A DNA stretch of 64,000 nucleotides from the NCBI GenBank assembly GCA_900470775.1, contig UCBZ01000010.1, positions 135,515 through 199,514 of the forward strand, given 5' to 3'. Each line of letters begins with the position of its first letter. Positions within the stretch are counted from its first letter, which is position 1. Positions 1 to 64,000 of the stretch are shown here, one piece after another. The notes beneath the pieces are model-generated. The model was not told where the DNA came from. It was given only the letters and a program-made list of their open reading frames with translations, and did not search any database. The position numbers were made by a program, and so were the translations under genes. The DNA comes from Hyphomicrobiales bacterium. GTDB lineage: Bacteria; Pseudomonadota; Alphaproteobacteria; Rhizobiales; Beijerinckiaceae.

Positions 1-101
1 TCGCCACCGCCCTGCTCCCGGTGATCGAGGGCAAGGCGCCCGCGGATACGCATGATTCCTCGACCGCCGGCCTCGCCTGCTATCTCGCAGGCCAGGCCTG
101 A
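1..101 (+). CDS. C-terminal end of an unidentified protein (partial)
   Basis: An open frame runs in from the left edge and stops at TGA 99-101. It gives about 32 residues, ending CYLAGQA. Codon use is high-GC and looks coding, but the piece is too short for me to recognise a family. The start and most of the protein lie outside the window. About 88 bases separate it from the antitoxin gene that follows, so co-transcription is not obvious. Confidence 0.45.
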   Translation, partial: ATALLPVIEGKAPADTHDSSTAGLACYLAGQA

Positions 102-189
102 ATATGACGCGAAGCGGGCAGGTGGAGTCGTCGCTTGCCTCGAATGCAATCACTGCTTAATTTGCCATCAATGATGACGGAGCGCGGCG

Positions 190-438
190 ATGGCGAGCAT
201 GACGATCCGCAACATCGATGACCAGTTGAAGACACGCCTGCGAATGCGCGCGGCTTCCCATGGTCGCTCCATGGAAGACGAGGCCCGCGACATTCTGCGC
301 GCGGCGCTCTCGACCGAAAAGCGCCCCTCGCGCAATCTGGCCGCGACGATCCGCGCGCGCATCTCGCAGACCGGCGGCGTGAAGCTGGACCTGCCGCCTC
401 GCGAGCCGATCCGCGAACCGATCGATTTCGGCGGATGA
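190..438 (+). CDS. FitA/VapB-type ribbon-helix-helix antitoxin
   Basis: An 82-residue protein whose N-terminus (TIRNIDDQLKTRLRMRA, then a short turn and helix) reads as the Arc/MetJ ribbon-helix-helix DNA-binding fold of FitA-like antitoxins, also annotated as plasmid stability proteins. The C-terminal half is the flexible part that in this family wraps around the toxin. The stop overlaps the start of the PIN-domain gene by four bases (ATGA), the usual coupling in such pairs. By family knowledge the protein neutralises the downstream ribonuclease and represses the shared promoter. Confidence 0.85.
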   Translation: MASMTIRNIDDQLKTRLRMRAASHGRSMEDEARDILRAALSTEKRPSRNLAATIRARISQTGGVKLDLPPREPIREPIDFGG

Positions 439-860
439 TCGTCCTCGATACCAATGTGATATCCGAAATGCTGACACCGGCGCCGAACGCGTCCGTCGAA
501 GCATGGCTGGCCGCACAACCACCGGCATCGATTTTCACGACGGCGATCACGCAGGCGGAGATTCTTTACGGGCTCCGCCTTCTCCCGGACGGAAAGCGCC
601 GGACCGACCTTGAGGCGGCGATCCGGCCCATATTCGCGGAGGATTTCGAAGATCGCGTCCTGTCCTTCGATCCGCAGGCCGCCGATATCTATGCAAGCAT
701 CGCCGCCGCTCGTCGGCAAGCCGGCCGACCGATCAGCCAGTTCGATGCACAGATCGCGGCGATTGCCCTGTCGCGCGGCGCCGCCATCGCCACGCGCAAT
801 GTCGCCGATTTTGCCGGCATCGGCCTGACGGTCGTTAATCCATGGGACTTCGCGGCATAA
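435..860 (+). CDS. PIN-domain ribonuclease toxin (FitB/VapC family)
   Basis: A 141-residue protein with a complete PIN-domain acidic set: D5 in the opening LDTNVISE motif, E42, D104 in SQFDAQIA and D125 in NVADF. In this family these residues hold the metal ions of a single-strand-specific RNase, typically acting on tRNA or rRNA. The gene is translationally coupled to the ribbon-helix-helix antitoxin. The length is normal for FitB and no residue appears lost, so the toxin is probably functional. The RNA target cannot be read from sequence. Confidence 0.88.
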   Translation: MIVLDTNVISEMLTPAPNASVEAWLAAQPPASIFTTAITQAEILYGLRLLPDGKRRTDLEAAIRPIFAEDFEDRVLSFDPQAADIYASIAAARRQAGRPISQFDAQIAAIALSRGAAIATRNVADFAGIGLTVVNPWDFAA

Positions 861-1027
861 GTCTCGCTCGGAAACACCGGCCGTCTCAGTGGTCTGTCGT
901 GATCCGTGATGCCCGCCGGCATCGGCATGCGCTATGCAACACACCACGGGCTGACCAGCGATGCGCTTCACCCGCGCTTGCTTCGGCAACGACATCCCGC
1001 AAGGCCCTCAGGTGAGAATGAATCGAT

Positions 1028-3388
1028 ATGAGTGACGGCCTGACCGCTTTGCATTCCCCCCGGCTCACATCGCCACCCGACGATCCCCGCTCGCTCCGCC
1101 GCCGCGAGGACCAGCGCTTCCTGACCGGCCAGGGCGACTATCTCGACGACCGGCCTGTGACGGACGAACTCTTCGCCGCCGTGCTGCGCTCGCCGCATGC
1201 CCATGCCACGATCGTCTCGATCGATACGGCAGCCGCCGCAGCCTTGCCAGGCGTGCACGGCGTGTACACCTCAGCCGATCTCGACGGACTGGGTCCGCTG
1301 CCGTCCTACATCGTCGTCGCGACCGTTGATCCCTTGATCGTACCGCCGCGCCTGCCCCTAGCCCATGAGCGCGTCCGCCATGTCGGCGATCCCGTTGCTT
1401 TCGTCGTCGCCGACAGTGCGGCGCTGGCACGCGAGGCCTGCGAGCATATCGTCGTCGATTACGACATCCTGCCCTCGGTCACCGAGCTGCGCAGCGCGCC
1501 CGAGCCGGATGCGGCGCAGATCTGGCCGGAGGCGCCGGGCAATCTCTCCTATCGCTTCCATCGCGGCGATGCGGCCCCGGTCGCGAAGGCTTTCGCCGAG
1601 GCGGCGCATGTCGTCACCTGCGACCTCGTCAACAACCGCATCGTCGCCGCCGCGCTCGAACCGCGCATCGCGGTCGGGCATTTCGATCCGGAAACCGGCG
1701 TCTATCATCTCGAAATCAGCGGCGCCTCGGTCCACGCCATCCGCCGCGAGCTGGCGGAGGGCGTCTTCGGCCTGCCGCTCGACAAGGTCCAGGTCTCCTG
1801 CCCCGATGTCGGCGGCGGCTTCGGCATGAAGAACGTCACCTATCCCGAACATGCGCTGGTGCTCTGGGCCGCGCGCAAGCTCGGCCGGCCGGTGCGCTGG
1901 AGCGCCGAGCGCATCGAGGATTTCACCGGCGGTATTCACAGCCGCGACAATGTCAGCACGGCGAAACTCGCGCTCGACCGGAAGGGGCGCTTTCTCGCGC
2001 TCGCCGTCGAGACGATCGGCAATCTCGGCGCCTATGTCTCCTCGCTGGGACCGGGCAGCTCGACCAATGCGCCCGCCGCCGCCATGGGCGGGCTCTACGA
2101 TATCCCGGCGATGACGATGGATGTGCGCGGCGTCTTCACCAACACCGCCCCGATCGACGCCTATCGCGGCGCCGGCAAGCCCGAGGCGAACTATCTGATC
2201 GAACGCCTGATCGAGAAAGCGGCTCACCAGATCCGCATCGACCCGGCCGAACTACGCCAGCGCAACTTCATCCGCACATTCCCCCACCGCTCCGCCTTCG
2301 GCACGACGATCGACTGTGGCACCTTCGCGGAGAATCTCGACCAGGTGCTGCTGGCCGCAGACCGGGCGGGCTTTCCCGCCCGTAAGCGCGCGGCGAAGAA
2401 GCGCGGCAAGCTGCGCGGTTTCGGCATCGGCTGCTTCCTCGAAACGTCGCGCGGCCAGCCCAATGAGGAGGCCTGGCTGCGCATGCGCGAGGACGGCACC
2501 ATCGACATGGCGGTCGGCACGCAGTCCAACGGCCAGGGTCACGAGACCTCCTTCGCCCAGGTCGCGGCCGCGAAGCTTGGGCTGCCGGTCGAGACCTTCA
2601 ATCTCGTCCAGGCCGACACCACCCGCGTCCCGCGTGGCGGCGGCCATGGCGGCGCCCGCTCGCTGCATCTCGGCGGCACCGCGCTGGTGATGGCGGCCGA
2701 CGACCTGATCGCGAAGGCACAGCCGATCGCGGCGCAGTTGCTACAGGTCGGGGCCGACGCACTCACCTTCGAGAACGGCCGCTTCCATACGGCGGCTGGG
2801 CCGGACGGGCTGCGCCGCGAGATCGACCTGTTTGCGGTGGCACGGCATGTGCTCGACAGCACCGGCTCGGGGCTGGAAAGCCATGGCAACAATGTCTGCG
2901 ACGTCATCACCTTTCCCAACGGGGCGCAGGTCGCGGAGGTCGAGATCGATCCCGAGACCGGCGCGATCTCGCTGGAGCGCTATGTCGCGGTCGACGATTA
3001 CGGCACGCTGGTCAATCCACTGCTGACCGAATCCCAGGTCCATGGCGGGCTGGCGCAGGGCATCGGCCAGGCGTTGTTGGAGGAAGCGATCTACGATCCC
3101 GATTCAGGCCAGCTCCTCAGCGCGACCTTCATGGACTATGCCATGCCCCGCGCCGACGACATTCCGTTCTTCGATCTCGCCATGGTCGAGGTGCCGACCA
3201 AGGCCAACCCGCTCGGCGTCAAGGGCTCCGGCCAGGCCGGCTGCATCGGCGCGCCGCAGACGGTGATGAACGCCGTGCTCGACGCGCTGCGCCCGCTCGG
3301 CGTCACCCATCTCGACATGCCGGCCACCCCCGCCCGGATCTGGCGCGCGATCCGCGATGCGCCGGCGAGCACGACAAAGAAGGCCTGA
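1028..3388 (+). CDS. Xanthine dehydrogenase/CO dehydrogenase family molybdopterin-binding (large) subunit
   Basis: 786 residues, the normal length for a CoxL/XdhB-type large subunit. Family motifs are present: GGGFGMKN near residue 262, AYRGAGKPEANYLIERL around 378-394 and GTQSNGQGHET near 500. The C-terminal active-site loop, which usually reads KGxGE, here reads KGSGQAG with Gln at 736 where the proton-accepting Glu normally sits. The enzyme would hydroxylate or oxidise an aldehyde or heterocycle using Mo-cytosine-dinucleotide cofactor. Partner [2Fe-2S] and FAD subunits are not adjacent; the neighbours are a toxin-antitoxin pair and a convergent operon. Substrate unknown. Confidence 0.88.
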   Translation: MSDGLTALHSPRLTSPPDDPRSLRRREDQRFLTGQGDYLDDRPVTDELFAAVLRSPHAHATIVSIDTAAAAALPGVHGVYTSADLDGLGPLPSYIVVATVDPLIVPPRLPLAHERVRHVGDPVAFVVADSAALAREACEHIVVDYDILPSVTELRSAPEPDAAQIWPEAPGNLSYRFHRGDAAPVAKAFAEAAHVVTCDLVNNRIVAAALEPRIAVGHFDPETGVYHLEISGASVHAIRRELAEGVFGLPLDKVQVSCPDVGGGFGMKNVTYPEHALVLWAARKLGRPVRWSAERIEDFTGGIHSRDNVSTAKLALDRKGRFLALAVETIGNLGAYVSSLGPGSSTNAPAAAMGGLYDIPAMTMDVRGVFTNTAPIDAYRGAGKPEANYLIERLIEKAAHQIRIDPAELRQRNFIRTFPHRSAFGTTIDCGTFAENLDQVLLAADRAGFPARKRAAKKRGKLRGFGIGCFLETSRGQPNEEAWLRMREDGTIDMAVGTQSNGQGHETSFAQVAAAKLGLPVETFNLVQADTTRVPRGGGHGGARSLHLGGTALVMAADDLIAKAQPIAAQLLQVGADALTFENGRFHTAAGPDGLRREIDLFAVARHVLDSTGSGLESHGNNVCDVITFPNGAQVAEVEIDPETGAISLERYVAVDDYGTLVNPLLTESQVHGGLAQGIGQALLEEAIYDPDSGQLLSATFMDYAMPRADDIPFFDLAMVEVPTKANPLGVKGSGQAGCIGAPQTVMNAVLDALRPLGVTHLDMPATPARIWRAIRDAPASTTKKA

Positions 3389-3420
3389 GCACGCTGAACG
3401 CCGCCGTACTTGGAAGCGAG

Positions 3421-3541
3421 AACCACGCCGTCATTCCGGGCAAGCGAAGCGCAGACCCGGAATCCATCGTAGAGTTCAACGCCCTTCGATGGATTCCGGA
3501 GCGGCGCGGCTTCGCCGCTTGTCCGGAATGACGGCGTGGTT
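3421..3541. repeat. Palindromic intergenic repeat, family A
   Basis: An imperfect inverted repeat fills the convergent gap between the molybdopterin subunit gene and the SDR gene. The outer arms are AACCACGCCGTCATTCCGG and its reverse complement; an inner pair is built on GGAATCCATCG and CGATGGATTCC. Near-identical core sequences recur at 52903-53021 and 62523-62637. The element could fold into a hairpin at the 3' ends of both converging transcripts. It resembles REP/BIME-type elements of Hyphomicrobiales. Confidence 0.85.
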
Positions 3542-3557
3542 CCGAACCGAATTATCG

Positions 3558-4331
3558 TCAGCTCATCACCAGCCCGCCATCGACATGCAGCGTCTGGCCG
3601 GTGACGAAGCCGCTCCAGTCGGAGGCCAGGAACAGCACCGGCCCCGCCACATCCTCCGGCGTCGCGATGCGTCCGAGCGGTGTCTGCGCGATCAGCATGT
3701 CCTTCACCGCCTCGCGTGTCCCCCGGCTGGCATCGGTCGGATAGACCAGTCCCGGCGCGACGCAATTCACCCTAATGCCGAGCGGTCCGAGTTCCGTCGC
3801 CAGATTGCGGCTGAAGCCGATCAGCGCGGCCTTGGCGGTGGTGTAGTCGTGATAGGCGATGCTCGGGCGCGCCACGAGGTCGCTCGCCATGTTGACGATC
3901 GCGCCCCTGCCCCGCTGCCGCATCAAGGGCAGCACGGCCTGGCAGACATGATAGGTTGCCTTCAGCGCGCCATCCACCTGCGCCTGATAGGCCGACCACG
4001 GCGTCTCCCAGAAGCGCGCCCGGTCGTCCGGGTCGAAGACATAAGGCGCAAACGCGTTGTTGACGACGGCGTCGATCCGCCCGGCCTCCTCGCCGATAAC
4101 AGCGACCATCGCCGCGACCTCTTCGGGCACGGTCACGTCGGCCGCGATCGCCAGCGCCTGCCCGCCCGCCGCGCGGCAGGCCTCAACGACCGCCTGCGCC
4201 GCCGCCTCACTGCGCCGGTAGTTCACGATCACCAGCCCGCCCTCGGCCGCAAAAGCTTTTGCGAGCGCGGCGCCGATGCCCCGGCTCGCCCCCGTAACGA
4301 GGATGGTTTTGTCGCGGAATTTCATCGGCAT
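3558..4331 (-). CDS. Short-chain dehydrogenase/reductase, last gene of the TPP-riboswitch operon
   Basis: 257 residues, a complete classical SDR: cofactor motif GASRGIG at 14-20, NNA at 91-93, catalytic S150 and Y163-x3-K167. It resembles 3-oxoacyl-ACP-reductase-type SDRs, a label that says little about substrate. It begins four bases after the binding-protein gene and so belongs to the riboswitch operon. In context it could reduce the aldehyde delivered by the LuxC-like enzyme to an alcohol, or oxidise a hydroxyl group on the imported molecule. The first point is observed; the role is inference. Confidence 0.85.
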   Translation of the reverse strand: MPMKFRDKTILVTGASRGIGAALAKAFAAEGGLVIVNYRRSEAAAQAVVEACRAAGGQALAIAADVTVPEEVAAMVAVIGEEAGRIDAVVNNAFAPYVFDPDDRARFWETPWSAYQAQVDGALKATYHVCQAVLPLMRQRGRGAIVNMASDLVARPSIAYHDYTTAKAALIGFSRNLATELGPLGIRVNCVAPGLVYPTDASRGTREAVKDMLIAQTPLGRIATPEDVAGPVLFLASDWSGFVTGQTLHVDGGLVMS

Positions 4332-4335
4332 TGCC

Positions 4336-5328
4336 TCAAGGGATCAGATCCGACTTCACGACCTGCGCGATATCGATCGACTTCCCGATCAGTCCGAGCG
4401 TGTGGAAGGTATCGGCGCCCTTCTGCATCAGCTCCGGGTCGAAATGGCCGAGCCCCTTCGCGGCCGTCGTCGGCGACACCGTCGAGATGTTGCGCAGCTT
4501 GATGATCTCGAGATTGAGCGCCTCGTCGCGGCCATTGATCGCCCGCGTCACTGCGACCTTGGCCGCTTCCTCCGGCTTGGCAATCATCCAGGAGGCGCTG
4601 TCGCGATAGGCTTCGAGGAAGCGCTTCAGCAACGGCTTCTTCGCCTCATAGGTCGCCTGCGTCACGACGAAGATGTCGCTCGGCAGGTTGAGATGATCCT
4701 TAACCTCGATGACGTTGAAATCGGCCAGCCCCTTCGACTTCGCCACCAGCAGCCCGGTATCGGTCGCGGCGGTGGCGTCGACCTGCCCCTGGATCAGCGG
4801 CGCAAAGTTGAGCAGCCCGGTGACCTCGATCGTCACGTCGGTCTCTGTCAGCCCGACCTGGTTCAGCAGCACCTGCAGGTTTTGCCGCGTACCGCTCGAC
4901 AGGCTGTAGACGCCGATGCGCTTGCCCTTGAGATCGGCCGGGCCCCTGATGCCGTTGGCCTTGGGCGCGACGACGTTGAAGACATTCTGCGGATAGATAT
5001 TGTAGATCGCGACCAGCTTCTCGCCCTTGTCGAGCGCGAGATAGAGCGCGGCCGGATCGGTGAAGGCGATGTCGGCCTGGCCGGTCAGCATGGTCTGGAT
5101 CGCCGAGCCGCCGCCGGTGCCGGGCACATAACCGAGATCGATGCCCTTGGCCTTGAAGAAGCCCTTGTCCGGTTCGGCCAGCAGATTGGTGATCTCGCTG
5201 ATCGGCTGGCTCCAGCCCGCGACCGTGACCTTGTCGAGGGTTTGGGCGTGGCTGGAGGAGATGCCGGTCACCCCGATCGAGACGGCGCCAAGCAGCGCGA
5301 GCAGGTCGCGGCGTGAACTGTGGAACAT
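4336..5328 (-). CDS. ABC transporter substrate-binding protein, NMT1/THI5-like (ThiY/SsuA class)
   Basis: 330 residues with an N-terminal signal sequence (hydrophobic stretch after SRRDLL, ending ISSSHAQ). The mature part reads as an NMT1/THI5-like periplasmic binding protein: an early GFFKAKGIDLGYVPG segment, GKRIGVYSLSSGTRQNLQ in the middle, and a closing helix region. This class includes ThiY (pyrimidine precursors of thiamine) and nitrate/taurine/sulfonate binders. Position inside a TPP-riboswitch operon favours a thiamine-related ligand. The gene follows the permease by four bases. Confidence 0.85.
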   Translation of the reverse strand: MFHSSRRDLLALLGAVSIGVTGISSSHAQTLDKVTVAGWSQPISEITNLLAEPDKGFFKAKGIDLGYVPGTGGGSAIQTMLTGQADIAFTDPAALYLALDKGEKLVAIYNIYPQNVFNVVAPKANGIRGPADLKGKRIGVYSLSSGTRQNLQVLLNQVGLTETDVTIEVTGLLNFAPLIQGQVDATAATDTGLLVAKSKGLADFNVIEVKDHLNLPSDIFVVTQATYEAKKPLLKRFLEAYRDSASWMIAKPEEAAKVAVTRAINGRDEALNLEIIKLRNISTVSPTTAAKGLGHFDPELMQKGADTFHTLGLIGKSIDIAQVVKSDLIP

Positions 5329-5332
5329 CGGC

Positions 5333-6082
5333 CTATCCTTTCAGATGGTGGCGCAGCAGCAGCCGCTCGGTCAGGAGCGCCGCCTGGTAGAAGACCATGC
5401 CGAGCAGCGTGATCACGATGAAGAGCGCAAACATCAGGCTCGAATCCATCACGCTTTGGGCGGCGATGATCGAGGCTCCGAGTCCGGCCCGGCCGCCGAT
5501 GAACTCCCCGACGACGGCTCCCACCAGCGCCAATACGACGGCGACGCGAAGCCCGGCGAGGATCACCGGCAAGGCGCTCGGCAGCTTCAGCCGCAGCAGC
5601 GTCTGGAGCCGGCTCGCGCCGAGCATGCGGAAGAGTTCGCGCCGCGCCGGATCGACCTGGGCGAGCCCCGTCAGCGTGTTCTCCATCAGCGGGAAGAAGC
5701 AGATCAGCGCGGTGATCACCACCGTCGGCGTCATGCCGAAGCCGAACCATACGATGAAGAGCGGCCCAAGCGCGAGCTTGGGCACGACCTGGCTCGCGAC
5801 GATGTAGGGGTGCAGCAGCCGGCGCAGGAAGCCGGCCTCCGCCAGCAGGATGCCGATGCCGAGCCCGACGGCGCAGCCGAGCGCCAGCCCCAGCGCCATT
5901 TCGGTCGCGGTGATCCGCAGATGCGGCCAGAGGCGACCGGTCGCAATCTCGCTCCACAAGGTCGCGAAGACGGCCGACGGCGCTGGCACGATCAGCGCCG
6001 GCACGCCGCCGAGCCGGCACCAGGCTTCCCATGCAGCGAGCAGGACGAGCAGCAAGAACGCCGAGGCGAGGCGGGCCGTCAT
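5333..6082 (-). CDS. ABC transporter permease, NitT/TauT/ThiX class
   Basis: 249 residues, hydrophobic throughout, with about six membrane segments. It carries the conserved cytoplasmic EAA-type loop near RMLGASRLQTLLRLKLPSAL, which docks the ATPase. Size and pattern match the single permease of NitT/TauT-type importers (SsuC, ThiX). Its start overlaps the ATPase stop by four bases (ATGA). By context it forms the membrane channel for the ligand bound by the NMT1-like protein. Confidence 0.87.
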   Translation of the reverse strand: MTARLASAFLLLVLLAAWEAWCRLGGVPALIVPAPSAVFATLWSEIATGRLWPHLRITATEMALGLALGCAVGLGIGILLAEAGFLRRLLHPYIVASQVVPKLALGPLFIVWFGFGMTPTVVITALICFFPLMENTLTGLAQVDPARRELFRMLGASRLQTLLRLKLPSALPVILAGLRVAVVLALVGAVVGEFIGGRAGLGASIIAAQSVMDSSLMFALFIVITLLGMVFYQAALLTERLLLRHHLKG

Positions 6083-6843
6083 GGCGCTTCGTCCATCGCC
6101 TGCCGCAACGCCCGGCAGAGCGCGTTGAAGGGCTGTCCGTATCGCATCTCGCGCCGGCGCGGACGCGGCAGGTCGATCGGCATGTCGTGATGCAGCCGGC
6201 TCGCCGCCATGATCGCGACGCGATCGGCGAGATAGACGGCCTCCGTGATGTCATGGGTGACGAACAGCACGGTCGTCGCATGCAGCGCGCAGAGCGCCAG
6301 CAGGTCGTCCTGCAGTTCCTCCCGCGTCAGCGCATCGAGCGCGGCGAAGGGCTCGTCGAGCAGCAGCAGATCCGGTTGCGTGATCAGCGCGCGCGCGACG
6401 GCGACCCGGCTCTGCTGGCCGCCCGAAAGCTGGCCGGGATGCCGCTCGCCAAAGGCGCCGAGCCCGACCCGTTCCAGCAGGGCGCGGGCCTCGTCGCGAT
6501 CCTGCGCGGCCGGGCGACGCTTCAGCGACACCGGCAGCAGTACATTGTCGAGGACGCTCAGCCAGTCGAGCAGCGTCGGCTGCTGGAAGACGAAGCCGAT
6601 GCGCGAACCCGGCCCGGTCAGCGCCGAGCCGTCGATGCGCACGCTGCCCCGGTCCGGCGCCAGCAGCCCCGCCGCGAGCTTGAGCAGTGTGGTCTTGCCG
6701 CTGCCGCTCCGGCCGACCAGGCAATGGAAGGCGCCGCGCGGGATCGCCCAGTCGACGCGATCGACGATCGGCGGCTCCGTGCCATAGCGAAAGCTCGCCC
6801 CGTCGATGGCGACGAAGCCATCCGTCGCCGGCTCAATCGACAT
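6079..6843 (-). CDS. ABC transporter ATP-binding protein, NitT/TauT/ThiZ class
   Basis: 254 residues counted from the internal ATG at 6843. I prefer that start to one 14 codons upstream because it limits overlap with the luxC-like gene to 11 bases. Motifs are intact: Walker A GRSGSGKT at 44-51, signature LSGGQ at 139-143 and Walker B LLLLDEP at 159-165, so it should hydrolyse ATP. The downstream permease overlaps its stop. It energises the importer of the riboswitch operon. Confidence 0.88.
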   Translation of the reverse strand: MSIEPATDGFVAIDGASFRYGTEPPIVDRVDWAIPRGAFHCLVGRSGSGKTTLLKLAAGLLAPDRGSVRIDGSALTGPGSRIGFVFQQPTLLDWLSVLDNVLLPVSLKRRPAAQDRDEARALLERVGLGAFGERHPGQLSGGQQSRVAVARALITQPDLLLLDEPFAALDALTREELQDDLLALCALHATTVLFVTHDITEAVYLADRVAIMAASRLHHDMPIDLPRPRRREMRYGQPFNALCRALRQAMDEAP

Positions 6844-8284
6844 AATCGGCGAAACCTTCGGCGGCGAGTTCGGCCGACTGCTCAATCTCGGTGATCGTCA
6901 CGAGGTCGAGCAGGTTGAAGCGTCCGTCATTGTGCCAACCCGCTTCGGGAGCCGTCATCCGCCCGAAGGCGCAGATGCGGGTTACGCCGGCCTCGCCCAG
7001 CAGGGCCGCAATCCGGAACAGCTCCTCGGGCGTAGCCGCGACCGCCGCGCTCTGCAGAAAGGCCCGAAACGGCGCGATCAGCGGGATGACGTCGTCCAGC
7101 CTGTCCACGGCGACGATCTTCAGCGTCCGGTTCAGCCCGCTCGGCGCCAGCGGCTCGGCCTCTTCGACCAGGACGACGCTCCAGGGATCGGCGGCATCAC
7201 CGAGCACGACCCGCCCCTCCCCGTCGAAGGCGCGCATCTCCTCGGCATTCCGCCAGGAAGCGACGCCCGCCGCCTCCGCCACCGACAGCGCCCGGCGCGG
7301 ATGCCGGCGCGCAAAGCCCGCCAGCTCCCGCGAGACCTGCTCGGCGAAATCGCGCGGTGAAATCTTGCCGCCGCGTTCGACGAACAGCATCTGCGGCGCG
7401 TAGCAGCCCTGCTGCTCGTAACGCATCACGTCATGGGCGACGAGCCGCGCCAATGGCCCGGCCCGGCGCGTGTCGAGCGCTGCCGCCGAGACCAGCCCGA
7501 AGCCGATCTTGTGGCCATGGGCTAAGAAGCGTGCCGTCACCGGCGCGCGATCCCGGATCGCCGTCAGGGCCGCATTGCCGCCGAAGGCGACGACCGTATC
7601 CGCCTGATCCAGCCAAACCTGTTCGCTGTCCGCGTCCCCGCCCTTCCACCAGACGATCGCGAGGCACTCGCCCATCCTCGGGTCGATCTCGCCCAGAACC
7701 CTGGCGAACCAACCGGCCAGCAGCGGCTCGGCGCTGGCGACCTTGCCGACCGTTCCCGCCTTGACCAGCAGCCCCGAGATCAGGCTCCACAGCGGCAACC
7801 CCGGCACATTGCCGGCCCAGACATGCAACAGCAGCTCCGGCCCATGGGCGCGCGTGAAGCCGCCCTTCATCGCAGGCTGGAAGGCATCGAGCACAGCGGG
7901 ATTGGCGAAATCCTCGGCAAGAAAGCGCTGCAATTGCGGCGCCCTGAACGTCCTGAGATAGCCGGACAGTCCGAGTCGCACCGTCTCGGCATCGTACCCG
8001 GTCACGATCGGCAGCAGCGCCTCGGCTTTGCGCCGCCACGGATCGTCGCGGTCGAGCAGCCGCGCCACCGCCTTGTCGAGGGTCGCGACGATCTGCGCGA
8101 CGGAACGCGTCTTCAGATAGGCGCGCGCATTCTCACGGACGCGCGCGGCGAGCGCGAGGCTCTGCGCCTCGCTGAGCACCGGCACGGAGACCTGCACGCT
8201 CTCGCCCCAGGCGGCGAAGTCGAGCACGCGCCATTCGACCTCCTCGGTCGACAATCCCGGCAGATGCCCGGCGAACTCGGTCAC
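6833..8284 (-). CDS. LuxC-like acyl-CoA/acyl-protein reductase
   Basis: 483 residues. Family features of LuxC-type acyl reductases (aldehyde-dehydrogenase-like fold) are visible: HVWAGNVPGLPLW at 154-166, a nucleotide-binding VAFGGNAAL at 232-240 and the catalytic cysteine C294 in EQQGCYAPQ. LuxC takes an acyl group from LuxE onto its cysteine and reduces it with NADPH to an aldehyde. It starts two bases after the luxE-like stop, and no luciferase genes (luxA/luxB) lie in the window. Placement under a TPP riboswitch suggests the acid is a thiamine-related compound rather than a fatty acid. Function by family: confident; substrate: unknown. Confidence 0.85.
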   Translation of the reverse strand: MTEFAGHLPGLSTEEVEWRVLDFAAWGESVQVSVPVLSEAQSLALAARVRENARAYLKTRSVAQIVATLDKAVARLLDRDDPWRRKAEALLPIVTGYDAETVRLGLSGYLRTFRAPQLQRFLAEDFANPAVLDAFQPAMKGGFTRAHGPELLLHVWAGNVPGLPLWSLISGLLVKAGTVGKVASAEPLLAGWFARVLGEIDPRMGECLAIVWWKGGDADSEQVWLDQADTVVAFGGNAALTAIRDRAPVTARFLAHGHKIGFGLVSAAALDTRRAGPLARLVAHDVMRYEQQGCYAPQMLFVERGGKISPRDFAEQVSRELAGFARRHPRRALSVAEAAGVASWRNAEEMRAFDGEGRVVLGDAADPWSVVLVEEAEPLAPSGLNRTLKIVAVDRLDDVIPLIAPFRAFLQSAAVAATPEELFRIAALLGEAGVTRICAFGRMTAPEAGWHNDGRFNLLDLVTITEIEQSAELAAEGFADYVD

Positions 8285-8286
8285 GG

Positions 8287-9420
8287 CTAACCCCGCGCCG
8301 CCTTCAGGAACTCGGCGACCGCGAGCGAACAGCCCTTGGAATCGGCGCCGTCGACGCGGCCCAGCAGCCTGAAGCCGCCTTCGACCATGATGCCGGCATC
8401 CTCGGTCAGGATCGCCGAGACGCAGTTGAAATGAGCGAGGTCGTGATGCACCAGCACACCCGTCGAACCCTCGGGCAGGTCCCGCCCGCTCACGGGATCG
8501 ACGACCCGGCTGCGGATCCAGTGCGGCCCGGACTTCACCGGCGGGCAGGTCGCATTGCCGTCATCGTAGAACTGCGTGCTGAGCTCGGTCATGCCGTACA
8601 TGTTGATGCAGGCGCTGCGCGGCACGCCGAGCGCGTCCGAGAGCGCATCATAGAACGCATCGGCGCCCATCTCGCGCGACTGCCCCTTGAATCCGCCGGT
8701 ATCGAGGATGCGGCTTCCCTCGGGCAGGGCAAAGCGCCGCCCTTCCGCCGCCAGCGCATCGAGCAGATGCACGAAGCTGTAGCTCGCGCCGAGCAGCGCA
8801 TAGGGCTGCCCCGAGGCCTGCGCCCGCTCCAGCGCCGCGATCAGCCGGGCCAGGTCGAGACCATCCGCCCCGATGAAGCCTTCGCTGGCCGCTGTTCCGC
8901 ACTCCCGCTTCGCCAGCGCCAGATAATGCGCCAGAGACGAGTTCGGCATCGCCTCCTCGTCGGGGAAGAGGATGCCCATCTCGATCCGCTCCAGCCCTTT
9001 CATCAAGCGCGCGCGGAAATTCACCAGCATCGAGCGGTCGTAGACGGAAAGCATCGGGTGATAGCTGCAGCCCCGGACGCCCCCTTGCGTCGTGCCGCTC
9101 GTCATGAAGACGCGCTGCGCCCTCTCCGGCGGACTGCAGCTCAGCGTCAGGTCCTTGAAGGCGGTGATCGGCACGGCGGGAATGTCGCGCCAGTGGCGGA
9201 CCGTCAGCGTGGTGCGCGCCCGCTGGATGGCGAAGCGTCGATAGGGCTGGTTGTTGGCGAACTGATAGGCGAAGACGTCGAGCGCCACGCGCTCGAATTC
9301 CGCTTCGGTCGCCCCGTCCCGGTCGATGAAGGCGAGCAACGCCTCGATGATCTCAGCTTCCGTCACGGTCCAACCACGCCTTCCCGGAAGGCACCCATGG
9401 TCCGGCGACATGCCTTGCAC
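8287..9420 (-). CDS. LuxE-like acyl-protein synthetase (acid-activating enzyme)
   Basis: Up to 377 residues from GTG 9420. ATG 9411 and GTG 9366 (after GGAAGG) are alternative starts; the shortest gives 359. It reads as LuxE: adenylation loop TSGTTQG, a later NMYGMTELSTQFYD, and a GRVDGADSKG segment. A Cys lies 14 residues from the C-terminus, matching the acyl-accepting Cys near the end of known LuxE proteins. The enzyme would activate a carboxylic acid with ATP, hold it as a thioester and hand it to the LuxC-like partner. It is the first gene after the TPP riboswitch. Confidence 0.85.
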   Translation of the reverse strand: MQGMSPDHGCLPGRRGWTVTEAEIIEALLAFIDRDGATEAEFERVALDVFAYQFANNQPYRRFAIQRARTTLTVRHWRDIPAVPITAFKDLTLSCSPPERAQRVFMTSGTTQGGVRGCSYHPMLSVYDRSMLVNFRARLMKGLERIEMGILFPDEEAMPNSSLAHYLALAKRECGTAASEGFIGADGLDLARLIAALERAQASGQPYALLGASYSFVHLLDALAAEGRRFALPEGSRILDTGGFKGQSREMGADAFYDALSDALGVPRSACINMYGMTELSTQFYDDGNATCPPVKSGPHWIRSRVVDPVSGRDLPEGSTGVLVHHDLAHFNCVSAILTEDAGIMVEGGFRLLGRVDGADSKGCSLAVAEFLKAARG

Positions 9421-9454
9421 GGGGCCTGAGAATCCGGCCTTCGGCGCGAGTTTG

Positions 9455-9476
9455 GAAAAGGGGCGGCTGTCCGCCC
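9455..9476 (-). terminator. Riboswitch-controlled intrinsic terminator
   Basis: Read on the minus strand this is GGGCGG-ACAG-CCGCCC, a perfect six-pair GC stem, followed by CTTTTCC. It lies between the TPP aptamer and the luxE-like gene, where an expression platform would sit. By analogy with known TPP riboswitches, ligand binding would favour this hairpin and stop transcription of the whole operon. The U-tract is short (four), so termination strength is uncertain. Confidence 0.6.
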
Positions 9477-9485
9477 GATGTCCCG

Positions 9486-9588
9486 CATCCCTACGCCGGT
9501 ATGAACCGGATCAGGTTCGGAGGGTCACCGCGTCGTCCGGATTGGGCCCGAACCGGCGGAATCTCAGCCTCCTAGCGAGGCCCCCCTG
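9486..9588 (-). ncRNA. TPP riboswitch (THI element)
   Basis: On the minus strand the conserved TPP aptamer blocks appear in order: GGGGGGCC, then GGAGGCTGAGATTC, an intervening variable arm, then GACCCTCCGAACCTGATCC, a short arm, and ACCGGCGTAGGGA. These match the THI-box consensus (CUGAGA, ACCUGAUC, GCGUAGGGA). The element sits upstream of the six-gene minus-strand operon ending at 3558, and nothing else lies between. Binding of thiamine pyrophosphate should lower expression of the operon. Confidence 0.95.
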
Positions 9589-9727
9589 GGAACGCCATCA
9601 GCATGACGGCGCGCATGCGGCGATGTCAAGAATGGCCGCCCGCGCCGCGGGCATGGCCAAAGCTCGCCGATGAAACATTGCGGGTGCGACGCGCGTTGTC
9701 GAAGCAAACCCGCCAAGGAAACGAAAC

Positions 9728-9937
9728 ATGGAACTTCCGCAGGACGCGCCTCTCGTCGTGATCGCCAGCGAGGACGAGTATCAGGAAGCGCTGGCAAAAA
9801 TCCGCGCCGCCAGCGTCCTGCCGGCCGGCACGCCAGAAACGATCGAGGCAGCGGGTCTCGTCGCCGCGGTTCGTGCATGGGAGCACGAGCACGGCGCCGA
9901 ATCCGGCACGCCGGCCAGCGACGTACCCGCGCACTGA
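9728..9937 (+). CDS. Small hypothetical protein (69 aa)
   Basis: A 69-residue acidic protein with a good ribosome site (AAGGAAACGAAAC before the ATG). The first two-thirds look like a helical or ferredoxin-like small domain (PLVVIASEDEYQEALAKI, then IEAAGLVAAVRAWE); the tail is low complexity. I do not recognise a family. It is divergent from the TPP-riboswitch operon and 33 bases before another small gene with its own ribosome site, so the two may be co-transcribed. Confidence 0.6.
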   Translation: MELPQDAPLVVIASEDEYQEALAKIRAASVLPAGTPETIEAAGLVAAVRAWEHEHGAESGTPASDVPAH

Positions 9938-9970
9938 GCCGGGGCAGTCACCCATCCAGGGAGATCTCAC

Positions 9971-10243
9971 ATGGATAGGACCCGCGAAAACCCCGCTCTG
10001 CTCGTCGAGGACGACGGGCGTCGCATCGCCGAAACAGAGGGCTCCGCCGCAAGTCATCAGACCAGCCTGCAGACCAATGTTCACGACGAAGGCAGCGATG
10101 CCAACGATACGGCCGACGGCCTGACGGAGTCCGAAGAGGCGGTGCGTCACGCGGCCGAGGATATTCCGACGGGTCAACGCCCCGAAGGCCAGGCCGACAC
10201 AGTCCCCGTCTTCGATCGCGGATCGCTGCCGCCGAAGGTCTGA
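9971..10243 (+). CDS. Small acidic, probably disordered hypothetical protein (90 aa)
   Basis: 90 residues, rich in Asp, Glu, Thr, Ser and Gly, with almost no hydrophobic core. A clear ribosome site (CCAGGGAGAT) precedes ATG 9971. The composition suggests an intrinsically disordered protein, of the sort often linked to stress in Hyphomicrobiales, but no family is recognised and function is unknown. It is followed by the convergent tRNA-Ser gene. Confidence 0.5.
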   Translation: MDRTRENPALLVEDDGRRIAETEGSAASHQTSLQTNVHDEGSDANDTADGLTESEEAVRHAAEDIPTGQRPEGQADTVPVFDRGSLPPKV

Positions 10244-10310
10244 CGTCACCGGCCGCTCAGGCCGCTCCATCGGAGCCTGAGCGAAGCAAATCGGCGCAAG
10301 ATAGGGGAAG

Positions 10311-10402
10311 TGGCGGACAGGGAGGGATTTGAACCCCCGATACCCTTGCGGGTATGCCGCATTTCGAGTGCGGTGCATTCAACCACTCTGCCACCTGTCC
10401 GC
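10311..10402 (-). tRNA. tRNA-Ser, anticodon CGA
   Basis: The minus strand reads GCGGACAGGTGGCAGAGTGG at the 5' end, and its 3' end pairs with the acceptor stem and encodes the terminal CCA. The anticodon arm CCGCA-CTCGAAA-TGCGG gives anticodon CGA (reads UCG). The long variable arm (TACCC GCAA GGGTA) is the class II hallmark of tRNA-Ser. The T loop GGTTCAAATCC is standard. Length is about 92 nt including CCA. Confidence 0.95.
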
Positions 10403-10528
10403 GGTCGCCTTCGGTCGAAGCGGGCTGGTACTACACGCGGCGTTCGGCCAAAACAAGTCTCCGGTCGCAACAAGTCTCGCGACACGTCTTGCACCCGTCA
10501 TATTTCGGGCGGGCGCGCACGCTTTCCC
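10403..10528. other. Gap between tRNA-Ser and the rplU promoter
   Basis: The tRNA-to-rplU interval is 327 bases in all. This first part shows no convincing reading frame, repeat or RNA gene. The rest of the interval holds the proposed rplU promoter and leader hairpin, listed separately. The tRNA promoter must lie here on the minus strand, but I cannot place it. Confidence 0.4.
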
Positions 10529-10557
10529 TTGACCTCGACCGGTCATGCGACTATCGA
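10529..10557 (+). promoter_or_regulatory. Putative housekeeping promoter for rplU-rpmA
   Basis: TTGACC at 10529-10534 and TATCGA at 10552-10557 with a 17-base spacer fit a sigma-70-type promoter. It leaves an untranslated leader of roughly 165 bases before rplU. Assigned by eye only. Confidence 0.5.
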
Positions 10558-10670
10558 GCCTCATCCGGCGTGGGGAAACCCGCGCCTGATCTCTTTTGGC
10601 CTCATGGTTTCGCGGTTTCGCGAGCTGAGGCCGGCAAGAGCGAACCCGACCCGCAACGACTGCCAAAAAG

Positions 10671-10704
10671 CTGTCCCGCATGCCCTCCCCGGAGGCCATG
10701 ACAG
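10671..10704 (+). promoter_or_regulatory. Leader hairpin before rplU
   Basis: CTGT, CATG and CCTCC pair in order with GGAGG, CATG and ACAG around a two-base loop, giving a stem of about 13 pairs with a four-base bulge on the left arm. It ends 25 bases before the rplU start. Location and compactness suggest a control structure such as autoregulation by L21, but I know of no described element to match it. Confidence 0.4.
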
Positions 10705-10729
10705 GGCAGGGCCGAACATGGAGGATAAA

Positions 10730-11431
10730 ATGTTCGCAGTCATCAAGACCGGCGGAAAGCAATTCCGCGTTACTGCCAACGACCGCATCACCACCGCCAA
10801 GATCGAAGGCAATCCGGGCGACACCGTCGCCTTCGGAACCGTGCTGATGCTGACCGATGGCGAGAAGACCACGCTGGACGCCAAGGCGCTCTCCGAGATC
10901 ACGGTTGCCGCCGAGATCGTCGAGCAGGCCCGTGGCGAGAAGGTCATCGCCTTCAAGAAGCGCCGCCGCCAGAATTCGAAGCGCAAGCGCGGCTTCCGCG
11001 CCGAGCTGACCGTCATTCGCATCACCGACATTCTCACCGGCGGCAAGAAGCCGGAGATGAAGAAGGGTGAGGCATCCCCGGTCGCGCTGAAGGCCGCGTC
11101 CTCCGAGACCAACGGCAAGGCCACCGCGAAGGCCGCTCCGAAGGCTGCCAAGGCTGCGGCTGCCGCCGAGGCGCTCGACGCGTCCAACCTCTCGCTGATC
11201 TCGGGCGTCGGCCCGACCATCGAGAAGAAGCTGCGCGCCGCCGGCATCACCTCCTGGAACGACATCGCGTCCTGGAGCGAGGCCGACATCGCCAAATGGG
11301 ACGAGGAGCTCAAGCTTCGCGGCCGCGCCACCCGCGAGGAATGGGTCGAGCAGGCCAAGGAACTCCTGGCCGGCAAGCCCCCGCGGGCAAAGGCCGACCA
11401 GGCCGAGCAGGCTTCCGGCGAGGACTACTGA
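10730..11431 (+). CDS. rplU: 50S ribosomal protein bL21 with a C-terminal helix-hairpin-helix extension
   Basis: Start at ATG 10730, directly after GGAGGATAAA; upstream in-frame codons belong to the leader. Residues 1 to about 103 are ordinary bL21 (MFAVIKTGGKQFRV, KKRRRQNSKRKRGFR), which binds 23S rRNA. The protein runs to 233 residues, more than twice the usual length. An Ala/Lys-rich linker is followed by a compact helix-hairpin-helix-like domain (LISGVGPTIEKKLRAAGI, then two helices). Such tails occur in L21 of some Hyphomicrobiales; their job is not known to me. rpmA follows in the normal order. Confidence 0.95.
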   Translation: MFAVIKTGGKQFRVTANDRITTAKIEGNPGDTVAFGTVLMLTDGEKTTLDAKALSEITVAAEIVEQARGEKVIAFKKRRRQNSKRKRGFRAELTVIRITDILTGGKKPEMKKGEASPVALKAASSETNGKATAKAAPKAAKAAAAAEALDASNLSLISGVGPTIEKKLRAAGITSWNDIASWSEADIAKWDEELKLRGRATREEWVEQAKELLAGKPPRAKADQAEQASGEDY

Positions 11432-11531
11432 CGCACCCCGTCAGTCCGTCTTCGTCTTTCGCGCCCGGACCGGCTGGCTTTTGCCGCCGATTCGGGTTAG
11501 AGAACACACATCAGTTTTGAGGTAGGGCGTT

Positions 11532-11798
11532 ATGGCTCACAAAAAGGCAGGCGGCTCATCCCGCAACGGTCGTGACTCCGCAGGCAGGCGCCTCGGGGTC
11601 AAGAAGTTCGGCGACCAGGCCGTGATTCCGGGCAACATCATCATTCGGCAGCGTGGGACCACCTGGCATCCCGGCGCCAATGTCGGCATGGGCAAAGACC
11701 ATACCCTCTTTGCGACGACGGCCGGCCGCGTCCGATTCACCACGAAACTCGGCCGAGCTTTCGTGAACGTAGTCCCGGCCCAACAGGCCGCAGAGTAA
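11532..11798 (+). CDS. rpmA: 50S ribosomal protein bL27
   Basis: 88 residues, the normal length. It begins [16 protein letters not shown], the conserved N-terminal tail that reaches toward the peptidyl-transferase centre, and continues with [20 protein letters not shown]. The start is ATG with AGGTAGGG about eight bases upstream. It lies 100 bases after rplU, the conserved pairing. An intrinsic terminator follows. Confidence 0.97.
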
Positions 11799-11892
11799 AC
11801 GGCGGATAGGGAATGTCCTGATCCGCCGGTTCCATCGAACCGGAACGGATCAGGGGTCCAGCCCTCTACAGGGTCACCCAAGGTCAGCGAAA

Positions 11893-11925
11893 GGGAGATG
11901 GGACGAAATCCCGCCTCCCTTTTTT
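11893..11925 (+). terminator. Intrinsic terminator after rpmA
   Basis: GGGAGATGGGA and TCCCGCCTCCC pair around a CGAAA loop and are followed by a run of six T. It ends the rplU-rpmA transcript and rules out an earlier start for the acetyltransferase downstream. Confidence 0.8.
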
Positions 11926-11948
11926 CGTTTGCGCCGACGGAGAGACCC

Positions 11949-12614
11949 ATGTTCCCCGAATTGACCCGCGACGATGTCTTCCGGCTCGAGACGCGCCGTC
12001 TCTGGCTGCGCTGGCCCCGCATGGCGGACGCTTCCGCCATCCTGCGCCAGGCCGGGGAGAAAGCCGTGGCCGAGATGACGGCCTCGATTCCGCATCCCTA
12101 TCCGGTGGATGCGGTCGAGCCCTTCATCTTCGCCATGCGCAAGGGCAATGCGCTGGGTGAGCATCTGGTGCTGGCGATCACCCCGCGCTCGAAGCCCAAC
12201 GAGCTGATCGGCATGATCGGCGCGCACAAGCAGGCGACGGGCGTGCCCTTCATCGGCTACTGGCTCGGCACGCCGCACTGGAACAAGGGCTATGCCACGG
12301 AAGCCGTGCAGGCCCTGATCGACACGCTGTTCTCGCTTGTCGAGATGCCGGCGATCGAGGCCGATACGCGCGTCATCAACCCGGCTTCGCGGCGTGTGCT
12401 GGAGAAGTCCGGCTTCCGCGCCGAGGGCTCGTTCCTCAAGTCGCTGCCCGCGCGCGGCGGGCTGTTCCCCTGCGAGCAGTACCGGCTCGACCGCTCGACC
12501 TGGTCCGCGCTGAAGCACTGGGGGGCGAGCGGCTGGACGCATGCGCCCGACGCTGCCCCCGAGATAGAGGCCGCCGATCTGATGGATACGCCGGGCGAAC
12601 CCTGCCCGGCGTGA
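11949..12614 (+). CDS. GNAT N-acetyltransferase, RimJ/RimL type
   Basis: 221 residues from ATG 11949 (GGAGAG upstream); an earlier ATG at 11898 lies inside the terminator. The N-terminal LETRRLWLRWPRMADASAI and the later IGYWLGTPHWNKGYATEAV, then VINPASRRVLEKSGF, are the standard motifs of RimJ/RimL-like acetyltransferases, with the acetyl-CoA loop in the middle. A GNAT at this place after rpmA is common in Hyphomicrobiales, where obgE often follows; here obgE is absent. The substrate is probably an amino group on a protein or small molecule. Confidence 0.85.
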   Translation: MFPELTRDDVFRLETRRLWLRWPRMADASAILRQAGEKAVAEMTASIPHPYPVDAVEPFIFAMRKGNALGEHLVLAITPRSKPNELIGMIGAHKQATGVPFIGYWLGTPHWNKGYATEAVQALIDTLFSLVEMPAIEADTRVINPASRRVLEKSGFRAEGSFLKSLPARGGLFPCEQYRLDRSTWSALKHWGASGWTHAPDAAPEIEAADLMDTPGEPCPA

Positions 12615-12620
12615 TGCTGA

Positions 12621-12696
12621 CGTCATTCTCGGGCGGCGCTTGCGCCGACCCGAGAATCTCTACCCGGAGATGCTCGGGTCAAGCCCGAGCATGACG
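12621..12696. repeat. Palindromic intergenic repeat, family B
   Basis: CGTCATTCTCGGG ... CCCGAGAATCTC and GAGATGCTCGGGTCAAGCCCGAGCATGACG form nested inverted repeats between convergent genes. The same blocks recur at 24476-24580. Confidence 0.8.
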
Positions 12697-12706
12697 AGCC
12701 TAAACC

Positions 12707-13690
12707 TCACTTCACGAAGTTGCCGCCCAGTTCGTCCTCGATATGGACGCGGATGATCTCTTCGAAGCTTGCCTCCGAGGTAAAGCCGAGCGCCGTCGCG
12801 CGCGCCGCGTTGAAGTTCTGCGGCCAGCCCGCGACGATCCTGTCGATCACCGGATCGGGCACGCGCTTGATCCGGGCGACGACGCCCTCGCCCGCGACCT
12901 TCCGCAGCGCCTCGATCTGCTCGGCGACCGTGCAGGAATAGCCCGGCATGGTCAGCGCGCGGCGCGGACCGACCTCATTGAGATCCATAGTCGATGCCCG
13001 GATCAGGAAATTCACCGCCGAGCGCGGCGAAGCGTGCCAGTGGCGCACCTGCTCGGACACCGGCAGCACGGCGTCGATGCCATTCAGCGGCTCGCGGATG
13101 ATGTTGGAGAAGAAGCCCGAGGCTGCCTTGTTCGGCGTGCCGGGCCGCACGCAGATCGTCGGGAAGCGGATGCTGATGCCGTCGAAGAAGCCGCGCCGCG
13201 TATAGTCGGAGAGCAGCAATTCGCAGATCGCCTTCTGCGTGCCGTAGCTGGTCAGTGGCGTCGTGAAGAACTCGTCCTCGATCTTCTCGTGGAACGGCGC
13301 GCCGAACACCGCGACCGAGGAGGTGAAGACGAGGCGCGGCTTGTATGAATCGCCCGCCAGCCGGATCGCCTCGAAGAGATAGCGCGTGCCGTCGAGATTG
13401 ATCTTGTAGCCCTTCTCGAAATCGGCCTCGGCCTCGCCCGAGACCACAGCGGCGAGATGCACGATCAGCTCCGGCCGCGAGGCGATCAGCGCCTCGGCCT
13501 GGCCCGGCACCGAGACATCGGACACCACAGTTTCAAAGGCGAAGGACGCCCCGGCCGGAGCCTGTGCAGCGACCACGTCCTGTGCCGTAACTTTGGCGAT
13601 GGTCTTACCGCCGAGTTGGCCGTCACGCGCCAGCCGCTCGATGAATTTGCGGCCGGCCATGCCGGCGCCGCCGAGAACGAGAATATGCAT
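12707..13690 (-). CDS. NAD-dependent epimerase/dehydratase-type protein, D-erythronate dehydrogenase (DenD)-like
   Basis: 327 residues from ATG 13690, preceded by GGGAGGAAG. Extended-SDR features: LGGAGMAGRKF near the start, SS at 124-125 and Y149-x3-K153. The overall pattern (HLAAVVSGEAEADFEKGYK, SIRFPTICVRPG) resembles DenD, which oxidises D-erythronate to 2-keto-D-erythronate. The partner kinase and aldolase of that pathway are not in the window, so the sugar-acid substrate is inferred only by family. A second SDR lies upstream on the same strand. Confidence 0.8.
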   Translation of the reverse strand: MHILVLGGAGMAGRKFIERLARDGQLGGKTIAKVTAQDVVAAQAPAGASFAFETVVSDVSVPGQAEALIASRPELIVHLAAVVSGEAEADFEKGYKINLDGTRYLFEAIRLAGDSYKPRLVFTSSVAVFGAPFHEKIEDEFFTTPLTSYGTQKAICELLLSDYTRRGFFDGISIRFPTICVRPGTPNKAASGFFSNIIREPLNGIDAVLPVSEQVRHWHASPRSAVNFLIRASTMDLNEVGPRRALTMPGYSCTVAEQIEALRKVAGEGVVARIKRVPDPVIDRIVAGWPQNFNAARATALGFTSEASFEEIIRVHIEDELGGNFVK

Positions 13691-13716
13691 TGGGCTTCCT
13701 CCCATTTTTCTTGTGC

Positions 13717-14463
13717 TCAGAGAGCAAAACCGCCATCGGCGAGATGGATCTGGCCGGTGGTGTAGCTGGCTTCGTCGGAACCCAGATAGACGGCGAGCCA
13801 GGCGATTTCCTCGGCCGTGCCGAGCCGGCCCATCGGCTGGCGGTCGATGAAGGCCTGCCGCGCCGCGGCTTCGGTCGTCTTCGTCGCCGTGGCGAGGTCC
13901 TTGATGCGCTGGTCGAGCGAGGGCGACTGGATCGTGCCGGGGCAGATCGCGTTGGCGCGGACGCCCTTCTTGATGAAGTCGGCCGCGACGGCCTTGGTCA
14001 GGCCGATCACCGCGGCCTTGGTCGTGCCATAGGCGTAGCGGTTCGGGATGCCGCGCACTGAGCCGGCGCCCGAGGCGATGTTGACGATCGAGCCCGCGCC
14101 CTTGGCCAGCATGCCCGGCAGGAACGCCTTGATCGTGCGGTGCATCGAGGTGACGTTGAGGTCGAAGGAGAAGTCCCAGGCCTTGTCGTCGGTATCGAGC
14201 ACCGTGCCGTGATGGACGAAGCCGGCGGCGTTAACGAGGATGTCGATCTGGCCGACCTTCGCCGCGAAGGCCTCGACCGCCTTGTTCGAGAGCACATCGA
14301 GCTTGCGCTTCTTCGCCTTGGGAATGCCTTCCAGCAGCGCGACATCCTTGTCGGTCGCCCAGACGGTGGCGCCCTCGGCGACGAAAGCCTCCGCGATCGC
14401 GCGACCGATGCCCTGTCCTGCCGCGGTGACGACCGCAACCTTGCCCTTCAAACGTCCTGCCAT
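13717..14463 (-). CDS. SDR oxidoreductase of the DHRS6/2-keto-3-deoxy-L-fuconate dehydrogenase type
   Basis: 248 residues from ATG 14463. Motifs: TAAGQGIG at 13-20, NAAG at 78-81, S131 and Y145-x3-K149. The segment AAGFVHHGTVLD and the end LADGGFAL closely follow cytosolic hydroxybutyrate dehydrogenase DHRS6 and bacterial 2-keto-3-deoxy-fuconate dehydrogenases. Likely an NAD-dependent oxidation of a hydroxy acid. It lies 26 bases upstream of the DenD-like gene on the same strand, so the two probably form one catabolic unit. Confidence 0.83.
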   Translation of the reverse strand: MAGRLKGKVAVVTAAGQGIGRAIAEAFVAEGATVWATDKDVALLEGIPKAKKRKLDVLSNKAVEAFAAKVGQIDILVNAAGFVHHGTVLDTDDKAWDFSFDLNVTSMHRTIKAFLPGMLAKGAGSIVNIASGAGSVRGIPNRYAYGTTKAAVIGLTKAVAADFIKKGVRANAICPGTIQSPSLDQRIKDLATATKTTEAAARQAFIDRQPMGRLGTAEEIAWLAVYLGSDEASYTTGQIHLADGGFAL

Positions 14464-14479
14464 GGTCTCTTGCCTTACC

Positions 14480-14953
14480 TTATGTCGGTTTCCGGAGTGT
14501 CGTGTCGGTCGCAAGCGATTTGCGCATATGGGCGAGCCGGCGGTCCGGCAGATCCTCATGATGCGTGATCTGGTAGCCGAGGCGTTCATACCAGCCGATG
14601 CGATCGACCAGTTTGGCGTGCGTGTAGAGATGGATGGCGGCATAGCCGAGCCCGGAAGCGCGCTCCTCGGCGAAGCTCATCAGCCTCGTGCCCAGGCGCT
14701 TGCCAGCGGCGTCGGGCGCTACTGCAATGCTCCAGAGAATGAACTGCTTGTCCTTGGTTTCAAGGACGAGGGCGGCTTCTAGCCTGCCGTCAGCCTCTGA
14801 AAGCCAGACCTCGTGCTCGGCCAGCACCTGCGCATAATCGGCCAGGCGCGGCAGCGATGGCACGCCGATGATCGACTCATTGGGTCGATAGGCGGCCTCG
14901 GTCAGCGCGACGATCGCTGGAACATCTGCAAGCGTCGCGCGCCGGAGATCCAC
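14480..14953 (-). CDS. GNAT N-acetyltransferase
   Basis: 157 residues from GTG 14953, which overlaps the previous gene's stop region and has GGAG upstream; longer frames have no support. The pattern LRRATLADVPAIVALTEAAY, then LWSIAVAPDAAGKRLGTRLM (acetyl-CoA loop) and WYERLGYQ is a standard GNAT domain. The substrate is unknown. It forms a run with an upstream GNAT and a small protein, all on the minus strand with near-zero spacing. Confidence 0.8.
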   Translation of the reverse strand: MDLRRATLADVPAIVALTEAAYRPNESIIGVPSLPRLADYAQVLAEHEVWLSEADGRLEAALVLETKDKQFILWSIAVAPDAAGKRLGTRLMSFAEERASGLGYAAIHLYTHAKLVDRIGWYERLGYQITHHEDLPDRRLAHMRKSLATDTTLRKPT

Positions 14954-14954
14954 C

Positions 14955-15653
14955 TCAAGCCACTCCGGCTTGCGCCGCGAGCGCGGTCTTCTGCCGGCCC
15001 TCCGCATCGAAATTCTCGGGCGCGAGCCAAGTGCGGAACGCCTCCGCACGTGCTGCCCATTCGCTATCGAGGATCGAGAACCAGGCCGTGTCGCGGTTGC
15101 GGCCCTTCACCACCTGATGCTGGCGGAACAGGCCTTCAAACTGGAAGCCGAAGCGCAGAGCGGCGCGCTTGGACGGCTCGTTGAGATTGTTGCACTTCCA
15201 CTCGAAGCGGCGATAGCCGAGCGAGAAGCCGTAATCGCCGCACAGATAGATCGCTTCGGTTGCCACCCGCGTCCTCTGCAGCACCGGCGAATAGGTGATG
15301 TAGCCGACCTCGAAGACGCCATGCTCGGGCCGGATTTCCATCAGCCAGAGATGCCCCTTGGCCTTGCCGTCAGCCTTGTCGATGATCGCGAAGGGCACGA
15401 TGCCGGCCTTGGCCGCCATCACCGCCAGCAATTCGCCATAGGCCTCGCGTGTCTGCGGCGGATGGGCCGGCATCCACTGCCAGATCTGGTCATGGCCGGC
15501 ATTCACCGCCCAGATATCGTCGAGATGCCGGGCCGGGTCGATCGGCTCCAGCCGGCAGTAGCGCCCTTCGAGCACGCGCGCCGGCGGGAAGGGTGGCGCC
15601 GTCCAGCCATCGAGCAGCGGGTTGGCGGCGGTGTCCGCCGGAACGGAAGTCAT
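14955..15653 (-). CDS. GNAT N-acetyltransferase, RimJ/RimL family
   Basis: 232 residues from ATG 15653 with GGAG nine bases upstream. It carries RimL-like motifs: LEGRYCRLEPIDPARH, GYITYSPVLQRTRVATEAIY and RFEWKCNNLNEPSKRAALRFGF. Proteins with this pattern are often annotated as ribosomal-protein-type acetyltransferases, although many act on small molecules. Its start overlaps the stop of the small upstream gene (ATGA), so the two are translationally coupled. Confidence 0.85.
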   Translation of the reverse strand: MTSVPADTAANPLLDGWTAPPFPPARVLEGRYCRLEPIDPARHLDDIWAVNAGHDQIWQWMPAHPPQTREAYGELLAVMAAKAGIVPFAIIDKADGKAKGHLWLMEIRPEHGVFEVGYITYSPVLQRTRVATEAIYLCGDYGFSLGYRRFEWKCNNLNEPSKRAALRFGFQFEGLFRQHQVVKGRNRDTAWFSILDSEWAARAEAFRTWLAPENFDAEGRQKTALAAQAGVA

Positions 15654-15976
15654 GGCTTGGTCATCTCCTGCCAGCCGGTCAGATCGGTCGAAACCGTCCA
15701 GTCCGGACCGAGTTCTGCTGCGACGGCAGCGGCGATCGCCTGCCCCTCGGCTTCCCAGGCGCGCTGCTCCGCCTCGCTGGGAAAACGCGAGCGCGCCTCC
15801 TGCTCTTCCTCGTAGATCGCGTCGAACGCGTCCATCCAGGCCTCCAGCCGGTCGGCGAGGTCGTCCGAAAGGTCGAGATCCTCGGCATCGACGGCTTTCC
15901 GCCGGCCCTTGGCATCGAGCGTCCACAGCCCGCTCAGGCCGAGCCATGCCGGCGCGATCAGCAGCGTCCCGCTCAC
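15650..15976 (-). CDS. Small hypothetical protein coupled to neighbours (108 aa)
   Basis: 108 residues from GTG 15976, which overlaps the stop of the PEP-mutase-like gene. Its own stop overlaps the next start, so it sits in a chain of coupled genes. The sequence is acidic, with a long helical stretch (DLADRLEAWMDAFDAIYEEE) and no membrane segment. I do not recognise a family. Translational coupling on both sides argues that it is real. Confidence 0.65.
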   Translation of the reverse strand: MSGTLLIAPAWLGLSGLWTLDAKGRRKAVDAEDLDLSDDLADRLEAWMDAFDAIYEEEQEARSRFPSEAEQRAWEAEGQAIAAAVAAELGPDWTVSTDLTGWQEMTKP

Positions 15977-16812
15977 GAGCGCGCCTTCAGGTCTTCGGTG
16001 AAGAACGGGTTCAGCGGCGAGGACGGGCCGTTGCCGGCAAATCCGTGGAAGCTGCCCTCCTCGGCGATCAGCCGCGTCGCCTCGATGAAGGCAGCCCAGG
16101 CCGCTCGCGCCAGCGCGCCGCCGATCGAGATCCGACGCACCCCGAGCGCAGCGATATCGGACACTGTCAGCCCGAAATCGCCATAGACCAGCGCGTTGAC
16201 GGGCTTGCCGCCGGCCGCTGCGACGATAGTGGCGATCTGCTCGCGCGTTTTCGGGCCCGGCGCATAGAGCACGTCCGCCCCAGCCTCGGCATAGGCGGCG
16301 ATGCGCCGCGCCGACTCGTTCAGCGCATCGGGATGACCGGTCAGGAAGCACTCGGCCCGCGCCGTCAGCAGGACGCCGGAGCCGGTCTCGTCGATCGCCT
16401 TGCGCGCCGCCTTGACGCGCTCGACCGCCAGTTCGAACGGATAAAGCGGCTCCTCGCTACGCCCCGTCGCATCCTCGATCGACAGCCCCGCGACGCCTGT
16501 CGCGATGCACAGCTTCACATTGGCGCCGACGCCGTCTGGGGTATCGGCATAGCCGTTCTCGAAATCGGCATTGACGGGCAGATCCGGCACCGCCTTCACC
16601 AGATCGGCCAGATGGGCCAGCATCATGTCACGCGGCACATCCTGGTCGGCGCGTGCCTGCGTGAAGGCGAAGCCGGCGCTGGTCGAGGCCAGCGCCTTGA
16701 AGCCCTGCCCGCGCAGCCAGCGCGCGGAACCGACATCCCACGGATTCGGCATCACGAAGCAGCCGGCCTCGTGCAGCACCCGGAAAGCATCGACCTGAGG
16801 AGATGAGGCCAT
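15973..16812 (-). CDS. Isocitrate lyase/PEP mutase superfamily protein
   Basis: 279 residues. PEP-mutase/isocitrate-lyase barrel motifs: MPNPWDVGSA at 21-30, NADFENGYAD at 81-90 with metal-binding D83, and SIEDATG at 111-117. The KKCGH loop of true isocitrate lyase is absent, placing it with phosphonomutase or oxaloacetate-hydrolase-like members that make or break C-C or C-P bonds next to a carboxylate. The start ATG 16812 lacks an obvious ribosome site. It heads the chain of coupled genes 14480-16812. Confidence 0.85.
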   Translation of the reverse strand: MASSPQVDAFRVLHEAGCFVMPNPWDVGSARWLRGQGFKALASTSAGFAFTQARADQDVPRDMMLAHLADLVKAVPDLPVNADFENGYADTPDGVGANVKLCIATGVAGLSIEDATGRSEEPLYPFELAVERVKAARKAIDETGSGVLLTARAECFLTGHPDALNESARRIAAYAEAGADVLYAPGPKTREQIATIVAAAGGKPVNALVYGDFGLTVSDIAALGVRRISIGGALARAAWAAFIEATRLIAEEGSFHGFAGNGPSSPLNPFFTEDLKARS

Positions 16813-16937
16813 TTTAAATCGTTTCAGATGAGCCGGTTGCAACGGGGCGCCATACTGTCCGCGCGACTTGCTTTTGTCAGCCCCGAAATGCCGGCGCGAT
16901 TGCACCACGCCAATGCGCACGCGGTATGAAGGACCTA

Positions 16938-17582
16938 TCAATAGGCCAGGATGAGGTCGAACACTGATTGTTCGATGACGTTCCCGACAACCTCAGGCGC
17001 CCTGGCGATCCGTTTGAGAGCGCGGTCCAGCGCGCGGCGCTCGGTACCGCCGAGCAGAGCGATGTGATGCGCCTCGCCGCCGTCGCCGGGGTTGGCGGGA
17101 AAGGCAGGGTGCGGAGCCATGGCGATGCTGGTCCCGAGCCTGACCGAGACGATCGGATCCCGACCGGCGAGACCAAGCAGCCCGTCCGGCAGGGCACCAC
17201 GCCAGGTCAGCCAGCCAAGATGGCGGGCAAGACCCGAGCCCGACTGCCCGCCATGGCGATAGAGCCCACGTCGAAAATCGGTCATGGCCGGCCGCATGGC
17301 CAGCGAGGCAGGCGTCGGGTGGGCGAGCAGATGTTTGTAAGCCGTGCTCTCGACGGCCGAGGAATCGTCGAGATCATAGATGGTGAGGTAGCGGGTCGCT
17401 GCGCCACGCCCGGCGACATAGCGCTTGCCCGCGAGGAAGCCCGGCATGGTCAGCCGTTCCGGCACATGCTCGAAACTGTGCCAGGCCTCGTACTCCCGGA
17501 GGCTGGCAGGATTGACGCCGTTGGCGACCGCGAGGAAAGCCCCGCCACGCCAGACGCCCTGCGCGACCCCTGCGCTGGTCAT
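16938..17582 (-). CDS. Hypothetical protein (214 aa)
   Basis: 214 residues. The pattern YEAWHSFEHVPERLTMPGFLAGKRY, then RYLTIYDLDDSSAVESTAY, looks like a ferredoxin-like alpha/beta barrel related to EthD or stress-response dimeric proteins, repeated in the second half. This is a structural guess. The gene overlaps the alcohol dehydrogenase stop by four bases (ATGA), so it is coupled to that enzyme and probably works in the same catabolic route. Confidence 0.7.
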   Translation of the reverse strand: MTSAGVAQGVWRGGAFLAVANGVNPASLREYEAWHSFEHVPERLTMPGFLAGKRYVAGRGAATRYLTIYDLDDSSAVESTAYKHLLAHPTPASLAMRPAMTDFRRGLYRHGGQSGSGLARHLGWLTWRGALPDGLLGLAGRDPIVSVRLGTSIAMAPHPAFPANPGDGGEAHHIALLGGTERRALDRALKRIARAPEVVGNVIEQSVFDLILAY

Positions 17583-18613
17583 GGCAGCAGCATGATCTTC
17601 GAGGCAGCGCGGCTCTTGGCCCGCGCGAACGCTGCGACCGCGTCCGACAGTGGGGCCTGCTCGCTGATCAGCCGCCTCATGCGTTGCGGATCAGCGGCGA
17701 GGAACGCGATCACGCGCGGCCAGGTCGCCAGGGGCGCGCGGTAGCTACCGCGAATCTGCTGGTGCCGGCGCACCAGCCGGGTGAGGTCGATCGAGGCCGG
17801 CTTCGCATGGATGCCGCAGATCGTCAGCACGCCGCGCAAAGCGAGCAGATCCAGTGCCTCCGGCACCACAGCCGGCACGCCGGCAGCCTCGATGATGACA
17901 TCATAGGAGGTCGGCAGGCCCGCCCGCTCCAGCGCCGAACGCAGGCTCATACCGGCGCTGTCGATGCCGTCCGGGAAGCCCAGCGCGGCCAGTGTCGCCA
18001 GCCGCGCTGGGTCGTCGCGACCGGCCACGACGATGCGGGCCGCGCCGGCCGCCTGCGCGAACAGGGCCGCGCCCTGGCCGATCGTGCCTGGCCCAATGAC
18101 AAGAACCGTATCCCCCGGCTTGACCTCGGCCGTATCGACGGCCTCGGCTGAAACCGTCATCGGTTCCGTCAGCGCGGCCAGCGCATCGTCAAGCCCGTCG
18201 GGCAAGGCGATGCAGTTCTCGGCCGGCACGAGCACGCGCGCTGCGAAGCCGCCATCTCGGCCGATGCCGATGCCGGTTCGGTGGGTGCAATCCTGGCTGC
18301 GGCCGGACCGGCAGTCCTCGCAGCGCCCGCAGACGACGGAGGGACGGACGACGACGCGGCTTCCGACCGTTGGTGCCGCGACGCCCGCCCCGACCTGAAC
18401 GGCATGGCCGGCGAATTCATGCCCCAGCGTCACCGGCATGGTGGCCGCCATCGCCTCGTACCCCGCCGTCCAGTCGGCGATGTGCAGGTCCGTCCCGCAG
18501 ATCCCGGCCGCGCTAACCGAAAGCAGCACTTCGCCTGGACCGGGCTTTCCCGGCTCGTCGACCTCGTCGAGGCGGATGCCGGGTTCCGGCGCAAATTTGC
18601 GGAGCGCAAGCAT
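17579..18613 (-). CDS. Zinc-dependent medium-chain alcohol/polyol dehydrogenase
   Basis: 344 residues. Catalytic zinc ligands C39, H65 and E66 (GHEFAGH), structural zinc cysteines C95, C98, C101 and C109, and a Rossmann segment (VLVIGPGTIGQGAALFAQ). The whole pattern matches sorbitol/threonine-type dehydrogenases oxidising a secondary alcohol with NAD. It follows the tricarboxylate-type binding-protein gene by 12 bases and is coupled to the next gene, so the substrate may be what that transporter brings in. Confidence 0.88.
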   Translation of the reverse strand: MLALRKFAPEPGIRLDEVDEPGKPGPGEVLLSVSAAGICGTDLHIADWTAGYEAMAATMPVTLGHEFAGHAVQVGAGVAAPTVGSRVVVRPSVVCGRCEDCRSGRSQDCTHRTGIGIGRDGGFAARVLVPAENCIALPDGLDDALAALTEPMTVSAEAVDTAEVKPGDTVLVIGPGTIGQGAALFAQAAGAARIVVAGRDDPARLATLAALGFPDGIDSAGMSLRSALERAGLPTSYDVIIEAAGVPAVVPEALDLLALRGVLTICGIHAKPASIDLTRLVRRHQQIRGSYRAPLATWPRVIAFLAADPQRMRRLISEQAPLSDAVAAFARAKSRAASKIMLLP

Positions 18614-18625
18614 GGTCGGCCCCGG

Positions 18626-19639
18626 TTATTCCACCTTGATCGACGCGGTCTTGACCACCTCGGCCCAAATTTTCGCGTCCTTCGCCATGAAGGCGCCGAG
18701 TTCGGCGGCGCTGCCTGGCGCTGGCTCGGAGCCGATTTCGATCAGGCGCGCATTGATCTCGGGCTGGGCCAGCGCGGCGTTGATCGCAGCGTTCAGCACG
18801 TCGACGACGGCGGGAGGCGTGCCCCGTGGCGCGACCAGCGCCACCCAGGCCGAGAGATCGTAGCCGGCATAACCCTGCTCGGCGACGGTCGGCACCTCCG
18901 GCAGCAGCGCCGCGCGCTTGGCGGTGGTGACGCCCAGAGCTTTCATGGTGCCGCCCTTGATGTGCCCGGACGCGCTCGCGAGCGTGCAGAACATCACGCT
19001 GATATTGCCGCTGATCGCGTCCGTCAGGGCCGGAGCCTCGCCGCGATAGGCCACATGCTGGACTTTCGCGCCCGAAACGATGCCGAAGAACTCGCCGGCG
19101 AGATGGGCGACCGTGCCTGCGCCCCCCGAGCCGAAAGTGATCGGGTCCTTGGCCGTCTTTCCGACCGCTTCCAGCTCCTTCATCGTGCTCGCCGGATAGG
19201 CCTTCCCCGCGACGACGACGAAGGGCAGCTTCGCAATCATCGCGACCGGCACGAAATCCTTCTCCCAGTCGAACGGCACAGCGGCCTTCAGAGCCGGGTT
19301 GATCACCATCGTCGTCGGCGCGGCGAGCAGCGTGTAACCGTCGGGCTCGGCCTTGGCGACAGCCTGCGAGCCGAGCATGGTCGCCGCCCCACCCCGGTTC
19401 TCGATGACGAAACGCTGCTTCAGGATCGTGCCTGCGGCCTCCGCCACGACGCGGGTCACGACATCGACACCACCGCCGGCTGCGAACGGCACGATGATCT
19501 GCATCGCCCGCACCGGATAGGCCTGCGCCGACGCCGGGCCAGCAGCGGTTGCGGCCAGCAGGGCAAGCGCGCTTGACACCACATCACGGCGGCTAAGCGT
19601 GGCAGGTTGCGAGGGGTTGTCTGCCCCAAAAGCGCGCAT
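18626..19639 (-). CDS. Tripartite tricarboxylate transporter-type (Bug family) substrate-binding protein
   Basis: 337 residues from ATG 19639 (GGGAGGAACG upstream). A signal sequence with twin arginines (LSRRDVVSSALALLA, ending ASAQA) exports it. The mature part begins YPVRAMQIIVPFAAGGGVD, the hallmark of Bug proteins, and keeps the second-domain segment DPITFGSGGAGTVAHLA. These bind carboxylates or other small molecules. The membrane subunits (TctA/TctB) are not nearby, as is usual for orphan Bug proteins. It lies just downstream of a LysR regulator. Confidence 0.9.
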   Translation of the reverse strand: MRAFGADNPSQPATLSRRDVVSSALALLAATAAGPASAQAYPVRAMQIIVPFAAGGGVDVVTRVVAEAAGTILKQRFVIENRGGAATMLGSQAVAKAEPDGYTLLAAPTTMVINPALKAAVPFDWEKDFVPVAMIAKLPFVVVAGKAYPASTMKELEAVGKTAKDPITFGSGGAGTVAHLAGEFFGIVSGAKVQHVAYRGEAPALTDAISGNISVMFCTLASASGHIKGGTMKALGVTTAKRAALLPEVPTVAEQGYAGYDLSAWVALVAPRGTPPAVVDVLNAAINAALAQPEINARLIEIGSEPAPGSAAELGAFMAKDAKIWAEVVKTASIKVE

Positions 19640-19732
19640 GGTCGTTCCTCCCGGATTGTTCTTGTCACCGCACAAGGCCACCAATCTGGGGACGCAGCAA
19701 CGGCGAATTCTGCGCTCAACCATAGCGTCAGG

Positions 19733-20635
19733 CTATAGACCAGACCCGACCGCCGCGATCTCGGCCCGCAGGGCGATCTCGAAATGCTGGAGCAGGCGGC
19801 TGCGCGCCCGCTCGACATGGCGATGCAGGAAGACCTCGTATCCGGCCGGGTGATCGAGCGGCAGCAGCGCGACGCGGTCGCGATCAGCGGCAAGCGCGCT
19901 GAAGCGATCGACGATGGCGAGCCCCAGGCCCGCCTCGGCCAGGCCGATCGCGGTTTCGGCAAAGCGCGCGACATGGGTGCGGTTGGGTACGACGCCGCCA
20001 TCGCGCAGGACCGCGTCGACGACCTGGCCATGGACCGATTGCGGCTCGAACACGATCAGCGGTACATCCGCCAGCGCCGCAGGCACAAGGCGCGGCTGCG
20101 CCGCCAACGGCCAATCGCGCGGGCAGACCGCGACGGCAGGCGCACTGCCGAGCGCGACGCTGCGGATGCCGGCATGCAGAATCGGGAACAGCGTGACAGC
20201 GCTCTCACCCTGCCCCGACAGCAGGTAGTCCATCACCTGGCTGACCGAGAGGATGTCCAGATGCAGGCTGAGGCCGGGATGCTGCTTCAGCAGCGCCGCT
20301 CCCGCTCTTGGGATCAGCACGCGCCCGACGCTGGGCGAAGCGCCCAGCCTGAGAGAACCGGTGTCGGCCCGAGCCAGCCGCAGCGCCCGGGCCAGCGCAC
20401 CCTCGAGCTGGTCGAAAGCGAGATCGACCTCGCCGAGCAGGCGATGCGCCTCGGCGGTCGGCGTCAGGCGCCCTCCATGGCGGTCGAACAGCGCGAAGGC
20501 GCAGACATCCTCGATCCGCCGCACGGTCTTGGTCACGGTCGGCTGCGCGATGCCGAGTTCCCGCGCCGCACCGATCATGCTGCGGGCGCGCATGACGGCG
20601 CGGAAGACTTCAATCTGCCGGAGCGTGAGCAGCAT
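19733..20635 (-). CDS. LysR-family transcriptional regulator
   Basis: 300 residues from ATG 20635, with GGGAG just upstream. The N-terminal winged helix-turn-helix is clear (LTLRQIEVFRAVMRARSMIG, then ARELGIAQPTVTKTVRRIE). The C-terminal two-lobed effector domain includes GSLRLGASPSVGRVLIPR. The gene is oriented with, and 93 bases upstream of, the Bug-type binding protein, so it probably controls the catabolic genes that follow, with one of their small-molecule substrates as inducer. Confidence 0.9.
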   Translation of the reverse strand: MLLTLRQIEVFRAVMRARSMIGAARELGIAQPTVTKTVRRIEDVCAFALFDRHGGRLTPTAEAHRLLGEVDLAFDQLEGALARALRLARADTGSLRLGASPSVGRVLIPRAGAALLKQHPGLSLHLDILSVSQVMDYLLSGQGESAVTLFPILHAGIRSVALGSAPAVAVCPRDWPLAAQPRLVPAALADVPLIVFEPQSVHGQVVDAVLRDGGVVPNRTHVARFAETAIGLAEAGLGLAIVDRFSALAADRDRVALLPLDHPAGYEVFLHRHVERARSRLLQHFEIALRAEIAAVGSGL

Positions 20636-20656
20636 GAGGAGCTCCCGCACCTTTTG

Positions 20657-20733
20657 CCGTCATTGCGAGGGGGCGAGGCCGACGAGGCAATCCAGGGGTG
20701 CGTAGAGCTGGATTGCTTCGCTCGCAATAACGG
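20657..20733. repeat. Palindromic intergenic repeat, family C
   Basis: CCGTCATTGCGAG at the left and CTCGCAATAACGG at the right are near-perfect inverted arms, with an inner GGCAATCCAG/CTGGATTGC pair. It lies between the dehydratase and LysR genes, both on the minus strand. Confidence 0.75.
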
Positions 20734-20758
20734 CCAGCGGCGACGAGCGCGACGAACC

Positions 20759-22621
20759 CTAGTGATTGTCGCGCGGTATGCCGAACTTCTTGTGGATCTT
20801 CTGGTACTTGACCGCCGGCTTCAACACCATGCCCTCGGACAGCTCGCCGACGATCTTGCGCTGGATCTCCTGCCAGGGCGTCTGGCTCCTGGGGTATTTG
20901 TAGCCGCCGGCCGCCTTCAGCGCCGCGCGCCGCTCCTCCAGCTCCGTGTCGGAGATCAGCATGTTGGCCGAGCGCTTGTTCAGGTCGATGCGGACCTTGT
21001 CGCCCGTCTTGAGCAAGGCTAAGCCCCCGCCGGTCGCCGCTTCCGGCGAGGCGTTCAGGATCGAGGGCGACCCCGAGGTGCCCGACTGGCGCCCATCGCC
21101 GACGCAGGCGAGCGCATTGACGCCCTTCTTGATCAGGTAATCCGGCGGCCGCATGTTCACCACCTCGGCAGCGCCGGGATAACCGACCGGACCGACGCCG
21201 CGGATGAACAGGATCGAATGCTCGTCGATGGCGAGCGCGGGATCGTCGATGCGGTGGTGATAATCCTCCGGACCGTCGAAGACGATCGCCTTGCCCTCGA
21301 AGGCGTTCAAATCCTTCGGGTTCTCGAGATAGCGCTTGCGGAATTCCGGCGTGATCACGCTCGTCTTCATGATCGCGGAATCAAACAGGTTGCCGGAAAG
21401 GTTGAGGAAGCCCGACTGCGCCTTCATCGGCGCGTCATAGGCCTTGATGACGTTGCGGTCCTCGGCGAAGAAGCCCTCGCAATTCTCGGCCAGCGTCCGG
21501 CCATTGGCGGTGATTGCCGGCTTGATCTTGCCCTTGGCGACGAGCTCCGCGACCACAGCCGGCACGCCGCCGGCACGGTAGTAATCCTCGCCGAGATATT
21601 CGCCGGCCGGCTGGAGATTGACCAGCAGCGGGATGTCGTAGCCAACATTCGTCCAGTCCTCGTTGTCGAGGGGCACGCCGATATGCTTGGCGATGGCGTT
21701 GACCGAGATCGGCGCATTGGTCGAGCCGCCGATGGCCGAATTGACCACGATCGCGTTCTCGAAGGCCGCGCGCGTCATGATCTTCGACGGGATCAGGTTC
21801 TCCCAGACCATGTCGACGATGCGCAGGCCGGTCAGATAGGCCATCTCGTAGCGGTCGCGATACGGCGCCGGGATCGCGGCCGCACCCGGCAGTGTCATGC
21901 CCAGCGCCTCGGCGATCGAGTTCATCGTCGTCGCCGTGCCCATGGTGTTGCAGTGCCCGGCCGAGGGCGCCGACGAGGCGACCAGATCGACGAAGCCCTT
22001 ATAGTCGATCTCGCCGGCCGCCATCATCTGGCGCGCCTTCCAGACGATCGTGCCCGAGCCGGTGCGCTCGCCGCGGAAATTGCCGTTCAGCATCGGCCCG
22101 CCCGGCAGTGCGATCGCCGGGATGTCGACGGTCGCCGCCGCCATCAGCTGCGCCGGTGTGGTCTTGTCGCAGCCCGTCGTCAGCACCACGCCGTCGAGCG
22201 GATAGCCGTAGAGGATCTCGACCAGCGAGAGATATTGCAGGTTGCGGTCGAGGCTCGCGGTCGGGCGCTTGCAGGTTTCCTGGATCGGATGGATCGGGAA
22301 CTCGAAGGGCACGCCGCCACGCTCGCGGATGCCGTCGCGGACGCGATGGGCCAGCTCTATATGGTGGCGGTTGCAAGGCGCGATGTCGGAGCCGGTCTGG
22401 GCGATGCCGATGATGGGGCGGCCCGATTGCAGTTCGTCGCGCGACAGGCCGAAATTCATCGTGCGCTCGATATAGAGCGCGGTCATGTCGGCATTGGCGG
22501 GATTGTCGAACCAGGCCTTCGAGCGCAACTGCTCGGGCTTGATGCGGCGCGGCGCCTTCTTCTTCGTGGTCGCCACCGGCCGGTCCTGGCGCGGCACGTT
22601 GCTTTCCGGGGCTTTGGCCAT
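20759..22621 (-). CDS. IlvD/Edd-family dehydratase, probably sugar-acid (arabinonate/xylonate-type)
   Basis: 620 residues from ATG 22621. Iron-sulfur ligands typical of the family are present: C83 (APCNRHH), C151 (TTGCDKT) and C224 (AGHCNTMG), with K153 in the metal-site position. Family members remove water from dihydroxy acids: dihydroxyacid dehydratase in branched-chain synthesis, or sugar-acid dehydratases. The clustered dehydrogenases and DenD-like gene favour a sugar acid, and the C-terminal region resembles pentonate dehydratases more than IlvD. Specificity is not proven by sequence. Confidence 0.83.
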
Positions 22622-22916
22622 CCTGGTCTTTCCTCTCGCGCGGACGCGGCGCTGACGGCCGCTTTCCGGATCGTTCTTCAAACGCGGTCTTAATCTTCAA
22701 ACGATTGTAATCACGCCATCATGCCGATCGGTCCTGCCGGGGCAAGCCCGCAAACGCGAGATAGTCATACTAATTATGCAAGCCGGCTGCATCATCTCCC
22801 TTCCGGCGGCGCAGCGCTCGGGCTTGCATCGCTCCTCGTTTTTCGGCCAAGACAGCGGCAAGAGCCCGGCACAAGCGGGCCTCGCCCGAAACGACCATGC
22901 CCAGGGAAACGCCGCC
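22622..22916. other. Divergent regulatory gap between dehydratase and aminotransferase
   Basis: 295 bases separate the divergent genes. The part from 22684 to 22785 is relatively AT-rich, for example around CATACTAATTATGCA, and probably holds both promoters. I see no repeat, RNA or convincing small gene. Confidence 0.4.
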
Positions 22917-24101
22917 ATGACGCTCCATGTCGTCCCCTCCTTCGCCCGGATCGGCGAGGAAAACGCCTTCGCCGTGCTGGCGCGCGCCACCGAATTGCAG
23001 CGCCAGGGTCGCGACATCATCAATCTCGGCATCGGCCAGCCGGACTTCCCGACCCCCGAGCATATCGTCGAGGCGGCAGTGAAGGCGCTGCGCGACGGCC
23101 ATCACGGCTACACCCCGGCCAATGGCATCCTGCCGCTGCGCGAGGCGGTTTCGGCCGATCTGCACAGGCGCTTCAACGTCGATGTCTCGCCCGAAAGCGT
23201 CATGATCGTGCCCGGCGGCAAGGTCACGATGTTCATGGCGATCCTGATGTTCGGCGAGCCCGGCGCGGAGATCCTCTATCCCGACCCCGGCTTCCCGATC
23301 TACCGCTCGATGATCGAATACACCGGGGCTACGCCGATTCCGGTGCCGATCCGCGAGGAGAACGGCTTCGCCTTCTCGGCGGACGAGACGCTGGCGCTGA
23401 TCACCCCGAAGACACGGCTGCTTATCATCAACTCGCCGGCCAACCCGACGGGCGGCGTCACGCCCAAGGCCGAGATCGACAAGCTCGTCGCCGGCCTGGC
23501 GAAGTTCCCGGACGTGGCGATCATGTCCGACGAGATCTACGACCAGATGCTCTATGACGGCGAGCAGCATGTCTGCCTGCTGTCCTATCCCGAGATTCGC
23601 GACCGGCTGATCCTGCTCAATGGCTGGTCCAAGACCTACGCCATGACCGGCTGGCGCATGGGCTGGTCGATCTGGCCCAAGCCCCTCTACGACAACGCCC
23701 GCAAGCTCGCGGTGAACTCGCATTCCTGCGTCAACGCGCCCGCGCAGTGGGCGGGGCTCGCCGCCCTGACCGGTCCGCAGGACGCGGTCGCGACCATGCT
23801 GGCCGAGTTCGACCGGCGCCGGAAGGCCGTGGTCAAGGGGCTGAACGCCCTGCCCGGCATCTCCTGCATCGTCCCCAAGGGCGCCTTCTACGCCTTCCCG
23901 AACGTCTCGCAGACCGGCTGGAAGGCCAAGAAGCTCGCCTCGGCGCTGCTGGAAGATGCCGGCGTCGCCACCATCGGCGGGCCGGATTTCGGCGTCCATG
24001 GCGAGGGTTACATTCGCCTCTCCTACGCCAACTCGCTTGAGAACATCGAGCGCGCGCTGGAGCGGATGGGGGCGTTCCTGGCGAGCGCCAAAGCAGCATG
24101 A
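22917..24101 (+). CDS. Class I/II pyridoxal-phosphate aminotransferase
   Basis: 394 residues from ATG 22917 (CAGGGAAACG upstream). The fold-type I pattern is complete: NLGIGQPDFPTPEH, INSPANPTGG at 171-180, DEIYD at 205-209, and the PLP lysine K239 in NGWSKTYAMTGWRMGW. It resembles aspartate/aromatic aminotransferases that swap an amino group between an amino acid and a 2-oxo acid. The exact amino acid is not clear. An SMR-type transporter gene follows by ten bases, so the pair may be co-transcribed. Confidence 0.9.
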   Translation: MTLHVVPSFARIGEENAFAVLARATELQRQGRDIINLGIGQPDFPTPEHIVEAAVKALRDGHHGYTPANGILPLREAVSADLHRRFNVDVSPESVMIVPGGKVTMFMAILMFGEPGAEILYPDPGFPIYRSMIEYTGATPIPVPIREENGFAFSADETLALITPKTRLLIINSPANPTGGVTPKAEIDKLVAGLAKFPDVAIMSDEIYDQMLYDGEQHVCLLSYPEIRDRLILLNGWSKTYAMTGWRMGWSIWPKPLYDNARKLAVNSHSCVNAPAQWAGLAALTGPQDAVATMLAEFDRRRKAVVKGLNALPGISCIVPKGAFYAFPNVSQTGWKAKKLASALLEDAGVATIGGPDFGVHGEGYIRLSYANSLENIERALERMGAFLASAKAA

Positions 24102-24111
24102 GCCCAACCAC

Positions 24112-24468
24112 GTGAACTTCGCAGGCATCACCATCAGCGCGAGCTATCTCTATCTCGCGGCGGCGATCGTCAGCGAGGTCATCGGCACTTCGGCCCTTAA
24201 GGCGTCGGAGGAATTCACGCGGCCTGTGCCGACGGTGATCATGCTCGCCGCCTTCCTCAGCGCCTTCTACTTCCTGACGCTGACCTTGCGGACGATTCCG
24301 GTGGGTGTCGCCTATGCGATCTGGTCGGGCGTCGGAATCGTCATGATCAGCGTGATCGCGCGCGTGCTGTTCGGACAGAAGCTCGATATGCCTGCGATCA
24401 TCGGCATGGCGCTGATCGTCGCCGGGGTGCTCGTGATCAACCTGTTCTCGCGGTCGAGCGCTCACTGA
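24112..24468 (+). CDS. Small multidrug resistance (SMR/EmrE-type) membrane transporter
   Basis: 118 residues from GTG 24112. Four hydrophobic helices with the SMR signature: the membrane glutamate in YLAAAIVSEVIGTSALK (the equivalent of EmrE E14), then VAYAIWSGVGIVMI. Such proteins dimerise and exchange protons for cationic compounds or guanidinium. It is the second gene of a probable pair with the aminotransferase. A non-ATG start is forced, since no ATG precedes the first helix in frame. Confidence 0.88.
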   Translation: MNFAGITISASYLYLAAAIVSEVIGTSALKASEEFTRPVPTVIMLAAFLSAFYFLTLTLRTIPVGVAYAIWSGVGIVMISVIARVLFGQKLDMPAIIGMALIVAGVLVINLFSRSSAH

Positions 24469-24475
24469 AGAAAGT

Positions 24476-24580
24476 CGTCATTCTCGGGTGGAGCGAAGCG
24501 AAGACCCGAGAATCTCAGGCAGAACGAACCTCAGCCGCCTCATTCGGCATGAGATGCTCGGGTCAAGCCCGAGCATGACG
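24476..24580. repeat. Palindromic intergenic repeat, family B
   Basis: CGTCATTCTCGGG with CCCGAGAATCTC on the left, and GAGATGCTCGGGTCAAGCCCGAGCATGACG on the right, matching the element at 12621-12696. It lies between convergent genes. Confidence 0.8.
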
Positions 24581-24588
24581 CTCTCCGC

Positions 24589-25413
24589 TCAGTTCGGCTT
24601 CGCCGCACTCGCGGTCACGCCCGGATCGACCTTGAAGCTCGAGGCTTCGAGCACGGCCGTGCCGATCATCGTCTTGACCGAGACGCGCACGGGAACCATC
24701 AGGTTGGTGCCTGCCACCGGCGCGAGCCAGGTGGTGATGTCCTTGTTCTCGATCATGAACTTGGTGCTGGGCCGCAGCGCGCGGTGGCCCGCGATCGGGA
24801 CATAGCGCACCTGGCAGACCGCGACCGGCCCACTATAGCCGTCGAGCTTGACCTCGCGGGTGCCCGCGGCGGTGAGCTTGATGTCGTAGCGCGCCGCGCC
24901 GTCGAAAATCGGCAGCGTGCGGTTGCAGGCGCTCGCCAGGTTCTTGCCGACGACCGGCATCAGGAAAGCGCTGAGCGGGTCGACGATGTTGCGCTTGTGG
25001 CCATCGTTGAGCGGCACGCGGTCGGGCTTGGAGTCGATCGGCGGCTCGATCTCGACGGCGGCGACGCTGTTGGCGTCGAGCGCCATCCGCACGGTGCGGC
25101 TTTCGCTGGAGCTGGCAGAACTGACCGCGAAGCTCGCCGGAGACAGTTTGCCGCCACTGAGGCTGCCGCTGGCCGCGCCCGACCCGCGCCCGCCGGTGAA
25201 GCCGCCGACCAGACCGGTCAGCTTGGCGGCGACGTCGAGCTTGTAGCTGGAACCGTCGATGCCGCCGCTGAGGCTGGCGGTGCCCAGCGTCAGCCCGAGC
25301 AGGGAGACGTCGTAGCGGGCGTCGAGCGAAGCGGCCGAGGCCGGCAGGCTCATGGCGCAAGCCAAGCCCAGCGTGAGGAGCCCGGCCAGGGACGATGCGA
25401 TGGCGGGCTTCAT
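24589..25413 (-). CDS. Secreted DUF3108-type protein
   Basis: 274 residues from ATG 25413, with GGAGAAAG in front. The N-terminal signal peptide ends near SLPASAAS. The mature domain (LDARYDVSLLGLTLGTASLSG, later AVCQVRYVPIAGHR and the ending WLAPVAGTNLMVPVRVSVKT) fits the DUF3108 family, beta-rich periplasmic proteins of unknown role. It is divergent from rpmB, a conserved arrangement in related genomes as far as I recall. Confidence 0.8.
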   Translation of the reverse strand: MKPAIASSLAGLLTLGLACAMSLPASAASLDARYDVSLLGLTLGTASLSGGIDGSSYKLDVAAKLTGLVGGFTGGRGSGAASGSLSGGKLSPASFAVSSASSSESRTVRMALDANSVAAVEIEPPIDSKPDRVPLNDGHKRNIVDPLSAFLMPVVGKNLASACNRTLPIFDGAARYDIKLTAAGTREVKLDGYSGPVAVCQVRYVPIAGHRALRPSTKFMIENKDITTWLAPVAGTNLMVPVRVSVKTMIGTAVLEASSFKVDPGVTASAAKPN

Positions 25414-25568
25414 CCACTTTCTCCGGGCTTTGGCGATCATCGGGACATGACACTGCGAATCGGTCCGAATCGTGGCCTCTTTCGCCGGTCTTGGCGAGCA
25501 GCAAAGCGATCCGCCTTGCGCCGCCGTCATCACAGGAGCGATACTGATCGCGTTCGCATGACTTTTCC

Positions 25569-25597
25569 TTGACGCGCCCGCCGGGCTTGGCTATGGA
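25569..25597 (+). promoter_or_regulatory. Putative promoter for rpmB
   Basis: TTGACG (25569-25574) and TATGGA (25592-25597), 17-base spacer, about 100 bases before the rpmB start. A good sigma-70-like match by eye. Confidence 0.5.
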
Positions 25598-25693
25598 ACC
25601 GCGACTTCAATTTGACTTCCGGTGCTCATGTCCGGCACGTCGCGTGTCGGCATTTTTGTTTGAGCCAGCCGGTTGGATTTAGGGAACGACACC

Positions 25694-25981
25694 ATGGCGC
25701 GCCGTTGCGAACTGACCGGGAAAGCCACCCAGACCGGCCACCTCGTCAGCCACTCTAACCACAAGACGAAGACCGTGTTCCGCCCGAACCTGGTCAACGT
25801 TACGCTGCAGTCGGATGCGCTCGGTCGCTCCGTGCGGCTGCGGATCTCGGCCAATGCGCTGCGCACGGTCGATCATCGCGGCGGCCTCGACGCCTTCCTG
25901 GTTAAGGCCCCGGCCGCCGACCTGTCGACCGGCGCCCTGACGCTGAAGCGCGACATCGAGAAGAAGCTCGCCACCGCCTGA
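25694..25981 (+). CDS. rpmB: 50S ribosomal protein bL28
   Basis: 95 residues from ATG 25694, with AGGGAACG upstream. It starts [20 protein letters not shown] and continues [13 protein letters not shown], the conserved bL28 core that binds 23S rRNA near the E site. The alphaproteobacterial form is longer than the E. coli protein at the C-terminus, as here. It stands alone with its own promoter and a strong terminator. Confidence 0.96.
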
Positions 25982-26009
25982 GCGGGGCCGCCTCTCTGCG
26001 ACGGAAATG

Positions 26010-26034
26010 AAGCGGCCGAAAGGCCGCTTTTTTC
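26010..26034 (+). terminator. Intrinsic terminator after rpmB
   Basis: AAGCGGCC-GAAA-GGCCGCTT followed by a T run: an eight-pair stem with a stable tetraloop, 29 bases after the rpmB stop. Confidence 0.9.
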
Positions 26035-26044
26035 GTTGTGCTTG

Positions 26045-26204
26045 CCCTTCTCCCCTCGCGGGAGAAGGTGGCAGCGCGAAGCGCTGACGGATGAGGGGGC
26101 GCCGTGAGCTTTCCGCCTCAGCCACGTCACAGGGACAACCAGAGAGGGCACGGCGCCCCCTCATCCGGCGCTGCGCGCCACCTTCTCCCGCGAGGGGAGA
26201 AGGG
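26045..26204. repeat. Long palindromic intergenic repeat, family E
   Basis: CCCTTCTCCCCTCGCGGGAG on the left and CTCCCGCGAGGGGAGAAGGG on the right are perfect inverted arms, with a second nested pair (GGGGGCGCCGTG and CACGGCGCCCCC). About 160 bases lying between rpmB and the convergent esterase gene. Confidence 0.85.
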
Positions 26205-26215
26205 AAACCGAGCCC

Positions 26216-27214
26216 TCAAGCCATTACGAATTCCAGCATCACCGTCCGCTGCAGGAACGAGAAATTATCGTCTGAGATCAGCGTCAGCACGGTCTTCCCC
26301 TGATCGTGATGGACGGAAAGCCCCTCCATGTTATCGATCTCCTGGCCGAGATCGGCCTCGATCAGGACGGGACCGTCGAGCAGCGCGCCGGCTTTCAGGC
26401 TTAGCCCCGGCACGCGGCGGATTCGCATGCCGACGCCGCGCAGCGGGCGATACCAGCGCTCCAAAAGCAGCAGGTCGCCGTCGGGCAGGAAGGCAAGATC
26501 GGTGATGTCGTAGCCATCATGCCTGATCACCTGGAACAGGCCGGGTTGCCGGCCGAGAATGACGCCCAGCGTCGGTTCGTCATCGGCGCCCGAGCGCTCC
26601 GAAATCGCGACGATCGCGCCCGCCAGCGGCTGGCCCGCCGGCACAACGCCGATCGCCTCCAGCCCGCGATTGTTCGGCAGGCGCTTGACCTCGCGCGGCA
26701 CCGGCACGATCCGGGCCCGCGCCATGACGCCCTCGCCAGCCCAGTCGAAGCGCAGCACGTCATGCGTCCGCTCGACGCCGAGATAGGCGACGCCCTCAGC
26801 GAGGCAGAGGCTCTCGGTATCGTAATAGCGCGAGCGGTGCAGCGGCCTGCCCGACACGCCGAGGATTGGTGCGAGCTCCGCCCGGTCGAACCCGGTCAGC
26901 CTGCCGTCCCGCATGGTAACCCTGGCCGTCAGCCAGAAGCCGTTATCGGTGACGGCGACGAGATCGCTGCCGCTTACGCCACCGCGCCAGAGCCCTGAGA
27001 ACCCGCCGAAGCGCGAATGATCGCCGCTGAGCACGAGGCCGCTCCGGAACGCAAGCTTGCCGAAGCGGGTCTTCTCCGGGCTGCGCGGCTCGAAAGCAGC
27101 GATCGGCCGCGCCGAAACGGTGACGGGACCGCCTTCAAGCGCCTGGGCGCGGGCTTCCGATGCAACGGCGAGCGCACCGAGTCCAGCCAACGTAGAGCGG
27201 CGAGTCAGGCGCAT
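26216..27214 (-). CDS. Secreted esterase-like-activity-of-phytase domain protein
   Basis: 332 residues. The N-terminus MRLTRRSTLAGLGALA ending ARAQA looks like a Tat-type or Sec signal. The mature part reads as a beta-propeller-like domain of the 'esterase-like activity of phytase' family: GLVLSGDHSRFGGFSGL, AVTDNGFWL, NNRGLEAIGVVPAG and DITDLAFLPDGDLLLLER. Enzyme activity in this family is poorly defined. It is the gene after cobT, separated from it by a repeat. Confidence 0.8.
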   Translation of the reverse strand: MRLTRRSTLAGLGALAVASEARAQALEGGPVTVSARPIAAFEPRSPEKTRFGKLAFRSGLVLSGDHSRFGGFSGLWRGGVSGSDLVAVTDNGFWLTARVTMRDGRLTGFDRAELAPILGVSGRPLHRSRYYDTESLCLAEGVAYLGVERTHDVLRFDWAGEGVMARARIVPVPREVKRLPNNRGLEAIGVVPAGQPLAGAIVAISERSGADDEPTLGVILGRQPGLFQVIRHDGYDITDLAFLPDGDLLLLERWYRPLRGVGMRIRRVPGLSLKAGALLDGPVLIEADLGQEIDNMEGLSVHHDQGKTVLTLISDDNFSFLQRTVMLEFVMA

Positions 27215-27241
27215 CAGAACAATGCGCCTGCTGCCAAGCCT

Positions 27242-27407
27242 GCGCGGGGAACCCCTCTCCTGTAAGGAGAGGGGCAGGGGTGAGGTGAAGGCCCCTGGAC
27301 CAGTGGCCTGCCAGTCCTAAGCGGCGGCAGGGGTGAGGTTTCCGCCAAGACGTCCAACGGCCGACCCCTCACCCTACCCTCTCCCTCCGGGAGAGGGTTC
27401 CCCGCGC
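27242..27407. repeat. Palindromic repeat, family D (intergenic copy)
   Basis: GCGCGGGGAACCCCTCTCC ... AGGAGAGGGGCAGGGGTGAGG on the left; CCGACCCCTCACCCTACCC ... GGGAGAGGGTTCCCCGCGC on the right. Outer arms are inverted copies. A second copy of the same family lies inside a coding gene at 31836-31999. Confidence 0.85.
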
Positions 27408-27434
27408 CAGACCCATGGATGTGGCAGGCAAGTT

Positions 27435-29336
27435 TCACTGCCGACGTCGCGCCCCGCCCGACGACTTGGCGTTCAACCGCGGATCGTCCTCGAACAGCTC
27501 GGCGAGCTTTTCCGTCATCACGCCGCCGAGTTCCTCGGCATCGACGATGGTGACGGCGCGGCGGTAATAGCGGGTGACGTCATGGCCGATGCCGATCGCG
27601 ATCAGCTCGACCGGCGAGCGCGTCTCGATCTCGGCGATGATATGGCGCAGATGCCGCTCGAGATAGTTGCCGGCATTGACCGACAGCGTCGAATCGTCGA
27701 CCGGCGCGCCATCCGAGATCACCATCAGGATCTTGCGCTGCTCCGGCCGGGCCAGGATGCGCTTATGGGCCCAGTCGAGCGCCTCGCCGTCGATGTTCTC
27801 CTTGAGCAGCCCCTCGCGCATCATCAGCCCGAGATTTTTCCGCGCCCTGCGCCAGGGAGCGTCAGCGGCCTTGTAGATGATGTGGCGAAGATCGTTGAGG
27901 CGGCCGGGATTGGCCGGCTTGCCCGATTGCAGCCAGCTCTCGCGCGAAAGCCCGCCCTTCCAGGCCCGCGTGGTGAAGCCGAGCAGCTCGACCTTGACGC
28001 CACAGCGCTCCAGCGTCCGGGCCAGGATGTCGGCGCAGGTGGCGGCGACCGTAATCGGCCGGCCACGCATCGAGCCGGAATTGTCGATCAGCAGGGTCAC
28101 CACGGTGTCGCGGAATTTGACATCCGATTCCTGCCGGAAGGAAAGCGGCTGGTAGGGGTCGATGATGATGCGCGGCAGGCGGGCGGGGTCGAGCGCGCCC
28201 TCCTCCAGGTCGAACTGCCAGGAGCGATTCTGCTGCGCCATCAGCCGCCGCTGCAGGCGGTTGGCTAGGCGGGCCACCACGCCCTGCAAATGCGCGAGCT
28301 GCTTGTCGAGATAGGCGCGTAAGCGCGTCAGCTCCTCGGCGTCGCACAGCTCCTCGGCCGTGACGACCTCGTCGAACTTCTGGGTATAGGGCTTGTAGTC
28401 GGTCTGCGGGCGGTCGTTCTGCTTGCCGTCGCGCGGACGCGGCGCCTCACCGGCCTCCTCGGCATCCGAATTCTCGTCCTCGTCGTCCCAGTCGCCGGAC
28501 GGCGCGTCGGAGGCCTCGCTCGCGCCCTCCTGCAACTCCTCGGTGGCGTCGTCGGAGACCTCGACCTCGGAGCGCTCGCCGGCGCTTTCCTGCTCGGCTT
28601 CGCCATCCTGCTGCTGCTGTTCGTCGGAGGATTGGTCTTGATTGTCCTCGTCCTCGTCCGATTCGTCGCCCTGCGAGGTCTGCTCGGCCATGTCGAGCGA
28701 GGCCAGCATGTCGCGCACCGTGCGGGCGAAGGCGCGCTGGTCCTCGACAGCTTTCGAGAGACGGTCGAGATCGGCACCGGCCTTGTCCTCGATCTGCTCG
28801 CGCCAGAGATCGACCAGCTTCTGCGCCGCCTTGGGCGGCTTCAGGCCGGTCAGCCGCTCGCGCACCATCAGCGCCAGCGCATCCTCCAGCGGGGCGTCCG
28901 CCCGATCGGTGATCTCCTCATAGCGCCCGCCGCGATGATAGCGGTCTTCCAGCATGGCGGTGATGTTGCCGGCCATGCCCGCCATCCGCCGCGAGCCGAC
29001 GCATTCGACGCGGGCCTGCTCGACCGCGTCGAACACGGCACGGGCCGCATCGCCCTCGGGCGCGGCCCGGCGATGCACGCTCGCATCGTGGCAGGCGAGC
29101 CGCAGCGCCATCGAATCGGAATGGCCGCGCAGGATCGCGACATCCTCGAGCGTCAGCTTGCGCGGCGGCTCCGGCAGGCGAGCGCGGTCGCCGACGAGCG
29201 AAGGTTTGTCAGCCGCGAAGACGATCTCCATCTCCGGCTTGCGGGCGATCGCCTTCATCGTCTGCGAAATGGCGCGCTTCAGCGGCTCTGCTGGCGCTTC
29301 CTTGGACTGGCCGGGCTTGCGGTTTGAAAGGGTCAT
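27435..29336 (-). CDS. cobT: Aerobic cobaltochelatase subunit CobT
   Basis: 633 residues, normal for CobT. The N-terminal region is helical; residues 223-296 form a very acidic linker; the C-terminus is a von Willebrand A domain with the metal site D418-NSGSM. With CobS (AAA+ motor) and CobN it inserts cobalt into hydrogenobyrinic acid a,c-diamide in aerobic B12 synthesis. Its start overlaps the preceding small gene by four bases. cobS is upstream on the same strand but separated by two unrelated-looking genes. cobN is not in the window. Confidence 0.95.
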
Positions 29337-29725
29337 AGCGAACGCGGCGCTCCGGTTTGCTTCACGTCTCGGACAAACTCTACGGCCTTCGCGAGATCGA
29401 TATCGAACGCGCCTGCGCGGCTAACAGCATAAAGATCCCGCCAAAGCAGGTACCCCTCATTGAACTGATCTGGGAGGGCTCCATAACCGCAGTGCTCTCG
29501 AAGAGATCGCAGCAATGCATCCCGCCAGATCGGCAGGTGAGCGATGCCCGCCAGTCCCGCCGATGCTGCTTCTGACCGGGATCGAGAAGCGCCGACGGCA
29601 ACTGAGATCACGGCATCGTCGCCCTCGACATCGATCCGGCCGATTGTGACCCGCGAACCTGCATCAGCGCCGCAATAGGCCCACACTTGCCCTGGCTCGA
29701 GGTTGATGGCGGAAGGAATGCTCAT
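29333..29725 (-). CDS. Hypothetical protein between cobS and cobT (130 aa)
   Basis: 130 residues. The N-terminal half ([23 protein letters not shown]) suggests a small beta-barrel, followed by a helical segment. No family recognised. It overlaps cobT by four bases at its end and the acetyltransferase stop by four at its start, so it is translationally coupled to both. Confidence 0.7.
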
Positions 29726-30138
29726 AGCGCTTTCGCGAAATGGTGGATCCGATGGCCTGCGACGGGATAATCCTCCATTACGCCATACTGGCGATAGCCC
29801 AGCTTCGGATAGAAATTCGGCGCCTGAAGGCTCATCGTACTCAGATAGACGCCACGCGCGCCGTGGTCGCGCGCAGCCTTCTCGGCCATCGCGACGAGGG
29901 CCTCGCCATGTCCCGCCCCGCGATGGATCTCATCGATCCAGAGCAGGTCGATGTGGAGCCATTCCCATTTCAGCTCCCCGATCAGACCGCCGACTATCCT
30001 GCCGGCATCGTCGCGCAGGCTGAGTGCCAGAGGCGCGCTGTTGCGCGCGCCGACCACGGCCGCGTTGTAGGCGCTGAGGCCAGCCACCACGGCTTCCCTC
30101 GTCGCCGCGATATCGCTCTCGCGCTGGAGGGTCGCCAT
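29722..30138 (-). CDS. GNAT N-acetyltransferase between cobS and cobT
   Basis: 138 residues from ATG 30138; a longer reading would run into cobS. GNAT features: GGLIGELKWEWLHIDLLWIDE, HRGAGHGEALVAMAEKAARD (acetyl-CoA loop) and FYPKLGYRQYG. It starts 15 bases after cobS and is coupled to the small gene before cobT. The substrate is unknown. Confidence 0.85.
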   Translation of the reverse strand: MATLQRESDIAATREAVVAGLSAYNAAVVGARNSAPLALSLRDDAGRIVGGLIGELKWEWLHIDLLWIDEIHRGAGHGEALVAMAEKAARDHGARGVYLSTMSLQAPNFYPKLGYRQYGVMEDYPVAGHRIHHFAKAL

Positions 30139-30152
30139 AGCCGGGATGACCG

Positions 30153-31142
30153 TCAGCTCAGGACCACATTCGCCGCGCTCTCCGGCAGTTCCTTGCCGAA
30201 GGAGCGCTGGAAGAACTCGGCCACCAGCGTGCGCTCCATCTCGTCGCACTTGTTCAGGAACGTCACCCGGAAGGCGAAGCCGATATCGCCGAAGATCGCG
30301 GCGTTCTCGGCCCAGGTGATGACGGTACGCGGGCTCATCACGGTGGAGAGGTCGCCGTTCATGAAGGCGTTGCGGGTCAGATCGGCGACGCGGACCATCT
30401 TGTCGATGACGCTGCGGCCTTCGGGCGTGCCCTGGAAGTGTTTCGACTTCGCCAGCACGATCTCGACCTCGTTGTCATGCGGCAGATAGTTCAGCGTGGT
30501 CACGATCGACCAGCGGTCCATCTGGCCCTGATTGATCTGCTGCGTGCCGTGATAGAGGCCCGAGGTGTCGCCGAGGCCGACCGTGTTGGCGGTGGCAAAC
30601 AGCCGGAAGGCAGCATGCGGGCGGATGACGCGCTTCTGGTCGAGCAGCGTCAGCTTGCCGGACTGCTCGAGCACGCGCTGGATCACGAACATCACATCGG
30701 GGCGGCCGGCATCGTACTCGTCGAAGACCAGCGCGATATTGTTCTGCAGCGCCCAGGGCAGGATGCCGTCCTGGAATTCGGTGATCTGCTTGCCTTCCTT
30801 CAGCACGATCGCGTCCTTGCCGACGAGATCGAGGCGGGAGACGTGGCTGTCGAGGTTGACGCGGACGCAGGGCCAGTTGAGACGCGCTGCGACCTGCTCG
30901 ATATGGGTCGACTTGCCGGTGCCGTGATAGCCCGAGATCATGACGCGACGGTTATGCGCGAAGCCGGCCAGGATCGCGATGGTGGTGTCGCGGTCGAAGC
31001 GGTAATCCGGGTCGAAATCCGGCACATGCGCCTCGGTCTTGGAATAGGCCGGCACCTCCAGATCGGAATCGATCCCGAATGTCTGGCGCACCGACAGCTT
31101 CATGTCGGGCAGGCCGGCGGCAGTCGTCGTTGTCATCATCAA
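30153..31142 (-). CDS. cobS: Aerobic cobaltochelatase subunit CobS (AAA+ ATPase)
   Basis: 329 residues, the normal length. Walker [10 protein letters not shown] at 71-79 and Walker B VFDEYDAG at 139-146 give an active AAA+ ATPase. The N-terminal [14 protein letters not shown] is typical of CobS. With CobT it powers cobalt insertion by CobN. Start at ATG 31142 is supported by GGAGACTTG upstream; two further ATG codons follow immediately. No cobalamin riboswitch is visible in the 144-base upstream gap. Confidence 0.96.
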
Positions 31143-31286
31143 GTCTCCGGGCGTGGGACCATGGCCGGGAAATGACCGGTTGTCCCAACGCCGACCGAGG
31201 AGGGAGGCAATGCCATCCTAATTAGAGGCAAAGCCCGGCATCGGCAATTCGCAAAGCGCCAAGGCTGCTGTTCGCAAGAGACATGC

Positions 31287-32615
31287 CTAGCCCCGCTCCA
31301 CCAGCAGCCGCGTCACAATACCCGCGACCCTCCCGGCCCCGTCGCGATCGATCGCCGGGGTCCCGGGGCGGCCGCCGGTCAGCGCCGACTCGACCGCGGC
31401 GGCAAAGGCGGCAGGCGTGGCGGCATCTGCCCCGGAAAGCCGCAGGCAACGCGCCAGGCCTGCCCGTTCCATCGCCTCGGCGCGCACCGCCTGCTCGGTC
31501 TCCGCCCCGTCGTCGAATGGAACGACGATGGCAGGACACGCCGCCGCGAGCAGATCGAGCACGGTGTTGTAGCCGGCCTGACTGATCGACAGCGCGCAGG
31601 CCGCAAGCAGATCCGGGAAGTCCGGACGCGCCCGCTCGACGGTGACGTTGTGCGAGGCCGATTGCCGCAGGGCGGCGAAATCGGACTCGGACAGGCCGCG
31701 ACCGACGAGAATGCGCCAGGGCTGGGAGGTGTCGAGGCGCGCGGCCTCGATGCAGAGCCGAAAGAGCGGCAACGCCGCGCCAGACCCACCGCCGGAGACG
31801 AGAATTTCGCCTAACGCATCACCCATACCGGCCGGGCGCGGGGAGCCCCTCTCCTGTAAGGAGAGGGGCAGGGGTGAGGTACCGGCCCCTGGACCAGCGA
31901 GGCAACGCCCCAACGGCGACTGCGGTGAGGTCTCAGCCGAGGCGTCCAACGGCCGACCCCTCCCCCTGCCCTCTCCCTCCGGGAGAGGGTTCCCCGCGCC
32001 TGTCGCGACAACCTGCGTCACAGGCGCGGCTAAATAGCCCGTATAGTGCAATCGCTTTGCAAGCTCCGGCGCGACCGGCCAGGACGCTTCCAGCGGCAGG
32101 AATGCCGCATCGCCATGGACCAGCACGCCGTCGAAATGTTCGGCGAGGCGCCGATGCGCCTCCGCAATCCTGTCGGGACGAGGCGTCACCAGCACGTCGC
32201 GTACCGAGGACAGCACCAGAACGCGCGGGTTGGCCGCCTTTGCTGCCGCGATCAGGCCAAGGAACTCGTCGGCCAATTGCCGCCGCCCGAACGGAAAATG
32301 CTCGGTGACGACGACCTCGGGTTTGAGCGTAGCGGCAAGCTCCGTGAGCTGCGCTTGCCGGATTTCAAGGCGGCCCGCTTCGATCGGCCGGCCTTCCTCG
32401 TCGAGCAGATTGCGGAAATCGACACCCTCGACCTTGACCGGCGGCAGTTGCACGAAGTCGAAGGGCTCGGCCACCATCGCCCGCAAGGGCATGCCTCCGC
32501 TAGCCAACGTGACGCGAAATCCGCTCTCCGCCAAAGCCCGGGCAAGATGCCCCGCCCGCACCAGATGCCCGCTGCCGAGCAGATGCGTCACCGCGATCAG
32601 GACCGTCCCGCTCAT
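31287..32615 (-). CDS. GT-B glycosyltransferase (MurG-like/COG4671) with an in-frame palindromic-repeat insertion
   Basis: 442 residues. The N-terminal domain has HLLGSGHLVRAGHLARAL; the C-terminal domain has EILVSGGGSGAAL and a nucleotide-sugar region SISQAGYNTVLDLLAA. Between them, residues about 206-262 (NPLPEGEGRGRG ... LSLQERGSPRPAG) are encoded by a 164-base palindromic repeat, the same family as the intergenic one at 27242. The paralogue at 50235 has a plain linker of about 20 residues there. The frame stays open, so the protein may still fold with a long loop, but activity is uncertain. Start overlaps the next glycosyltransferase stop. Confidence 0.85.
   Translation of the reverse strand: MSGTVLIAVTHLLGSGHLVRAGHLARALAESGFRVTLASGGMPLRAMVAEPFDFVQLPPVKVEGVDFRNLLDEEGRPIEAGRLEIRQAQLTELAATLKPEVVVTEHFPFGRRQLADEFLGLIAAAKAANPRVLVLSSVRDVLVTPRPDRIAEAHRRLAEHFDGVLVHGDAAFLPLEASWPVAPELAKRLHYTGYLAAPVTQVVATGAGNPLPEGEGRGRGRPLDASAETSPQSPLGRCLAGPGAGTSPLPLSLQERGSPRPAGMGDALGEILVSGGGSGAALPLFRLCIEAARLDTSQPWRILVGRGLSESDFAALRQSASHNVTVERARPDFPDLLAACALSISQAGYNTVLDLLAAACPAIVVPFDDGAETEQAVRAEAMERAGLARCLRLSGADAATPAAFAAAVESALTGGRPGTPAIDRDGAGRVAGIVTRLLVERG
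31836..31999. repeat. Palindromic repeat, family D, inside a coding sequence
   Basis: Arms GCGCGGGGAGCCCCTCTCC ... and ... GGAGAGGGTTCCCCGCGC match the intergenic element at 27242-27407 almost base for base, including the CTGTAAGGAGAGGGGCAGG and GTCCAACGGCCGACCCCTC blocks. It adds roughly 55 codons without a stop in the gene's frame. Confidence 0.9.
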
Positions 32616-33850
32616 GGCATCTCGCCTGACGCGCGCAGTTTTGCAGCGATCAGGTCGAGCCCGGCGGCCGCCGAGAACGCCCCGGTCAGCCGCTGATGGG
32701 CGGCATGCCCCAGCGCCGCGCGTCGCTTCGGCGCACGGGTGAGATCGGCCAGCGCCAGCGCCAGCGCATCGACATCGCCGGACGGAACCAGCAGCCCTTC
32801 GACGCCCTCGCGCACGAATTCGGGGATGCCGGCGAAATCAGTGGCGACGATCGGCAAGCCCTGGCTCGCCGCCTCCATCACGACATTGGGCAGCCCGTCG
32901 CGATCGCCGTCACCGGCCTGCCTCGACGGCAGCACGAACAGATCGGCTTCGCGCAACGCGACGATGACCTCGGTTTGCGCCTTCGCTCCCGCCCATGTGA
33001 CGCGCTCAGCCAGACCCAGAGATTGGGCCTGCGCCTGCAAGGCCTTCAGCCTCTCGCCGCCGCCGATATGGGTCAGACGCCAGTGCAGATTGGGAGGGAG
33101 CTTCGCCAGCGCCGACAGCAAATCGTCAAAACCCTTCTTCTCGACGGCCCGGCCGATGGTGACGAAGCGCACCGGATCGCCTGCATCGCCGCCGTCGCGC
33201 GCCGGGCGGGCGGGCGGCGACGGAAAACGGCTGAGATCAAGCCCGTGATAGACGAGATCGACCTTGTCGGCCCGGTCGGCGAGGCGCGCGAGTTCGCGGT
33301 GGCCATCGCGGGTGCAGGTCACACCCCAGTCGGCCGATGCAATCTTTTCGCGCTTCTCCCAGTCCGGCGTCGTCCAGATGTCCTTGGCATGGGCCGAGAA
33401 CGACCAGCTCAGGCCCCGCAGCAGCGCCGCATAACGGATCACCGAGGCCGGTGTGTGCAGGTAATGCACATGCAGATGCGTGATCCCGGCCGGCAGCTCG
33501 CGCGCCATCACGCAGGCCTGGCCGAAGCGGCGCAGTCGGTTGCGGGTCGCGTCGCGGCCGAGGTCGCGCAGGAAGACTGCGAGCAGGCGCGCGAAGCCTG
33601 GCCGCAGCAGCGCCCGCAGCACGCCGCGCAACACCCGGCCGGGCTCCTCGTGCAGATATTCCGGCAGATAGCTCACCGGCGCCGTGATCTGGTTATGCAT
33701 CAGATGCCGCGCCACATCGGTCGGCCGGCGCAGCGACCAGATCGCGAAGGGCAGGTCGCGCTGCTGCAGCCCGAGCAGTTCCTGCGCGATGAAGGTCTCC
33801 GACAGACGCGGATAGCCCTTCATCGCGATCGCGATGCGGGGAGGCTTCAT
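32612..33850 (-). CDS. Glycosyltransferase family 4
   Basis: 412 residues of GT-B fold. N-terminal domain MKPPRIAIAMKGYPRLSETF; C-terminal GT4 motifs FVTIGRAVEKKGFDDLLSAL, then LPSRQAGDGDRDGLPNVVMEA with the family EX7E-type segment. It probably adds a sugar to a surface glycan from a nucleotide-sugar donor on the cytoplasmic side. It overlaps both neighbours by four bases, forming a coupled trio with the methyltransferase before it and the repeat-bearing glycosyltransferase after it. Confidence 0.9.
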   Translation of the reverse strand: MKPPRIAIAMKGYPRLSETFIAQELLGLQQRDLPFAIWSLRRPTDVARHLMHNQITAPVSYLPEYLHEEPGRVLRGVLRALLRPGFARLLAVFLRDLGRDATRNRLRRFGQACVMARELPAGITHLHVHYLHTPASVIRYAALLRGLSWSFSAHAKDIWTTPDWEKREKIASADWGVTCTRDGHRELARLADRADKVDLVYHGLDLSRFPSPPARPARDGGDAGDPVRFVTIGRAVEKKGFDDLLSALAKLPPNLHWRLTHIGGGERLKALQAQAQSLGLAERVTWAGAKAQTEVIVALREADLFVLPSRQAGDGDRDGLPNVVMEAASQGLPIVATDFAGIPEFVREGVEGLLVPSGDVDALALALADLTRAPKRRAALGHAAHQRLTGAFSAAAGLDLIAAKLRASGEMP

Positions 33851-34509
33851 CGCCGGCCGATCAGCATGAAGCGGGTGTAGTTCTTCGTCGGCAGCGACCC
33901 GGCGAACAGCGTCTCCGACAAGCCGGCCTGCGCCTTGAAGGCGTCGAGCGAGGCGACGCAGCTGCGATGGTCGGGTTCGCGGACATAATCGTTCGACTGC
34001 AGCAGCAGCGGCAGGCCAGGCGGCAATGTCGCGAGCCAGCCCGGCACATCGGCCAGATGCTCGCAGCTCGTATTGATGACGAGGCCAGGCGCGGGGTTCT
34101 GGGCCACGAAGTCCAGCGCCATCATGTCGGCGGTCACGGCCCGGAAGCGCCCTGTCGCGACATGGCGGCGATTCAGCCGCTCGGCGACATCAGCGCAACC
34201 CGGATCAAGATCGACGCTGACGACCGCGGGGATCGTCAATCGCTCATCGGCGAGCAGCAATGCGCCAAGCACGCCGTACCAGGCGCCCAGCACCCAGACC
34301 GGCCCCTCAGGTTGCGGCAAAACCTCGGCCAGCGCATCGGCCAGCCAGCGTTTCGAGCCGATCTGCTTGTGGTTGAAGGCGATCCAGAGATCGGGCGGCA
34401 TCTCGTCTGCGACGAGGCGCGCGAGATCGGCCACCACGCTGTTGCCGGTGAGGGCTGCGACGCCGCGCAGAATGTCATAGAAGGCGTCGGGAGGCGTGTC
34501 GCGTGTCAT
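33847..34509 (-). CDS. Class I SAM-dependent methyltransferase-like protein
   Basis: 220 residues from ATG 34509; an upstream extension lacks support. A Rossmann-type core is visible: VWVLGAWYGVLGALLL (SAM loop position), VVSVDLDPGCADVAERLN and PGLVINTSCEHLADVPGWLA. It probably methylates a sugar or lipid intermediate, judging by the two glycosyltransferases coupled downstream. The ribosome site is weak. It is divergent from another Rossmann protein at 34555. Confidence 0.75.
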   Translation of the reverse strand: MTRDTPPDAFYDILRGVAALTGNSVVADLARLVADEMPPDLWIAFNHKQIGSKRWLADALAEVLPQPEGPVWVLGAWYGVLGALLLADERLTIPAVVSVDLDPGCADVAERLNRRHVATGRFRAVTADMMALDFVAQNPAPGLVINTSCEHLADVPGWLATLPPGLPLLLQSNDYVREPDHRSCVASLDAFKAQAGLSETLFAGSLPTKNYTRFMLIGRR

Positions 34510-34554
34510 GCCGTGTCGGGATGGCGGGATGCGGGAAAGTGGAATGAAAGTGGA

Positions 34555-35154
34555 ATGAAAGTGGCGGGACCATATGCAAGCGCCGCAGCAAAGGCCAGCG
34601 ACGCAGCAGCGGCGCCTTCGGGCACTCTCCTGCCGCATCTCTCCAGCCCCGCAGCCGCGCTCCGACAAGTCCTCGCAGCGCATGCGGTCCGGTCTTGCGC
34701 CCATATCGTCGAGATCGGCGGTGCCGGCCTGCCGATCACGAGCTTCCTGACCCACCGTCCGGAAACGGTCACGGTCATCGACCCGAAGATTCCCGACTTC
34801 TCCGCGACGATGCTGAACAACGCGCCCTGCTGCGTACGCCATCTCGCCGCCAAGCTGCAGGAGGTCGAGATCGCGCCATCCGCGCCCTATGCGCTGGTGC
34901 TGCTGGGATTGTCGCTCAAGCCCTTCGGCCGGCGCAGCGCAACCCCGCCGGAACTGCTCGCGCTCGCGGCCGGCGCCGAGGTGCTGGTCATCGACTACAC
35001 GCTCGATCTCGAGCGGGCGCAGGGGCAGATCGGCGCGCTGACCGCGACCCGGCCGGCGCCCCCGACCATCGATCTCGCCCTGACGATCAATGACGACGCC
35101 TTGCGCGCCGCGGGCTTCGACCGCAGGCGCGTCCTCGTCTTCGGCCCGGCCTGA
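34555..35154 (+). CDS. Rossmann-fold, methyltransferase-like hypothetical protein
   Basis: 199 residues. The segment AHIVEIGGAGLPITSFLTHRP followed by VTVIDPKIPDF resembles the SAM-binding start of class I methyltransferases, but the rest is short and atypical, and I cannot name a family. The start ATG 34555 lies in a small direct repeat (GTGGAATGAAA twice). It is divergent from the methyltransferase at 34509 and converges on the cyclase-like gene, ending four bases before that gene's stop. Confidence 0.65.
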   Translation: MKVAGPYASAAAKASDAAAAPSGTLLPHLSSPAAALRQVLAAHAVRSCAHIVEIGGAGLPITSFLTHRPETVTVIDPKIPDFSATMLNNAPCCVRHLAAKLQEVEIAPSAPYALVLLGLSLKPFGRRSATPPELLALAAGAEVLVIDYTLDLERAQGQIGALTATRPAPPTIDLALTINDDALRAAGFDRRRVLVFGPA

Positions 35155-35157
35155 GTT

Positions 35158-37107
35158 TTACGGCCCGTCCCGGTCGGGGATGCCGGACGTCTTCGTTGCC
35201 TTCCGGCGCGGTGACCGTCGGGTCTTTGCAGCGGGCAGCTCGTCCGGCACGGCAGCCTCTTCAACCGCCACGACCTCCGCGGCAGCTTCCGGCGGTGCCG
35301 CGACGAGCACGACGCCGTCGGCGCCCTCGACGACCCCCACATTCGTTTCGGCCGCACTTGCCGGCACCGCTGCATCGGGCGCGGGCACGGCTTCCGGCTC
35401 GTCATCATGCGCGGCGACTTCGGGCGCGCTGGCGAAGCCGTAAGCGCTCAGCGGCTTCTCGCGGCCCCGGATCGCGATCTTGAGAAGAGTCGTGCCGCGA
35501 TAGCTGCGTCCGCTCGCCCGGATCGTCTCTTCGGACACCAGAATATCGGCCAGCACCCGGCGCGTCGCGGATTCGAGCTGGCTTGCCACCGCCACAGTCT
35601 CGCCCACCGTGATCTCGCGCCGGCCGATGCTGTCGTTCTCGACGGCACCCGTGATCGCCTGGCCGCTATGGATGCCGATGCCGATGCGCAGTGGCAACGG
35701 CAGCGCCGCGCCGAACTCGCGGTTCAGCGCCTCAACCGCGCGCACGATGTCGCCAGCCGAACTGATCGCCGTCTGGGCCGCCTTGGCCGGCGTGCCTTCC
35801 AGCCCGAACACGGCCATGAAGCCGTCGCCATAGAAGGCGTCGATGCGACCGCCATGGGCCGCGATCGCCTGCGCCATTTCGTCGAAGAAGCGGTTGAGCA
35901 GTCCGATCAGTTCCTGCGGGAGCTGTCGCTCCGACAGGTCCGAAAAGGCGCGCAGATCGGCCACCACCACCGTCAGGCCGCGCTTGCCGACGCTGGCATC
36001 AGGCTGGAAGTCGCCGGGCGTCGCCGCCTTGAGGCGCGACGCCAGCAAGATCTGGACCTGCAAATCGTGGCGCGGCCGGATCTGGCAGGCGAGGCGAACC
36101 CGCTCCGGCGCCGAGATCCGGCGCAGCAGCTTGGCCTCGTTCATGCCGGGCGCCGGCAGCGAATCGCCCCCGTCCAGCACCAGCACGCGGCAGGTGGCAC
36201 AGCGCGCCCGGCCGCCGCAGAGGGCGGCATGGGGAATGCCGAAGCGCCGGAACATCTCGAGCACCGTCAGCCCCGGCGCGAGCTTGCGCACGCCATGGCC
36301 GACGAAGCGGACCGTGATCTGCCGGGTGGTGCGGACCCTCACCTCGCGGATGCCGACGAAGCCGACGAAACAGCCGACGAGACCGTAGAACACCGACTTC
36401 GCCCAAGTCACGTTCTGGTTGAACATGATGATCTGCGCGTCGGTTGTGACCTCCGTCTCCATCGCCATCTGGCCGGCTTCGCGCCCCGCCACGGCAAAGC
36501 CGATCAGCGCCAGGATCGGGATCAGGATCGCGGCCAGCAGGAAGGGGTCGCGCCAGCGCTGGTAGCCGTCGCGCGAGCGCAGCGTGAAATGCAGGCCGAT
36601 GATGCCATGCACCCAGACCAGCAGCAGCAGCACGGATTGCGTGACGGCAAGACCCGGCCAGAGCCGCCGCAGCACGGCGTGGTAGCTCTCGTCGAGATTG
36701 AAGAAGGTGCCCATCACCCGCGTTCCGACGATGTGGTCGATCAGGAAGAGCGGGATCGCCAGGCCGAGCGCGATCTGCAGCATCTCGCGCGCCGGCATCT
36801 TGAAGGTGCGGCGCTGCGCGACGCGCACCAGCGCGAAGAACGGATGCACAATCAGCGAGCCATAGAGCGCGACCGTCCCGATCCAGGAATGCCACAGCCA
36901 GTAGCGCCACTCCTGCGCCTGTTCCATCGCTGCGACACCGGCGATGCCGGCGGCATGGTTGAGGAAATGCGTCGTCGCGAAGAACAGCAACACCATGCCC
37001 GACGCGAAGCGGATGTCGCGACTCCACGACGACACCTGGTCCATGCCGGAGCCCATGCCCGAACCCATGCCGGGACGTCGCGCGCCGGCCGTCTGCTGCA
37101 GGCTCAT
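35158..37107 (-). CDS. Membrane [2Fe-2S] ferredoxin-class III cyclase-like protein
   Basis: 649 residues in three parts. About six membrane helices (33-252) carry paired histidines (H47, H51, H73, H88, H125, H167, H173), like a b-type cytochrome. A ferredoxin domain follows with C297-x5-C303-x2-C306 and C341. A class III nucleotide-cyclase domain (about 378-560) keeps metal Asp D384 and D428, but the substrate Lys position is Ala 424 and the catalytic Asn/Arg positions read Ala 506 and Gln 510. The tail is disordered. It may sense redox state. Cyclase activity is doubtful by sequence. Follows a cyclic-nucleotide-binding gene. Confidence 0.85.
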   Translation of the reverse strand: MSLQQTAGARRPGMGSGMGSGMDQVSSWSRDIRFASGMVLLFFATTHFLNHAAGIAGVAAMEQAQEWRYWLWHSWIGTVALYGSLIVHPFFALVRVAQRRTFKMPAREMLQIALGLAIPLFLIDHIVGTRVMGTFFNLDESYHAVLRRLWPGLAVTQSVLLLLVWVHGIIGLHFTLRSRDGYQRWRDPFLLAAILIPILALIGFAVAGREAGQMAMETEVTTDAQIIMFNQNVTWAKSVFYGLVGCFVGFVGIREVRVRTTRQITVRFVGHGVRKLAPGLTVLEMFRRFGIPHAALCGGRARCATCRVLVLDGGDSLPAPGMNEAKLLRRISAPERVRLACQIRPRHDLQVQILLASRLKAATPGDFQPDASVGKRGLTVVVADLRAFSDLSERQLPQELIGLLNRFFDEMAQAIAAHGGRIDAFYGDGFMAVFGLEGTPAKAAQTAISSAGDIVRAVEALNREFGAALPLPLRIGIGIHSGQAITGAVENDSIGRREITVGETVAVASQLESATRRVLADILVSEETIRASGRSYRGTTLLKIAIRGREKPLSAYGFASAPEVAAHDDEPEAVPAPDAAVPASAAETNVGVVEGADGVVLVAAPPEAAAEVVAVEEAAVPDELPAAKTRRSPRRKATKTSGIPDRDGP

Positions 37108-37123
37108 GCCGGCACCTGCATCG

Positions 37124-37573
37124 TCAGTGAACCTTCTCTGCGTGAAGCGTGAAATCCGCCAGCCGATATAGCCGCGACGCCAGGTCCCGCGTCAGCGCCA
37201 GGCTGAAATCCGGGATCGTCTCGAGCAGCTCGAAGAACAGATCCTTCGGCAGCAGCAACGCGCTGACCGCGCTTTTGGCCGTTATCGAGCCGACGTAGCT
37301 TTGCCCTGACAGCAGCGGCACGTCGCCGATCAGGCTACCCGAATTGAGCTGAAACCGCGGGCCCTGTCCATCGGAGCGCTCATTCGCGATCTCGACCTCG
37401 CCTTGCAGGACCACATAGATGCCCTCGGGCTTCTCGCCTTCCGCGGCGATCTGGGCGCCGGCTTCGAAGCGAAGCTTCTCGCCCATCAGCGCGACGAGCT
37501 TGAGCCGCGGCGGCGGCAGCGACTTGAACAGGGGAAGACGGCCCAGGCAAGAGATGTCTGCTTCGAGTGTCAT
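37124..37573 (-). CDS. Cyclic-nucleotide-binding domain protein
   Basis: 149 residues, a single Crp-type cNMP-binding domain without a DNA-binding helix-turn-helix. Pattern: LGRLPLFKSLPPPRLKLVAL, then GEKPEGIYVVLQGEVEI and GSLIGDVPLLSGQSYVGSIT. The phosphate-binding cassette (usually GE...RxA) reads GDVPLL...YVGS here, so nucleotide binding is not certain. It overlaps the ABC exporter stop by four bases and precedes the cyclase-like gene by 16, placing it between the two in one operon. It may act as a soluble regulatory subunit. Confidence 0.85.
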   Translation of the reverse strand: MTLEADISCLGRLPLFKSLPPPRLKLVALMGEKLRFEAGAQIAAEGEKPEGIYVVLQGEVEIANERSDGQGPRFQLNSGSLIGDVPLLSGQSYVGSITAKSAVSALLLPKDLFFELLETIPDFSLALTRDLASRLYRLADFTLHAEKVH

Positions 37574-40305
37574 GGTCGCGCCTCCATCTGCTCGACGCCG
37601 TTGCGCCGTCGCGAAGGGGCAATGGCGGCGTCACCAGCATTTTCGCCGTCTTCGCTCTCGATCGTCCCGGAAGGGCCGTTGAAGACGATCCGCAGCGGAA
37701 TGCCATCGACGAGACTAGCATCCCCTACAAGAAGGAACAGTGTCATGCTGGCGCAATGTTCGCGCAGCCGGGCAAGGACCTGGTCAGGCTCGGCCGACGT
37801 CGCCAGAAAGGTGCCGACATCCAGCACGGCAACCTGCGGCGCCTTGATCAGGGCCTGCGCCAGCGGCACGGCAAGCTTCAGCCGGGTCGGCAGGAACCGC
37901 CCCCGGATGCCGCAATCGGTGTTGAGCCCTATCCGGTAGAGCTCGCCATCGAGTCCCGCCCGCGCCAGCGCCTTGCGCACGATCGCCGCGACCTTCCGAT
38001 TGGCATCGGCTATGCCGTGGCCGATGCGCCCGAACATCAGGTTGTCGCGCAGGCTGGCGCCGAGCATCACCGTGTCGGGGTCGTAGAAATGGACATCCTC
38101 GACGGCATCCGCCGGCAGATGCGCCTTGAAGCTCTGGCGCGCCCGCAGAATGCGCCGCTGCAGGCGCTCGTCGAGCAGATTGAGCCGGTGCTTGGGCTCG
38201 ATATAGCCCAGCGCCAGCGCGACCAAGTCGCGCTCCGCCACAGCGTCGAGGGGCATGCGCATGTCGTGCTTGTTGAGCAGCACAGCGAGTTCGCCGAGCC
38301 TGTCCAGGTCTAGGCCCGACGCGAAGGAGTAGCGCTCGAACAGCGCGTGCCCCTGCGGCAAACCGGCGAAGATTTCGACCACGGTCGCGGCGATGCGCGA
38401 GCCGACATCGACCAGCGGCTCGATCAGCGATTCCGCCTTGAGGATCGCATACGCATAGGGCTCGAACAGCAGCGTCTCATTGGCGAAGCGCAGCCCGATG
38501 CGGGCGCCGAAGATCAGGTTCTCGGCGATCGTGGCATTGGCATTGTAGCTCTCCGGGTCGAAGGGCGTGATCAGCCCCGCGAGCTTGCTGCGGCCGAGTT
38601 CCTCGGCCACGGCCCGCCGCGCCTCGACGATCTGCGCCTTGGCCTCGGGCCGCAGCGATGCCGTCACCTTGCCGTCGAGGCCGAGTTCGTAGACGTCCTC
38701 TGCACAGCCGAGCACATCGAGCACGACCCTGACGCGGGCCGCCAGCGCAGCCTCGTCGGCGACGCCCGCGCCCTCGTAGTCGGTCCAGTCCGCCTCGAAC
38801 GGCAATGGCGTATTGCCGGAGCGGATCGCCTCGACGAAGCGGCGGTGCTCGCTCGGCGTCACCTTGCCGGTGGGCTTGAGGCTCGGCCTGCGCCGCTTCA
38901 GCGGCAGCAGGATGTTGTCGCGGATCGTGCCGGCGATGATCTCGGTCTCGCTGCCGGCATAGCCGATCAGATGGCTCGCCCGCTCGACCGACATGCGCGA
39001 CAAGGGCGCGCCGTCGATGATGACACGGCCGGAATAGCTCATCGTCTGCCGGCCCAGGATGCGTCCGAACACATCGATCGCGCCGCCATGGGGGCCGATC
39101 ACGGCAACTGTGCCAGGCCGCGGAATCCGCACCGAGAGCGGCGTCAGCAGCGGCTGGCCGCGATTGTCCAGCATCTGCACGCCGTCGAGCCTGATCTCGC
39201 CGGTCTCGGGCAGGCGGATGACACCGTCGGCCTCGTCGAGCTCCACGGTCTCGTCGGCGTTGAACTGGGCGATCACCTGCTCGTATTTGATCGTCACGTC
39301 GTTGCGCTGCTGGTCCCAGTCGATCAGTTCCTTGATCGGCGGCGGCAGGTCGCGATAGGCGGCGATGACGGCAACAAGCTGGCCGATGTCGAGCCGACCC
39401 TGCAAGGCGAAGAAGCCGCCGATCGCATAGAAGAAGAACGGCGTGATCTGGGCCAGCAGGTTGTTGAGGAACTTGACCGCGAATTTCCGCTTGTAGAGCG
39501 CATAACGGATGTCGAAGAGCCGCCCCAGCCGCCCGGCGATGTCCGACTGCACATAGGTCGTCGCACCATGGCCCTGGATCGTCGGCCCGGCATCGACGAT
39601 CTCGCCGATGCGGCCGGCGAGCTGGCGCGAGGCGATCTGCCGTTCGCGCCCGAGCCGGAGCTGCTCCCGGCGCAGGATCGGGATGATGATCGCCTGGGCC
39701 AGCACGATCAGGAGCGCGATCGAGCCGAGCCAGACGCTTTGGGCCATGATGAAGACCAGCGCGGTGAGAGCCTGGCTGAGCAGGAAGACCGGCTGGATGA
39801 AGGCATCGCCGACGAAGCCGCCGATCGGCTCGACCTCGTCCTTGATCATGCTGGCGACTTCGGCCGGCTTGACCGCACGGATGTCCTCCGGACGGAAGCG
39901 CATCAGCTGGCTGAACAGGTCGTAGCGCATGCGCCTGAGCATGCGCTCGCCGAGAATGCCCTTTTGGACATTGATGACGTATTTGAACGCGCCGTTGATC
40001 AGCACCAGGAACAGGAAATAGCCGCTCAGGCCCAGCAGCAGGCCAAGCTGGCCGACCTCGAAACCCTCGAACAGCTTGAAGCTGGCGCCGCCCAGGAAGG
40101 ACGGCAGATGCAGCGTGAAATCCAGCAGCGTGGCGCTGGTCTTGCCGTTCTTGAACGCACCGCCCTGGATCGCGTCATTGACGATCCGCTTCGGTACGTC
40201 GAACGAGGCCCAGTAGAACGGGATCGAGGCAAGGATGATCAGCAGGACGATGATCTGCTCGCCGCGGCTCTTCTCCCAGACATAACGGAAGAGGTTGGTC
40301 TCCAA
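37570..40305 (-). CDS. ABC exporter-like protein with degenerate ATPase domains
   Basis: 911 residues. Residues 1-340 form an ABC exporter membrane domain (helices at 18-30, 87-104, 172-210 and 283-300; MRYDLFSQLMRF coupling region). The ATPase part has lost its motifs: the P-loop position reads IGPHGGAID (403-411) without Lys; the signature position reads LPTRLKL near 805; Walker B reads VAVLDVG (826-831) without Glu. The motif 'T/S-x-x-D/E-N-L/I' of exporters appears three times (TIRDNILL 460, TIAENLIFG 592, SLRDNLMFG 751), as if NBD segments were duplicated. ATP hydrolysis looks impossible; function unknown. Confidence 0.85.
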   Translation of the reverse strand: METNLFRYVWEKSRGEQIIVLLIILASIPFYWASFDVPKRIVNDAIQGGAFKNGKTSATLLDFTLHLPSFLGGASFKLFEGFEVGQLGLLLGLSGYFLFLVLINGAFKYVINVQKGILGERMLRRMRYDLFSQLMRFRPEDIRAVKPAEVASMIKDEVEPIGGFVGDAFIQPVFLLSQALTALVFIMAQSVWLGSIALLIVLAQAIIIPILRREQLRLGRERQIASRQLAGRIGEIVDAGPTIQGHGATTYVQSDIAGRLGRLFDIRYALYKRKFAVKFLNNLLAQITPFFFYAIGGFFALQGRLDIGQLVAVIAAYRDLPPPIKELIDWDQQRNDVTIKYEQVIAQFNADETVELDEADGVIRLPETGEIRLDGVQMLDNRGQPLLTPLSVRIPRPGTVAVIGPHGGAIDVFGRILGRQTMSYSGRVIIDGAPLSRMSVERASHLIGYAGSETEIIAGTIRDNILLPLKRRRPSLKPTGKVTPSEHRRFVEAIRSGNTPLPFEADWTDYEGAGVADEAALAARVRVVLDVLGCAEDVYELGLDGKVTASLRPEAKAQIVEARRAVAEELGRSKLAGLITPFDPESYNANATIAENLIFGARIGLRFANETLLFEPYAYAILKAESLIEPLVDVGSRIAATVVEIFAGLPQGHALFERYSFASGLDLDRLGELAVLLNKHDMRMPLDAVAERDLVALALGYIEPKHRLNLLDERLQRRILRARQSFKAHLPADAVEDVHFYDPDTVMLGASLRDNLMFGRIGHGIADANRKVAAIVRKALARAGLDGELYRIGLNTDCGIRGRFLPTRLKLAVPLAQALIKAPQVAVLDVGTFLATSAEPDQVLARLREHCASMTLFLLVGDASLVDGIPLRIVFNGPSGTIESEDGENAGDAAIAPSRRRNGVEQMEARP

Positions 40306-40504
40306 CGGGAATCCTGTCCGGCGCGCCAGGGAGCGCGCCCGTCTCTTGACCTGCTGTCACCATATGTGTGTCAGCTTCGCGCCAAGCGCAACGTGGCGCA
40401 GGCGAAGGATCGCGAAAGGACGACGGCAGGATGCGCTTGTTCCGCCCCGGCAACCCTGGTTCGATCATGGCCATGGAGGGCGCGATGGGGCGCCGGATCC
40501 AGTG
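40306..40504. other. Divergent gap between the ABC-like gene and the lyase-like gene
   Basis: About 200 bases that must hold promoters for both directions. I see no clear promoter pair, repeat or RNA; in-frame codons upstream of 40505 do not look coding. Confidence 0.35.
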
Positions 40505-41521
40505 ATGGAACAGCCCCTCTCGGCCCGGCTCCATACGCTCCTGCGGGGCGTCCGCACGACGGCAGCCTTGTCCCTCCTGGCCTTGTGCCTGCCATCATTC
40601 CTGCCAGCCTGGGCCGAACTTCCGGCCGACCCCTCCCGTCTCGTGCTGCGGGACAGCTTCCAGGGTGGGCAGTTCGCACCGGGAGGTGGCCTCTTCTACA
40701 AGGACAATCCCGAGCAGCGCGCCGGACGGCTTGATTTCCAGCAACAGCATGTCGCGAACGAGCGGAGCGCCTTGACGCTCACCGTCGTTCCCTCCTGCCG
40801 CTCGCCCGGCGAGACCTGTAGCGAAAGGGCCGAGGTCTGGGAGCGCCCCACCGTGCTGGCGCCCTATGACAAGCCGGTCTGGTACGGCTTTTCAATGCAT
40901 CTTGAGGATCCGCTGCCCCAGGATGACGGGCGCTACGTCATGGCGCAGTGGAAACGCGAGATTCTGCCCGATGCGGATGGCGACTATTCGCCCTTCCTGG
41001 CGCTGCGTCTCTATGGCGGGCGGCTCGGCGTCACGGTCGAGACCGACCTGATCGAATCCTTCCCCGTCGGCGGTCCGCAACGGCCCGAGGGTTGCCGTGA
41101 GGGCGAGGCGCGGGTTCTGAGCCGGCCGACCGTGGGCCAGACGCGGGCCCTCGTCGCGATCGAGAGTGGCGCGTCGCCAGCGAACTATCCCGCCTATTTC
41201 GACAGCTGCGCGCCCGGCATCACGGTGACCCGCCATGCCGATCTGCCATCCGCCCAGCAGGGCTGGATCGATTTCGTCATCCGCTCTCAGCCCGGCCCCG
41301 ACGGCGACGGCCATGTCGAGATCATCGCCGACGGCGTCCGTATCGCCACCGTCAGGGGCCATATCGGCCATCGCGGACCGGGCCTCGACCGGAATCAGTA
41401 TTTCAAGTTCGGCCCCTATCGCACCCCCGGCCATCGTCCCTGGAGCGTCAGCTACGGCGATTTCCGGCGCGGCCCCCGTTGCGCCGATGTCATCCGCGCC
41501 GGGCAATGTCCGCCCGAGTGA
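40505..41521 (+). CDS. Secreted polysaccharide-lyase-like protein (heparin lyase I/PL20-like fold)
   Basis: 338 residues from ATG 40505, with no strong ribosome site. The signal peptide ends near LPAWAEL. The mature part has a jelly-roll lyase pattern: RAEVWERP, VWYGFSMHLEDP, GRYVMAQWKRE and DFVIRSQPGPDGDGHVEI, close to the 'polysaccharide lyase' family that includes heparin lyase I and glucuronan lyases. It may trim an extracellular acidic glycan. It precedes a peptide/glycan importer. Confidence 0.6.
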   Translation: MEQPLSARLHTLLRGVRTTAALSLLALCLPSFLPAWAELPADPSRLVLRDSFQGGQFAPGGGLFYKDNPEQRAGRLDFQQQHVANERSALTLTVVPSCRSPGETCSERAEVWERPTVLAPYDKPVWYGFSMHLEDPLPQDDGRYVMAQWKREILPDADGDYSPFLALRLYGGRLGVTVETDLIESFPVGGPQRPEGCREGEARVLSRPTVGQTRALVAIESGASPANYPAYFDSCAPGITVTRHADLPSAQQGWIDFVIRSQPGPDGDGHVEIIADGVRIATVRGHIGHRGPGLDRNQYFKFGPYRTPGHRPWSVSYGDFRRGPRCADVIRAGQCPPE

Positions 41522-41620
41522 CGAGACCGGTCGAAAGCCATTGGCAAGACGGCACTTTCCACGTCTAGTGACGTTGTCTTCTTCGGACACGTACACGAGG
41601 CCATCCGGCGACATCGGTTC

Positions 41621-43504
41621 ATGGACATCCTGCGGATCAGCGACCTGCATCTTGGCTTCACCATTCACGGGCTCGCCCGCGATGTCGTGAAGGGCGTGAG
41701 CCTGCGCGTTCCCGCCGGCAAAACCGTCGCGCTCGTCGGCGAGTCCGGATCCGGCAAATCCGTGATCTCACAGGCGATCATGGGTCTGCTGCCGCGCGCC
41801 GGCGCGATCACAGGCGGTGAGATCCTGTTCCGCGACCCGCTGGCGCCTGAAAACCCGATCGACATCGCCAGCCTGCCGGCCGAAGGCAAGGAGATCCGTT
41901 CGCTGCGTGGCGGGCGCATCGGCATGATCTTCCAGGAGCCGATGTCTTCACTCTCGCCGGTCCACACCATCGGCAACCAGATCGAGGAAGCGCTGCAGCT
42001 GCACCGGCCGACGCCCAAACCGGAAGCGCGCGCACTGATCGAGGCGATGCTCAAGCGCGTCGGCTTCAAGGATCCGGCCCGTGCCTTCGGGCTCTATTCC
42101 TTCGAGCTTTCGGGCGGCCTGCGCCAGCGCGCCATGCTCGCCATGGCCCTGATCTGCCAGCCGGCCCTGCTGATCGCCGATGAGCCGACGACCGCGCTCG
42201 ACGTCACCATCCAGGCCCAGGTGCTCGACCTGATGCGCGATCTCCAGGCCGAGATGGGCATGGCGATCCTGCTGATCACCCACGACCTCGGCGTCGTCGC
42301 CAACATGGCCGACGAGGTCGTGGTGATCTACCACGGCGAGATCATGGAGAGCGGCCCGGTCGAGGACATCTTCCGCCGCCCGCGCCACCCCTATCTCAAG
42401 GCCCTGCTCAAGGCCTCGCCGCATTTCGACATGGAAGAGGGCGAGCGGCTGGTCGCCCTGCGTGAGGCCAGGCCGCGCCCGCCGGCAGCGCCGCGTCCTG
42501 CCGAAACCGTTAAGCCCTCCGGCGAAGCCGCCCCGCTGCTCAGCGTGCACGGCCTGCGCAAGGCCTACACCACGGGCTCGCGCAGCTTCTTTGGCAAGGG
42601 CACGCAGCACACGGTGCTTGCGGTCGACGATGTCAGCTTCGACATCCAGCGCGGCGAATGCCTCGGCCTGGTCGGCGAAAGCGGCTGCGGCAAGACCACC
42701 GTCAGCAAGATCGTGATGCGCGCCGTCACGCCCGATGCCGGCACGATCAGCTTCGACGACGGCCGCGCACAGATCGACGTGCTTGGTCTGGAGGGCGAGG
42801 ACCTGCGTGCCTTCCGCCCGCGTGTCCAGATGATCTTCCAGGATCCGGTTTCCTCGCTTTCGCCGCGCATGACCGTGATGAACATCCTGCGCGAGCCGCT
42901 GGCGATCCACGACAAGGGCAGCGGCGGCGAGCAGACCGCGCGGGTGAAGGCGCTGATGGAGGATGTCGGGCTCGATGTCCGCTTCCTCAACCGCTATCCG
43001 CACTCCTTCTCCGGTGGCCAGCGCCAGCGCATCGGCATCGCCCGGGCGCTCGCGCTCGATCCCGATCTGATCATCTGCGACGAGCCGGTCTCGGCGCTCG
43101 ATGTCTCCGTGCAGGCGCAGATCCTCAACCTGCTCAAGGACCTGCAGGCCGAGCGCGGCCTGACCTTCCTGTTCATCTCGCACAACCTCGCCGTGGTGAA
43201 CTACATGGCCGACCGGATCGCGGTGATGGCCAATGGCCGCATCGTCGAGATCGCGCCGCGCCATGCGCTGTTCAGCCGGCCGATGCATCCCTACACGAGG
43301 GCGCTGCTCAAATCCGTGCCCTTCGCCGATCTAGACCGCAAGCTCGACTTCAAGCTCGCGGCCCCGGGCGGCGCCTCCGATGCCTCCCATTGGGCGCCGG
43401 CCTTCCGGCGCGATCCCGAGGGCGAGGCGTTGACCCATCTGGCGCTCGGCGAGGGGCATTTCGTCCTTGCCCGCCCCGGTGCCGATATCAGGGAGATGGC
43501 CTGA
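41621..43504 (+). CDS. Dual ATP-binding protein of a peptide/oligosaccharide (Opp/Yej-type) ABC importer
   Basis: 627 residues: two fused ATPase domains, each complete. First: GESGSGKS near 45, SGGLRQRAM (one residue off LSGGQ) and [12 protein letters not shown]. Second: GESGCGKTT near 350, [10 protein letters not shown] and [12 protein letters not shown], plus the C-terminal oligopeptide-transporter helper region ([13 protein letters not shown]). It matches the fused DppDF/YejF layout and powers import through the permease pair downstream. The stop overlaps the binding-protein start (TGATG). Confidence 0.93.
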
Positions 43505-45483
43505 TGAGCGCGCGACGCCCTGATCGCCCGACGCGCCGTGGTGCGCTGCTGCTCGGCTCGGCCGCCCTGGCCGCAGCGGGCCTGCCCCGGCTGGCCCGGG
43601 CCGCGACCGGAAAGCCGGCCGAACTGATCGACAGCCCCTTCTTCGCGGCGCAGGTCACGGCCGGCACGCTGCCGCCGGTCGCGCAGCGCGTGCCCTCAGC
43701 GCCGCGTGTCGTCGACATCTCCGGCGAAGGTCGCGAGCCCGGTCGCCATGGCGGCACGATGCGCATGCTGATGGGCGACCAACGCGACATCCGCATGATG
43801 ACGCTCTACGGCTATACGCGGCTCGTCGGCTACGACGAGAACCTCGAGATCGCCCCGGACGTTCTGGAGAGCTACGAGGTCCAGGAGGGCCGCATCTTCA
43901 CGCTGCGGCTGCGGCCGGGTCATCGCTGGTCGGACGGCTCGCCCTTCACCGCCGAGGACTTCCGCTACTGGTGGAAGCATGTCGCCAACAACAAGCGGCT
44001 CTCGCCGGGCGGCCTGCCGCAGGCGCTGCTGGCGGGCGGCGAGCCGCCGGTCTTCGAGGTGCTGAGCCCGACCGAGGTCCGTTACAGCTGGGCCAAGCCG
44101 AATCCGATTTTCCTGCCCTCGCTCGCAGGCGCGCAATCGACCTATATCTGCATGCCCGCAGGCTATCTGAAGCAGTTCCACATCGACCACGCCGACGCGG
44201 CAATCCTGAATTCGCGCGTCAAGCAGGCCCGCGTGCGTGACTGGGGTGCGCTGCATGAGCGTCTCTCGCGGATGTACCGCCCCGAGAATCCCGAGCTCCC
44301 GACGCTCGACCCCTGGCGCAACATCACGCCGCTGCCGGCCGAGCAGTTCACCTTCCAGCGCAACCCCTATTTTCACCGCATCGACCAGAACGGCCGGCAG
44401 TTGCCCTATGTCGACGAGGTCACGCTGACGGTCGGCACGAACTCACTCATCCCCGCCAAGGCCGCCGCCGGCGACGCCGATCTGCAGGCGCGCTATCTGC
44501 GCTTCGACAACTACACCTTCCTCAAGGACGCCTCGAAGCGGATGAACTTCGACGTCCGGCTCTGGAAGCGGGCGGAGGGTTCCTATTTCGCGCTGATGCC
44601 CAACATGAACGCGATCGACCCCGTCTGGCGCGACCTTAATCGCGACGTGCGCTACCGCCGTGCGCTCTCGGTCGCGATCAACCGCAACGACATCAACAAG
44701 GTCATCTTCTTCGGACTCGCCCAGGAGAGCGGCAACACCGCCTTGCCCGAAAGCCCGCTCTACAATGCCGGCTACGCGCAGATGTGGATACAGCACGATC
44801 CCGCGCTCGCCGCCCGCCTCCTCGACGAGGCCGGCCTGACCAAGCGCGCAGGTGACGGCATCCGTCTGCTGCCGGACGGGCGCAGGCTCGAATTCACCAT
44901 CGAGACCGCAGGCGAGAGCACCGAGGAGACCGACATCCTCGACCTGATCAAGCAGGATCTCTACGCCGTCGGCATCAAGATCTATCCGCGATCGACCCAG
45001 CGCGACGTCTTCCGTCGCCGCATCGTTGCCGGCCAGACCATCATGTCGGCCTGGGCCGGCATGGATAACGGGCTGGTCTCGGCCGACATGGAGCCGGATG
45101 CGCTGGCGCCGACCAGTTCGGCCCAGTTCAACTGGCCGCGCTGGGGCCAGTTCCTCGAAAGCGGTGGTCGTGAGGGCGAGGCGCCCGATGTGCCCGAGGT
45201 CCGCGAGCTGGTCGCGCTCTATAATGACTGGCGCGCCAGCGCGACGCAGGATCAGCGCAAGCGGATCTGGCAGCGGATGCTCGAGATCAACGCCGAGCAG
45301 ATCTTCGCGATCGGCGTCGTCAACGGCACGCTGCAGCCTGTCGTCGTCTCGCGCAATCTACGCAACGTGCCGCAAAAAGGGCTCTACAGCTTCGAGCCCG
45401 GGGCCTTCTTCGGTCGCTACATGCCCGATACCTTCTGGTTCGACACGCAGAAAACCGCCAGCCTCGACAAGGCCAAGAGCTGA
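43504..45483 (+). CDS. ABC importer substrate-binding protein, family 5 (large peptide/glycan type)
   Basis: 659 residues, larger than the usual 500-550. The twin-arginine signal (TRRGALLLGSAALAAAG) suggests Tat export. The mature part has family 5 motifs: LRLRPGHRWSDGSPFTAEDF, NPYFHRIDQNGRQLPYVDEV and VRYRRALSVAINRNDI. The large family 5 proteins bind oligopeptides, opines or glycan fragments; the ligand here is unknown. The lyase-like gene upstream hints at an oligosaccharide, while the permease type is nearer to oligopeptide systems. Confidence 0.9.
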   Translation: MSARRPDRPTRRGALLLGSAALAAAGLPRLARAATGKPAELIDSPFFAAQVTAGTLPPVAQRVPSAPRVVDISGEGREPGRHGGTMRMLMGDQRDIRMMTLYGYTRLVGYDENLEIAPDVLESYEVQEGRIFTLRLRPGHRWSDGSPFTAEDFRYWWKHVANNKRLSPGGLPQALLAGGEPPVFEVLSPTEVRYSWAKPNPIFLPSLAGAQSTYICMPAGYLKQFHIDHADAAILNSRVKQARVRDWGALHERLSRMYRPENPELPTLDPWRNITPLPAEQFTFQRNPYFHRIDQNGRQLPYVDEVTLTVGTNSLIPAKAAAGDADLQARYLRFDNYTFLKDASKRMNFDVRLWKRAEGSYFALMPNMNAIDPVWRDLNRDVRYRRALSVAINRNDINKVIFFGLAQESGNTALPESPLYNAGYAQMWIQHDPALAARLLDEAGLTKRAGDGIRLLPDGRRLEFTIETAGESTEETDILDLIKQDLYAVGIKIYPRSTQRDVFRRRIVAGQTIMSAWAGMDNGLVSADMEPDALAPTSSAQFNWPRWGQFLESGGREGEAPDVPEVRELVALYNDWRASATQDQRKRIWQRMLEINAEQIFAIGVVNGTLQPVVVSRNLRNVPQKGLYSFEPGAFFGRYMPDTFWFDTQKTASLDKAKS

Positions 45484-45504
45484 CCTATGGCAAAGAGCTG
45501 ACCC

Positions 45505-46506
45505 GTGCTGCTGAAATACATTCTCAAGCGCATCCTGGTGATGATCCCGACGCTGCTGATCACCAGCGCGCTGATCTTCACCGTGATCAACCTGCCCGAA
45601 GGCGACTATTTCGAGACGCTGTCGGCCGAGATGCAGGCCCAAGGCGAGAAGGCCGATCTCTCGCGCATCGAATTCCTGAAGAAGGAATACGGCTTCGACC
45701 GACCGGTGACCGAGCGCTACTTCTGGTGGGTTGCAGGCCTGCTCCAGGGCGATATGGGCTACTCCTTCGAGTATCAGCGCCCGGTGAGGGAGATCGTCGG
45801 CGACCGGTTGATGCTGACCATGATCGTCTCCTTCGTCACGATCATCTTCACCTGGATCGTTGCCTTCCCGATCGGGATCTATTCGGCGACGCACCAGTAT
45901 AGCTGGGGCGATTACGGCCTGACCTTCATCGGCCTGATCGGGCTCGCCGTGCCGCATTTCCTGCTGGCGCTGGTCTTCATGTACGCCGCCAATGTCTGGT
46001 TCGGCACCTCGATCGGCGGGCTCGTCGATCCGCAATATCTCAACCAGCCGATGAGCTGGGCCAAAGCTGCCTCCGTGCTGGAGCATCTCTGGATACCCGT
46101 CATCATCATCGGCGCCGGCGGCACGGCTGGCATGATCCGCTCGGTCCGCGCCAACCTGCTCGACGAGCTCCAGAAACAGTACTACGTCACCGCCCGCGCC
46201 AAGGGCCTGCCCCCGGGCAAGGCGCTGCGCAAATACCCGCTGCGGATGTCGCTGAACTTTTTCGTCTCGGACATCGGCGACATCCTGCCCTCGATCGTCT
46301 CCGGCGCCGAAATCGTCGCGATCGTGCTCTCGCTGCAGACGACCGGGCCGCTCTTGATCCGCGCTTTGCAGAGCCAGGATATGTATCTCGCCGGCTCCTT
46401 CCTGATGTTCCTCTCCTTCCTGACCGTGATCGGCGTGCTGATCTCGGACATCGCGCTGGCGATCCTCGATCCGCGCATCCGCCTGCAGGGAGCGGCGACC
46501 AAGTGA
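45505..46506 (+). CDS. ABC importer permease 1 (DppB/YejB type)
   Basis: 333 residues from GTG 45505. Six membrane helices with the DppB-type pattern: MLLKYILKRILVMIPTLLI at the N-terminus and the EAA loop TARAKGLPPGKALRKYPLR. A second ATG-like segment upstream (near 45487) is out of frame. It forms a heterodimer with the following permease, whose start overlaps its stop by four bases. Confidence 0.92.
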   Translation: MLLKYILKRILVMIPTLLITSALIFTVINLPEGDYFETLSAEMQAQGEKADLSRIEFLKKEYGFDRPVTERYFWWVAGLLQGDMGYSFEYQRPVREIVGDRLMLTMIVSFVTIIFTWIVAFPIGIYSATHQYSWGDYGLTFIGLIGLAVPHFLLALVFMYAANVWFGTSIGGLVDPQYLNQPMSWAKAASVLEHLWIPVIIIGAGGTAGMIRSVRANLLDELQKQYYVTARAKGLPPGKALRKYPLRMSLNFFVSDIGDILPSIVSGAEIVAIVLSLQTTGPLLIRALQSQDMYLAGSFLMFLSFLTVIGVLISDIALAILDPRIRLQGAATK

Positions 46507-47705
46507 GCCAGGCGTCCGCACCGACCCTCCCGACATCGGCATTGCCGCCGGAAGGCGCGCCCCTGCCGCACACGGCCTCGACCGCTCCGTTCGAGCCCAA
46601 CGCCGTCGAGGTGATGACGCGCGAGCAGGAGCGCGTCTATCTCGCCTCGCAATGGCAATTGATGTGGTGGAAGTTCCGCCGCCACAGGCTGGCGGTGATC
46701 TCGGGCGTCGTCATCCTGGTGATCTATGCCATGGCCGCCTTCGCCGAGTTCCTCGCGCCCTATCACTACACGACGCGCAACACCGACTTCATCCGCGCGC
46801 CCCGGCAGGAGATCCGTCTTTTCCACGACGGCAGCTTCATCGGTCCCTTCGTCTATCCTTACGTTCAGCGCCTCAACATGGAGAACCTGAAGCGCGAATA
46901 CGATATCGACCGGGCGCGACCGCAGCCGCTGCGGTTTTTCTGCCGCAGCGACGATTACGTGTTCTGGAGCATGATCCCCGGCAACCTGCATTTCGTCTGC
47001 CCGCCCAAGGACGGCACGCTCTTCCTGCTCGGCACGGACCGTCTCGGCCGCGATATGCTCTCGCGCATTCTCTATGGCGGGCGCATTTCGCTCTCGATCG
47101 GCCTGCTCGGCGTCGGTGTCTCCTTCGTGCTCGGCGTTATCATCGGTGGGATCGCCGGCTATTACGGCGGCAAGGTCGATCTCGTCGTGCAGCGGCTGAT
47201 CGAAATCGTGCAGTCGCTGCCGCACATCCCGCTCTGGCTGGCGCTGGCCTCGATCATGCCGCCCTCCTGGAGCCCGCTGCTGGTCTATTTCGGCATCACC
47301 GTCATCCTCGGGCTGATGGACTGGACCGGCCTGGCGCGCGCCGTGCGCTCGAAGCTGCTGTCGTTGCGCGAGGAGGATTATGTCGTCGCCGCCCAATTGA
47401 TGGGCGCGAGGCCGGCCCGCATCATCGGCCTGCACCTGATCCCGGGCTTCATGAGCCATCTCATCGCCTCGGCGACGATCACCATCCCCAAGACCATCCT
47501 CGGCGAGACCGCGCTGAGCTTCCTGGGGCTGGGGCTGAGGCCGCCGATCACCAGCTGGGGCGTGATGCTGAACGAGGCGCAGAACATCAATGTGGTGGCG
47601 CTCTATCCCTGGCTGCTTTATCCGGTCGTGCCGGTGATCCTGATCATCCTGGCCTTCAATTTCCTCGGCGACGGCCTGCGCGACGCGGCCGATCCGTATC
47701 GCTGA
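46503..47705 (+). CDS. ABC importer permease 2 (DppC/YejE type)
   Basis: 400 residues, longer than DppC because a large periplasmic loop of about 100 residues lies between helix 1 and helix 2 (from TTRNTDFIRAPRQEIRLF to LGTDRLGRDMLSR), as in YejE. The EAA loop is AQLMGARPARIIGLHLIPG. Closing helices read WLLYPVVPVILIILAFNFLGDG. It completes an importer with ATPase, binding protein and permease in the order 41621-47705. Confidence 0.92.
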   Translation: MSQASAPTLPTSALPPEGAPLPHTASTAPFEPNAVEVMTREQERVYLASQWQLMWWKFRRHRLAVISGVVILVIYAMAAFAEFLAPYHYTTRNTDFIRAPRQEIRLFHDGSFIGPFVYPYVQRLNMENLKREYDIDRARPQPLRFFCRSDDYVFWSMIPGNLHFVCPPKDGTLFLLGTDRLGRDMLSRILYGGRISLSIGLLGVGVSFVLGVIIGGIAGYYGGKVDLVVQRLIEIVQSLPHIPLWLALASIMPPSWSPLLVYFGITVILGLMDWTGLARAVRSKLLSLREEDYVVAAQLMGARPARIIGLHLIPGFMSHLIASATITIPKTILGETALSFLGLGLRPPITSWGVMLNEAQNINVVALYPWLLYPVVPVILIILAFNFLGDGLRDAADPYR

Positions 47706-47737
47706 GGACGCGGCCGACAATCCGAGCCTGACCTCTC

Positions 47738-48874
47738 TTGCGCATCGCCTTCCACACCCCGCTCAACGTCTATGACGACGGCGCCATCTCGGGCGACCGC
47801 CGCATGGCGCGCCAGCTCGTCGCCGTGCTGGAGGGGCTCGGCCACGTCGTCGAACCTGTGCTGGCTGCACGCGACTTCATGCCGACCGCCGAATCCGACA
47901 GGCTCACCCGGCATCAACATGCGGCCACAGCCCGCGCGGAAGCGATGCTGGCGCACTGGCGGGACGGCGCTCCGCCGCCCGAGCTCTGGTTCACCTATCA
48001 CAACTACTACAAGGCGCCCGACCTGCTCGGGCCGGCGATCGTCGCGCAACTCCGCATCCCCTATGTCGTGGCCGAAGCGAGCGATGCAGAGCGCCGTGCC
48101 AGCGGCGAGTGGGCAGCTCATACCAAGATCGTTCGCGCAGGTCTGAGCGCAGCCGACCTGCATCTGCATTTCACCGATCGCGACCGCCAGGGCCTCGAGC
48201 CCTGGCGCTCAGCCCACACCGCGCTGCTCGAACTGCCGCCCTTCATCGCCTTCGGGAACGAGCCCGTGATGCATGCCGGCGACGCGGCCGTGCCGCGTCT
48301 CGTCACCGTCGCGATGATGCGCGAGGGCACCAAGCAGAACAGCTATCTGTCGCTCGCCCGCGTCCTCGGCCGCGTCGCCGACCGGCCCTGGACCCTCACC
48401 ATCATCGGTGACGGCCGAAAGCGCTCCGAGATCGAGCAAGCCTTCGGCAGTCTGCCAGCGGGCCGAATCCAGTGGCGAGGCGCCATGCCCCATGACCGCG
48501 TCGTCGCCGAGATGACCGCCCATGACATCTTCATCTGGCCCGGCGTCCGCGAGGCCTACGGCCTGGTCTATCTGGAGGCCCAGGCCGTCGGCCTGCCGAT
48601 CGTCGCCTTCGACAGCGGCGGCGTCTCCGCCACCGTCCGGAGCGGCGAGACGGCCCTACTCGCACCGGAGGGCGACGAGGCAGCGCTCGCCGCAGCACTG
48701 CGGCGCCTGCTCGACGATGTAGCCTTGCGGAGTACGATGGGCACGGCCGCACGCCGCTTCGCGCTCGGCGAGCGCAACCCGGCACAGGCCGCGACGATCC
48801 TTGAGCGCGGTCTGGCTGTCGCGGTCGCCAATCGTGCCGCACGCTCCCGATCCCCGCGGGTGGAAGCGCGATGA
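47738..48874 (+). CDS. Glycosyltransferase family 4
   Basis: 378 residues from TTG 47738. GT-B fold with N-terminal IAFHTPLNVYDDGAISGDRRM, and C-terminal GT4 features: LTIIGDGRKRSEIEQAF, IFIWPGVREAYGLVYLEAQA (acidic pair seven residues apart) and VGLPIVAFDSGG. It likely builds the same surface glycan as the deacetylase-like gene it overlaps (four bases). It lies 32 bases after the importer operon. Confidence 0.9.
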   Translation: MRIAFHTPLNVYDDGAISGDRRMARQLVAVLEGLGHVVEPVLAARDFMPTAESDRLTRHQHAATARAEAMLAHWRDGAPPPELWFTYHNYYKAPDLLGPAIVAQLRIPYVVAEASDAERRASGEWAAHTKIVRAGLSAADLHLHFTDRDRQGLEPWRSAHTALLELPPFIAFGNEPVMHAGDAAVPRLVTVAMMREGTKQNSYLSLARVLGRVADRPWTLTIIGDGRKRSEIEQAFGSLPAGRIQWRGAMPHDRVVAEMTAHDIFIWPGVREAYGLVYLEAQAVGLPIVAFDSGGVSATVRSGETALLAPEGDEAALAAALRRLLDDVALRSTMGTAARRFALGERNPAQAATILERGLAVAVANRAARSRSPRVEAR

Positions 48875-49656
48875 GCGGCGCAACGGACGGCGACATCTGG
48901 CAACCCCTCCAGGCCGAGCTCGACCGCTGGGGCGAGGCCGGCCGGCAGATCCGGCTCTGGCTGCGCGACGACGACGCGATTGCGCCCAGTCCTGCGCTCG
49001 ACCGGCTCGCAGGTCTCGGCGAGCGCTTCGGTCTGCCCGTCCTGCTCGCGGTCATCCCGATGCTGGCGGAACCGACCCTTGCGAGCGCGCTGCAGGAAAT
49101 GCCCGCGCTGCTGCCCTGCCAGCATGGCTGCCGGCACCACAACCACGCTCTGGAAGGCACGAAGAAGTCCGAATTCGGCACCCTGCGCCCAGCCGATGCG
49201 ATCCGCGCTGAGATCGCCCAGGGCCGCAACCGCTTCGACGACCTCTTCGGCGCGGCCGCTTTGCCCGTCTTCGTTCCACCCTGGAACCGGATCGACCAAG
49301 GCCATGCCGCCCTGCTGCCGGAGCTGGGCTTCTCGGGCCTCTCGTGCTTTCGCGGCTTCAGATTGGGACCCGGAGGCGGCCCTCTGCTCGGCAACACCGA
49401 TCTCGACATCATGGATTGGGACAGCCGGACCGGCCGGCAGCCGGACGAGCTGATCGCGGAAACCTGTCGGCTGCTCGCGGCGAGGCGTGCGGAACCGCTT
49501 CAGGACGACGAATCCTTCGGTATCTTGATGCACCACCGCGACCATGACGCGACCGCCTGGACCTTCGTCGATGCCTTCTTGTCGCTCGCGACCCGGCATC
49601 CCGCGGTGCTCCCGACCGATCCTCGCTTACTGTTCGAGATCGCCATCGCCGTATAG
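48871..49656 (+). CDS. Polysaccharide deacetylase-like protein
   Basis: 261 residues. LWLRDDDAIAPSPALDRL gives the Asp of an NodB-type deacetylase motif 1; HGCRHHNHAL, the second motif, carries metal-binding histidines; FVPPWNRID is motif 3-like. It lacks a signal peptide, so the reaction would be cytoplasmic. Coupled to the preceding glycosyltransferase by overlap, it probably removes an acetyl group from a glycan precursor. Confidence 0.8.
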   Translation: MSGATDGDIWQPLQAELDRWGEAGRQIRLWLRDDDAIAPSPALDRLAGLGERFGLPVLLAVIPMLAEPTLASALQEMPALLPCQHGCRHHNHALEGTKKSEFGTLRPADAIRAEIAQGRNRFDDLFGAAALPVFVPPWNRIDQGHAALLPELGFSGLSCFRGFRLGPGGGPLLGNTDLDIMDWDSRTGRQPDELIAETCRLLAARRAEPLQDDESFGILMHHRDHDATAWTFVDAFLSLATRHPAVLPTDPRLLFEIAIAV

Positions 49657-49806
49657 CTCCCCGTGGTCTGGTGGCTTCCCCCGGGCCGCCGGTTTCGTTT
49701 AGGAAGGCTTGCTCAAGATCAGGAAGCCCGCTTCATCCCTCTTGCCGCCTGACCCGCCCGGTCTACGATCGAAGGAACCAGCCCCATGCCGCGACGTTGT
49801 CCGCCT

Positions 49807-50109
49807 ATGAAAACGCTGATCCCCGCCATCGCCGTCGCTGCAATGCTGGCGGGCTGCACCTCCTCCCGGTTGACGCGGATCGAGGAAGCGCCCCGCGCGC
49901 CCGAAACACCCCGCGCCTCGCCGGCCAAGCGCATCACAATCGTCGGCAATGAGGTGACCCTGCCCGACGGTTCGCGCTCGACCCGGAACGCCGCTGGCGG
50001 ATTCCTGCTTCCCAATGGCGAGCAGGTCACGCGAGACGCGCGCGGCGCGCTCGTGCTGCCCAACGGCAATCGCTGCCTGCCGGACGGTGGCGGCTACGTC
50101 TGCCCGTGA
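49807..50109 (+). CDS. Small lipoprotein
   Basis: 100 residues from ATG 49807. The signal sequence ends with a lipobox (MLAGCTSS, Cys 17), so it should be lipid-anchored to a membrane. The mature part contains two related beta-hairpin-like segments (VTLPDGSRSTRNAAGGFLLP and QVTRDARGALVLP), suggesting short tandem repeats of 'LPxGxxxTRxAxGGxxLP' type. Function unknown. It lies between two glycan-related genes. Confidence 0.8.
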   Translation: MKTLIPAIAVAAMLAGCTSSRLTRIEEAPRAPETPRASPAKRITIVGNEVTLPDGSRSTRNAAGGFLLPNGEQVTRDARGALVLPNGNRCLPDGGGYVCP

Positions 50110-50234
50110 TGTCACCACGGCGTGAGCGGGCTTGGTTCGGACTACGCCTCGCGCTATAAGCCTGTCGCGTATTCTCAGGTGCGTTCGTCCTCGGCATGAG
50201 GTCGTCTGACCTATCTGCGGGGGGCGACGCGGAT

Positions 50235-51518
50235 ATGCCTTTCAATGTCGTCGATCTCGCAGGTGCCGAGCGCGCGCCGCGCAGCCCCCATGCGCCGCGC
50301 GTCCTGATCTACAGCCACGACACCTTCGGCCTCGGCCATATCCGGCGCTGCCGCGCCATCGCGAACTCGCTCGTCGCCAGCTTTCCTCATATATCAGTGA
50401 TCATCGTATCCGGTTCGTCGGTGATCTCGAGCTTCCAGTTCGGCGACGGCGTCGACTATGTCCGCATCCCCGGCATCGAGAAGCAGAGCGACGGCCGCTA
50501 CGGCCCGCATCACCTCAATCTCGACCTGAACGACACGATCCGCCTGCGCACCGACATCATCAAGCAGGTGGTGCTCTCCTTCGATCCCGACGTCGTCATC
50601 GTCGACAAGGAGCCGGTCGGCCTGCGCGGCGAACTCGTACCGGCGCTCGACATCCTGCGCCGGCGCGGCGCCCGCATCGTGCTTGGCCTGCGTGACGTGC
50701 TCGACGAGCCGGTCAAGCTGCACGAGGAATGGCGCCACAGCGGTGCCCTGGAAGCGCTCGAGCAGATCTATGACGACATCTTCGTCTATGGGCTGGAGAG
50801 CATCTACCAGCCGCTCGCCGGCCTGCCCAACCAGCATCTCTTCGCCCACAAGATCCGCTACACCGGCTATCTCAAGCGCGCGGTCCCGAGCCCGATGCCG
50901 CCCAACCGCTATCCGCGCATCACCAAGGGTCCCTTCATCCTGGTGACGCCGGGCGGCGGCGGCGACGGCGCCGGCGTGATCGACTGGGTGATCTCGGCCT
51001 ATGAGGCCGATCCGAGCATCGCCTTGCCGGCCCTGATCGTGTTCGGGCCGTTCATGTCGCGCGAACGCCGCAAGGACTTCGCCGAGCGCATCGCCCGCAT
51101 CCCCAAGCTGGAGAGCCTCGGTTTCGAACCGCGCCTCGAACTGCTGATGAACCGGGCCCACTGCGTCGTGGCAATGGGCGGCTACAACACGTTCTGCGAG
51201 GTGCTCTCCTTCGACAAACCGGCGCTGATCGTGCCACGCGTCAAGCCCAGGCTCGAACAGGCGATCCGGGCCGAGCGGGCGGACCAGCTCAAGCTGATCG
51301 ACGTCCTGCACGACCCTTCGGAGAACGGCGAGGGCGAGCGCGACCCGCTGGTCATGGCGGCAGCCCTGCACGCCCTGCCCCGGCGCATGCCACCCTCGCA
51401 AGCCTTCGTGCCGAGCCTGCTCGACGGCCTGCCGGCGATCAGCCGCGCGCTTGCCGACGATCTCTCCATGCCGATCCGCGGCCGCCTGCTGGCGCAGAAT
51501 GCGGCCGTGACCAGCTAG
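50235..51518 (+). CDS. Predicted glycosyltransferase (COG4671-like, MurG-type fold)
   Basis: 427 residues from ATG 50235, with GGGGGGC upstream. GT-B fold: YSHDTFGLGHIRRCRAIANS at the N-terminus and FILVTPGGGGDGAGVIDWV, then VVAMGGYNTFCEVLSF, in the sugar-nucleotide domain. It is a paralogue of the repeat-bearing gene at 31287 and shows the normal interdomain linker (about 20 residues after YTGYL). The sugar and acceptor are unknown. It lies downstream of the lipoprotein and the deacetylase-like gene. Confidence 0.85.
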   Translation: MPFNVVDLAGAERAPRSPHAPRVLIYSHDTFGLGHIRRCRAIANSLVASFPHISVIIVSGSSVISSFQFGDGVDYVRIPGIEKQSDGRYGPHHLNLDLNDTIRLRTDIIKQVVLSFDPDVVIVDKEPVGLRGELVPALDILRRRGARIVLGLRDVLDEPVKLHEEWRHSGALEALEQIYDDIFVYGLESIYQPLAGLPNQHLFAHKIRYTGYLKRAVPSPMPPNRYPRITKGPFILVTPGGGGDGAGVIDWVISAYEADPSIALPALIVFGPFMSRERRKDFAERIARIPKLESLGFEPRLELLMNRAHCVVAMGGYNTFCEVLSFDKPALIVPRVKPRLEQAIRAERADQLKLIDVLHDPSENGEGERDPLVMAAALHALPRRMPPSQAFVPSLLDGLPAISRALADDLSMPIRGRLLAQNAAVTS

Positions 51519-51642
51519 GCGCCACGCTCCTGATCGTCCCATTCGGGACTGAGCGATGGACAAGCCGGGATATTCTTTCCAGTATATCAGCGACCGGGAG
51601 ACGGAATGCGCGGTTGCGCGCCCTGCTAAGGAGACGCCTGCC

Positions 51643-52878
51643 ATGACCGCGCTGCATTTCAAGAATTTTGTCCTGCTCGAGCCCGACCATGGCGAGGTCC
51701 GCGCCGGCTATGAATTGCTGGTCGAAGGCGAGACGATTCGCGAACTTTCCGACAAGCCGATCAAGGTGGCCGACGCCGACGTGATCGATTGCGGCGGGCG
51801 AACGCTGATGCCCGGCCTGATCGACAGCCATGTCCATGTCTTCCTCTCCGAGGTCGTGATCCGCAACATGGAGAGCATGCCGCTCACCCTGATGACGGCG
51901 CGGGCCATCGGGCTGATGAAGGGCATGATCGACCGCGGCTTCACCACGGTGCGCGACACCGGCGGCGCCGACTGGGGCATCAAGGAGGCGGTCGACAAGC
52001 ACCATGTCGCGGCGCCGCGCCTGTTCATCGCCGGCCAGGCGATCGGCCCGACCGGCGGCCACAGCGATCCGCGCCGGCGCACCGATTTTGGCACGCGCTG
52101 CCAGTGCTGCAATGCCATGGCGTATACCATGAACCAGTCGGACGGAGTCTCCTCGGTGCGGAAATCCGTGCGCGAGCAGATGCGGCTCGGCGCCGACCAC
52201 ATCAAGATCATGATGTCGGGCGGCGTCGCTTCACCCTACGACCCGCTCGATTCGCTCCAGTTCAGCCTCGACGAGGTCCGCACCGCCGTCGAGGAGGCAG
52301 CCGCCTTCGGCCGCTATGTCTGCGCCCACGCCTATACGCCCGAAGCGATCACCCGTGCCGCCAATTGCGGCGTGCGCGCCATCGAGCACGGCAACCTGAT
52401 CGACGACGCCTCGGCCAAGCTGATGGCCGAGAAGGGCATGTTCCTGACCGCCAATCTCGTCGCCTATTACGCGATGAAGGAACGTGCCGCCGAATTCGGC
52501 ATGGATGGCGACATGCTCGCCAAGAACGACCTCGTCATCGATGGCGGCCTGCGCTCGCTCGAAATCTGCAAGCGCGCCGGCGTACCCGTCGCCTATGGCT
52601 CGGACCTGCTCGGCCAGCTCCAAATCGACCAGTCGCGCGAGTTCCTGTTGCGCCGCGAGGTGCTCTCGCCGATCGAGATCATCCGCTCGGCGACCACCGT
52701 CGGAGCCCAGCTCCTGCGCATGGAAGGCAAACTTGGCACGCTGCGTGCTGGGGCGTTCGCGGATATGATCCTGGTCGATGGCAATCCGCTCGAAGATTTG
52801 GCCCTGCTGCAGGACCAGGGCGCGCGTCTGCCATTGATCATGAAGGGCGGCGTGTTCCACAAGAACACGCTGCAGTGA
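51643..52878 (+). CDS. Metal-dependent amidohydrolase
   Basis: 411 residues from ATG 51643, with AAGGAGACG upstream. Amidohydrolase metal ligands: SHVHVF near 64, a Lys/His region DHIKIMMSGG, H in VCAHAY, H in IEHGN and Asp in YGSDLL. It matches the imidazolonepropionase-like/Xaa-Pro-dipeptidase-like branch that hydrolyses cyclic amides or dipeptides. It is followed, after a repeat, by a polyamine-type importer, so its substrate may be the imported compound. Confidence 0.88.
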   Translation: MTALHFKNFVLLEPDHGEVRAGYELLVEGETIRELSDKPIKVADADVIDCGGRTLMPGLIDSHVHVFLSEVVIRNMESMPLTLMTARAIGLMKGMIDRGFTTVRDTGGADWGIKEAVDKHHVAAPRLFIAGQAIGPTGGHSDPRRRTDFGTRCQCCNAMAYTMNQSDGVSSVRKSVREQMRLGADHIKIMMSGGVASPYDPLDSLQFSLDEVRTAVEEAAAFGRYVCAHAYTPEAITRAANCGVRAIEHGNLIDDASAKLMAEKGMFLTANLVAYYAMKERAAEFGMDGDMLAKNDLVIDGGLRSLEICKRAGVPVAYGSDLLGQLQIDQSREFLLRREVLSPIEIIRSATTVGAQLLRMEGKLGTLRAGAFADMILVDGNPLEDLALLQDQGARLPLIMKGGVFHKNTLQ

Positions 52879-52902
52879 GAGCAGATTGAATGCGTATGAA
52901 GC

Positions 52903-53021
52903 CACACCGTCATCCTGGACAAGCCGCGCAGAGGCGCAGCTCCGGGATCCATCGTAGGGCTCGACAACAGCCTGTGATGGATCCCCGCGCTCCGCTTCGC
53001 ACCGGCCGGGATGACAGCGTG
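52903..53021. repeat. Palindromic intergenic repeat, family A
   Basis: CACCGTCATCCTGG ... GGGATCCATCG and GATGGATCCC ... CCGGGATGACAGCGTG, an imperfect inverted repeat like those at 3421 and 62523. It separates the amidohydrolase from the importer genes. Confidence 0.75.
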
Positions 53022-53047
53022 TTTCCGGGCGTTGGCGAGGAACGGGC

Positions 53048-53866
53048 ATGAGCGCCTCTTCCCGCCTGAGCCTGGGCCGCCTCGCGCTCAACGGCGCCGC
53101 CGGTCTCGCGCTGCTCTACATCCTGCTGCCGCTGGTCTTCGTCACCTGGCTCGCCTTCTTCCGGCAGGAGATCCCCTCCTTCCCGCCAGAGGGCTATTCG
53201 GTGAAGTGGTTCACGGCAGCCGCCAACAACCAGCCCTTCATCAACGGCTTCCTGCTCAGCCTCCAGGTCGGCGTGGCCGCGACGCTGCTCGGCCTCCTTG
53301 TCGGTGTTCCCGCAAGCCTTGCGCTGGTCCGCCACCGCATCGTGCTCGGCCCCCTCTTCAACACACTCCTGCTGCTGCCGCTGGTGATGCCGGGCATCGT
53401 GCTGGGCACCGCGATCTACGTCTTCCAGATCGAGACGGAGATCGCGACCGGCCTGCCGGTGATGGGCTCGCAGGGCGGATTGATCGGCGCGCATACGCTC
53501 GTCGTCATTCCCTGGGTCGTACGCTTGGTCACGGCGAGCCTCGTCGGCTTCGATCGCACCATCGAGGAGGCCGCGCAGAATCTCGGCGCCGGCCCCTTCA
53601 CCACCTTCCGGCGGGTGACCCTGCCGAGCATCAGGCCCGGCATCGTCGCGGCCGGCCTCTTCGGCTTCGTCACCTCCTTCGGCAATCTGGAGATGAGCCT
53701 GTTCCTGGTCGGGCCGGGGCGCACCACCCTGCCGATCGCCATCCTGCAATATCTCGAATGGAAGATCGATCCGACCGTGGCAGCCGCATCCCTGATCCAG
53801 ATCGTCCTGATCGCCGTGGCGATGATCGTCACCGATCGCTACGTCAAATTGAGCCGGGTGGTCTGA
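53048..53866 (+). CDS. Spermidine/putrescine-type ABC permease (PotC-like)
   Basis: 272 residues, six helices, with the EAA loop AAQNLGAGPFTTFRRVTLPS typical of PotB/PotC permeases. The N-terminus reads LYILLPLVFVTWLAFFRQE. Placed before the ATPase by four bases. The order permease-ATPase-binding protein-permease differs from E. coli potABCD. Confidence 0.92.
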   Translation: MSASSRLSLGRLALNGAAGLALLYILLPLVFVTWLAFFRQEIPSFPPEGYSVKWFTAAANNQPFINGFLLSLQVGVAATLLGLLVGVPASLALVRHRIVLGPLFNTLLLLPLVMPGIVLGTAIYVFQIETEIATGLPVMGSQGGLIGAHTLVVIPWVVRLVTASLVGFDRTIEEAAQNLGAGPFTTFRRVTLPSIRPGIVAAGLFGFVTSFGNLEMSLFLVGPGRTTLPIAILQYLEWKIDPTVAAASLIQIVLIAVAMIVTDRYVKLSRVV

Positions 53867-53870
53867 CGCA

Positions 53871-54929
53871 ATGGCACGGCTTTCGATCGAACATCTGCGC
53901 AAGACCTATGGCGACCTGACCGTCGTCGACGACGTCACCATCGACATCGCCGATGGTGAGTTCCTGGTGCTGCTCGGCCCATCCGGCTGCGGCAAGACCA
54001 CGACCTTGCGCATGGTCGCGGGCTTCATCGCCCCCAGCGCCGGCACTATTGCCATCGGCGAGCGCAGCGTCACCACCCTCCCGCCCTGGAAGCGCAATTG
54101 CGGCCTGGTGTTCCAGAGCTATGCGCTGTTCCCCCACATGACCGTGGCCGAAAACGTCGCCTTCGGCCTGGAGATGCGCAAGATCTCGCCGGCCGACCGG
54201 GCACCACGCGTCGCCGAGGCGCTGCGTCTCGTCCAGCTCACGGGCTTCGACGAGCGCTATCCGCGCCAGCTCTCAGGCGGCCAGCAGCAGCGTGTCGCGC
54301 TGGCGCGTGCGCTCGCCATGGAGCCGGACGTGCTCCTGCTCGACGAGCCGCTCTCCAACCTCGACGCCAAGCTGCGCCAGGAGGTCCGCGTCGAGATCCG
54401 CGACCTGCAGCGCAAGCTCGGCCTGACCACGATCATGGTGACGCATGATCAGGAAGAGGCGCTCACCATGGCCGACCGGCTGGTGGTGATGGAGAAGGGC
54501 AAGGTCCGCCAGATCGGCACCCAGCGCGAGCTCTACGAGAAACCAGCCGACCGCTTCGTCGCCGGCTTCATCGGCCGCAGCGCCTTCCTCGACGGCGAGA
54601 TCACGGCGCCCGGCCGCTTCCGCACCAAGGGTGGGGTCGAGATCGGCTGCGCGGCCGCAATCGGCACCGGGGCTGCGACGCTGGCCTTGCGGCCGGAGCG
54701 GATCGCGGTCGCCGGCGAGGCGCAAGGCCTGCACAACCACTTCCAGGCTCGTGTCGAGCACGCCTCCTATCTCGGCGCGATCCTCGACATCGATGTCAGC
54801 CTCTCCGGAAGTGACCGGATGCTGCTGCAGATCCCGAACAAGGCTGGCATCGCCGAGCCGAAGCCGGGCGAGACCATCACCATAGGCTGGGCCGAAGACG
54901 CCGGGCTCGTTTATCCGCGCGAGGCCTGA
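53871..54929 (+). CDS. Spermidine/putrescine-type ABC ATPase (PotA-like)
   Basis: 352 residues. Walker A GPSGCGKT at 36-43, signature LSGGQQQR near 137, Walker B LLLDEPLSNLD, and a C-terminal TOBE domain (TLALRPERIAVAGEAQG onward), as in PotA. It energises import of polyamines or a related small molecule together with the two permeases and the Tat-exported binding protein in this operon. Confidence 0.93.
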   Translation: MARLSIEHLRKTYGDLTVVDDVTIDIADGEFLVLLGPSGCGKTTTLRMVAGFIAPSAGTIAIGERSVTTLPPWKRNCGLVFQSYALFPHMTVAENVAFGLEMRKISPADRAPRVAEALRLVQLTGFDERYPRQLSGGQQQRVALARALAMEPDVLLLDEPLSNLDAKLRQEVRVEIRDLQRKLGLTTIMVTHDQEEALTMADRLVVMEKGKVRQIGTQRELYEKPADRFVAGFIGRSAFLDGEITAPGRFRTKGGVEIGCAAAIGTGAATLALRPERIAVAGEAQGLHNHFQARVEHASYLGAILDIDVSLSGSDRMLLQIPNKAGIAEPKPGETITIGWAEDAGLVYPREA

Positions 54930-54969
54930 TCCAGGCTTCGACAGGCGTCCAACAGGGGAGTTTTCAACC

Positions 54970-56016
54970 ATGACCACATTCGACAGACGCGATCTGCTCA
55001 AGGGCGCCGGCGCCGCCGCGCTCGCCTCGACGCTCGGCACCCCGGCGCTTGCCCAGGCGGCCGGCAAGGTCGTGGTCGGCACCTGGGGCGGCGACTATGC
55101 CCGCCTGCTGACCAAGAACATCGAGGACCCGATCCTTAAGCCCAAGGGCATGGAAGTGGTGCAGGACCAGGCCGGCGACGCCCCGCGCCGCGCCAAGATG
55201 GTCGCTGAACGCCGCCTGCCGCGCGGCACGGTCGACATCCAGGGCCTCTCCGCCGCCAACATGTACGAGATGAACGAGGCCGGCGTCATCGAGGCGCTCG
55301 ACTATTCGAAGATCCCGAACGCCAAGAACCTGCTGCCGGCGATGAAATACCCATACGGCGTCGGGCACATCTATTCGGGCAATGTGGTGATCTACAATCC
55401 CAAGATCATCAGCCCTGCCCCGACCGGCTTCAAGGACTGGCTCGACCCCAAGCACGGCAACAAGATCGGCTTTATCGACATCCAGTACCAGTCGATCATG
55501 ATCGCGGCCTCGATGGCGGCGACCGGCGGCAAGGACATGAACGACCTCGACAAGGCCAAGGAGATCCTGATGGCCGTGAAGAAGGCCGGCGCCCGCGTCT
55601 ACCCGACCAACGAGGCCTTCGCTGCCGCGATGAAAAACGAGGAGATCGGCATCAGCGCGATCTGGAAGGCCCGCGTCGTCCAGTGGCAGAACGCCGGCAT
55701 CCCCTGCGAGGCGATCTCGCCGGTCGAGGGCATCCCGGCCTATGTCTCGGGCTTCGCGATCCAGAAGAACGCGCCCAACAAGGACAACGCCTACGCCTAT
55801 ATGAACGCGATGCTGGAAAAGGCGCCGCAGGAGGCCTTCGCGGTCGACATGGGCTATAACGGCACCGTCACCGGCCTGAATGTGGCTCCCGACCTGCAGA
55901 AGCGCATCGGCTTCACGCCGGAGGAAGAGAAGAAGCTCCGCGACCTCGACTACGGCTTCCTCGCCAAGAACGACTCGGCGATGAAGGAGTGGTGGGACAA
56001 GGTCTTCAAGTCCTGA
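54970..56016 (+). CDS. Spermidine/putrescine-type ABC substrate-binding protein (PotD-like)
   Basis: 348 residues. The signal has a twin-arginine motif (DRRDLLKGAG), ending PALAQA, so Tat export is likely. Family 1 binding-protein motifs: VVGTWGGDYARLL, LDPKHGNKIGFIDIQYQS and AYVSGFAIQKNAPNKDNAY. It belongs with PotD/PotF-type proteins. Polyamine specificity is by family only; related proteins bind other amines, amino acids or iron chelates. Confidence 0.9.
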   Translation: MTTFDRRDLLKGAGAAALASTLGTPALAQAAGKVVVGTWGGDYARLLTKNIEDPILKPKGMEVVQDQAGDAPRRAKMVAERRLPRGTVDIQGLSAANMYEMNEAGVIEALDYSKIPNAKNLLPAMKYPYGVGHIYSGNVVIYNPKIISPAPTGFKDWLDPKHGNKIGFIDIQYQSIMIAASMAATGGKDMNDLDKAKEILMAVKKAGARVYPTNEAFAAAMKNEEIGISAIWKARVVQWQNAGIPCEAISPVEGIPAYVSGFAIQKNAPNKDNAYAYMNAMLEKAPQEAFAVDMGYNGTVTGLNVAPDLQKRIGFTPEEEKKLRDLDYGFLAKNDSAMKEWWDKVFKS

Positions 56017-56060
56017 TGCAATCGCGATCGAACCCTGCCGTCATGAGCGTTTTCCCTCTC

Positions 56061-56215
56061 CCGTCATGGTCGGGCTTGTCCCGACCATCCACGTCTTGCG
56101 ACGCGGATGGAAAGCGCACCATTTCCGGCGGTCGGGCTCGGCCGATCCAAATCTCGCTGCCTGCCCCGGCAGGCGTTCAAGACGTGGATGGTCGGCACAA
56201 GGCCGACCATGACGG
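56061..56215. repeat. Long inverted repeat inside the importer operon, family F
   Basis: Left arm CCGTCATGGTCGGGCTTGTC CCGACCATCCACGTCTTG, right arm its near-complement CAAGACGTGGATGGTCGGCA CAAGGCCGACCATGACGG: about 38 bases, one of the longest hairpins in the window. It sits between the binding-protein and second permease genes, both on the plus strand. Confidence 0.88.
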
Positions 56216-56227
56216 CGGAGCCCTGCC

Positions 56228-57097
56228 ATGAGCACCGCGCCCGAGCCCGTCGCCGGCGCGCGCACCGGCCTTGCCGGCCTGCTCGTCATGCCGGCGACGC
56301 TCTTCGTCGCAATCGGGCTGCTTGGCCCGATCGCGATCCTGTTCCGCTATTCGCTGAACCAGTTCATTCCCGGCCAGTTCATGGTCGATGGGCTGACGAT
56401 CGAGAACTACGTCAAGTTCTTCACCGACGCCTATTACCTCAATGTGCTGGCCCGCACGGTGAAGGTCGCCGTCATCTGCACGGTGGCCTGCCTGATCATG
56501 GGTTTCCCGCTGGCCTATGTGCTGGCCCGCACCCAGAGCCGTTTCAAGAACCTGTTGATCATTTCGGTGGTGCTGCCGCTCTTCGTCGGCAACGCCGTGC
56601 GCGCGGCCGGCTGGATGACCGCCTTCGGCAGCAGGGGCGCGCTCAACGCCTCGCTGATGGGCCTCGGCGTCATCGATCAGCCACTGGAGATCATGTACAC
56701 CGAGAACGCCGTGCTGATCGGCATCATCGCGGTCAACCTGCCCTTCATGGTCCTGACGCTGCAGAGCGTGATCGAGGGCATTCCGCGTAATGTCGAGGAG
56801 GCCGCCTTCAGCCTCGGCGCCGGGCCTGCCGCGATGTTTCGGCGCGTGCTCTGGCCGCTCGCTTTGCCCGGCATCCTGGCGGGCACGATCCTGACCTTCA
56901 TCCTGGCGATGAACGCCTATGCCACGCCGGTCCTGCTCGGCGGCCCGAAATTCCAGATGATGGGGCCGCTGGTCTATGGTCAGTTCGCCCAGCAGAACAA
57001 CTGGCCCTTCGGCGGCGCGATCTCCTTCATCCTGATGACGGCGACCATTGTCCTGACCGTCGCGGCGCATCTGATCGTGCAGCGACGCTACCGCTGA
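56228..57097 (+). CDS. Spermidine/putrescine-type ABC permease (PotB-like)
   Basis: 289 residues with six helices; EAA-type loop AAFSLGAGPAAMFRRVLWPL; N-terminal helix LLVMPATLFVAIGLLGPIAI. The partner of the permease at 53048. A 155-base inverted repeat lies before it within the operon, so its expression may differ from that of the other subunits. Confidence 0.92.
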   Translation: MSTAPEPVAGARTGLAGLLVMPATLFVAIGLLGPIAILFRYSLNQFIPGQFMVDGLTIENYVKFFTDAYYLNVLARTVKVAVICTVACLIMGFPLAYVLARTQSRFKNLLIISVVLPLFVGNAVRAAGWMTAFGSRGALNASLMGLGVIDQPLEIMYTENAVLIGIIAVNLPFMVLTLQSVIEGIPRNVEEAAFSLGAGPAAMFRRVLWPLALPGILAGTILTFILAMNAYATPVLLGGPKFQMMGPLVYGQFAQQNNWPFGGAISFILMTATIVLTVAAHLIVQRRYR

Positions 57098-57181
57098 GGC
57101 TCATGGGCGCGGCTGCGGCCGAGCGTCACTGGCGCGGCGGCTGGCTGGTCAAGCCGCCGGCTGCGGCTTATGTGCAGTCGG

Positions 57182-57370
57182 ATGACACTCTCCGGTTCAA
57201 TCGTCCCACTCGCGCTCGGCGCCGTTGCTGTGGTTCTCCTGCTCGGGCTGGCGAACATGTTGCGCGGCGGCAGCGCCAACACCTCGCAGAGGCTGATGCG
57301 CCTGCGGGTGATCCTGCAATTCGTCGCGATCCTGCTTATTCTCGGCGTGATGTGGTGGCGCAGCGGCTGA
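57182..57370 (+). CDS. Small two-helix membrane protein (HIG1-domain/twin-TM type)
   Basis: 62 residues from ATG 57182. Two hydrophobic helices (IVPLALGAVAVVLLLGLANM and VILQFVAILLILGVMWW) joined by a short SQRLMRLR loop: the hypoxia-induced HIG1-like fold found in respiratory supercomplex factors. In Hyphomicrobiales a protein of this kind typically precedes the cob(I)alamin adenosyltransferase gene, as here with a PagL-like gene between. The function of the bacterial form is not known to me. Confidence 0.75.
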   Translation: MTLSGSIVPLALGAVAVVLLLGLANMLRGGSANTSQRLMRLRVILQFVAILLILGVMWWRSG

Positions 57371-57446
57371 GCCGCTTTAGGCTTCATCAACAGGGCATGC
57401 GGCCATCCGCGAACATGCCATTCATCCCCATGAATCGTTCAACATA

Positions 57447-57460
57447 TTGATTCAAATCAA
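57447..57460 (+). promoter_or_regulatory. FNR/FixK-type operator
   Basis: TTGAT-TCAA-ATCAA is a perfect match to the FNR/FixK/Anr consensus TTGAT-N4-ATCAA. It lies in an AT-rich stretch 118 bases before the PagL-like gene start and 76 bases after the HIG1-like gene. In alphaproteobacteria such boxes bind FixK/FnrN at low oxygen. I cannot place a matching -10 with confidence. Confidence 0.65.
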
Positions 57461-57577
57461 CTTATTTTTGCTTGCCCCCGCAACCAAGGACCCGTCGCCG
57501 CAATCCCGCCATATTCCCGACACGAGTCTCTGTGCTTCCTTAATCTCCGCCTTGCCGACAAGAAGAACACTCTGCCC

Positions 57578-58171
57578 ATGGTTCGCGTCGCGTTGCTCCT
57601 CCTCGCCGGTTTTCTGACGGCCTCGCCTCTGGCGGCGCAGGCACAGACCCTCCCGGCCGGAGTCTCGAGCTACGCTCCCGCCACCGAACCCTCCCCTGCA
57701 CTGTCCTGGGAAGCGCGCATCGGCGCCGCCGTCTCCAATCCCGGCGGGCGCGAAGGCGGGCTCCTCAACTTCAGCGGCGAGATCGTGACGCCGCGCCCAC
57801 TCACCCTGACCGACCGCTTCGCCAACGCCTTCGTCCCGCGCTTCCATATCGGCTCGAGCGCGAACTTCAACGGCACGCGCTATGCCTATGCCGGCGCGAC
57901 CTGGACGGTCGATCTGACCAAAGCCGTCTTCGTCGAGGCGAGCCTCGGCGCCGCCCTCAACGACGGCAAGACCGGAGCGATCATCCCCGAAAATCGTCTC
58001 AATCTCGGCTGCAACAGTGGCACGCGCGAGGCCGCGGCGCTCGGCGTGCGCCTCAACGACCGCTGGAGCCTGGTCGCCACGCTGGAGCATTTCAGCACCG
58101 CCGGCTGCGCCGATCGCGGCAACCCGCGCGGTCCGGCCAATGTCGGCGCAAAGCTCGGCTATACTTTCTAG
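57578..58171 (+). CDS. PagL-like outer-membrane lipid A 3-O-deacylase (acyloxyacyl hydrolase family)
   Basis: 197 residues. Signal peptide ending PLAAQAQ. The mature part is a small beta-barrel-like protein with alternating hydrophobic strands, ending in GYTF, an aromatic C-terminal residue typical of outer-membrane proteins. The PagL catalytic pair appears as H171-F-S173 in LEHFSTAG. The third PagL residue (Glu) is not obvious after it (region TAGCADRGNPRGPAN), so activity is uncertain. An FNR/FixK-type box lies upstream. Confidence 0.62.
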   Translation: MVRVALLLLAGFLTASPLAAQAQTLPAGVSSYAPATEPSPALSWEARIGAAVSNPGGREGGLLNFSGEIVTPRPLTLTDRFANAFVPRFHIGSSANFNGTRYAYAGATWTVDLTKAVFVEASLGAALNDGKTGAIIPENRLNLGCNSGTREAAALGVRLNDRWSLVATLEHFSTAGCADRGNPRGPANVGAKLGYTF

Positions 58172-58185
58172 AGACGAGCAAGTTC

Positions 58186-58292
58186 AGCCCTCATCCTGAG
58201 GAGCAGCCGTCAGGCTGCGTCTCGAAGGATGTTCCAGTGCCCTTTGAACCATCCTTCGAGACGCCGCTGCGCGGCTCCTCAGGATGAGGGCT
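58186..58292. repeat. Palindromic intergenic repeat, family G
   Basis: AGCCCTCATCCTGAGGAGC ... and ... GCTCCTCAGGATGAGGGCT are inverted arms, with an inner CGTCTCGAAGGATG/CATCCTTCGAGACG pair, just before the adenosyltransferase gene. Confidence 0.85.
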
Positions 58293-58335
58293 GCGGGAGG
58301 CTTCCGTCAGCCTCGCGCCGCGCTATAACGCGGTC

Positions 58336-58917
58336 ATGGTCAAGCTCAACAAGATCTACACCCGCACCGGCGACGACGGTACCACCGGGCTCACGACCGG
58401 GCCGCGCCGTGCCAAGTTCGACCTGCGCGTCGCCGCCTACGGCACCATCGACGAGACCAATGCCTGCATCGGCATCGCCCGGCTTCATGCCGCTATCGAG
58501 GATGCCGGGGTCGATGCGATGCTCGGCCGCATCAGCAACGATTTGTTCGATCTCGGCGCCGACCTATCGACCCCTGATACCGGCACGCCGCCGGCCTATG
58601 AGCCGCTGCGCATCGTCGCCGCCCAGGTCGCGCGGATCGAGGCCGATATCGACGCGCTCAACGCCGATCTGGCGCCGCTGCGCTCGTTCGTGCTGCCAGG
58701 CGGCACGCCGGCCGCGACATATCTGCATCTGGCCCGCACGGTGAGCCGCCGCGCCGAGCGGCTGATGACGGAACTGGCGCAGACCGAAGGTGAGATCGTC
58801 GGCGAGCCGGCGCTGCACTACATCAACCGGCTCTCGGACTTCCTCTTCGTCGCCTCCCGCTTCCTCAATGCCAGGGCCGGGGGCGACGTGCTCTGGGTGC
58901 CCGGCCAGAATCGCTAG
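58336..58917 (+). CDS. PduO-type cob(I)alamin/cobyrinate adenosyltransferase
   Basis: 193 residues. N-terminal ATP-binding TRTGDDGTTGLTTG, then DETNACIGIAR, and the C-terminal YINRLSDFLFVASRFLNA, which form the PduO active site. The enzyme transfers the adenosyl group of ATP to cob(I)alamin to make the B12 coenzyme. It works on the same pathway as cobS/cobT in this window, though not linked to them. Followed by a rhomboid gene seven bases downstream. Confidence 0.94.
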   Translation: MVKLNKIYTRTGDDGTTGLTTGPRRAKFDLRVAAYGTIDETNACIGIARLHAAIEDAGVDAMLGRISNDLFDLGADLSTPDTGTPPAYEPLRIVAAQVARIEADIDALNADLAPLRSFVLPGGTPAATYLHLARTVSRRAERLMTELAQTEGEIVGEPALHYINRLSDFLFVASRFLNARAGGDVLWVPGQNR

Positions 58918-58924
58918 GCGCGCG

Positions 58925-59620
58925 ATGTTCATCCCCCTGCATGACGGTGTGCCGCTGCGCTTCATGCGCGCGCCCTATGTCACCTACGCACTGGTCTGCC
59001 TGTGCATCTGCGCCTACCTTCTGGTGACGCTGCGCCAGAATGCCGAAGGCCAGATCGCGGTCGCAGCCGGCTTCGGGCTGATCCCCTCGGTGTTCTTCGG
59101 CGCGGCGCAGTTGCCGCCCGAATTGCTGCAGGCCCCACCCTGGCTGACGCTGTTCAGCAATGTCCTGCTGCATGTCAGCCTGGCGCATCTGTTCGGCAAC
59201 ATGCTGTTCCTCTGGGTCTTCGGCGACAATGTCGAGGATGCCATGGGCCATGCCCGCTTCCTGCTGTTCTTCTTTCTCTGCGGGCTCGGCGGCTCGCTGG
59301 CGCATGCGCTGATGAACCCGGCCTCGGACCAGCCGCTGATCGGCGCATCCGGCGCGATCTCGGGTGTCATCGCCTCCTATCTGATGCTCTATCCGCGCGT
59401 CCGGATCTGGGGCCTCGCCTTCAACTGGATCCCGCTGCATATCACCGCACTCTATGCGATCGGCTTCTGGATCCTGTTCCAGCTCGTCCAGGCGCTGATC
59501 GATCCGCAGGGCCATGTCGGCTGGTGGGCGCATCTCGGCGGGCTCGGCACCGGCGCGGCGTTGACGCCGCTCTTCATCCATCGCGGCGTCACGCTGTTTG
59601 GGCGCGTCGCACGGGGGTGA
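58925..59620 (+). CDS. Rhomboid-family intramembrane serine protease
   Basis: 231 residues from ATG 58925. Catalytic Ser in GASGAISG (S142) and His in WWAHLGG (H203), with oxyanion-region HVSLAHLFGNMLFL (H83, N92). Six or seven membrane helices. It cuts membrane proteins within or next to their transmembrane helix; the targets are unknown. Placed seven bases after pduO and ahead of etfBA, an arrangement common in Hyphomicrobiales. Confidence 0.93.
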   Translation: MFIPLHDGVPLRFMRAPYVTYALVCLCICAYLLVTLRQNAEGQIAVAAGFGLIPSVFFGAAQLPPELLQAPPWLTLFSNVLLHVSLAHLFGNMLFLWVFGDNVEDAMGHARFLLFFFLCGLGGSLAHALMNPASDQPLIGASGAISGVIASYLMLYPRVRIWGLAFNWIPLHITALYAIGFWILFQLVQALIDPQGHVGWWAHLGGLGTGAALTPLFIHRGVTLFGRVARG

Positions 59621-59660
59621 GGGGTGCGGTTTGCACATCGCCAATGGGTCGTTCGCAGCG

Positions 59661-59690
59661 TTGACAAGCGCAAACGGGCGTCGTTACGGT
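59661..59690 (+). promoter_or_regulatory. Putative promoter for etfBA
   Basis: TTGACA at 59661-59666 and TACGGT at 59685-59690 with an 18-base spacer, 107 bases before the etfB start. A consensus -35 and a fair -10. Confidence 0.45.
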
Positions 59691-59797
59691 CCCTCCGCAT
59701 TCCAGCCGAGAGCCGCGATGCCGCCATCCTGCCGCCGGTCGCGGCGCGGCCAAGGGTGCGGCAAAGACAGCCTCTTCTCTGAACGGTGATGATGACG

Positions 59798-60547
59798 ATG
59801 AAGATCCTTGTGCCCGTGAAGCGGGTTGTCGATTACAACGTGAAGATCCGTGTCAAGGCGGACGGCTCCGGGGTCGAGCTCGCCAACGTCAAGATGTCGA
59901 TGAATCCCTTTGATGAGATCGCCGTCGAGGAGGCGCTCCGCCTTCGGGAAGCCGGCAAGGCGACCGAGGTGGTCGTGGTCTCGATCGGCCCGGCCCAGGC
60001 CGCCGAGACGATCCGCACCGGTCTCGCCATGGGCGCCGACCGCGGCATCCTGGTCAAGGTCGATGGCACGGTCGAACCGCTCGCCGTCGCCAAGCTCCTC
60101 AAGAAGGTGGTCGAGCAGGAAAGCCCCGAGCTCGTCATCCTCGGCAAGCAGGCGATCGACGACGACTGCAACCAGACCGGCCAGATGCTGGCGGCCCTGC
60201 TCGGCTGGCCGCAGGGCACCTTCGCCTCGAAGGTCACGGTCGGTGACGGCTCGGTCGATGTCATCCGCGAGGTCGATGGCGGCCTCCAGACGGTTCAGCT
60301 CAAGCTGCCCGCGATCGTCACCACCGATCTGCGCCTGAACGAGCCGCGCTACGCCTCGCTGCCCAACATCATGAAGGCCAAGAAGAAGCCGCTCGATGAG
60401 ACCTCGGCCGAGGCTCTCGGCGTCGACGTCACGCCGCGCCTGAAGGTGCTCAAGACCGTCGAGCCCGCCGGCCGCTCCGCCGGCGTCAAAGTCGGCTCCG
60501 TCGCCGAGCTGGTATCCAAGCTGAAGAACGAAGCGGGAGTTCTGTGA
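59798..60547 (+). CDS. etfB: Electron transfer flavoprotein beta subunit
   Basis: 249 residues from ATG 59798; three earlier in-frame start codons lie within 12 bases (GTG 59786, ATG 59789 and 59792), and I chose the one giving the usual [14 protein letters not shown] start. AMP-binding features: [38 protein letters not shown] and [20 protein letters not shown]. With EtfA it carries electrons from acyl-CoA and other dehydrogenases to the quinone pool through ETF-QO. Confidence 0.95.
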
Positions 60548-60551
60548 GACC

Positions 60552-61499
60552 ATGACGACGCTTCTTCTCGCCAAGCACGACAACAAGAGCCTCAACGAGG
60601 CGACCCGCAAGGCCCTGACCGCCGCCAAGGAACTCGGCGCGTCGGTCCATGTCCTTGTCGCCGGCCACAACGCCAAGGCCGTGGCCGAGGCTGCAGCCAA
60701 ACTCGACGGCATCGAGAAGGTGCTGCTGGTCGACGATGCGGCTTACGAGCATCGCCTGGCCGAGCCGCTGGCCGCGCTGATCGTCTCGCTCGCCGGCTCC
60801 TATGACGCGATCGTCGCGCCGGGCACCACCACCGGCAAGAACGTCATGCCGCGCGTCGCCGCCCTGCTCGACGTGATGCAGGTCTCGGAGGTCACCAAGA
60901 TCGTCTCGCCCGACACCTTCGAGCGGCCGATATATGCCGGCAACGCCATCCAGACCGTGCAGGCCAGCGACGCCAAGAAGGTCATCACCGTCCGTGGCGC
61001 CTCCTTCGCCGCGACCGGCGACGGAAGCGCCAGCGCCCCGATCGAGACGGCTGCAGCCGCCGGCAGTGACGGCACCTCGAGCTTCAAGGGCGAAGAGGTC
61101 GCCAAGTCCGACCGTCCGGAACTGGCCTCGGCCAAGATCATCATCTCGGGCGGCCGTGCCCTGGCTTCGTCGGAGAACTTCACCAAGGTGATCGAGCCCG
61201 TCGCCGACCGGCTGGGCGCAGCCATGGGCGCCTCGCGCGCAGCGGTCGATGCCGGCTATGCTCCCAATGACTGGCAGGTCGGCCAGACCGGCAAGGTCGT
61301 GGCGCCGGATCTCTACATCGCGGTCGGCATCTCCGGCGCGATCCAGCATCTCGCCGGCATGAAGGACTCGAAGGTCATCGTCGCGATCAACAAGGACGAG
61401 GAGGCGCCGATCTTCCAGGTCGCCGATTACGGCCTCGTCGGCGACCTCTTCACCATCCTGCCCGAGCTCGACGCCGAACTCGCCAAAATCGGCAAGTAG
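60552..61499 (+). CDS. etfA: Electron transfer flavoprotein alpha subunit
   Basis: 315 residues, starting five bases after etfB. The FAD domain reads [56 protein letters not shown] and [12 protein letters not shown] complete, normal-length subunit. The 3-hydroxybutyryl-CoA dehydrogenase that follows points to fatty acid or PHB metabolism as a source of electrons. Confidence 0.96.
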
Positions 61500-61582
61500 G
61501 CTTGGGTGCACTGCGCGCCTTTGATTGATATATAAAGGGGCTACCGTTCGCGGCGGCCCACATCGCTTCCGACAAAGGAACG

Positions 61583-62491
61583 ATGACACCGGAGATGGAA
61601 CAGACCATGTCGGCTCAGGCGATCAGGACGATCGGCATCATCGGCGCGGGCCAGATGGGCAACGGCATCGCCCATGTGGCGGCGGTCGCCGGCTTCGAGG
61701 TCAGGCTGCATGACCTCGCCGAGGATCGCATCAAGGCGGCGCTGGCGACGATCGACGGCAACATGGCCCGCCAGGTCGCCAAGGGCGCCATCGGCGACGA
61801 GATCCGCCGCGACGCCATGGCCAAGATCATCGCTGCACCGGGCCTCGAAGGCCTCGCCGATTGCGACCTCGTCATCGAGGCCGCGACCGAGAGCGAGGAG
61901 ACCAAGCGCAAGATCTTCACCGCCGCCTGCCAGCACATCAAGCCCGACGCGATCCTGGCCTCGAACACCTCGTCGATCTCGATCACGCGACTTGCCGCCG
62001 CGACCGACCGGCCCGAGCGCTTCATCGGCATCCACTTCATGAACCCCGTCCCGCTGATGCAGCTCGTCGAGCTGATCCGCGGCATCGCCACCGACGACCA
62101 GACCTTCGAGCTCGCCCGGGAGTTCGTCGGCAAGCTGCACAAGACCGTCTCGGTCTCCGAGGATTTCCCTGCCTTCATCGTCAACCGTATCCTGCTGCCG
62201 ATGATCAACGAGGCCGTCTACACGCTCTATGAGGGCGTCGGCTCGGTCGAGGCGATCGACACCGCGATGAAGCTCGGCGCCAACCACCCGATGGGCCCGC
62301 TCCAGCTGGCCGACTTCATCGGCCTCGACACCTGCCTGTCGGTGATGCAGGTGCTGCATGACGGGCTGGCGGACTCGAAGTACCGCCCCTGCCCGCTGCT
62401 GGTGAAGTATGTCGAGGCAGGCTGGCTCGGCCGCAAGACCAAGCGCGGCTTCTACGACTATCGCGGCGAGAAGCCGGTTCCGACGCGCTGA
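61583..62491 (+). CDS. 3-hydroxybutyryl-CoA dehydrogenase
   Basis: 302 residues from ATG 61583, with AAAGGAACG upstream; a later ATG at 61607 would give 294. NAD-binding IGIIGAGQMGNGIAHV, catalytic His in FIGIHFMNPVP and the helical C-terminal domain ending LGRKTKRGFYDY. It oxidises (S)-3-hydroxybutyryl-CoA or works in reverse in butyrate/PHB-type metabolism. Its place after etfBA is a conserved order in the group. The usual name is hbd or paaH; I do not choose between them. Confidence 0.93.
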   Translation: MTPEMEQTMSAQAIRTIGIIGAGQMGNGIAHVAAVAGFEVRLHDLAEDRIKAALATIDGNMARQVAKGAIGDEIRRDAMAKIIAAPGLEGLADCDLVIEAATESEETKRKIFTAACQHIKPDAILASNTSSISITRLAAATDRPERFIGIHFMNPVPLMQLVELIRGIATDDQTFELAREFVGKLHKTVSVSEDFPAFIVNRILLPMINEAVYTLYEGVGSVEAIDTAMKLGANHPMGPLQLADFIGLDTCLSVMQVLHDGLADSKYRPCPLLVKYVEAGWLGRKTKRGFYDYRGEKPVPTR

Positions 62492-62522
62492 GTTAACGGC
62501 TCAGACAATCCAGCAAACGCTC

Positions 62523-62637
62523 CGTCATTCCGGGCAAGCGAAGCGCAGACCCGGAATCCATCGTAAAGCGCTATCGCGCCCTATGATGGATCCCGGATCA
62601 GCGCCGCTACGCGGCTTGTCCGGGATGACGAGGTGGT
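62523..62637. repeat. Palindromic intergenic repeat, family A
   Basis: CGTCATTCCGGGCAAGCGAA ... and ... CGGCTTGTCCGGGATGACGAGG, matching the element at 3421-3541 nearly base for base on the left side. It lies between the dehydrogenase and HNH genes. Confidence 0.85.
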
Positions 62638-62791
62638 TTTAGCGGCGGCTGGAAGGGCCACACGCCCCGGTCCCGACCGCCCAAACGCCGCATCCCCTTC
62701 ACATTCCTGTCGTCTCGCGCTTACATTGATCTCCGTGCGGGATTCGTCCCGGCGACGAAGCGGAGGTGCGGCGGGTTTGACGGCGCATGTG

Positions 62792-63349
62792 ATGCATCCG
62801 ATGGCCTCACCGGACGGTTGTCCGGCGCTGGTCCTCAATGCCGATTTTCGGCCTTTGAGCTACTATCCCCTCTCCCTCTGGAGCTGGCAGGATGCGATCA
62901 AGGCGGTCTTCATGGACCGCGTGAACATCGTGTCCGAATATGACACGGTCGTCCGCAGCCCCAGCTTCGACATGCGGCTGCCCTCGGTCGTCTCGCTGAA
63001 GACCTATATCAAGCCCTCCCGGACGCCGGCCTTCACCCGCTTCAATGTCTTCCTGCGCGACCGCTTCTCCTGCCAGTATTGCAGCGCGCGCGACGAACTG
63101 ACCTTCGACCACGTCATCCCGCGCTCCAAGGGCGGCATGACGACCTGGGAGAACGTCGTCGCGGCCTGCTCGCCCTGCAATCTGCGCAAGGGCGACAAGA
63201 TGCCGGCGACCGTCGACATGTTCCCGATGCAGAAGGCCTACGCCCCGACGGTCAACGACCTGCACCGCAACGGCAAGCTGTTCCCGCCGAACTACCTGCA
63301 CGAAAGCTGGCTCGATTATCTCTACTGGGATTCCGAACTGGAGCCGTGA
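62792..63349 (+). CDS. HNH endonuclease-family protein
   Basis: 185 residues from ATG 62792; TTG 62777 (after CGGAGGTGCG) is an alternative. The N-terminal ALVLNADFRPLSYYPLSLW is strongly conserved in this group. The HNH zinc finger CQYC-x7-LTFDHVIPRSKGG, then NVVAACSPCNLRKG, carries four cysteines and the catalytic DH. Small stand-alone HNH proteins of this kind are widespread in alphaproteobacteria; their biological role is not settled, with phage, repair and restriction functions all suggested. Confidence 0.88.
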   Translation: MHPMASPDGCPALVLNADFRPLSYYPLSLWSWQDAIKAVFMDRVNIVSEYDTVVRSPSFDMRLPSVVSLKTYIKPSRTPAFTRFNVFLRDRFSCQYCSARDELTFDHVIPRSKGGMTTWENVVAACSPCNLRKGDKMPATVDMFPMQKAYAPTVNDLHRNGKLFPPNYLHESWLDYLYWDSELEP

Positions 63350-63360
63350 GCCCCGCCGCG

Positions 63361-63882
63361 TTATGCGCGGCGGCTCAGGCCGAGCAGGGACAGCGCCAGC
63401 AGCCCGAGCGAGGCAAGCGCGTTCCAGCCAGCCAGCGACAGCCCCAGCAAGCGCCAGGCGGCCTCCGAGCAGGCGACGACCCGCGTGGTCTGGAGCTGCT
63501 TCATGAAATCCTGCACGCCGGGCGCCGAGGCGACGCCCCCGCCGCAATCGCTCGGGCCGAGGAACCAGCCCCATTCGACGCCCGCGTGGTAGGCACCAAG
63601 CCAAGCGCTCCAGGCCATGAGTGCAGCAAGCCCCAGCAGCACCAGCCACTGCAGCCGGCTTGAACGGGCCAGGGCGAGCGCCGCCAGCGACAATCCGATC
63701 GCGGCATAATGCGGCAGGCGCTGCTCCAGGCAGAGCTTGCACGGCACCAGCCCGACCACGATCTGGAAATACCAGGCCCCGGCGATGAGCGCCGCGCTGC
63801 CAAGCCCGATCGCGCCGATGAGGCGAAGGCGCGTCAGGGTCCGGCCGCCATCGGTCGCGGCGTCAAAAGTGGAACTGGTCAT
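63361..63882 (-). CDS. DsbB-family disulfide bond formation protein
   Basis: 173 residues. Four membrane helices; the first periplasmic loop has CxxC as VPCKLCLEQRLPHY, and the second has DCGGG and ACSE cysteines, matching the two redox pairs of DsbB. It reoxidises a DsbA-like thiol oxidase by passing electrons to quinone. Its stop is 12 bases from the convergent HNH gene. The partial YqaA-like gene upstream on the same strand is a common neighbour. Confidence 0.9.
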   Translation of the reverse strand: MTSSTFDAATDGGRTLTRLRLIGAIGLGSAALIAGAWYFQIVVGLVPCKLCLEQRLPHYAAIGLSLAALALARSSRLQWLVLLGLAALMAWSAWLGAYHAGVEWGWFLGPSDCGGGVASAPGVQDFMKQLQTTRVVACSEAAWRLLGLSLAGWNALASLGLLALSLLGLSRRA

Positions 63883-63892
63883 GGCTGTCGGC

Positions 63893-64000
63893 TCAGCAGG
63901 AGAGAAGCTGGCCCGATCCTGCGACCAGCTTGAGGCCGAAATACAGCAGGATCAGCGCGGCCGCAGCTACCACCGCGATCACTTTCAGGCGACGCTCGAT
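63893..64000 (-). CDS. C-terminal end of a membrane protein, probably YqaA/DedA-like (partial)
   Basis: About 35 residues are visible, ending in a stop at 63893-63895. The end IERRLKVIAVVAAAALILLY is a membrane helix of the kind that closes YqaA-family proteins, which often neighbour dsbB. The rest of the gene lies beyond the window edge, so the family call is tentative. Confidence 0.55.
   Translation of the reverse strand: MERRLKVIAVVAAAALILLYFGLKLVAGSGQLLSC

What the first reader, a model, noticed from the sequence alone, without database searches (positions are those of the whole stretch)
3558..9588. TPP-riboswitch operon that joins a LuxE-LuxC acid-reducing pair to an ABC importer and an SDR
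Seen: a clear TPP aptamer is followed on one strand, with gene gaps of at most four bases, by a LuxE-like synthetase, a LuxC-like reductase, an NMT1/THI5-type ABC importer (ATPase, permease, binding protein) and an SDR. Known: ThiXYZ-type importers under TPP control bring in thiamine precursors; LuxE activates acids and LuxC reduces them to aldehydes. Inference: the operon imports a thiamine-related carboxylic acid and reduces it to an alcohol. I know of no characterised thiamine salvage route with this enzyme set, though I cannot search.
Basis: partly seen in the sequence, partly recalled or inferred. Interest (0 to 1): 0.92.

Follow-up and report, generated by a model that had tools for sequence, protein, structure and literature searches.

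The report
Vitamin B1 pyrimidine salvage operon
A group of bacterial genes under a vitamin B1-sensing RNA switch probably takes up a carboxylic-acid form of half of the vitamin and reduces it back to a usable building block, a route that may explain how some bacteria do without the usual enzyme for making that half.

Summary
A TPP riboswitch (64.6 bits, cut-off 54.3) precedes luxE-luxC-ATPase-permease-NMT1 binding protein-SDR, tightly packed on the minus strand. It is a conserved unit: of 80 relatives fetched, 78 carry a TPP aptamer upstream; one contig starts inside luxC and one has no aptamer. Fourteen of 80 lack the importer, leaving luxE-luxC-SDR. Thirteen of 49 operon-bearing genomes lack ThiC; nine of those keep a strong ThiG, 12 ThiD. 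In Ramlibacter, 26 of 28 ThiC-less genomes with luxC keep ThiG, against 2 of 18 without. Several have one run TPP-thiD-luxE-luxC-ABC-SDR-thiE-thiO-thiS-thiG, with no thiC. In lactobacilli and Niallia a nucleobase permease stands where the importer is, with ThiW in Niallia. Best reading: the module imports a carboxylated thiamine pyrimidine (probably 4-amino-2-methylpyrimidine-5-carboxylate) and reduces it via LuxE/LuxC and the SDR to HMP. The chemistry is inferred, not shown. The window's own genome, probably Bosea, has ThiC too, so there it is supplementary. Ten searches of an open-access library listed no description of it.

The parts
9468..9597 (-). TPP riboswitch aptamer (RF00059)
   Evidence: cmscan 64.6 bits, model 1-105 of 105; own covariance model 127.4 bits, but the window is one of its 19 training rows
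9454..9476 (-). terminator-like hairpin GGGCGG-ACAG-CCGCCC followed by CTTTT; possible expression platform
   Evidence: script search: found in 7 of the 24 sequences checked, the window included; the formal scan, which asks for five T, found none in the window stretch, so unproven
8287..9363 (-). luxE-like acyl-protein synthetase (proposed: ATP-driven activation of the acid, acyl carried on the C-terminal Cys)
   Evidence: Pfam LuxE 69.3 bits; aligns to LuxE chain 7xc6_E, GCSL conserved; GCS in 79 of 79 luxE frames found in the 80 loci; GTG start inferred from relatives
6833..8284 (-). luxC-like reductase (proposed: acyl thioester to aldehyde)
   Evidence: Pfam LuxC 284.9 bits; aligns to 7xc6_A with Cys294 opposite the Cys of YDQQACFS; Cys at this place in 80 of 80 loci
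6079..6843 (-). ABC importer ATPase
   Evidence: Pfam ABC_tran 116.6 bits; ATG start inferred, open frame to 6885
5333..6082 (-). ABC importer permease
   Evidence: Pfam BPD_transp_1 103.8 bits
4336..5328 (-). binding protein of the importer, NMT1/THI5-like
   Evidence: Pfam NMT1 159.9 bits; predicted fold nearest to 4nmy (thiamin-bound) and 3ix1 (FAMP-binding)
3558..4331 (-). short-chain dehydrogenase/reductase, proposed aldehyde to alcohol step
   Evidence: Pfam adh_short_C2 204.4 bits; closest NCBIfam model PRK08642 291.8 bits against a cut-off of 292

Best explanation
The operon is a reductive salvage route for the pyrimidine half of thiamine, switched on when TPP is low. The ABC importer (in some bacteria a nucleobase permease) brings in a carboxylated thiamine pyrimidine, most likely 4-amino-2-methylpyrimidine-5-carboxylate. 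LuxE activates the carboxylate with ATP and holds it as a thioester, LuxC reduces the thioester to the aldehyde with NADPH, and the SDR reduces the aldehyde to the alcohol HMP. ThiD then phosphorylates HMP and ThiE joins it to the thiazole made by ThiG. Shown here: operon conservation, the TPP aptamer, conserved cysteines, joining with thiamine genes, and the ThiC-less/ThiG-positive pattern. Inferred: the identity of the acid, each enzyme reaction and its cofactor, the direction of the SDR step and the riboswitch response. In the window's own genome ThiC is also present, so there it is an additional source, not the only one.
For: (1) TPP aptamer upstream of luxE in 78 of 80 relatives from Alpha-, Beta- and Gammaproteobacteria; the betaproteobacterial aptamers are of another sequence type. 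(2) Firmicutes plasmids: L217 and L218 have TPP - NCS2 permease - luxE - luxC - SDR; L219 has two TPP aptamers - ThiW - NCS2 permease - luxE - luxC - SDR. (3) ThiC missing from 13 of 49 operon-bearing genomes searched; of these 13, ThiG strong in 9 and ThiD strong in 12. (4) Ramlibacter, 60 genomes: ThiC-less with luxC, ThiG kept in 26 of 28; ThiC-less without luxC, 2 of 18; Fisher p = 2.1e-8, not corrected for relatedness. (5) In the 11 Ramlibacter regions fetched because luxC and thiG are close, thiD lies between the riboswitch and luxE in 11 of 11; five (L166, L167, L172, L173, L175) read TPP-thiD-luxE-luxC-ATPase-permease-SBP-SDR-thiE-thiO-thiS-thiG on one strand (Pfam checks). luxC is within 10 kb of thiG in 16 of 32 genomes with both. 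(6) In four ThiC-less alphaproteobacterial MAGs two TPP sites each were found, one at the lux operon and one near thiG (thiO-thiS-thiG-thiE checked in one). (7) 17 of 30 ThiC-less, ThiG-positive carriers have no TenA match, so the known TenA route does not explain their pyrimidine. (8) Binding protein fold nearest to thiamin- and FAMP-binding proteins.
Against: No enzyme or ligand data. In Ramlibacter the operon alone does not clearly track ThiC loss (luxC in 28 of 46 ThiC-less and 6 of 14 ThiC-bearing genomes), and counts within a genus are not independent; since luxC and thiG are often neighbours there, joint loss in full auxotrophs could make part of the pattern. Four of the 13 ThiC-less genomes have only weak ThiG matches of 20-27 bits. 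Eight of 30 ThiC-less carriers have a strong TenA and five a weak match, so another pyrimidine source is possible there. 36 of 49 operon-bearing genomes have ThiC. Compact operons name no importer. One of 79 loci with the upstream stretch (L084) has no aptamer. Many genomes are drafts or MAGs of untold completeness, so some absences may be gaps. The SDR is close to generic FabG-like reductases and could act on something else.
Confidence: 0.7

Rival explanations
1. The operon salvages the thiazole half or whole oxidised thiamine: it imports 4-methylthiazole-5-acetate or thiamine acetic acid and reduces it to the hydroxyethyl form.
For: The same enzymes would suit it; such oxidised thiamine products are known (recalled); the TPP control would be the same; the best fold match of the binding protein is a thiamin-bound protein.
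Against: ThiC-less carriers keep ThiG (26 of 28 in Ramlibacter), so they can make thiazole and lack the pyrimidine; thiD sits in the operon in 11 of 11 Ramlibacter regions (thiM was not searched for); in Niallia a separate ThiW accompanies it; nucleobase permeases stand in for the importer.
Confidence: 0.12
2. LuxE, LuxC and the SDR act on a fatty or other acid unrelated to thiamine, and the riboswitch and importer only happen to share the transcript.
For: Public records annotate the genes as acyl-CoA reductase, long-chain fatty acid--CoA ligase and 3-oxoacyl-ACP reductase.
Against: TPP aptamer kept in 78 of 80 loci and, at or above the gathering score, in 5 of 6 plasmid loci (the sixth has 49 bits); the module lies inside thiamine operons; the ThiC/ThiG pattern; scores far below the LuxC and LuxE equivalog cut-offs.
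Confidence: 0.06
3. The importer carries HMP or FAMP as ThiXYZ is thought to do, and the lux genes plus SDR deal with aldehydes or acids made as side products.
For: The binding protein resembles the FAMP binder 3ix1.
Against: 14 of 80 operons keep luxE-luxC-SDR without the importer, so the three enzymes are the core; an ATP-using LuxE fits the acid-to-aldehyde direction; 17 of 30 ThiC-less carriers have no TenA to process FAMP.
Confidence: 0.08

Closest known systems
Lux fatty acid reductase complex (LuxE-LuxC, structure 7xc6)
   Same: Pfam LuxE and LuxC families, adjacent genes, both cysteines conserved
   Different: No luxA, luxB or luxD in the operon; 74 against 550 bits and 71.7 against 750 bits at the NCBIfam equivalog cut-offs; TPP aptamer; own SDR and importer
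ThiXYZ / ThiY formylaminopyrimidine importer with TenA-YlmB salvage
   Same: NMT1/THI5 binding protein fold, TPP control, pyrimidine salvage logic
   Different: Carboxylate reduction instead of TenA hydrolysis; no TenA match in the own genome or in 17 of 30 ThiC-less carriers; YlmB was not searched for
ThiC (HMP-P synthase)
   Same: Serves the same pathway position, the supply of the thiamine pyrimidine
   Different: No radical chemistry or de novo synthesis implied; needs an external or recycled acid
NCS1/NCS2 nucleobase permeases under TPP riboswitches (CytX, recalled)
   Same: In L217-L219 an NCS2 permease is the transporter of the operon
   Different: Followed by the reductive module

Membership tests
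TPP riboswitch (RF00059) | full-length aptamer above the gathering score | tested here: met
   64.6 bits against 54.3, positions 1-105 of 105
TPP riboswitch (RF00059) | TPP-dependent control of the downstream genes | not testable with these tools
   needs RNA or reporter measurement
LuxE/LuxC families (Pfam) | domain match above cut-off | tested here: met
   69.3 and 284.9 bits against 24.9 and 21
Bioluminescence LuxE/LuxC equivalogs | NCBIfam equivalog cut-offs | tested here: not met
   74 against 550 and 71.7 against 750 bits
Lux reductase mechanism | acyl-carrying cysteines of LuxE and LuxC | tested here: met
   aligned to 7xc6; kept in 79 of 79 LuxE frames and 80 of 80 LuxC loci; that these are the catalytic residues is recalled
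ThiY/ThiXYZ | NMT1/THI5-fold binding protein with ATPase and permease | tested here: met
ThiY/ThiXYZ | formylaminopyrimidine specificity | tested here: inconclusive
   TM of query 0.79 to 3ix1, 0.76 to 4nmy, 0.71 to SsuA
TenA salvage | tenA present in carriers | tested here: not met
   no match in the own genome nor in 17 of 30 ThiC-less carriers; strong in 8, weak in 5
THI5-type HMP-P synthase | cytosolic NMT1 enzyme with CCCFC motif (recalled) | tested here: not met
   the window's binding protein holds no cysteine at all, has ABC partners, and is missing from the 14 compact operons

The most novel reading that the evidence does not exclude
The luxE-luxC-SDR core replaces ThiC as the only pyrimidine source of many ThiC-less bacteria, and in the compact, importer-less form it works on an acid made inside the cell, that is, a further way of making the thiamine pyrimidine, independent of both ThiC and THI5.
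Probability: 0.12. Interest if true: 0.96.

Novelty: new variant of a known kind. Interest (0 to 1): 0.88.

Why it matters
HMP auxotrophy is described as the most common form of B1 auxotrophy in marine microbes (abstract of PMC11452348 in the listing), and such calls rest largely on a missing thiC (recalled). If this module supplies HMP from a carboxylate, some such genomes are misclassified, and an unmeasured B1 breakdown product becomes a nutrient in soil, plant, food and marine settings. It would give luxE/luxC-type genes a role outside bioluminescence, would correct names such as 'long-chain fatty acid--CoA ligase', and can be tested with one synthetic compound.

Tried and rejected
Considered and set aside: thiazole or whole-thiamine salvage (ThiG is kept); unrelated fatty acid chemistry (riboswitch and thi-operon linkage); THI5-type synthase (no cysteine in the window's binding protein). 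A simple co-loss test gave little: luxC is in 28 of 46 ThiC-less and 6 of 14 ThiC-bearing Ramlibacter genomes; only the three-way pattern with ThiG is strong. The expression platform is unsettled. A strict LuxC motif search missed 8 of 80 loci; the alignment shows the Cys in 80 of 80. One of the two scan patterns holds that Cys, so this count leans on the search. Searches scored at most five candidates per genome, and searches scored 150 of 157-364, so their absences are soft. VIA-align was not available.

Papers: ten searches, judged by title and abstract start. Four listings showed only part of the papers found: 20 of 68, 8 of 18, 8 of 322, 15 of 47. None of the listed papers was, by these, about LuxE/LuxC in thiamine metabolism. 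Seen beyond listings: passages of PMC3766115 (its additional files not seen), one reference-list passage of PMC7780320, passages of PMC10470507. Rodionov et al. 2002 (recalled) was not held under the id that I tried. Most subscription papers are not in that library.
Full report
What is there. The window belongs to a genome whose LuxC is nearest to that of Bosea vaviloviae (93%). On the minus strand a full TPP aptamer is followed 104 bases later by luxE, then luxC, an ABC importer of three genes and an SDR. Neighbouring genes overlap or lie within four bases. A tRNA at 10314-10400 lies upstream and a convergent molybdopterin oxidoreductase downstream.

Conservation. LuxC relatives (E up to 1e-40, own genome counted) are patchy: 2 of 297 genomes sampled from the order, 31 of 61 in the genus, 19 of 298 in the family; searches scored at most five candidates per genome. 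A scan of 84,980 species genomes found 279 related stretches and kept the best 80, among them Bosea, Azospirillum, Methylobacterium, Polaromonas, Ramlibacter, Acidovorax, Pantoea, Erwinia, one Enterobacter and MAGs, some marine. Gene order is kept. Fourteen of 80 are luxE-luxC-SDR without the importer; L081 is cut off before that region, L098 shows only the start of the ATPase, and in L090 no separate ATPase frame was called. A covariance model built from 19 aptamers (18 loci and the window) finds an aptamer upstream of luxE in 78 of 80 loci. L090 begins inside luxC; L084 has none. In a quick tree of 51 rows the Pantoea, Erwinia and Enterobacter genes sit inside the alphaproteobacterial part, suggesting transfer. 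Betaproteobacterial operons carry another sequence type of TPP aptamer.

Link to thiamine genes. Eleven Ramlibacter regions were fetched because luxC and thiG lie close together (L166-L175, L179). In 11 of 11, thiD lies between the riboswitch and luxE. Five (L166, L167, L172, L173, L175) read TPP-thiD-luxE-luxC-ATPase-permease-SBP-SDR-thiE-thiO-thiS-thiG on one strand. L179 has SDR-thiO-thiS-thiG-thiE, and L174 lacks a thiO match. In L168-L171 thiE follows the SDR, and thiO-thiS-thiG run on the other strand behind their own TPP site. Pfam agrees for thiD in nine loci (L109, L110, L114, L115, L166, L167, L168, L171, L175), for thiO, thiS and thiG in L166 and L175, and for thiE in L166 and L171. 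Nine of the 11 source genomes have no ThiC match; those of L175 (G676) and L179 (G667) do. Over the genus, luxC lies within 10 kb of thiG in 16 of 32 genomes that have both. L095 has TPP-thiC directly before TPP-luxE.

Genome content. ThiC was found in 36 of 49 operon-bearing genomes searched; a fiftieth was not held. Of the 13 without it, nine have a strong ThiG (one, G668, in two pieces) and four only matches of 20-27 bits; 12 have a strong ThiD. The 17 ThiC-bearing genomes tested all had a strong ThiG. One of the 13 (G646) comes from a 4.1 Mb chromosome record (L085). In 60 Ramlibacter genomes: ThiC-bearing 14 (luxC in 6, ThiG in 13); ThiC-less 46, of which 28 have luxC (ThiG in 26) and 18 do not (ThiG in 2). 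Fisher p is 2.1e-8 for ThiG against luxC among the ThiC-less. Among ThiG-bearing genomes luxC is in 26 of 28 ThiC-less and 6 of 13 ThiC-bearing (p 0.002). Relatedness is not corrected for, and partial matches were counted as presence. TenA had no match in 17 of 30 ThiC-less, ThiG-bearing carriers, a strong one in 8 and a weak one in 5. Four ThiC-less alphaproteobacterial MAGs (G646, G648, G649, G651) gave two TPP sites each, at the lux operon and near thiG (150 of 181-261 candidates scored, and the second site of G646, 51.2 bits, is below the cut-off). In G646 that second operon is thiO-thiS-thiG-thiE.

Plasmids. 27 PLSDB records carry a relative: Pantoea 13, Azospirillum 9, and one each of Pseudomonas, Priestia, Lactiplantibacillus, Levilactobacillus and Niallia. 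Six were opened. The two lactobacilli have TPP-NCS2 permease-luxE-luxC-SDR, with identical permease accession; Niallia has two TPP aptamers, ThiW, the permease, luxE, luxC, SDR. Priestia keeps the ABC form with a sub-threshold TPP match (49 bits). Five of the six loci pass the TPP gathering score. The swap of transporters points to a nucleobase-like ligand; ThiW, a thiamine-precursor importer usually assigned to thiazole (recalled), leaves the pyrimidine for the rest.

Proteins. LuxC Cys294 and the LuxE C-terminal GCSL align with 7xc6 and are kept in 80 of 80 loci and (as GCS) in 79 of 79 frames, so thioester chemistry is plausible, though both proteins score far below the bioluminescence equivalogs. 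The binding protein model (pLDDT 81.6) matches the thiamin-bound 4nmy and the FAMP binder 3ix1 first, then SsuA.

Interpretation. Organisms that make thiazole but lack ThiC need a pyrimidine. The module is what many of them share, it has a TPP aptamer, sits with thiD in Ramlibacter, and its enzymes would turn a carboxylate into an alcohol. The alcohol is therefore most simply HMP, and the acid its 5-carboxylate. That acid is a known thiamine metabolite in rat urine (Neal and Pearson 1964, seen only as a reference title in PMC7780320). In the window's genome ThiC lies behind its own TPP aptamer and thiO-thiG-thiE behind another, so there the operon adds a source.

Limits. No biochemistry; draft genomes; related genomes counted singly; the acid could be a close relative of the one named. 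The ten paper searches listed no account of it, in a library that lacks most subscription papers.

Noticed in passing
window 190-860: FitA-like antitoxin followed by a PIN-domain protein, overlapping by 4 bases: a likely toxin-antitoxin pair.
   Followed up: partly
window 1028-3388: Molybdopterin-binding large subunit of the CO dehydrogenase/xanthine dehydrogenase type; partner subunits were not searched for.
   Followed up: no
window 3420-3542: Nested inverted repeats (27 nt and 24 nt arms) between the SDR and the oxidoreductase; the core CCGTCATTCCGG recurs at 62522. REP-like.
   Followed up: partly
L197 (G637), 133-1515: A second TPP aptamer in a genome with the compact operon lies before a Peripla_BP_6 binding protein, a possible importer for the acid.
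   Followed up: partly
L097: Contig labelled Flavobacteriales TMED123, but its neighbours and LuxC group with alphaproteobacterial MAGs; probably mislabelled.
   Followed up: no
L220 (Pseudomonas silvicola p1): LuxC match in two pieces with no annotation beneath it, after a TPP aptamer; possibly a broken copy or a sequencing fault.
   Followed up: no
Ramlibacter genus, 60 genomes: 16 of 60 show no ThiC, LuxC or ThiG match, suggesting full thiamine auxotrophy.
   Followed up: no
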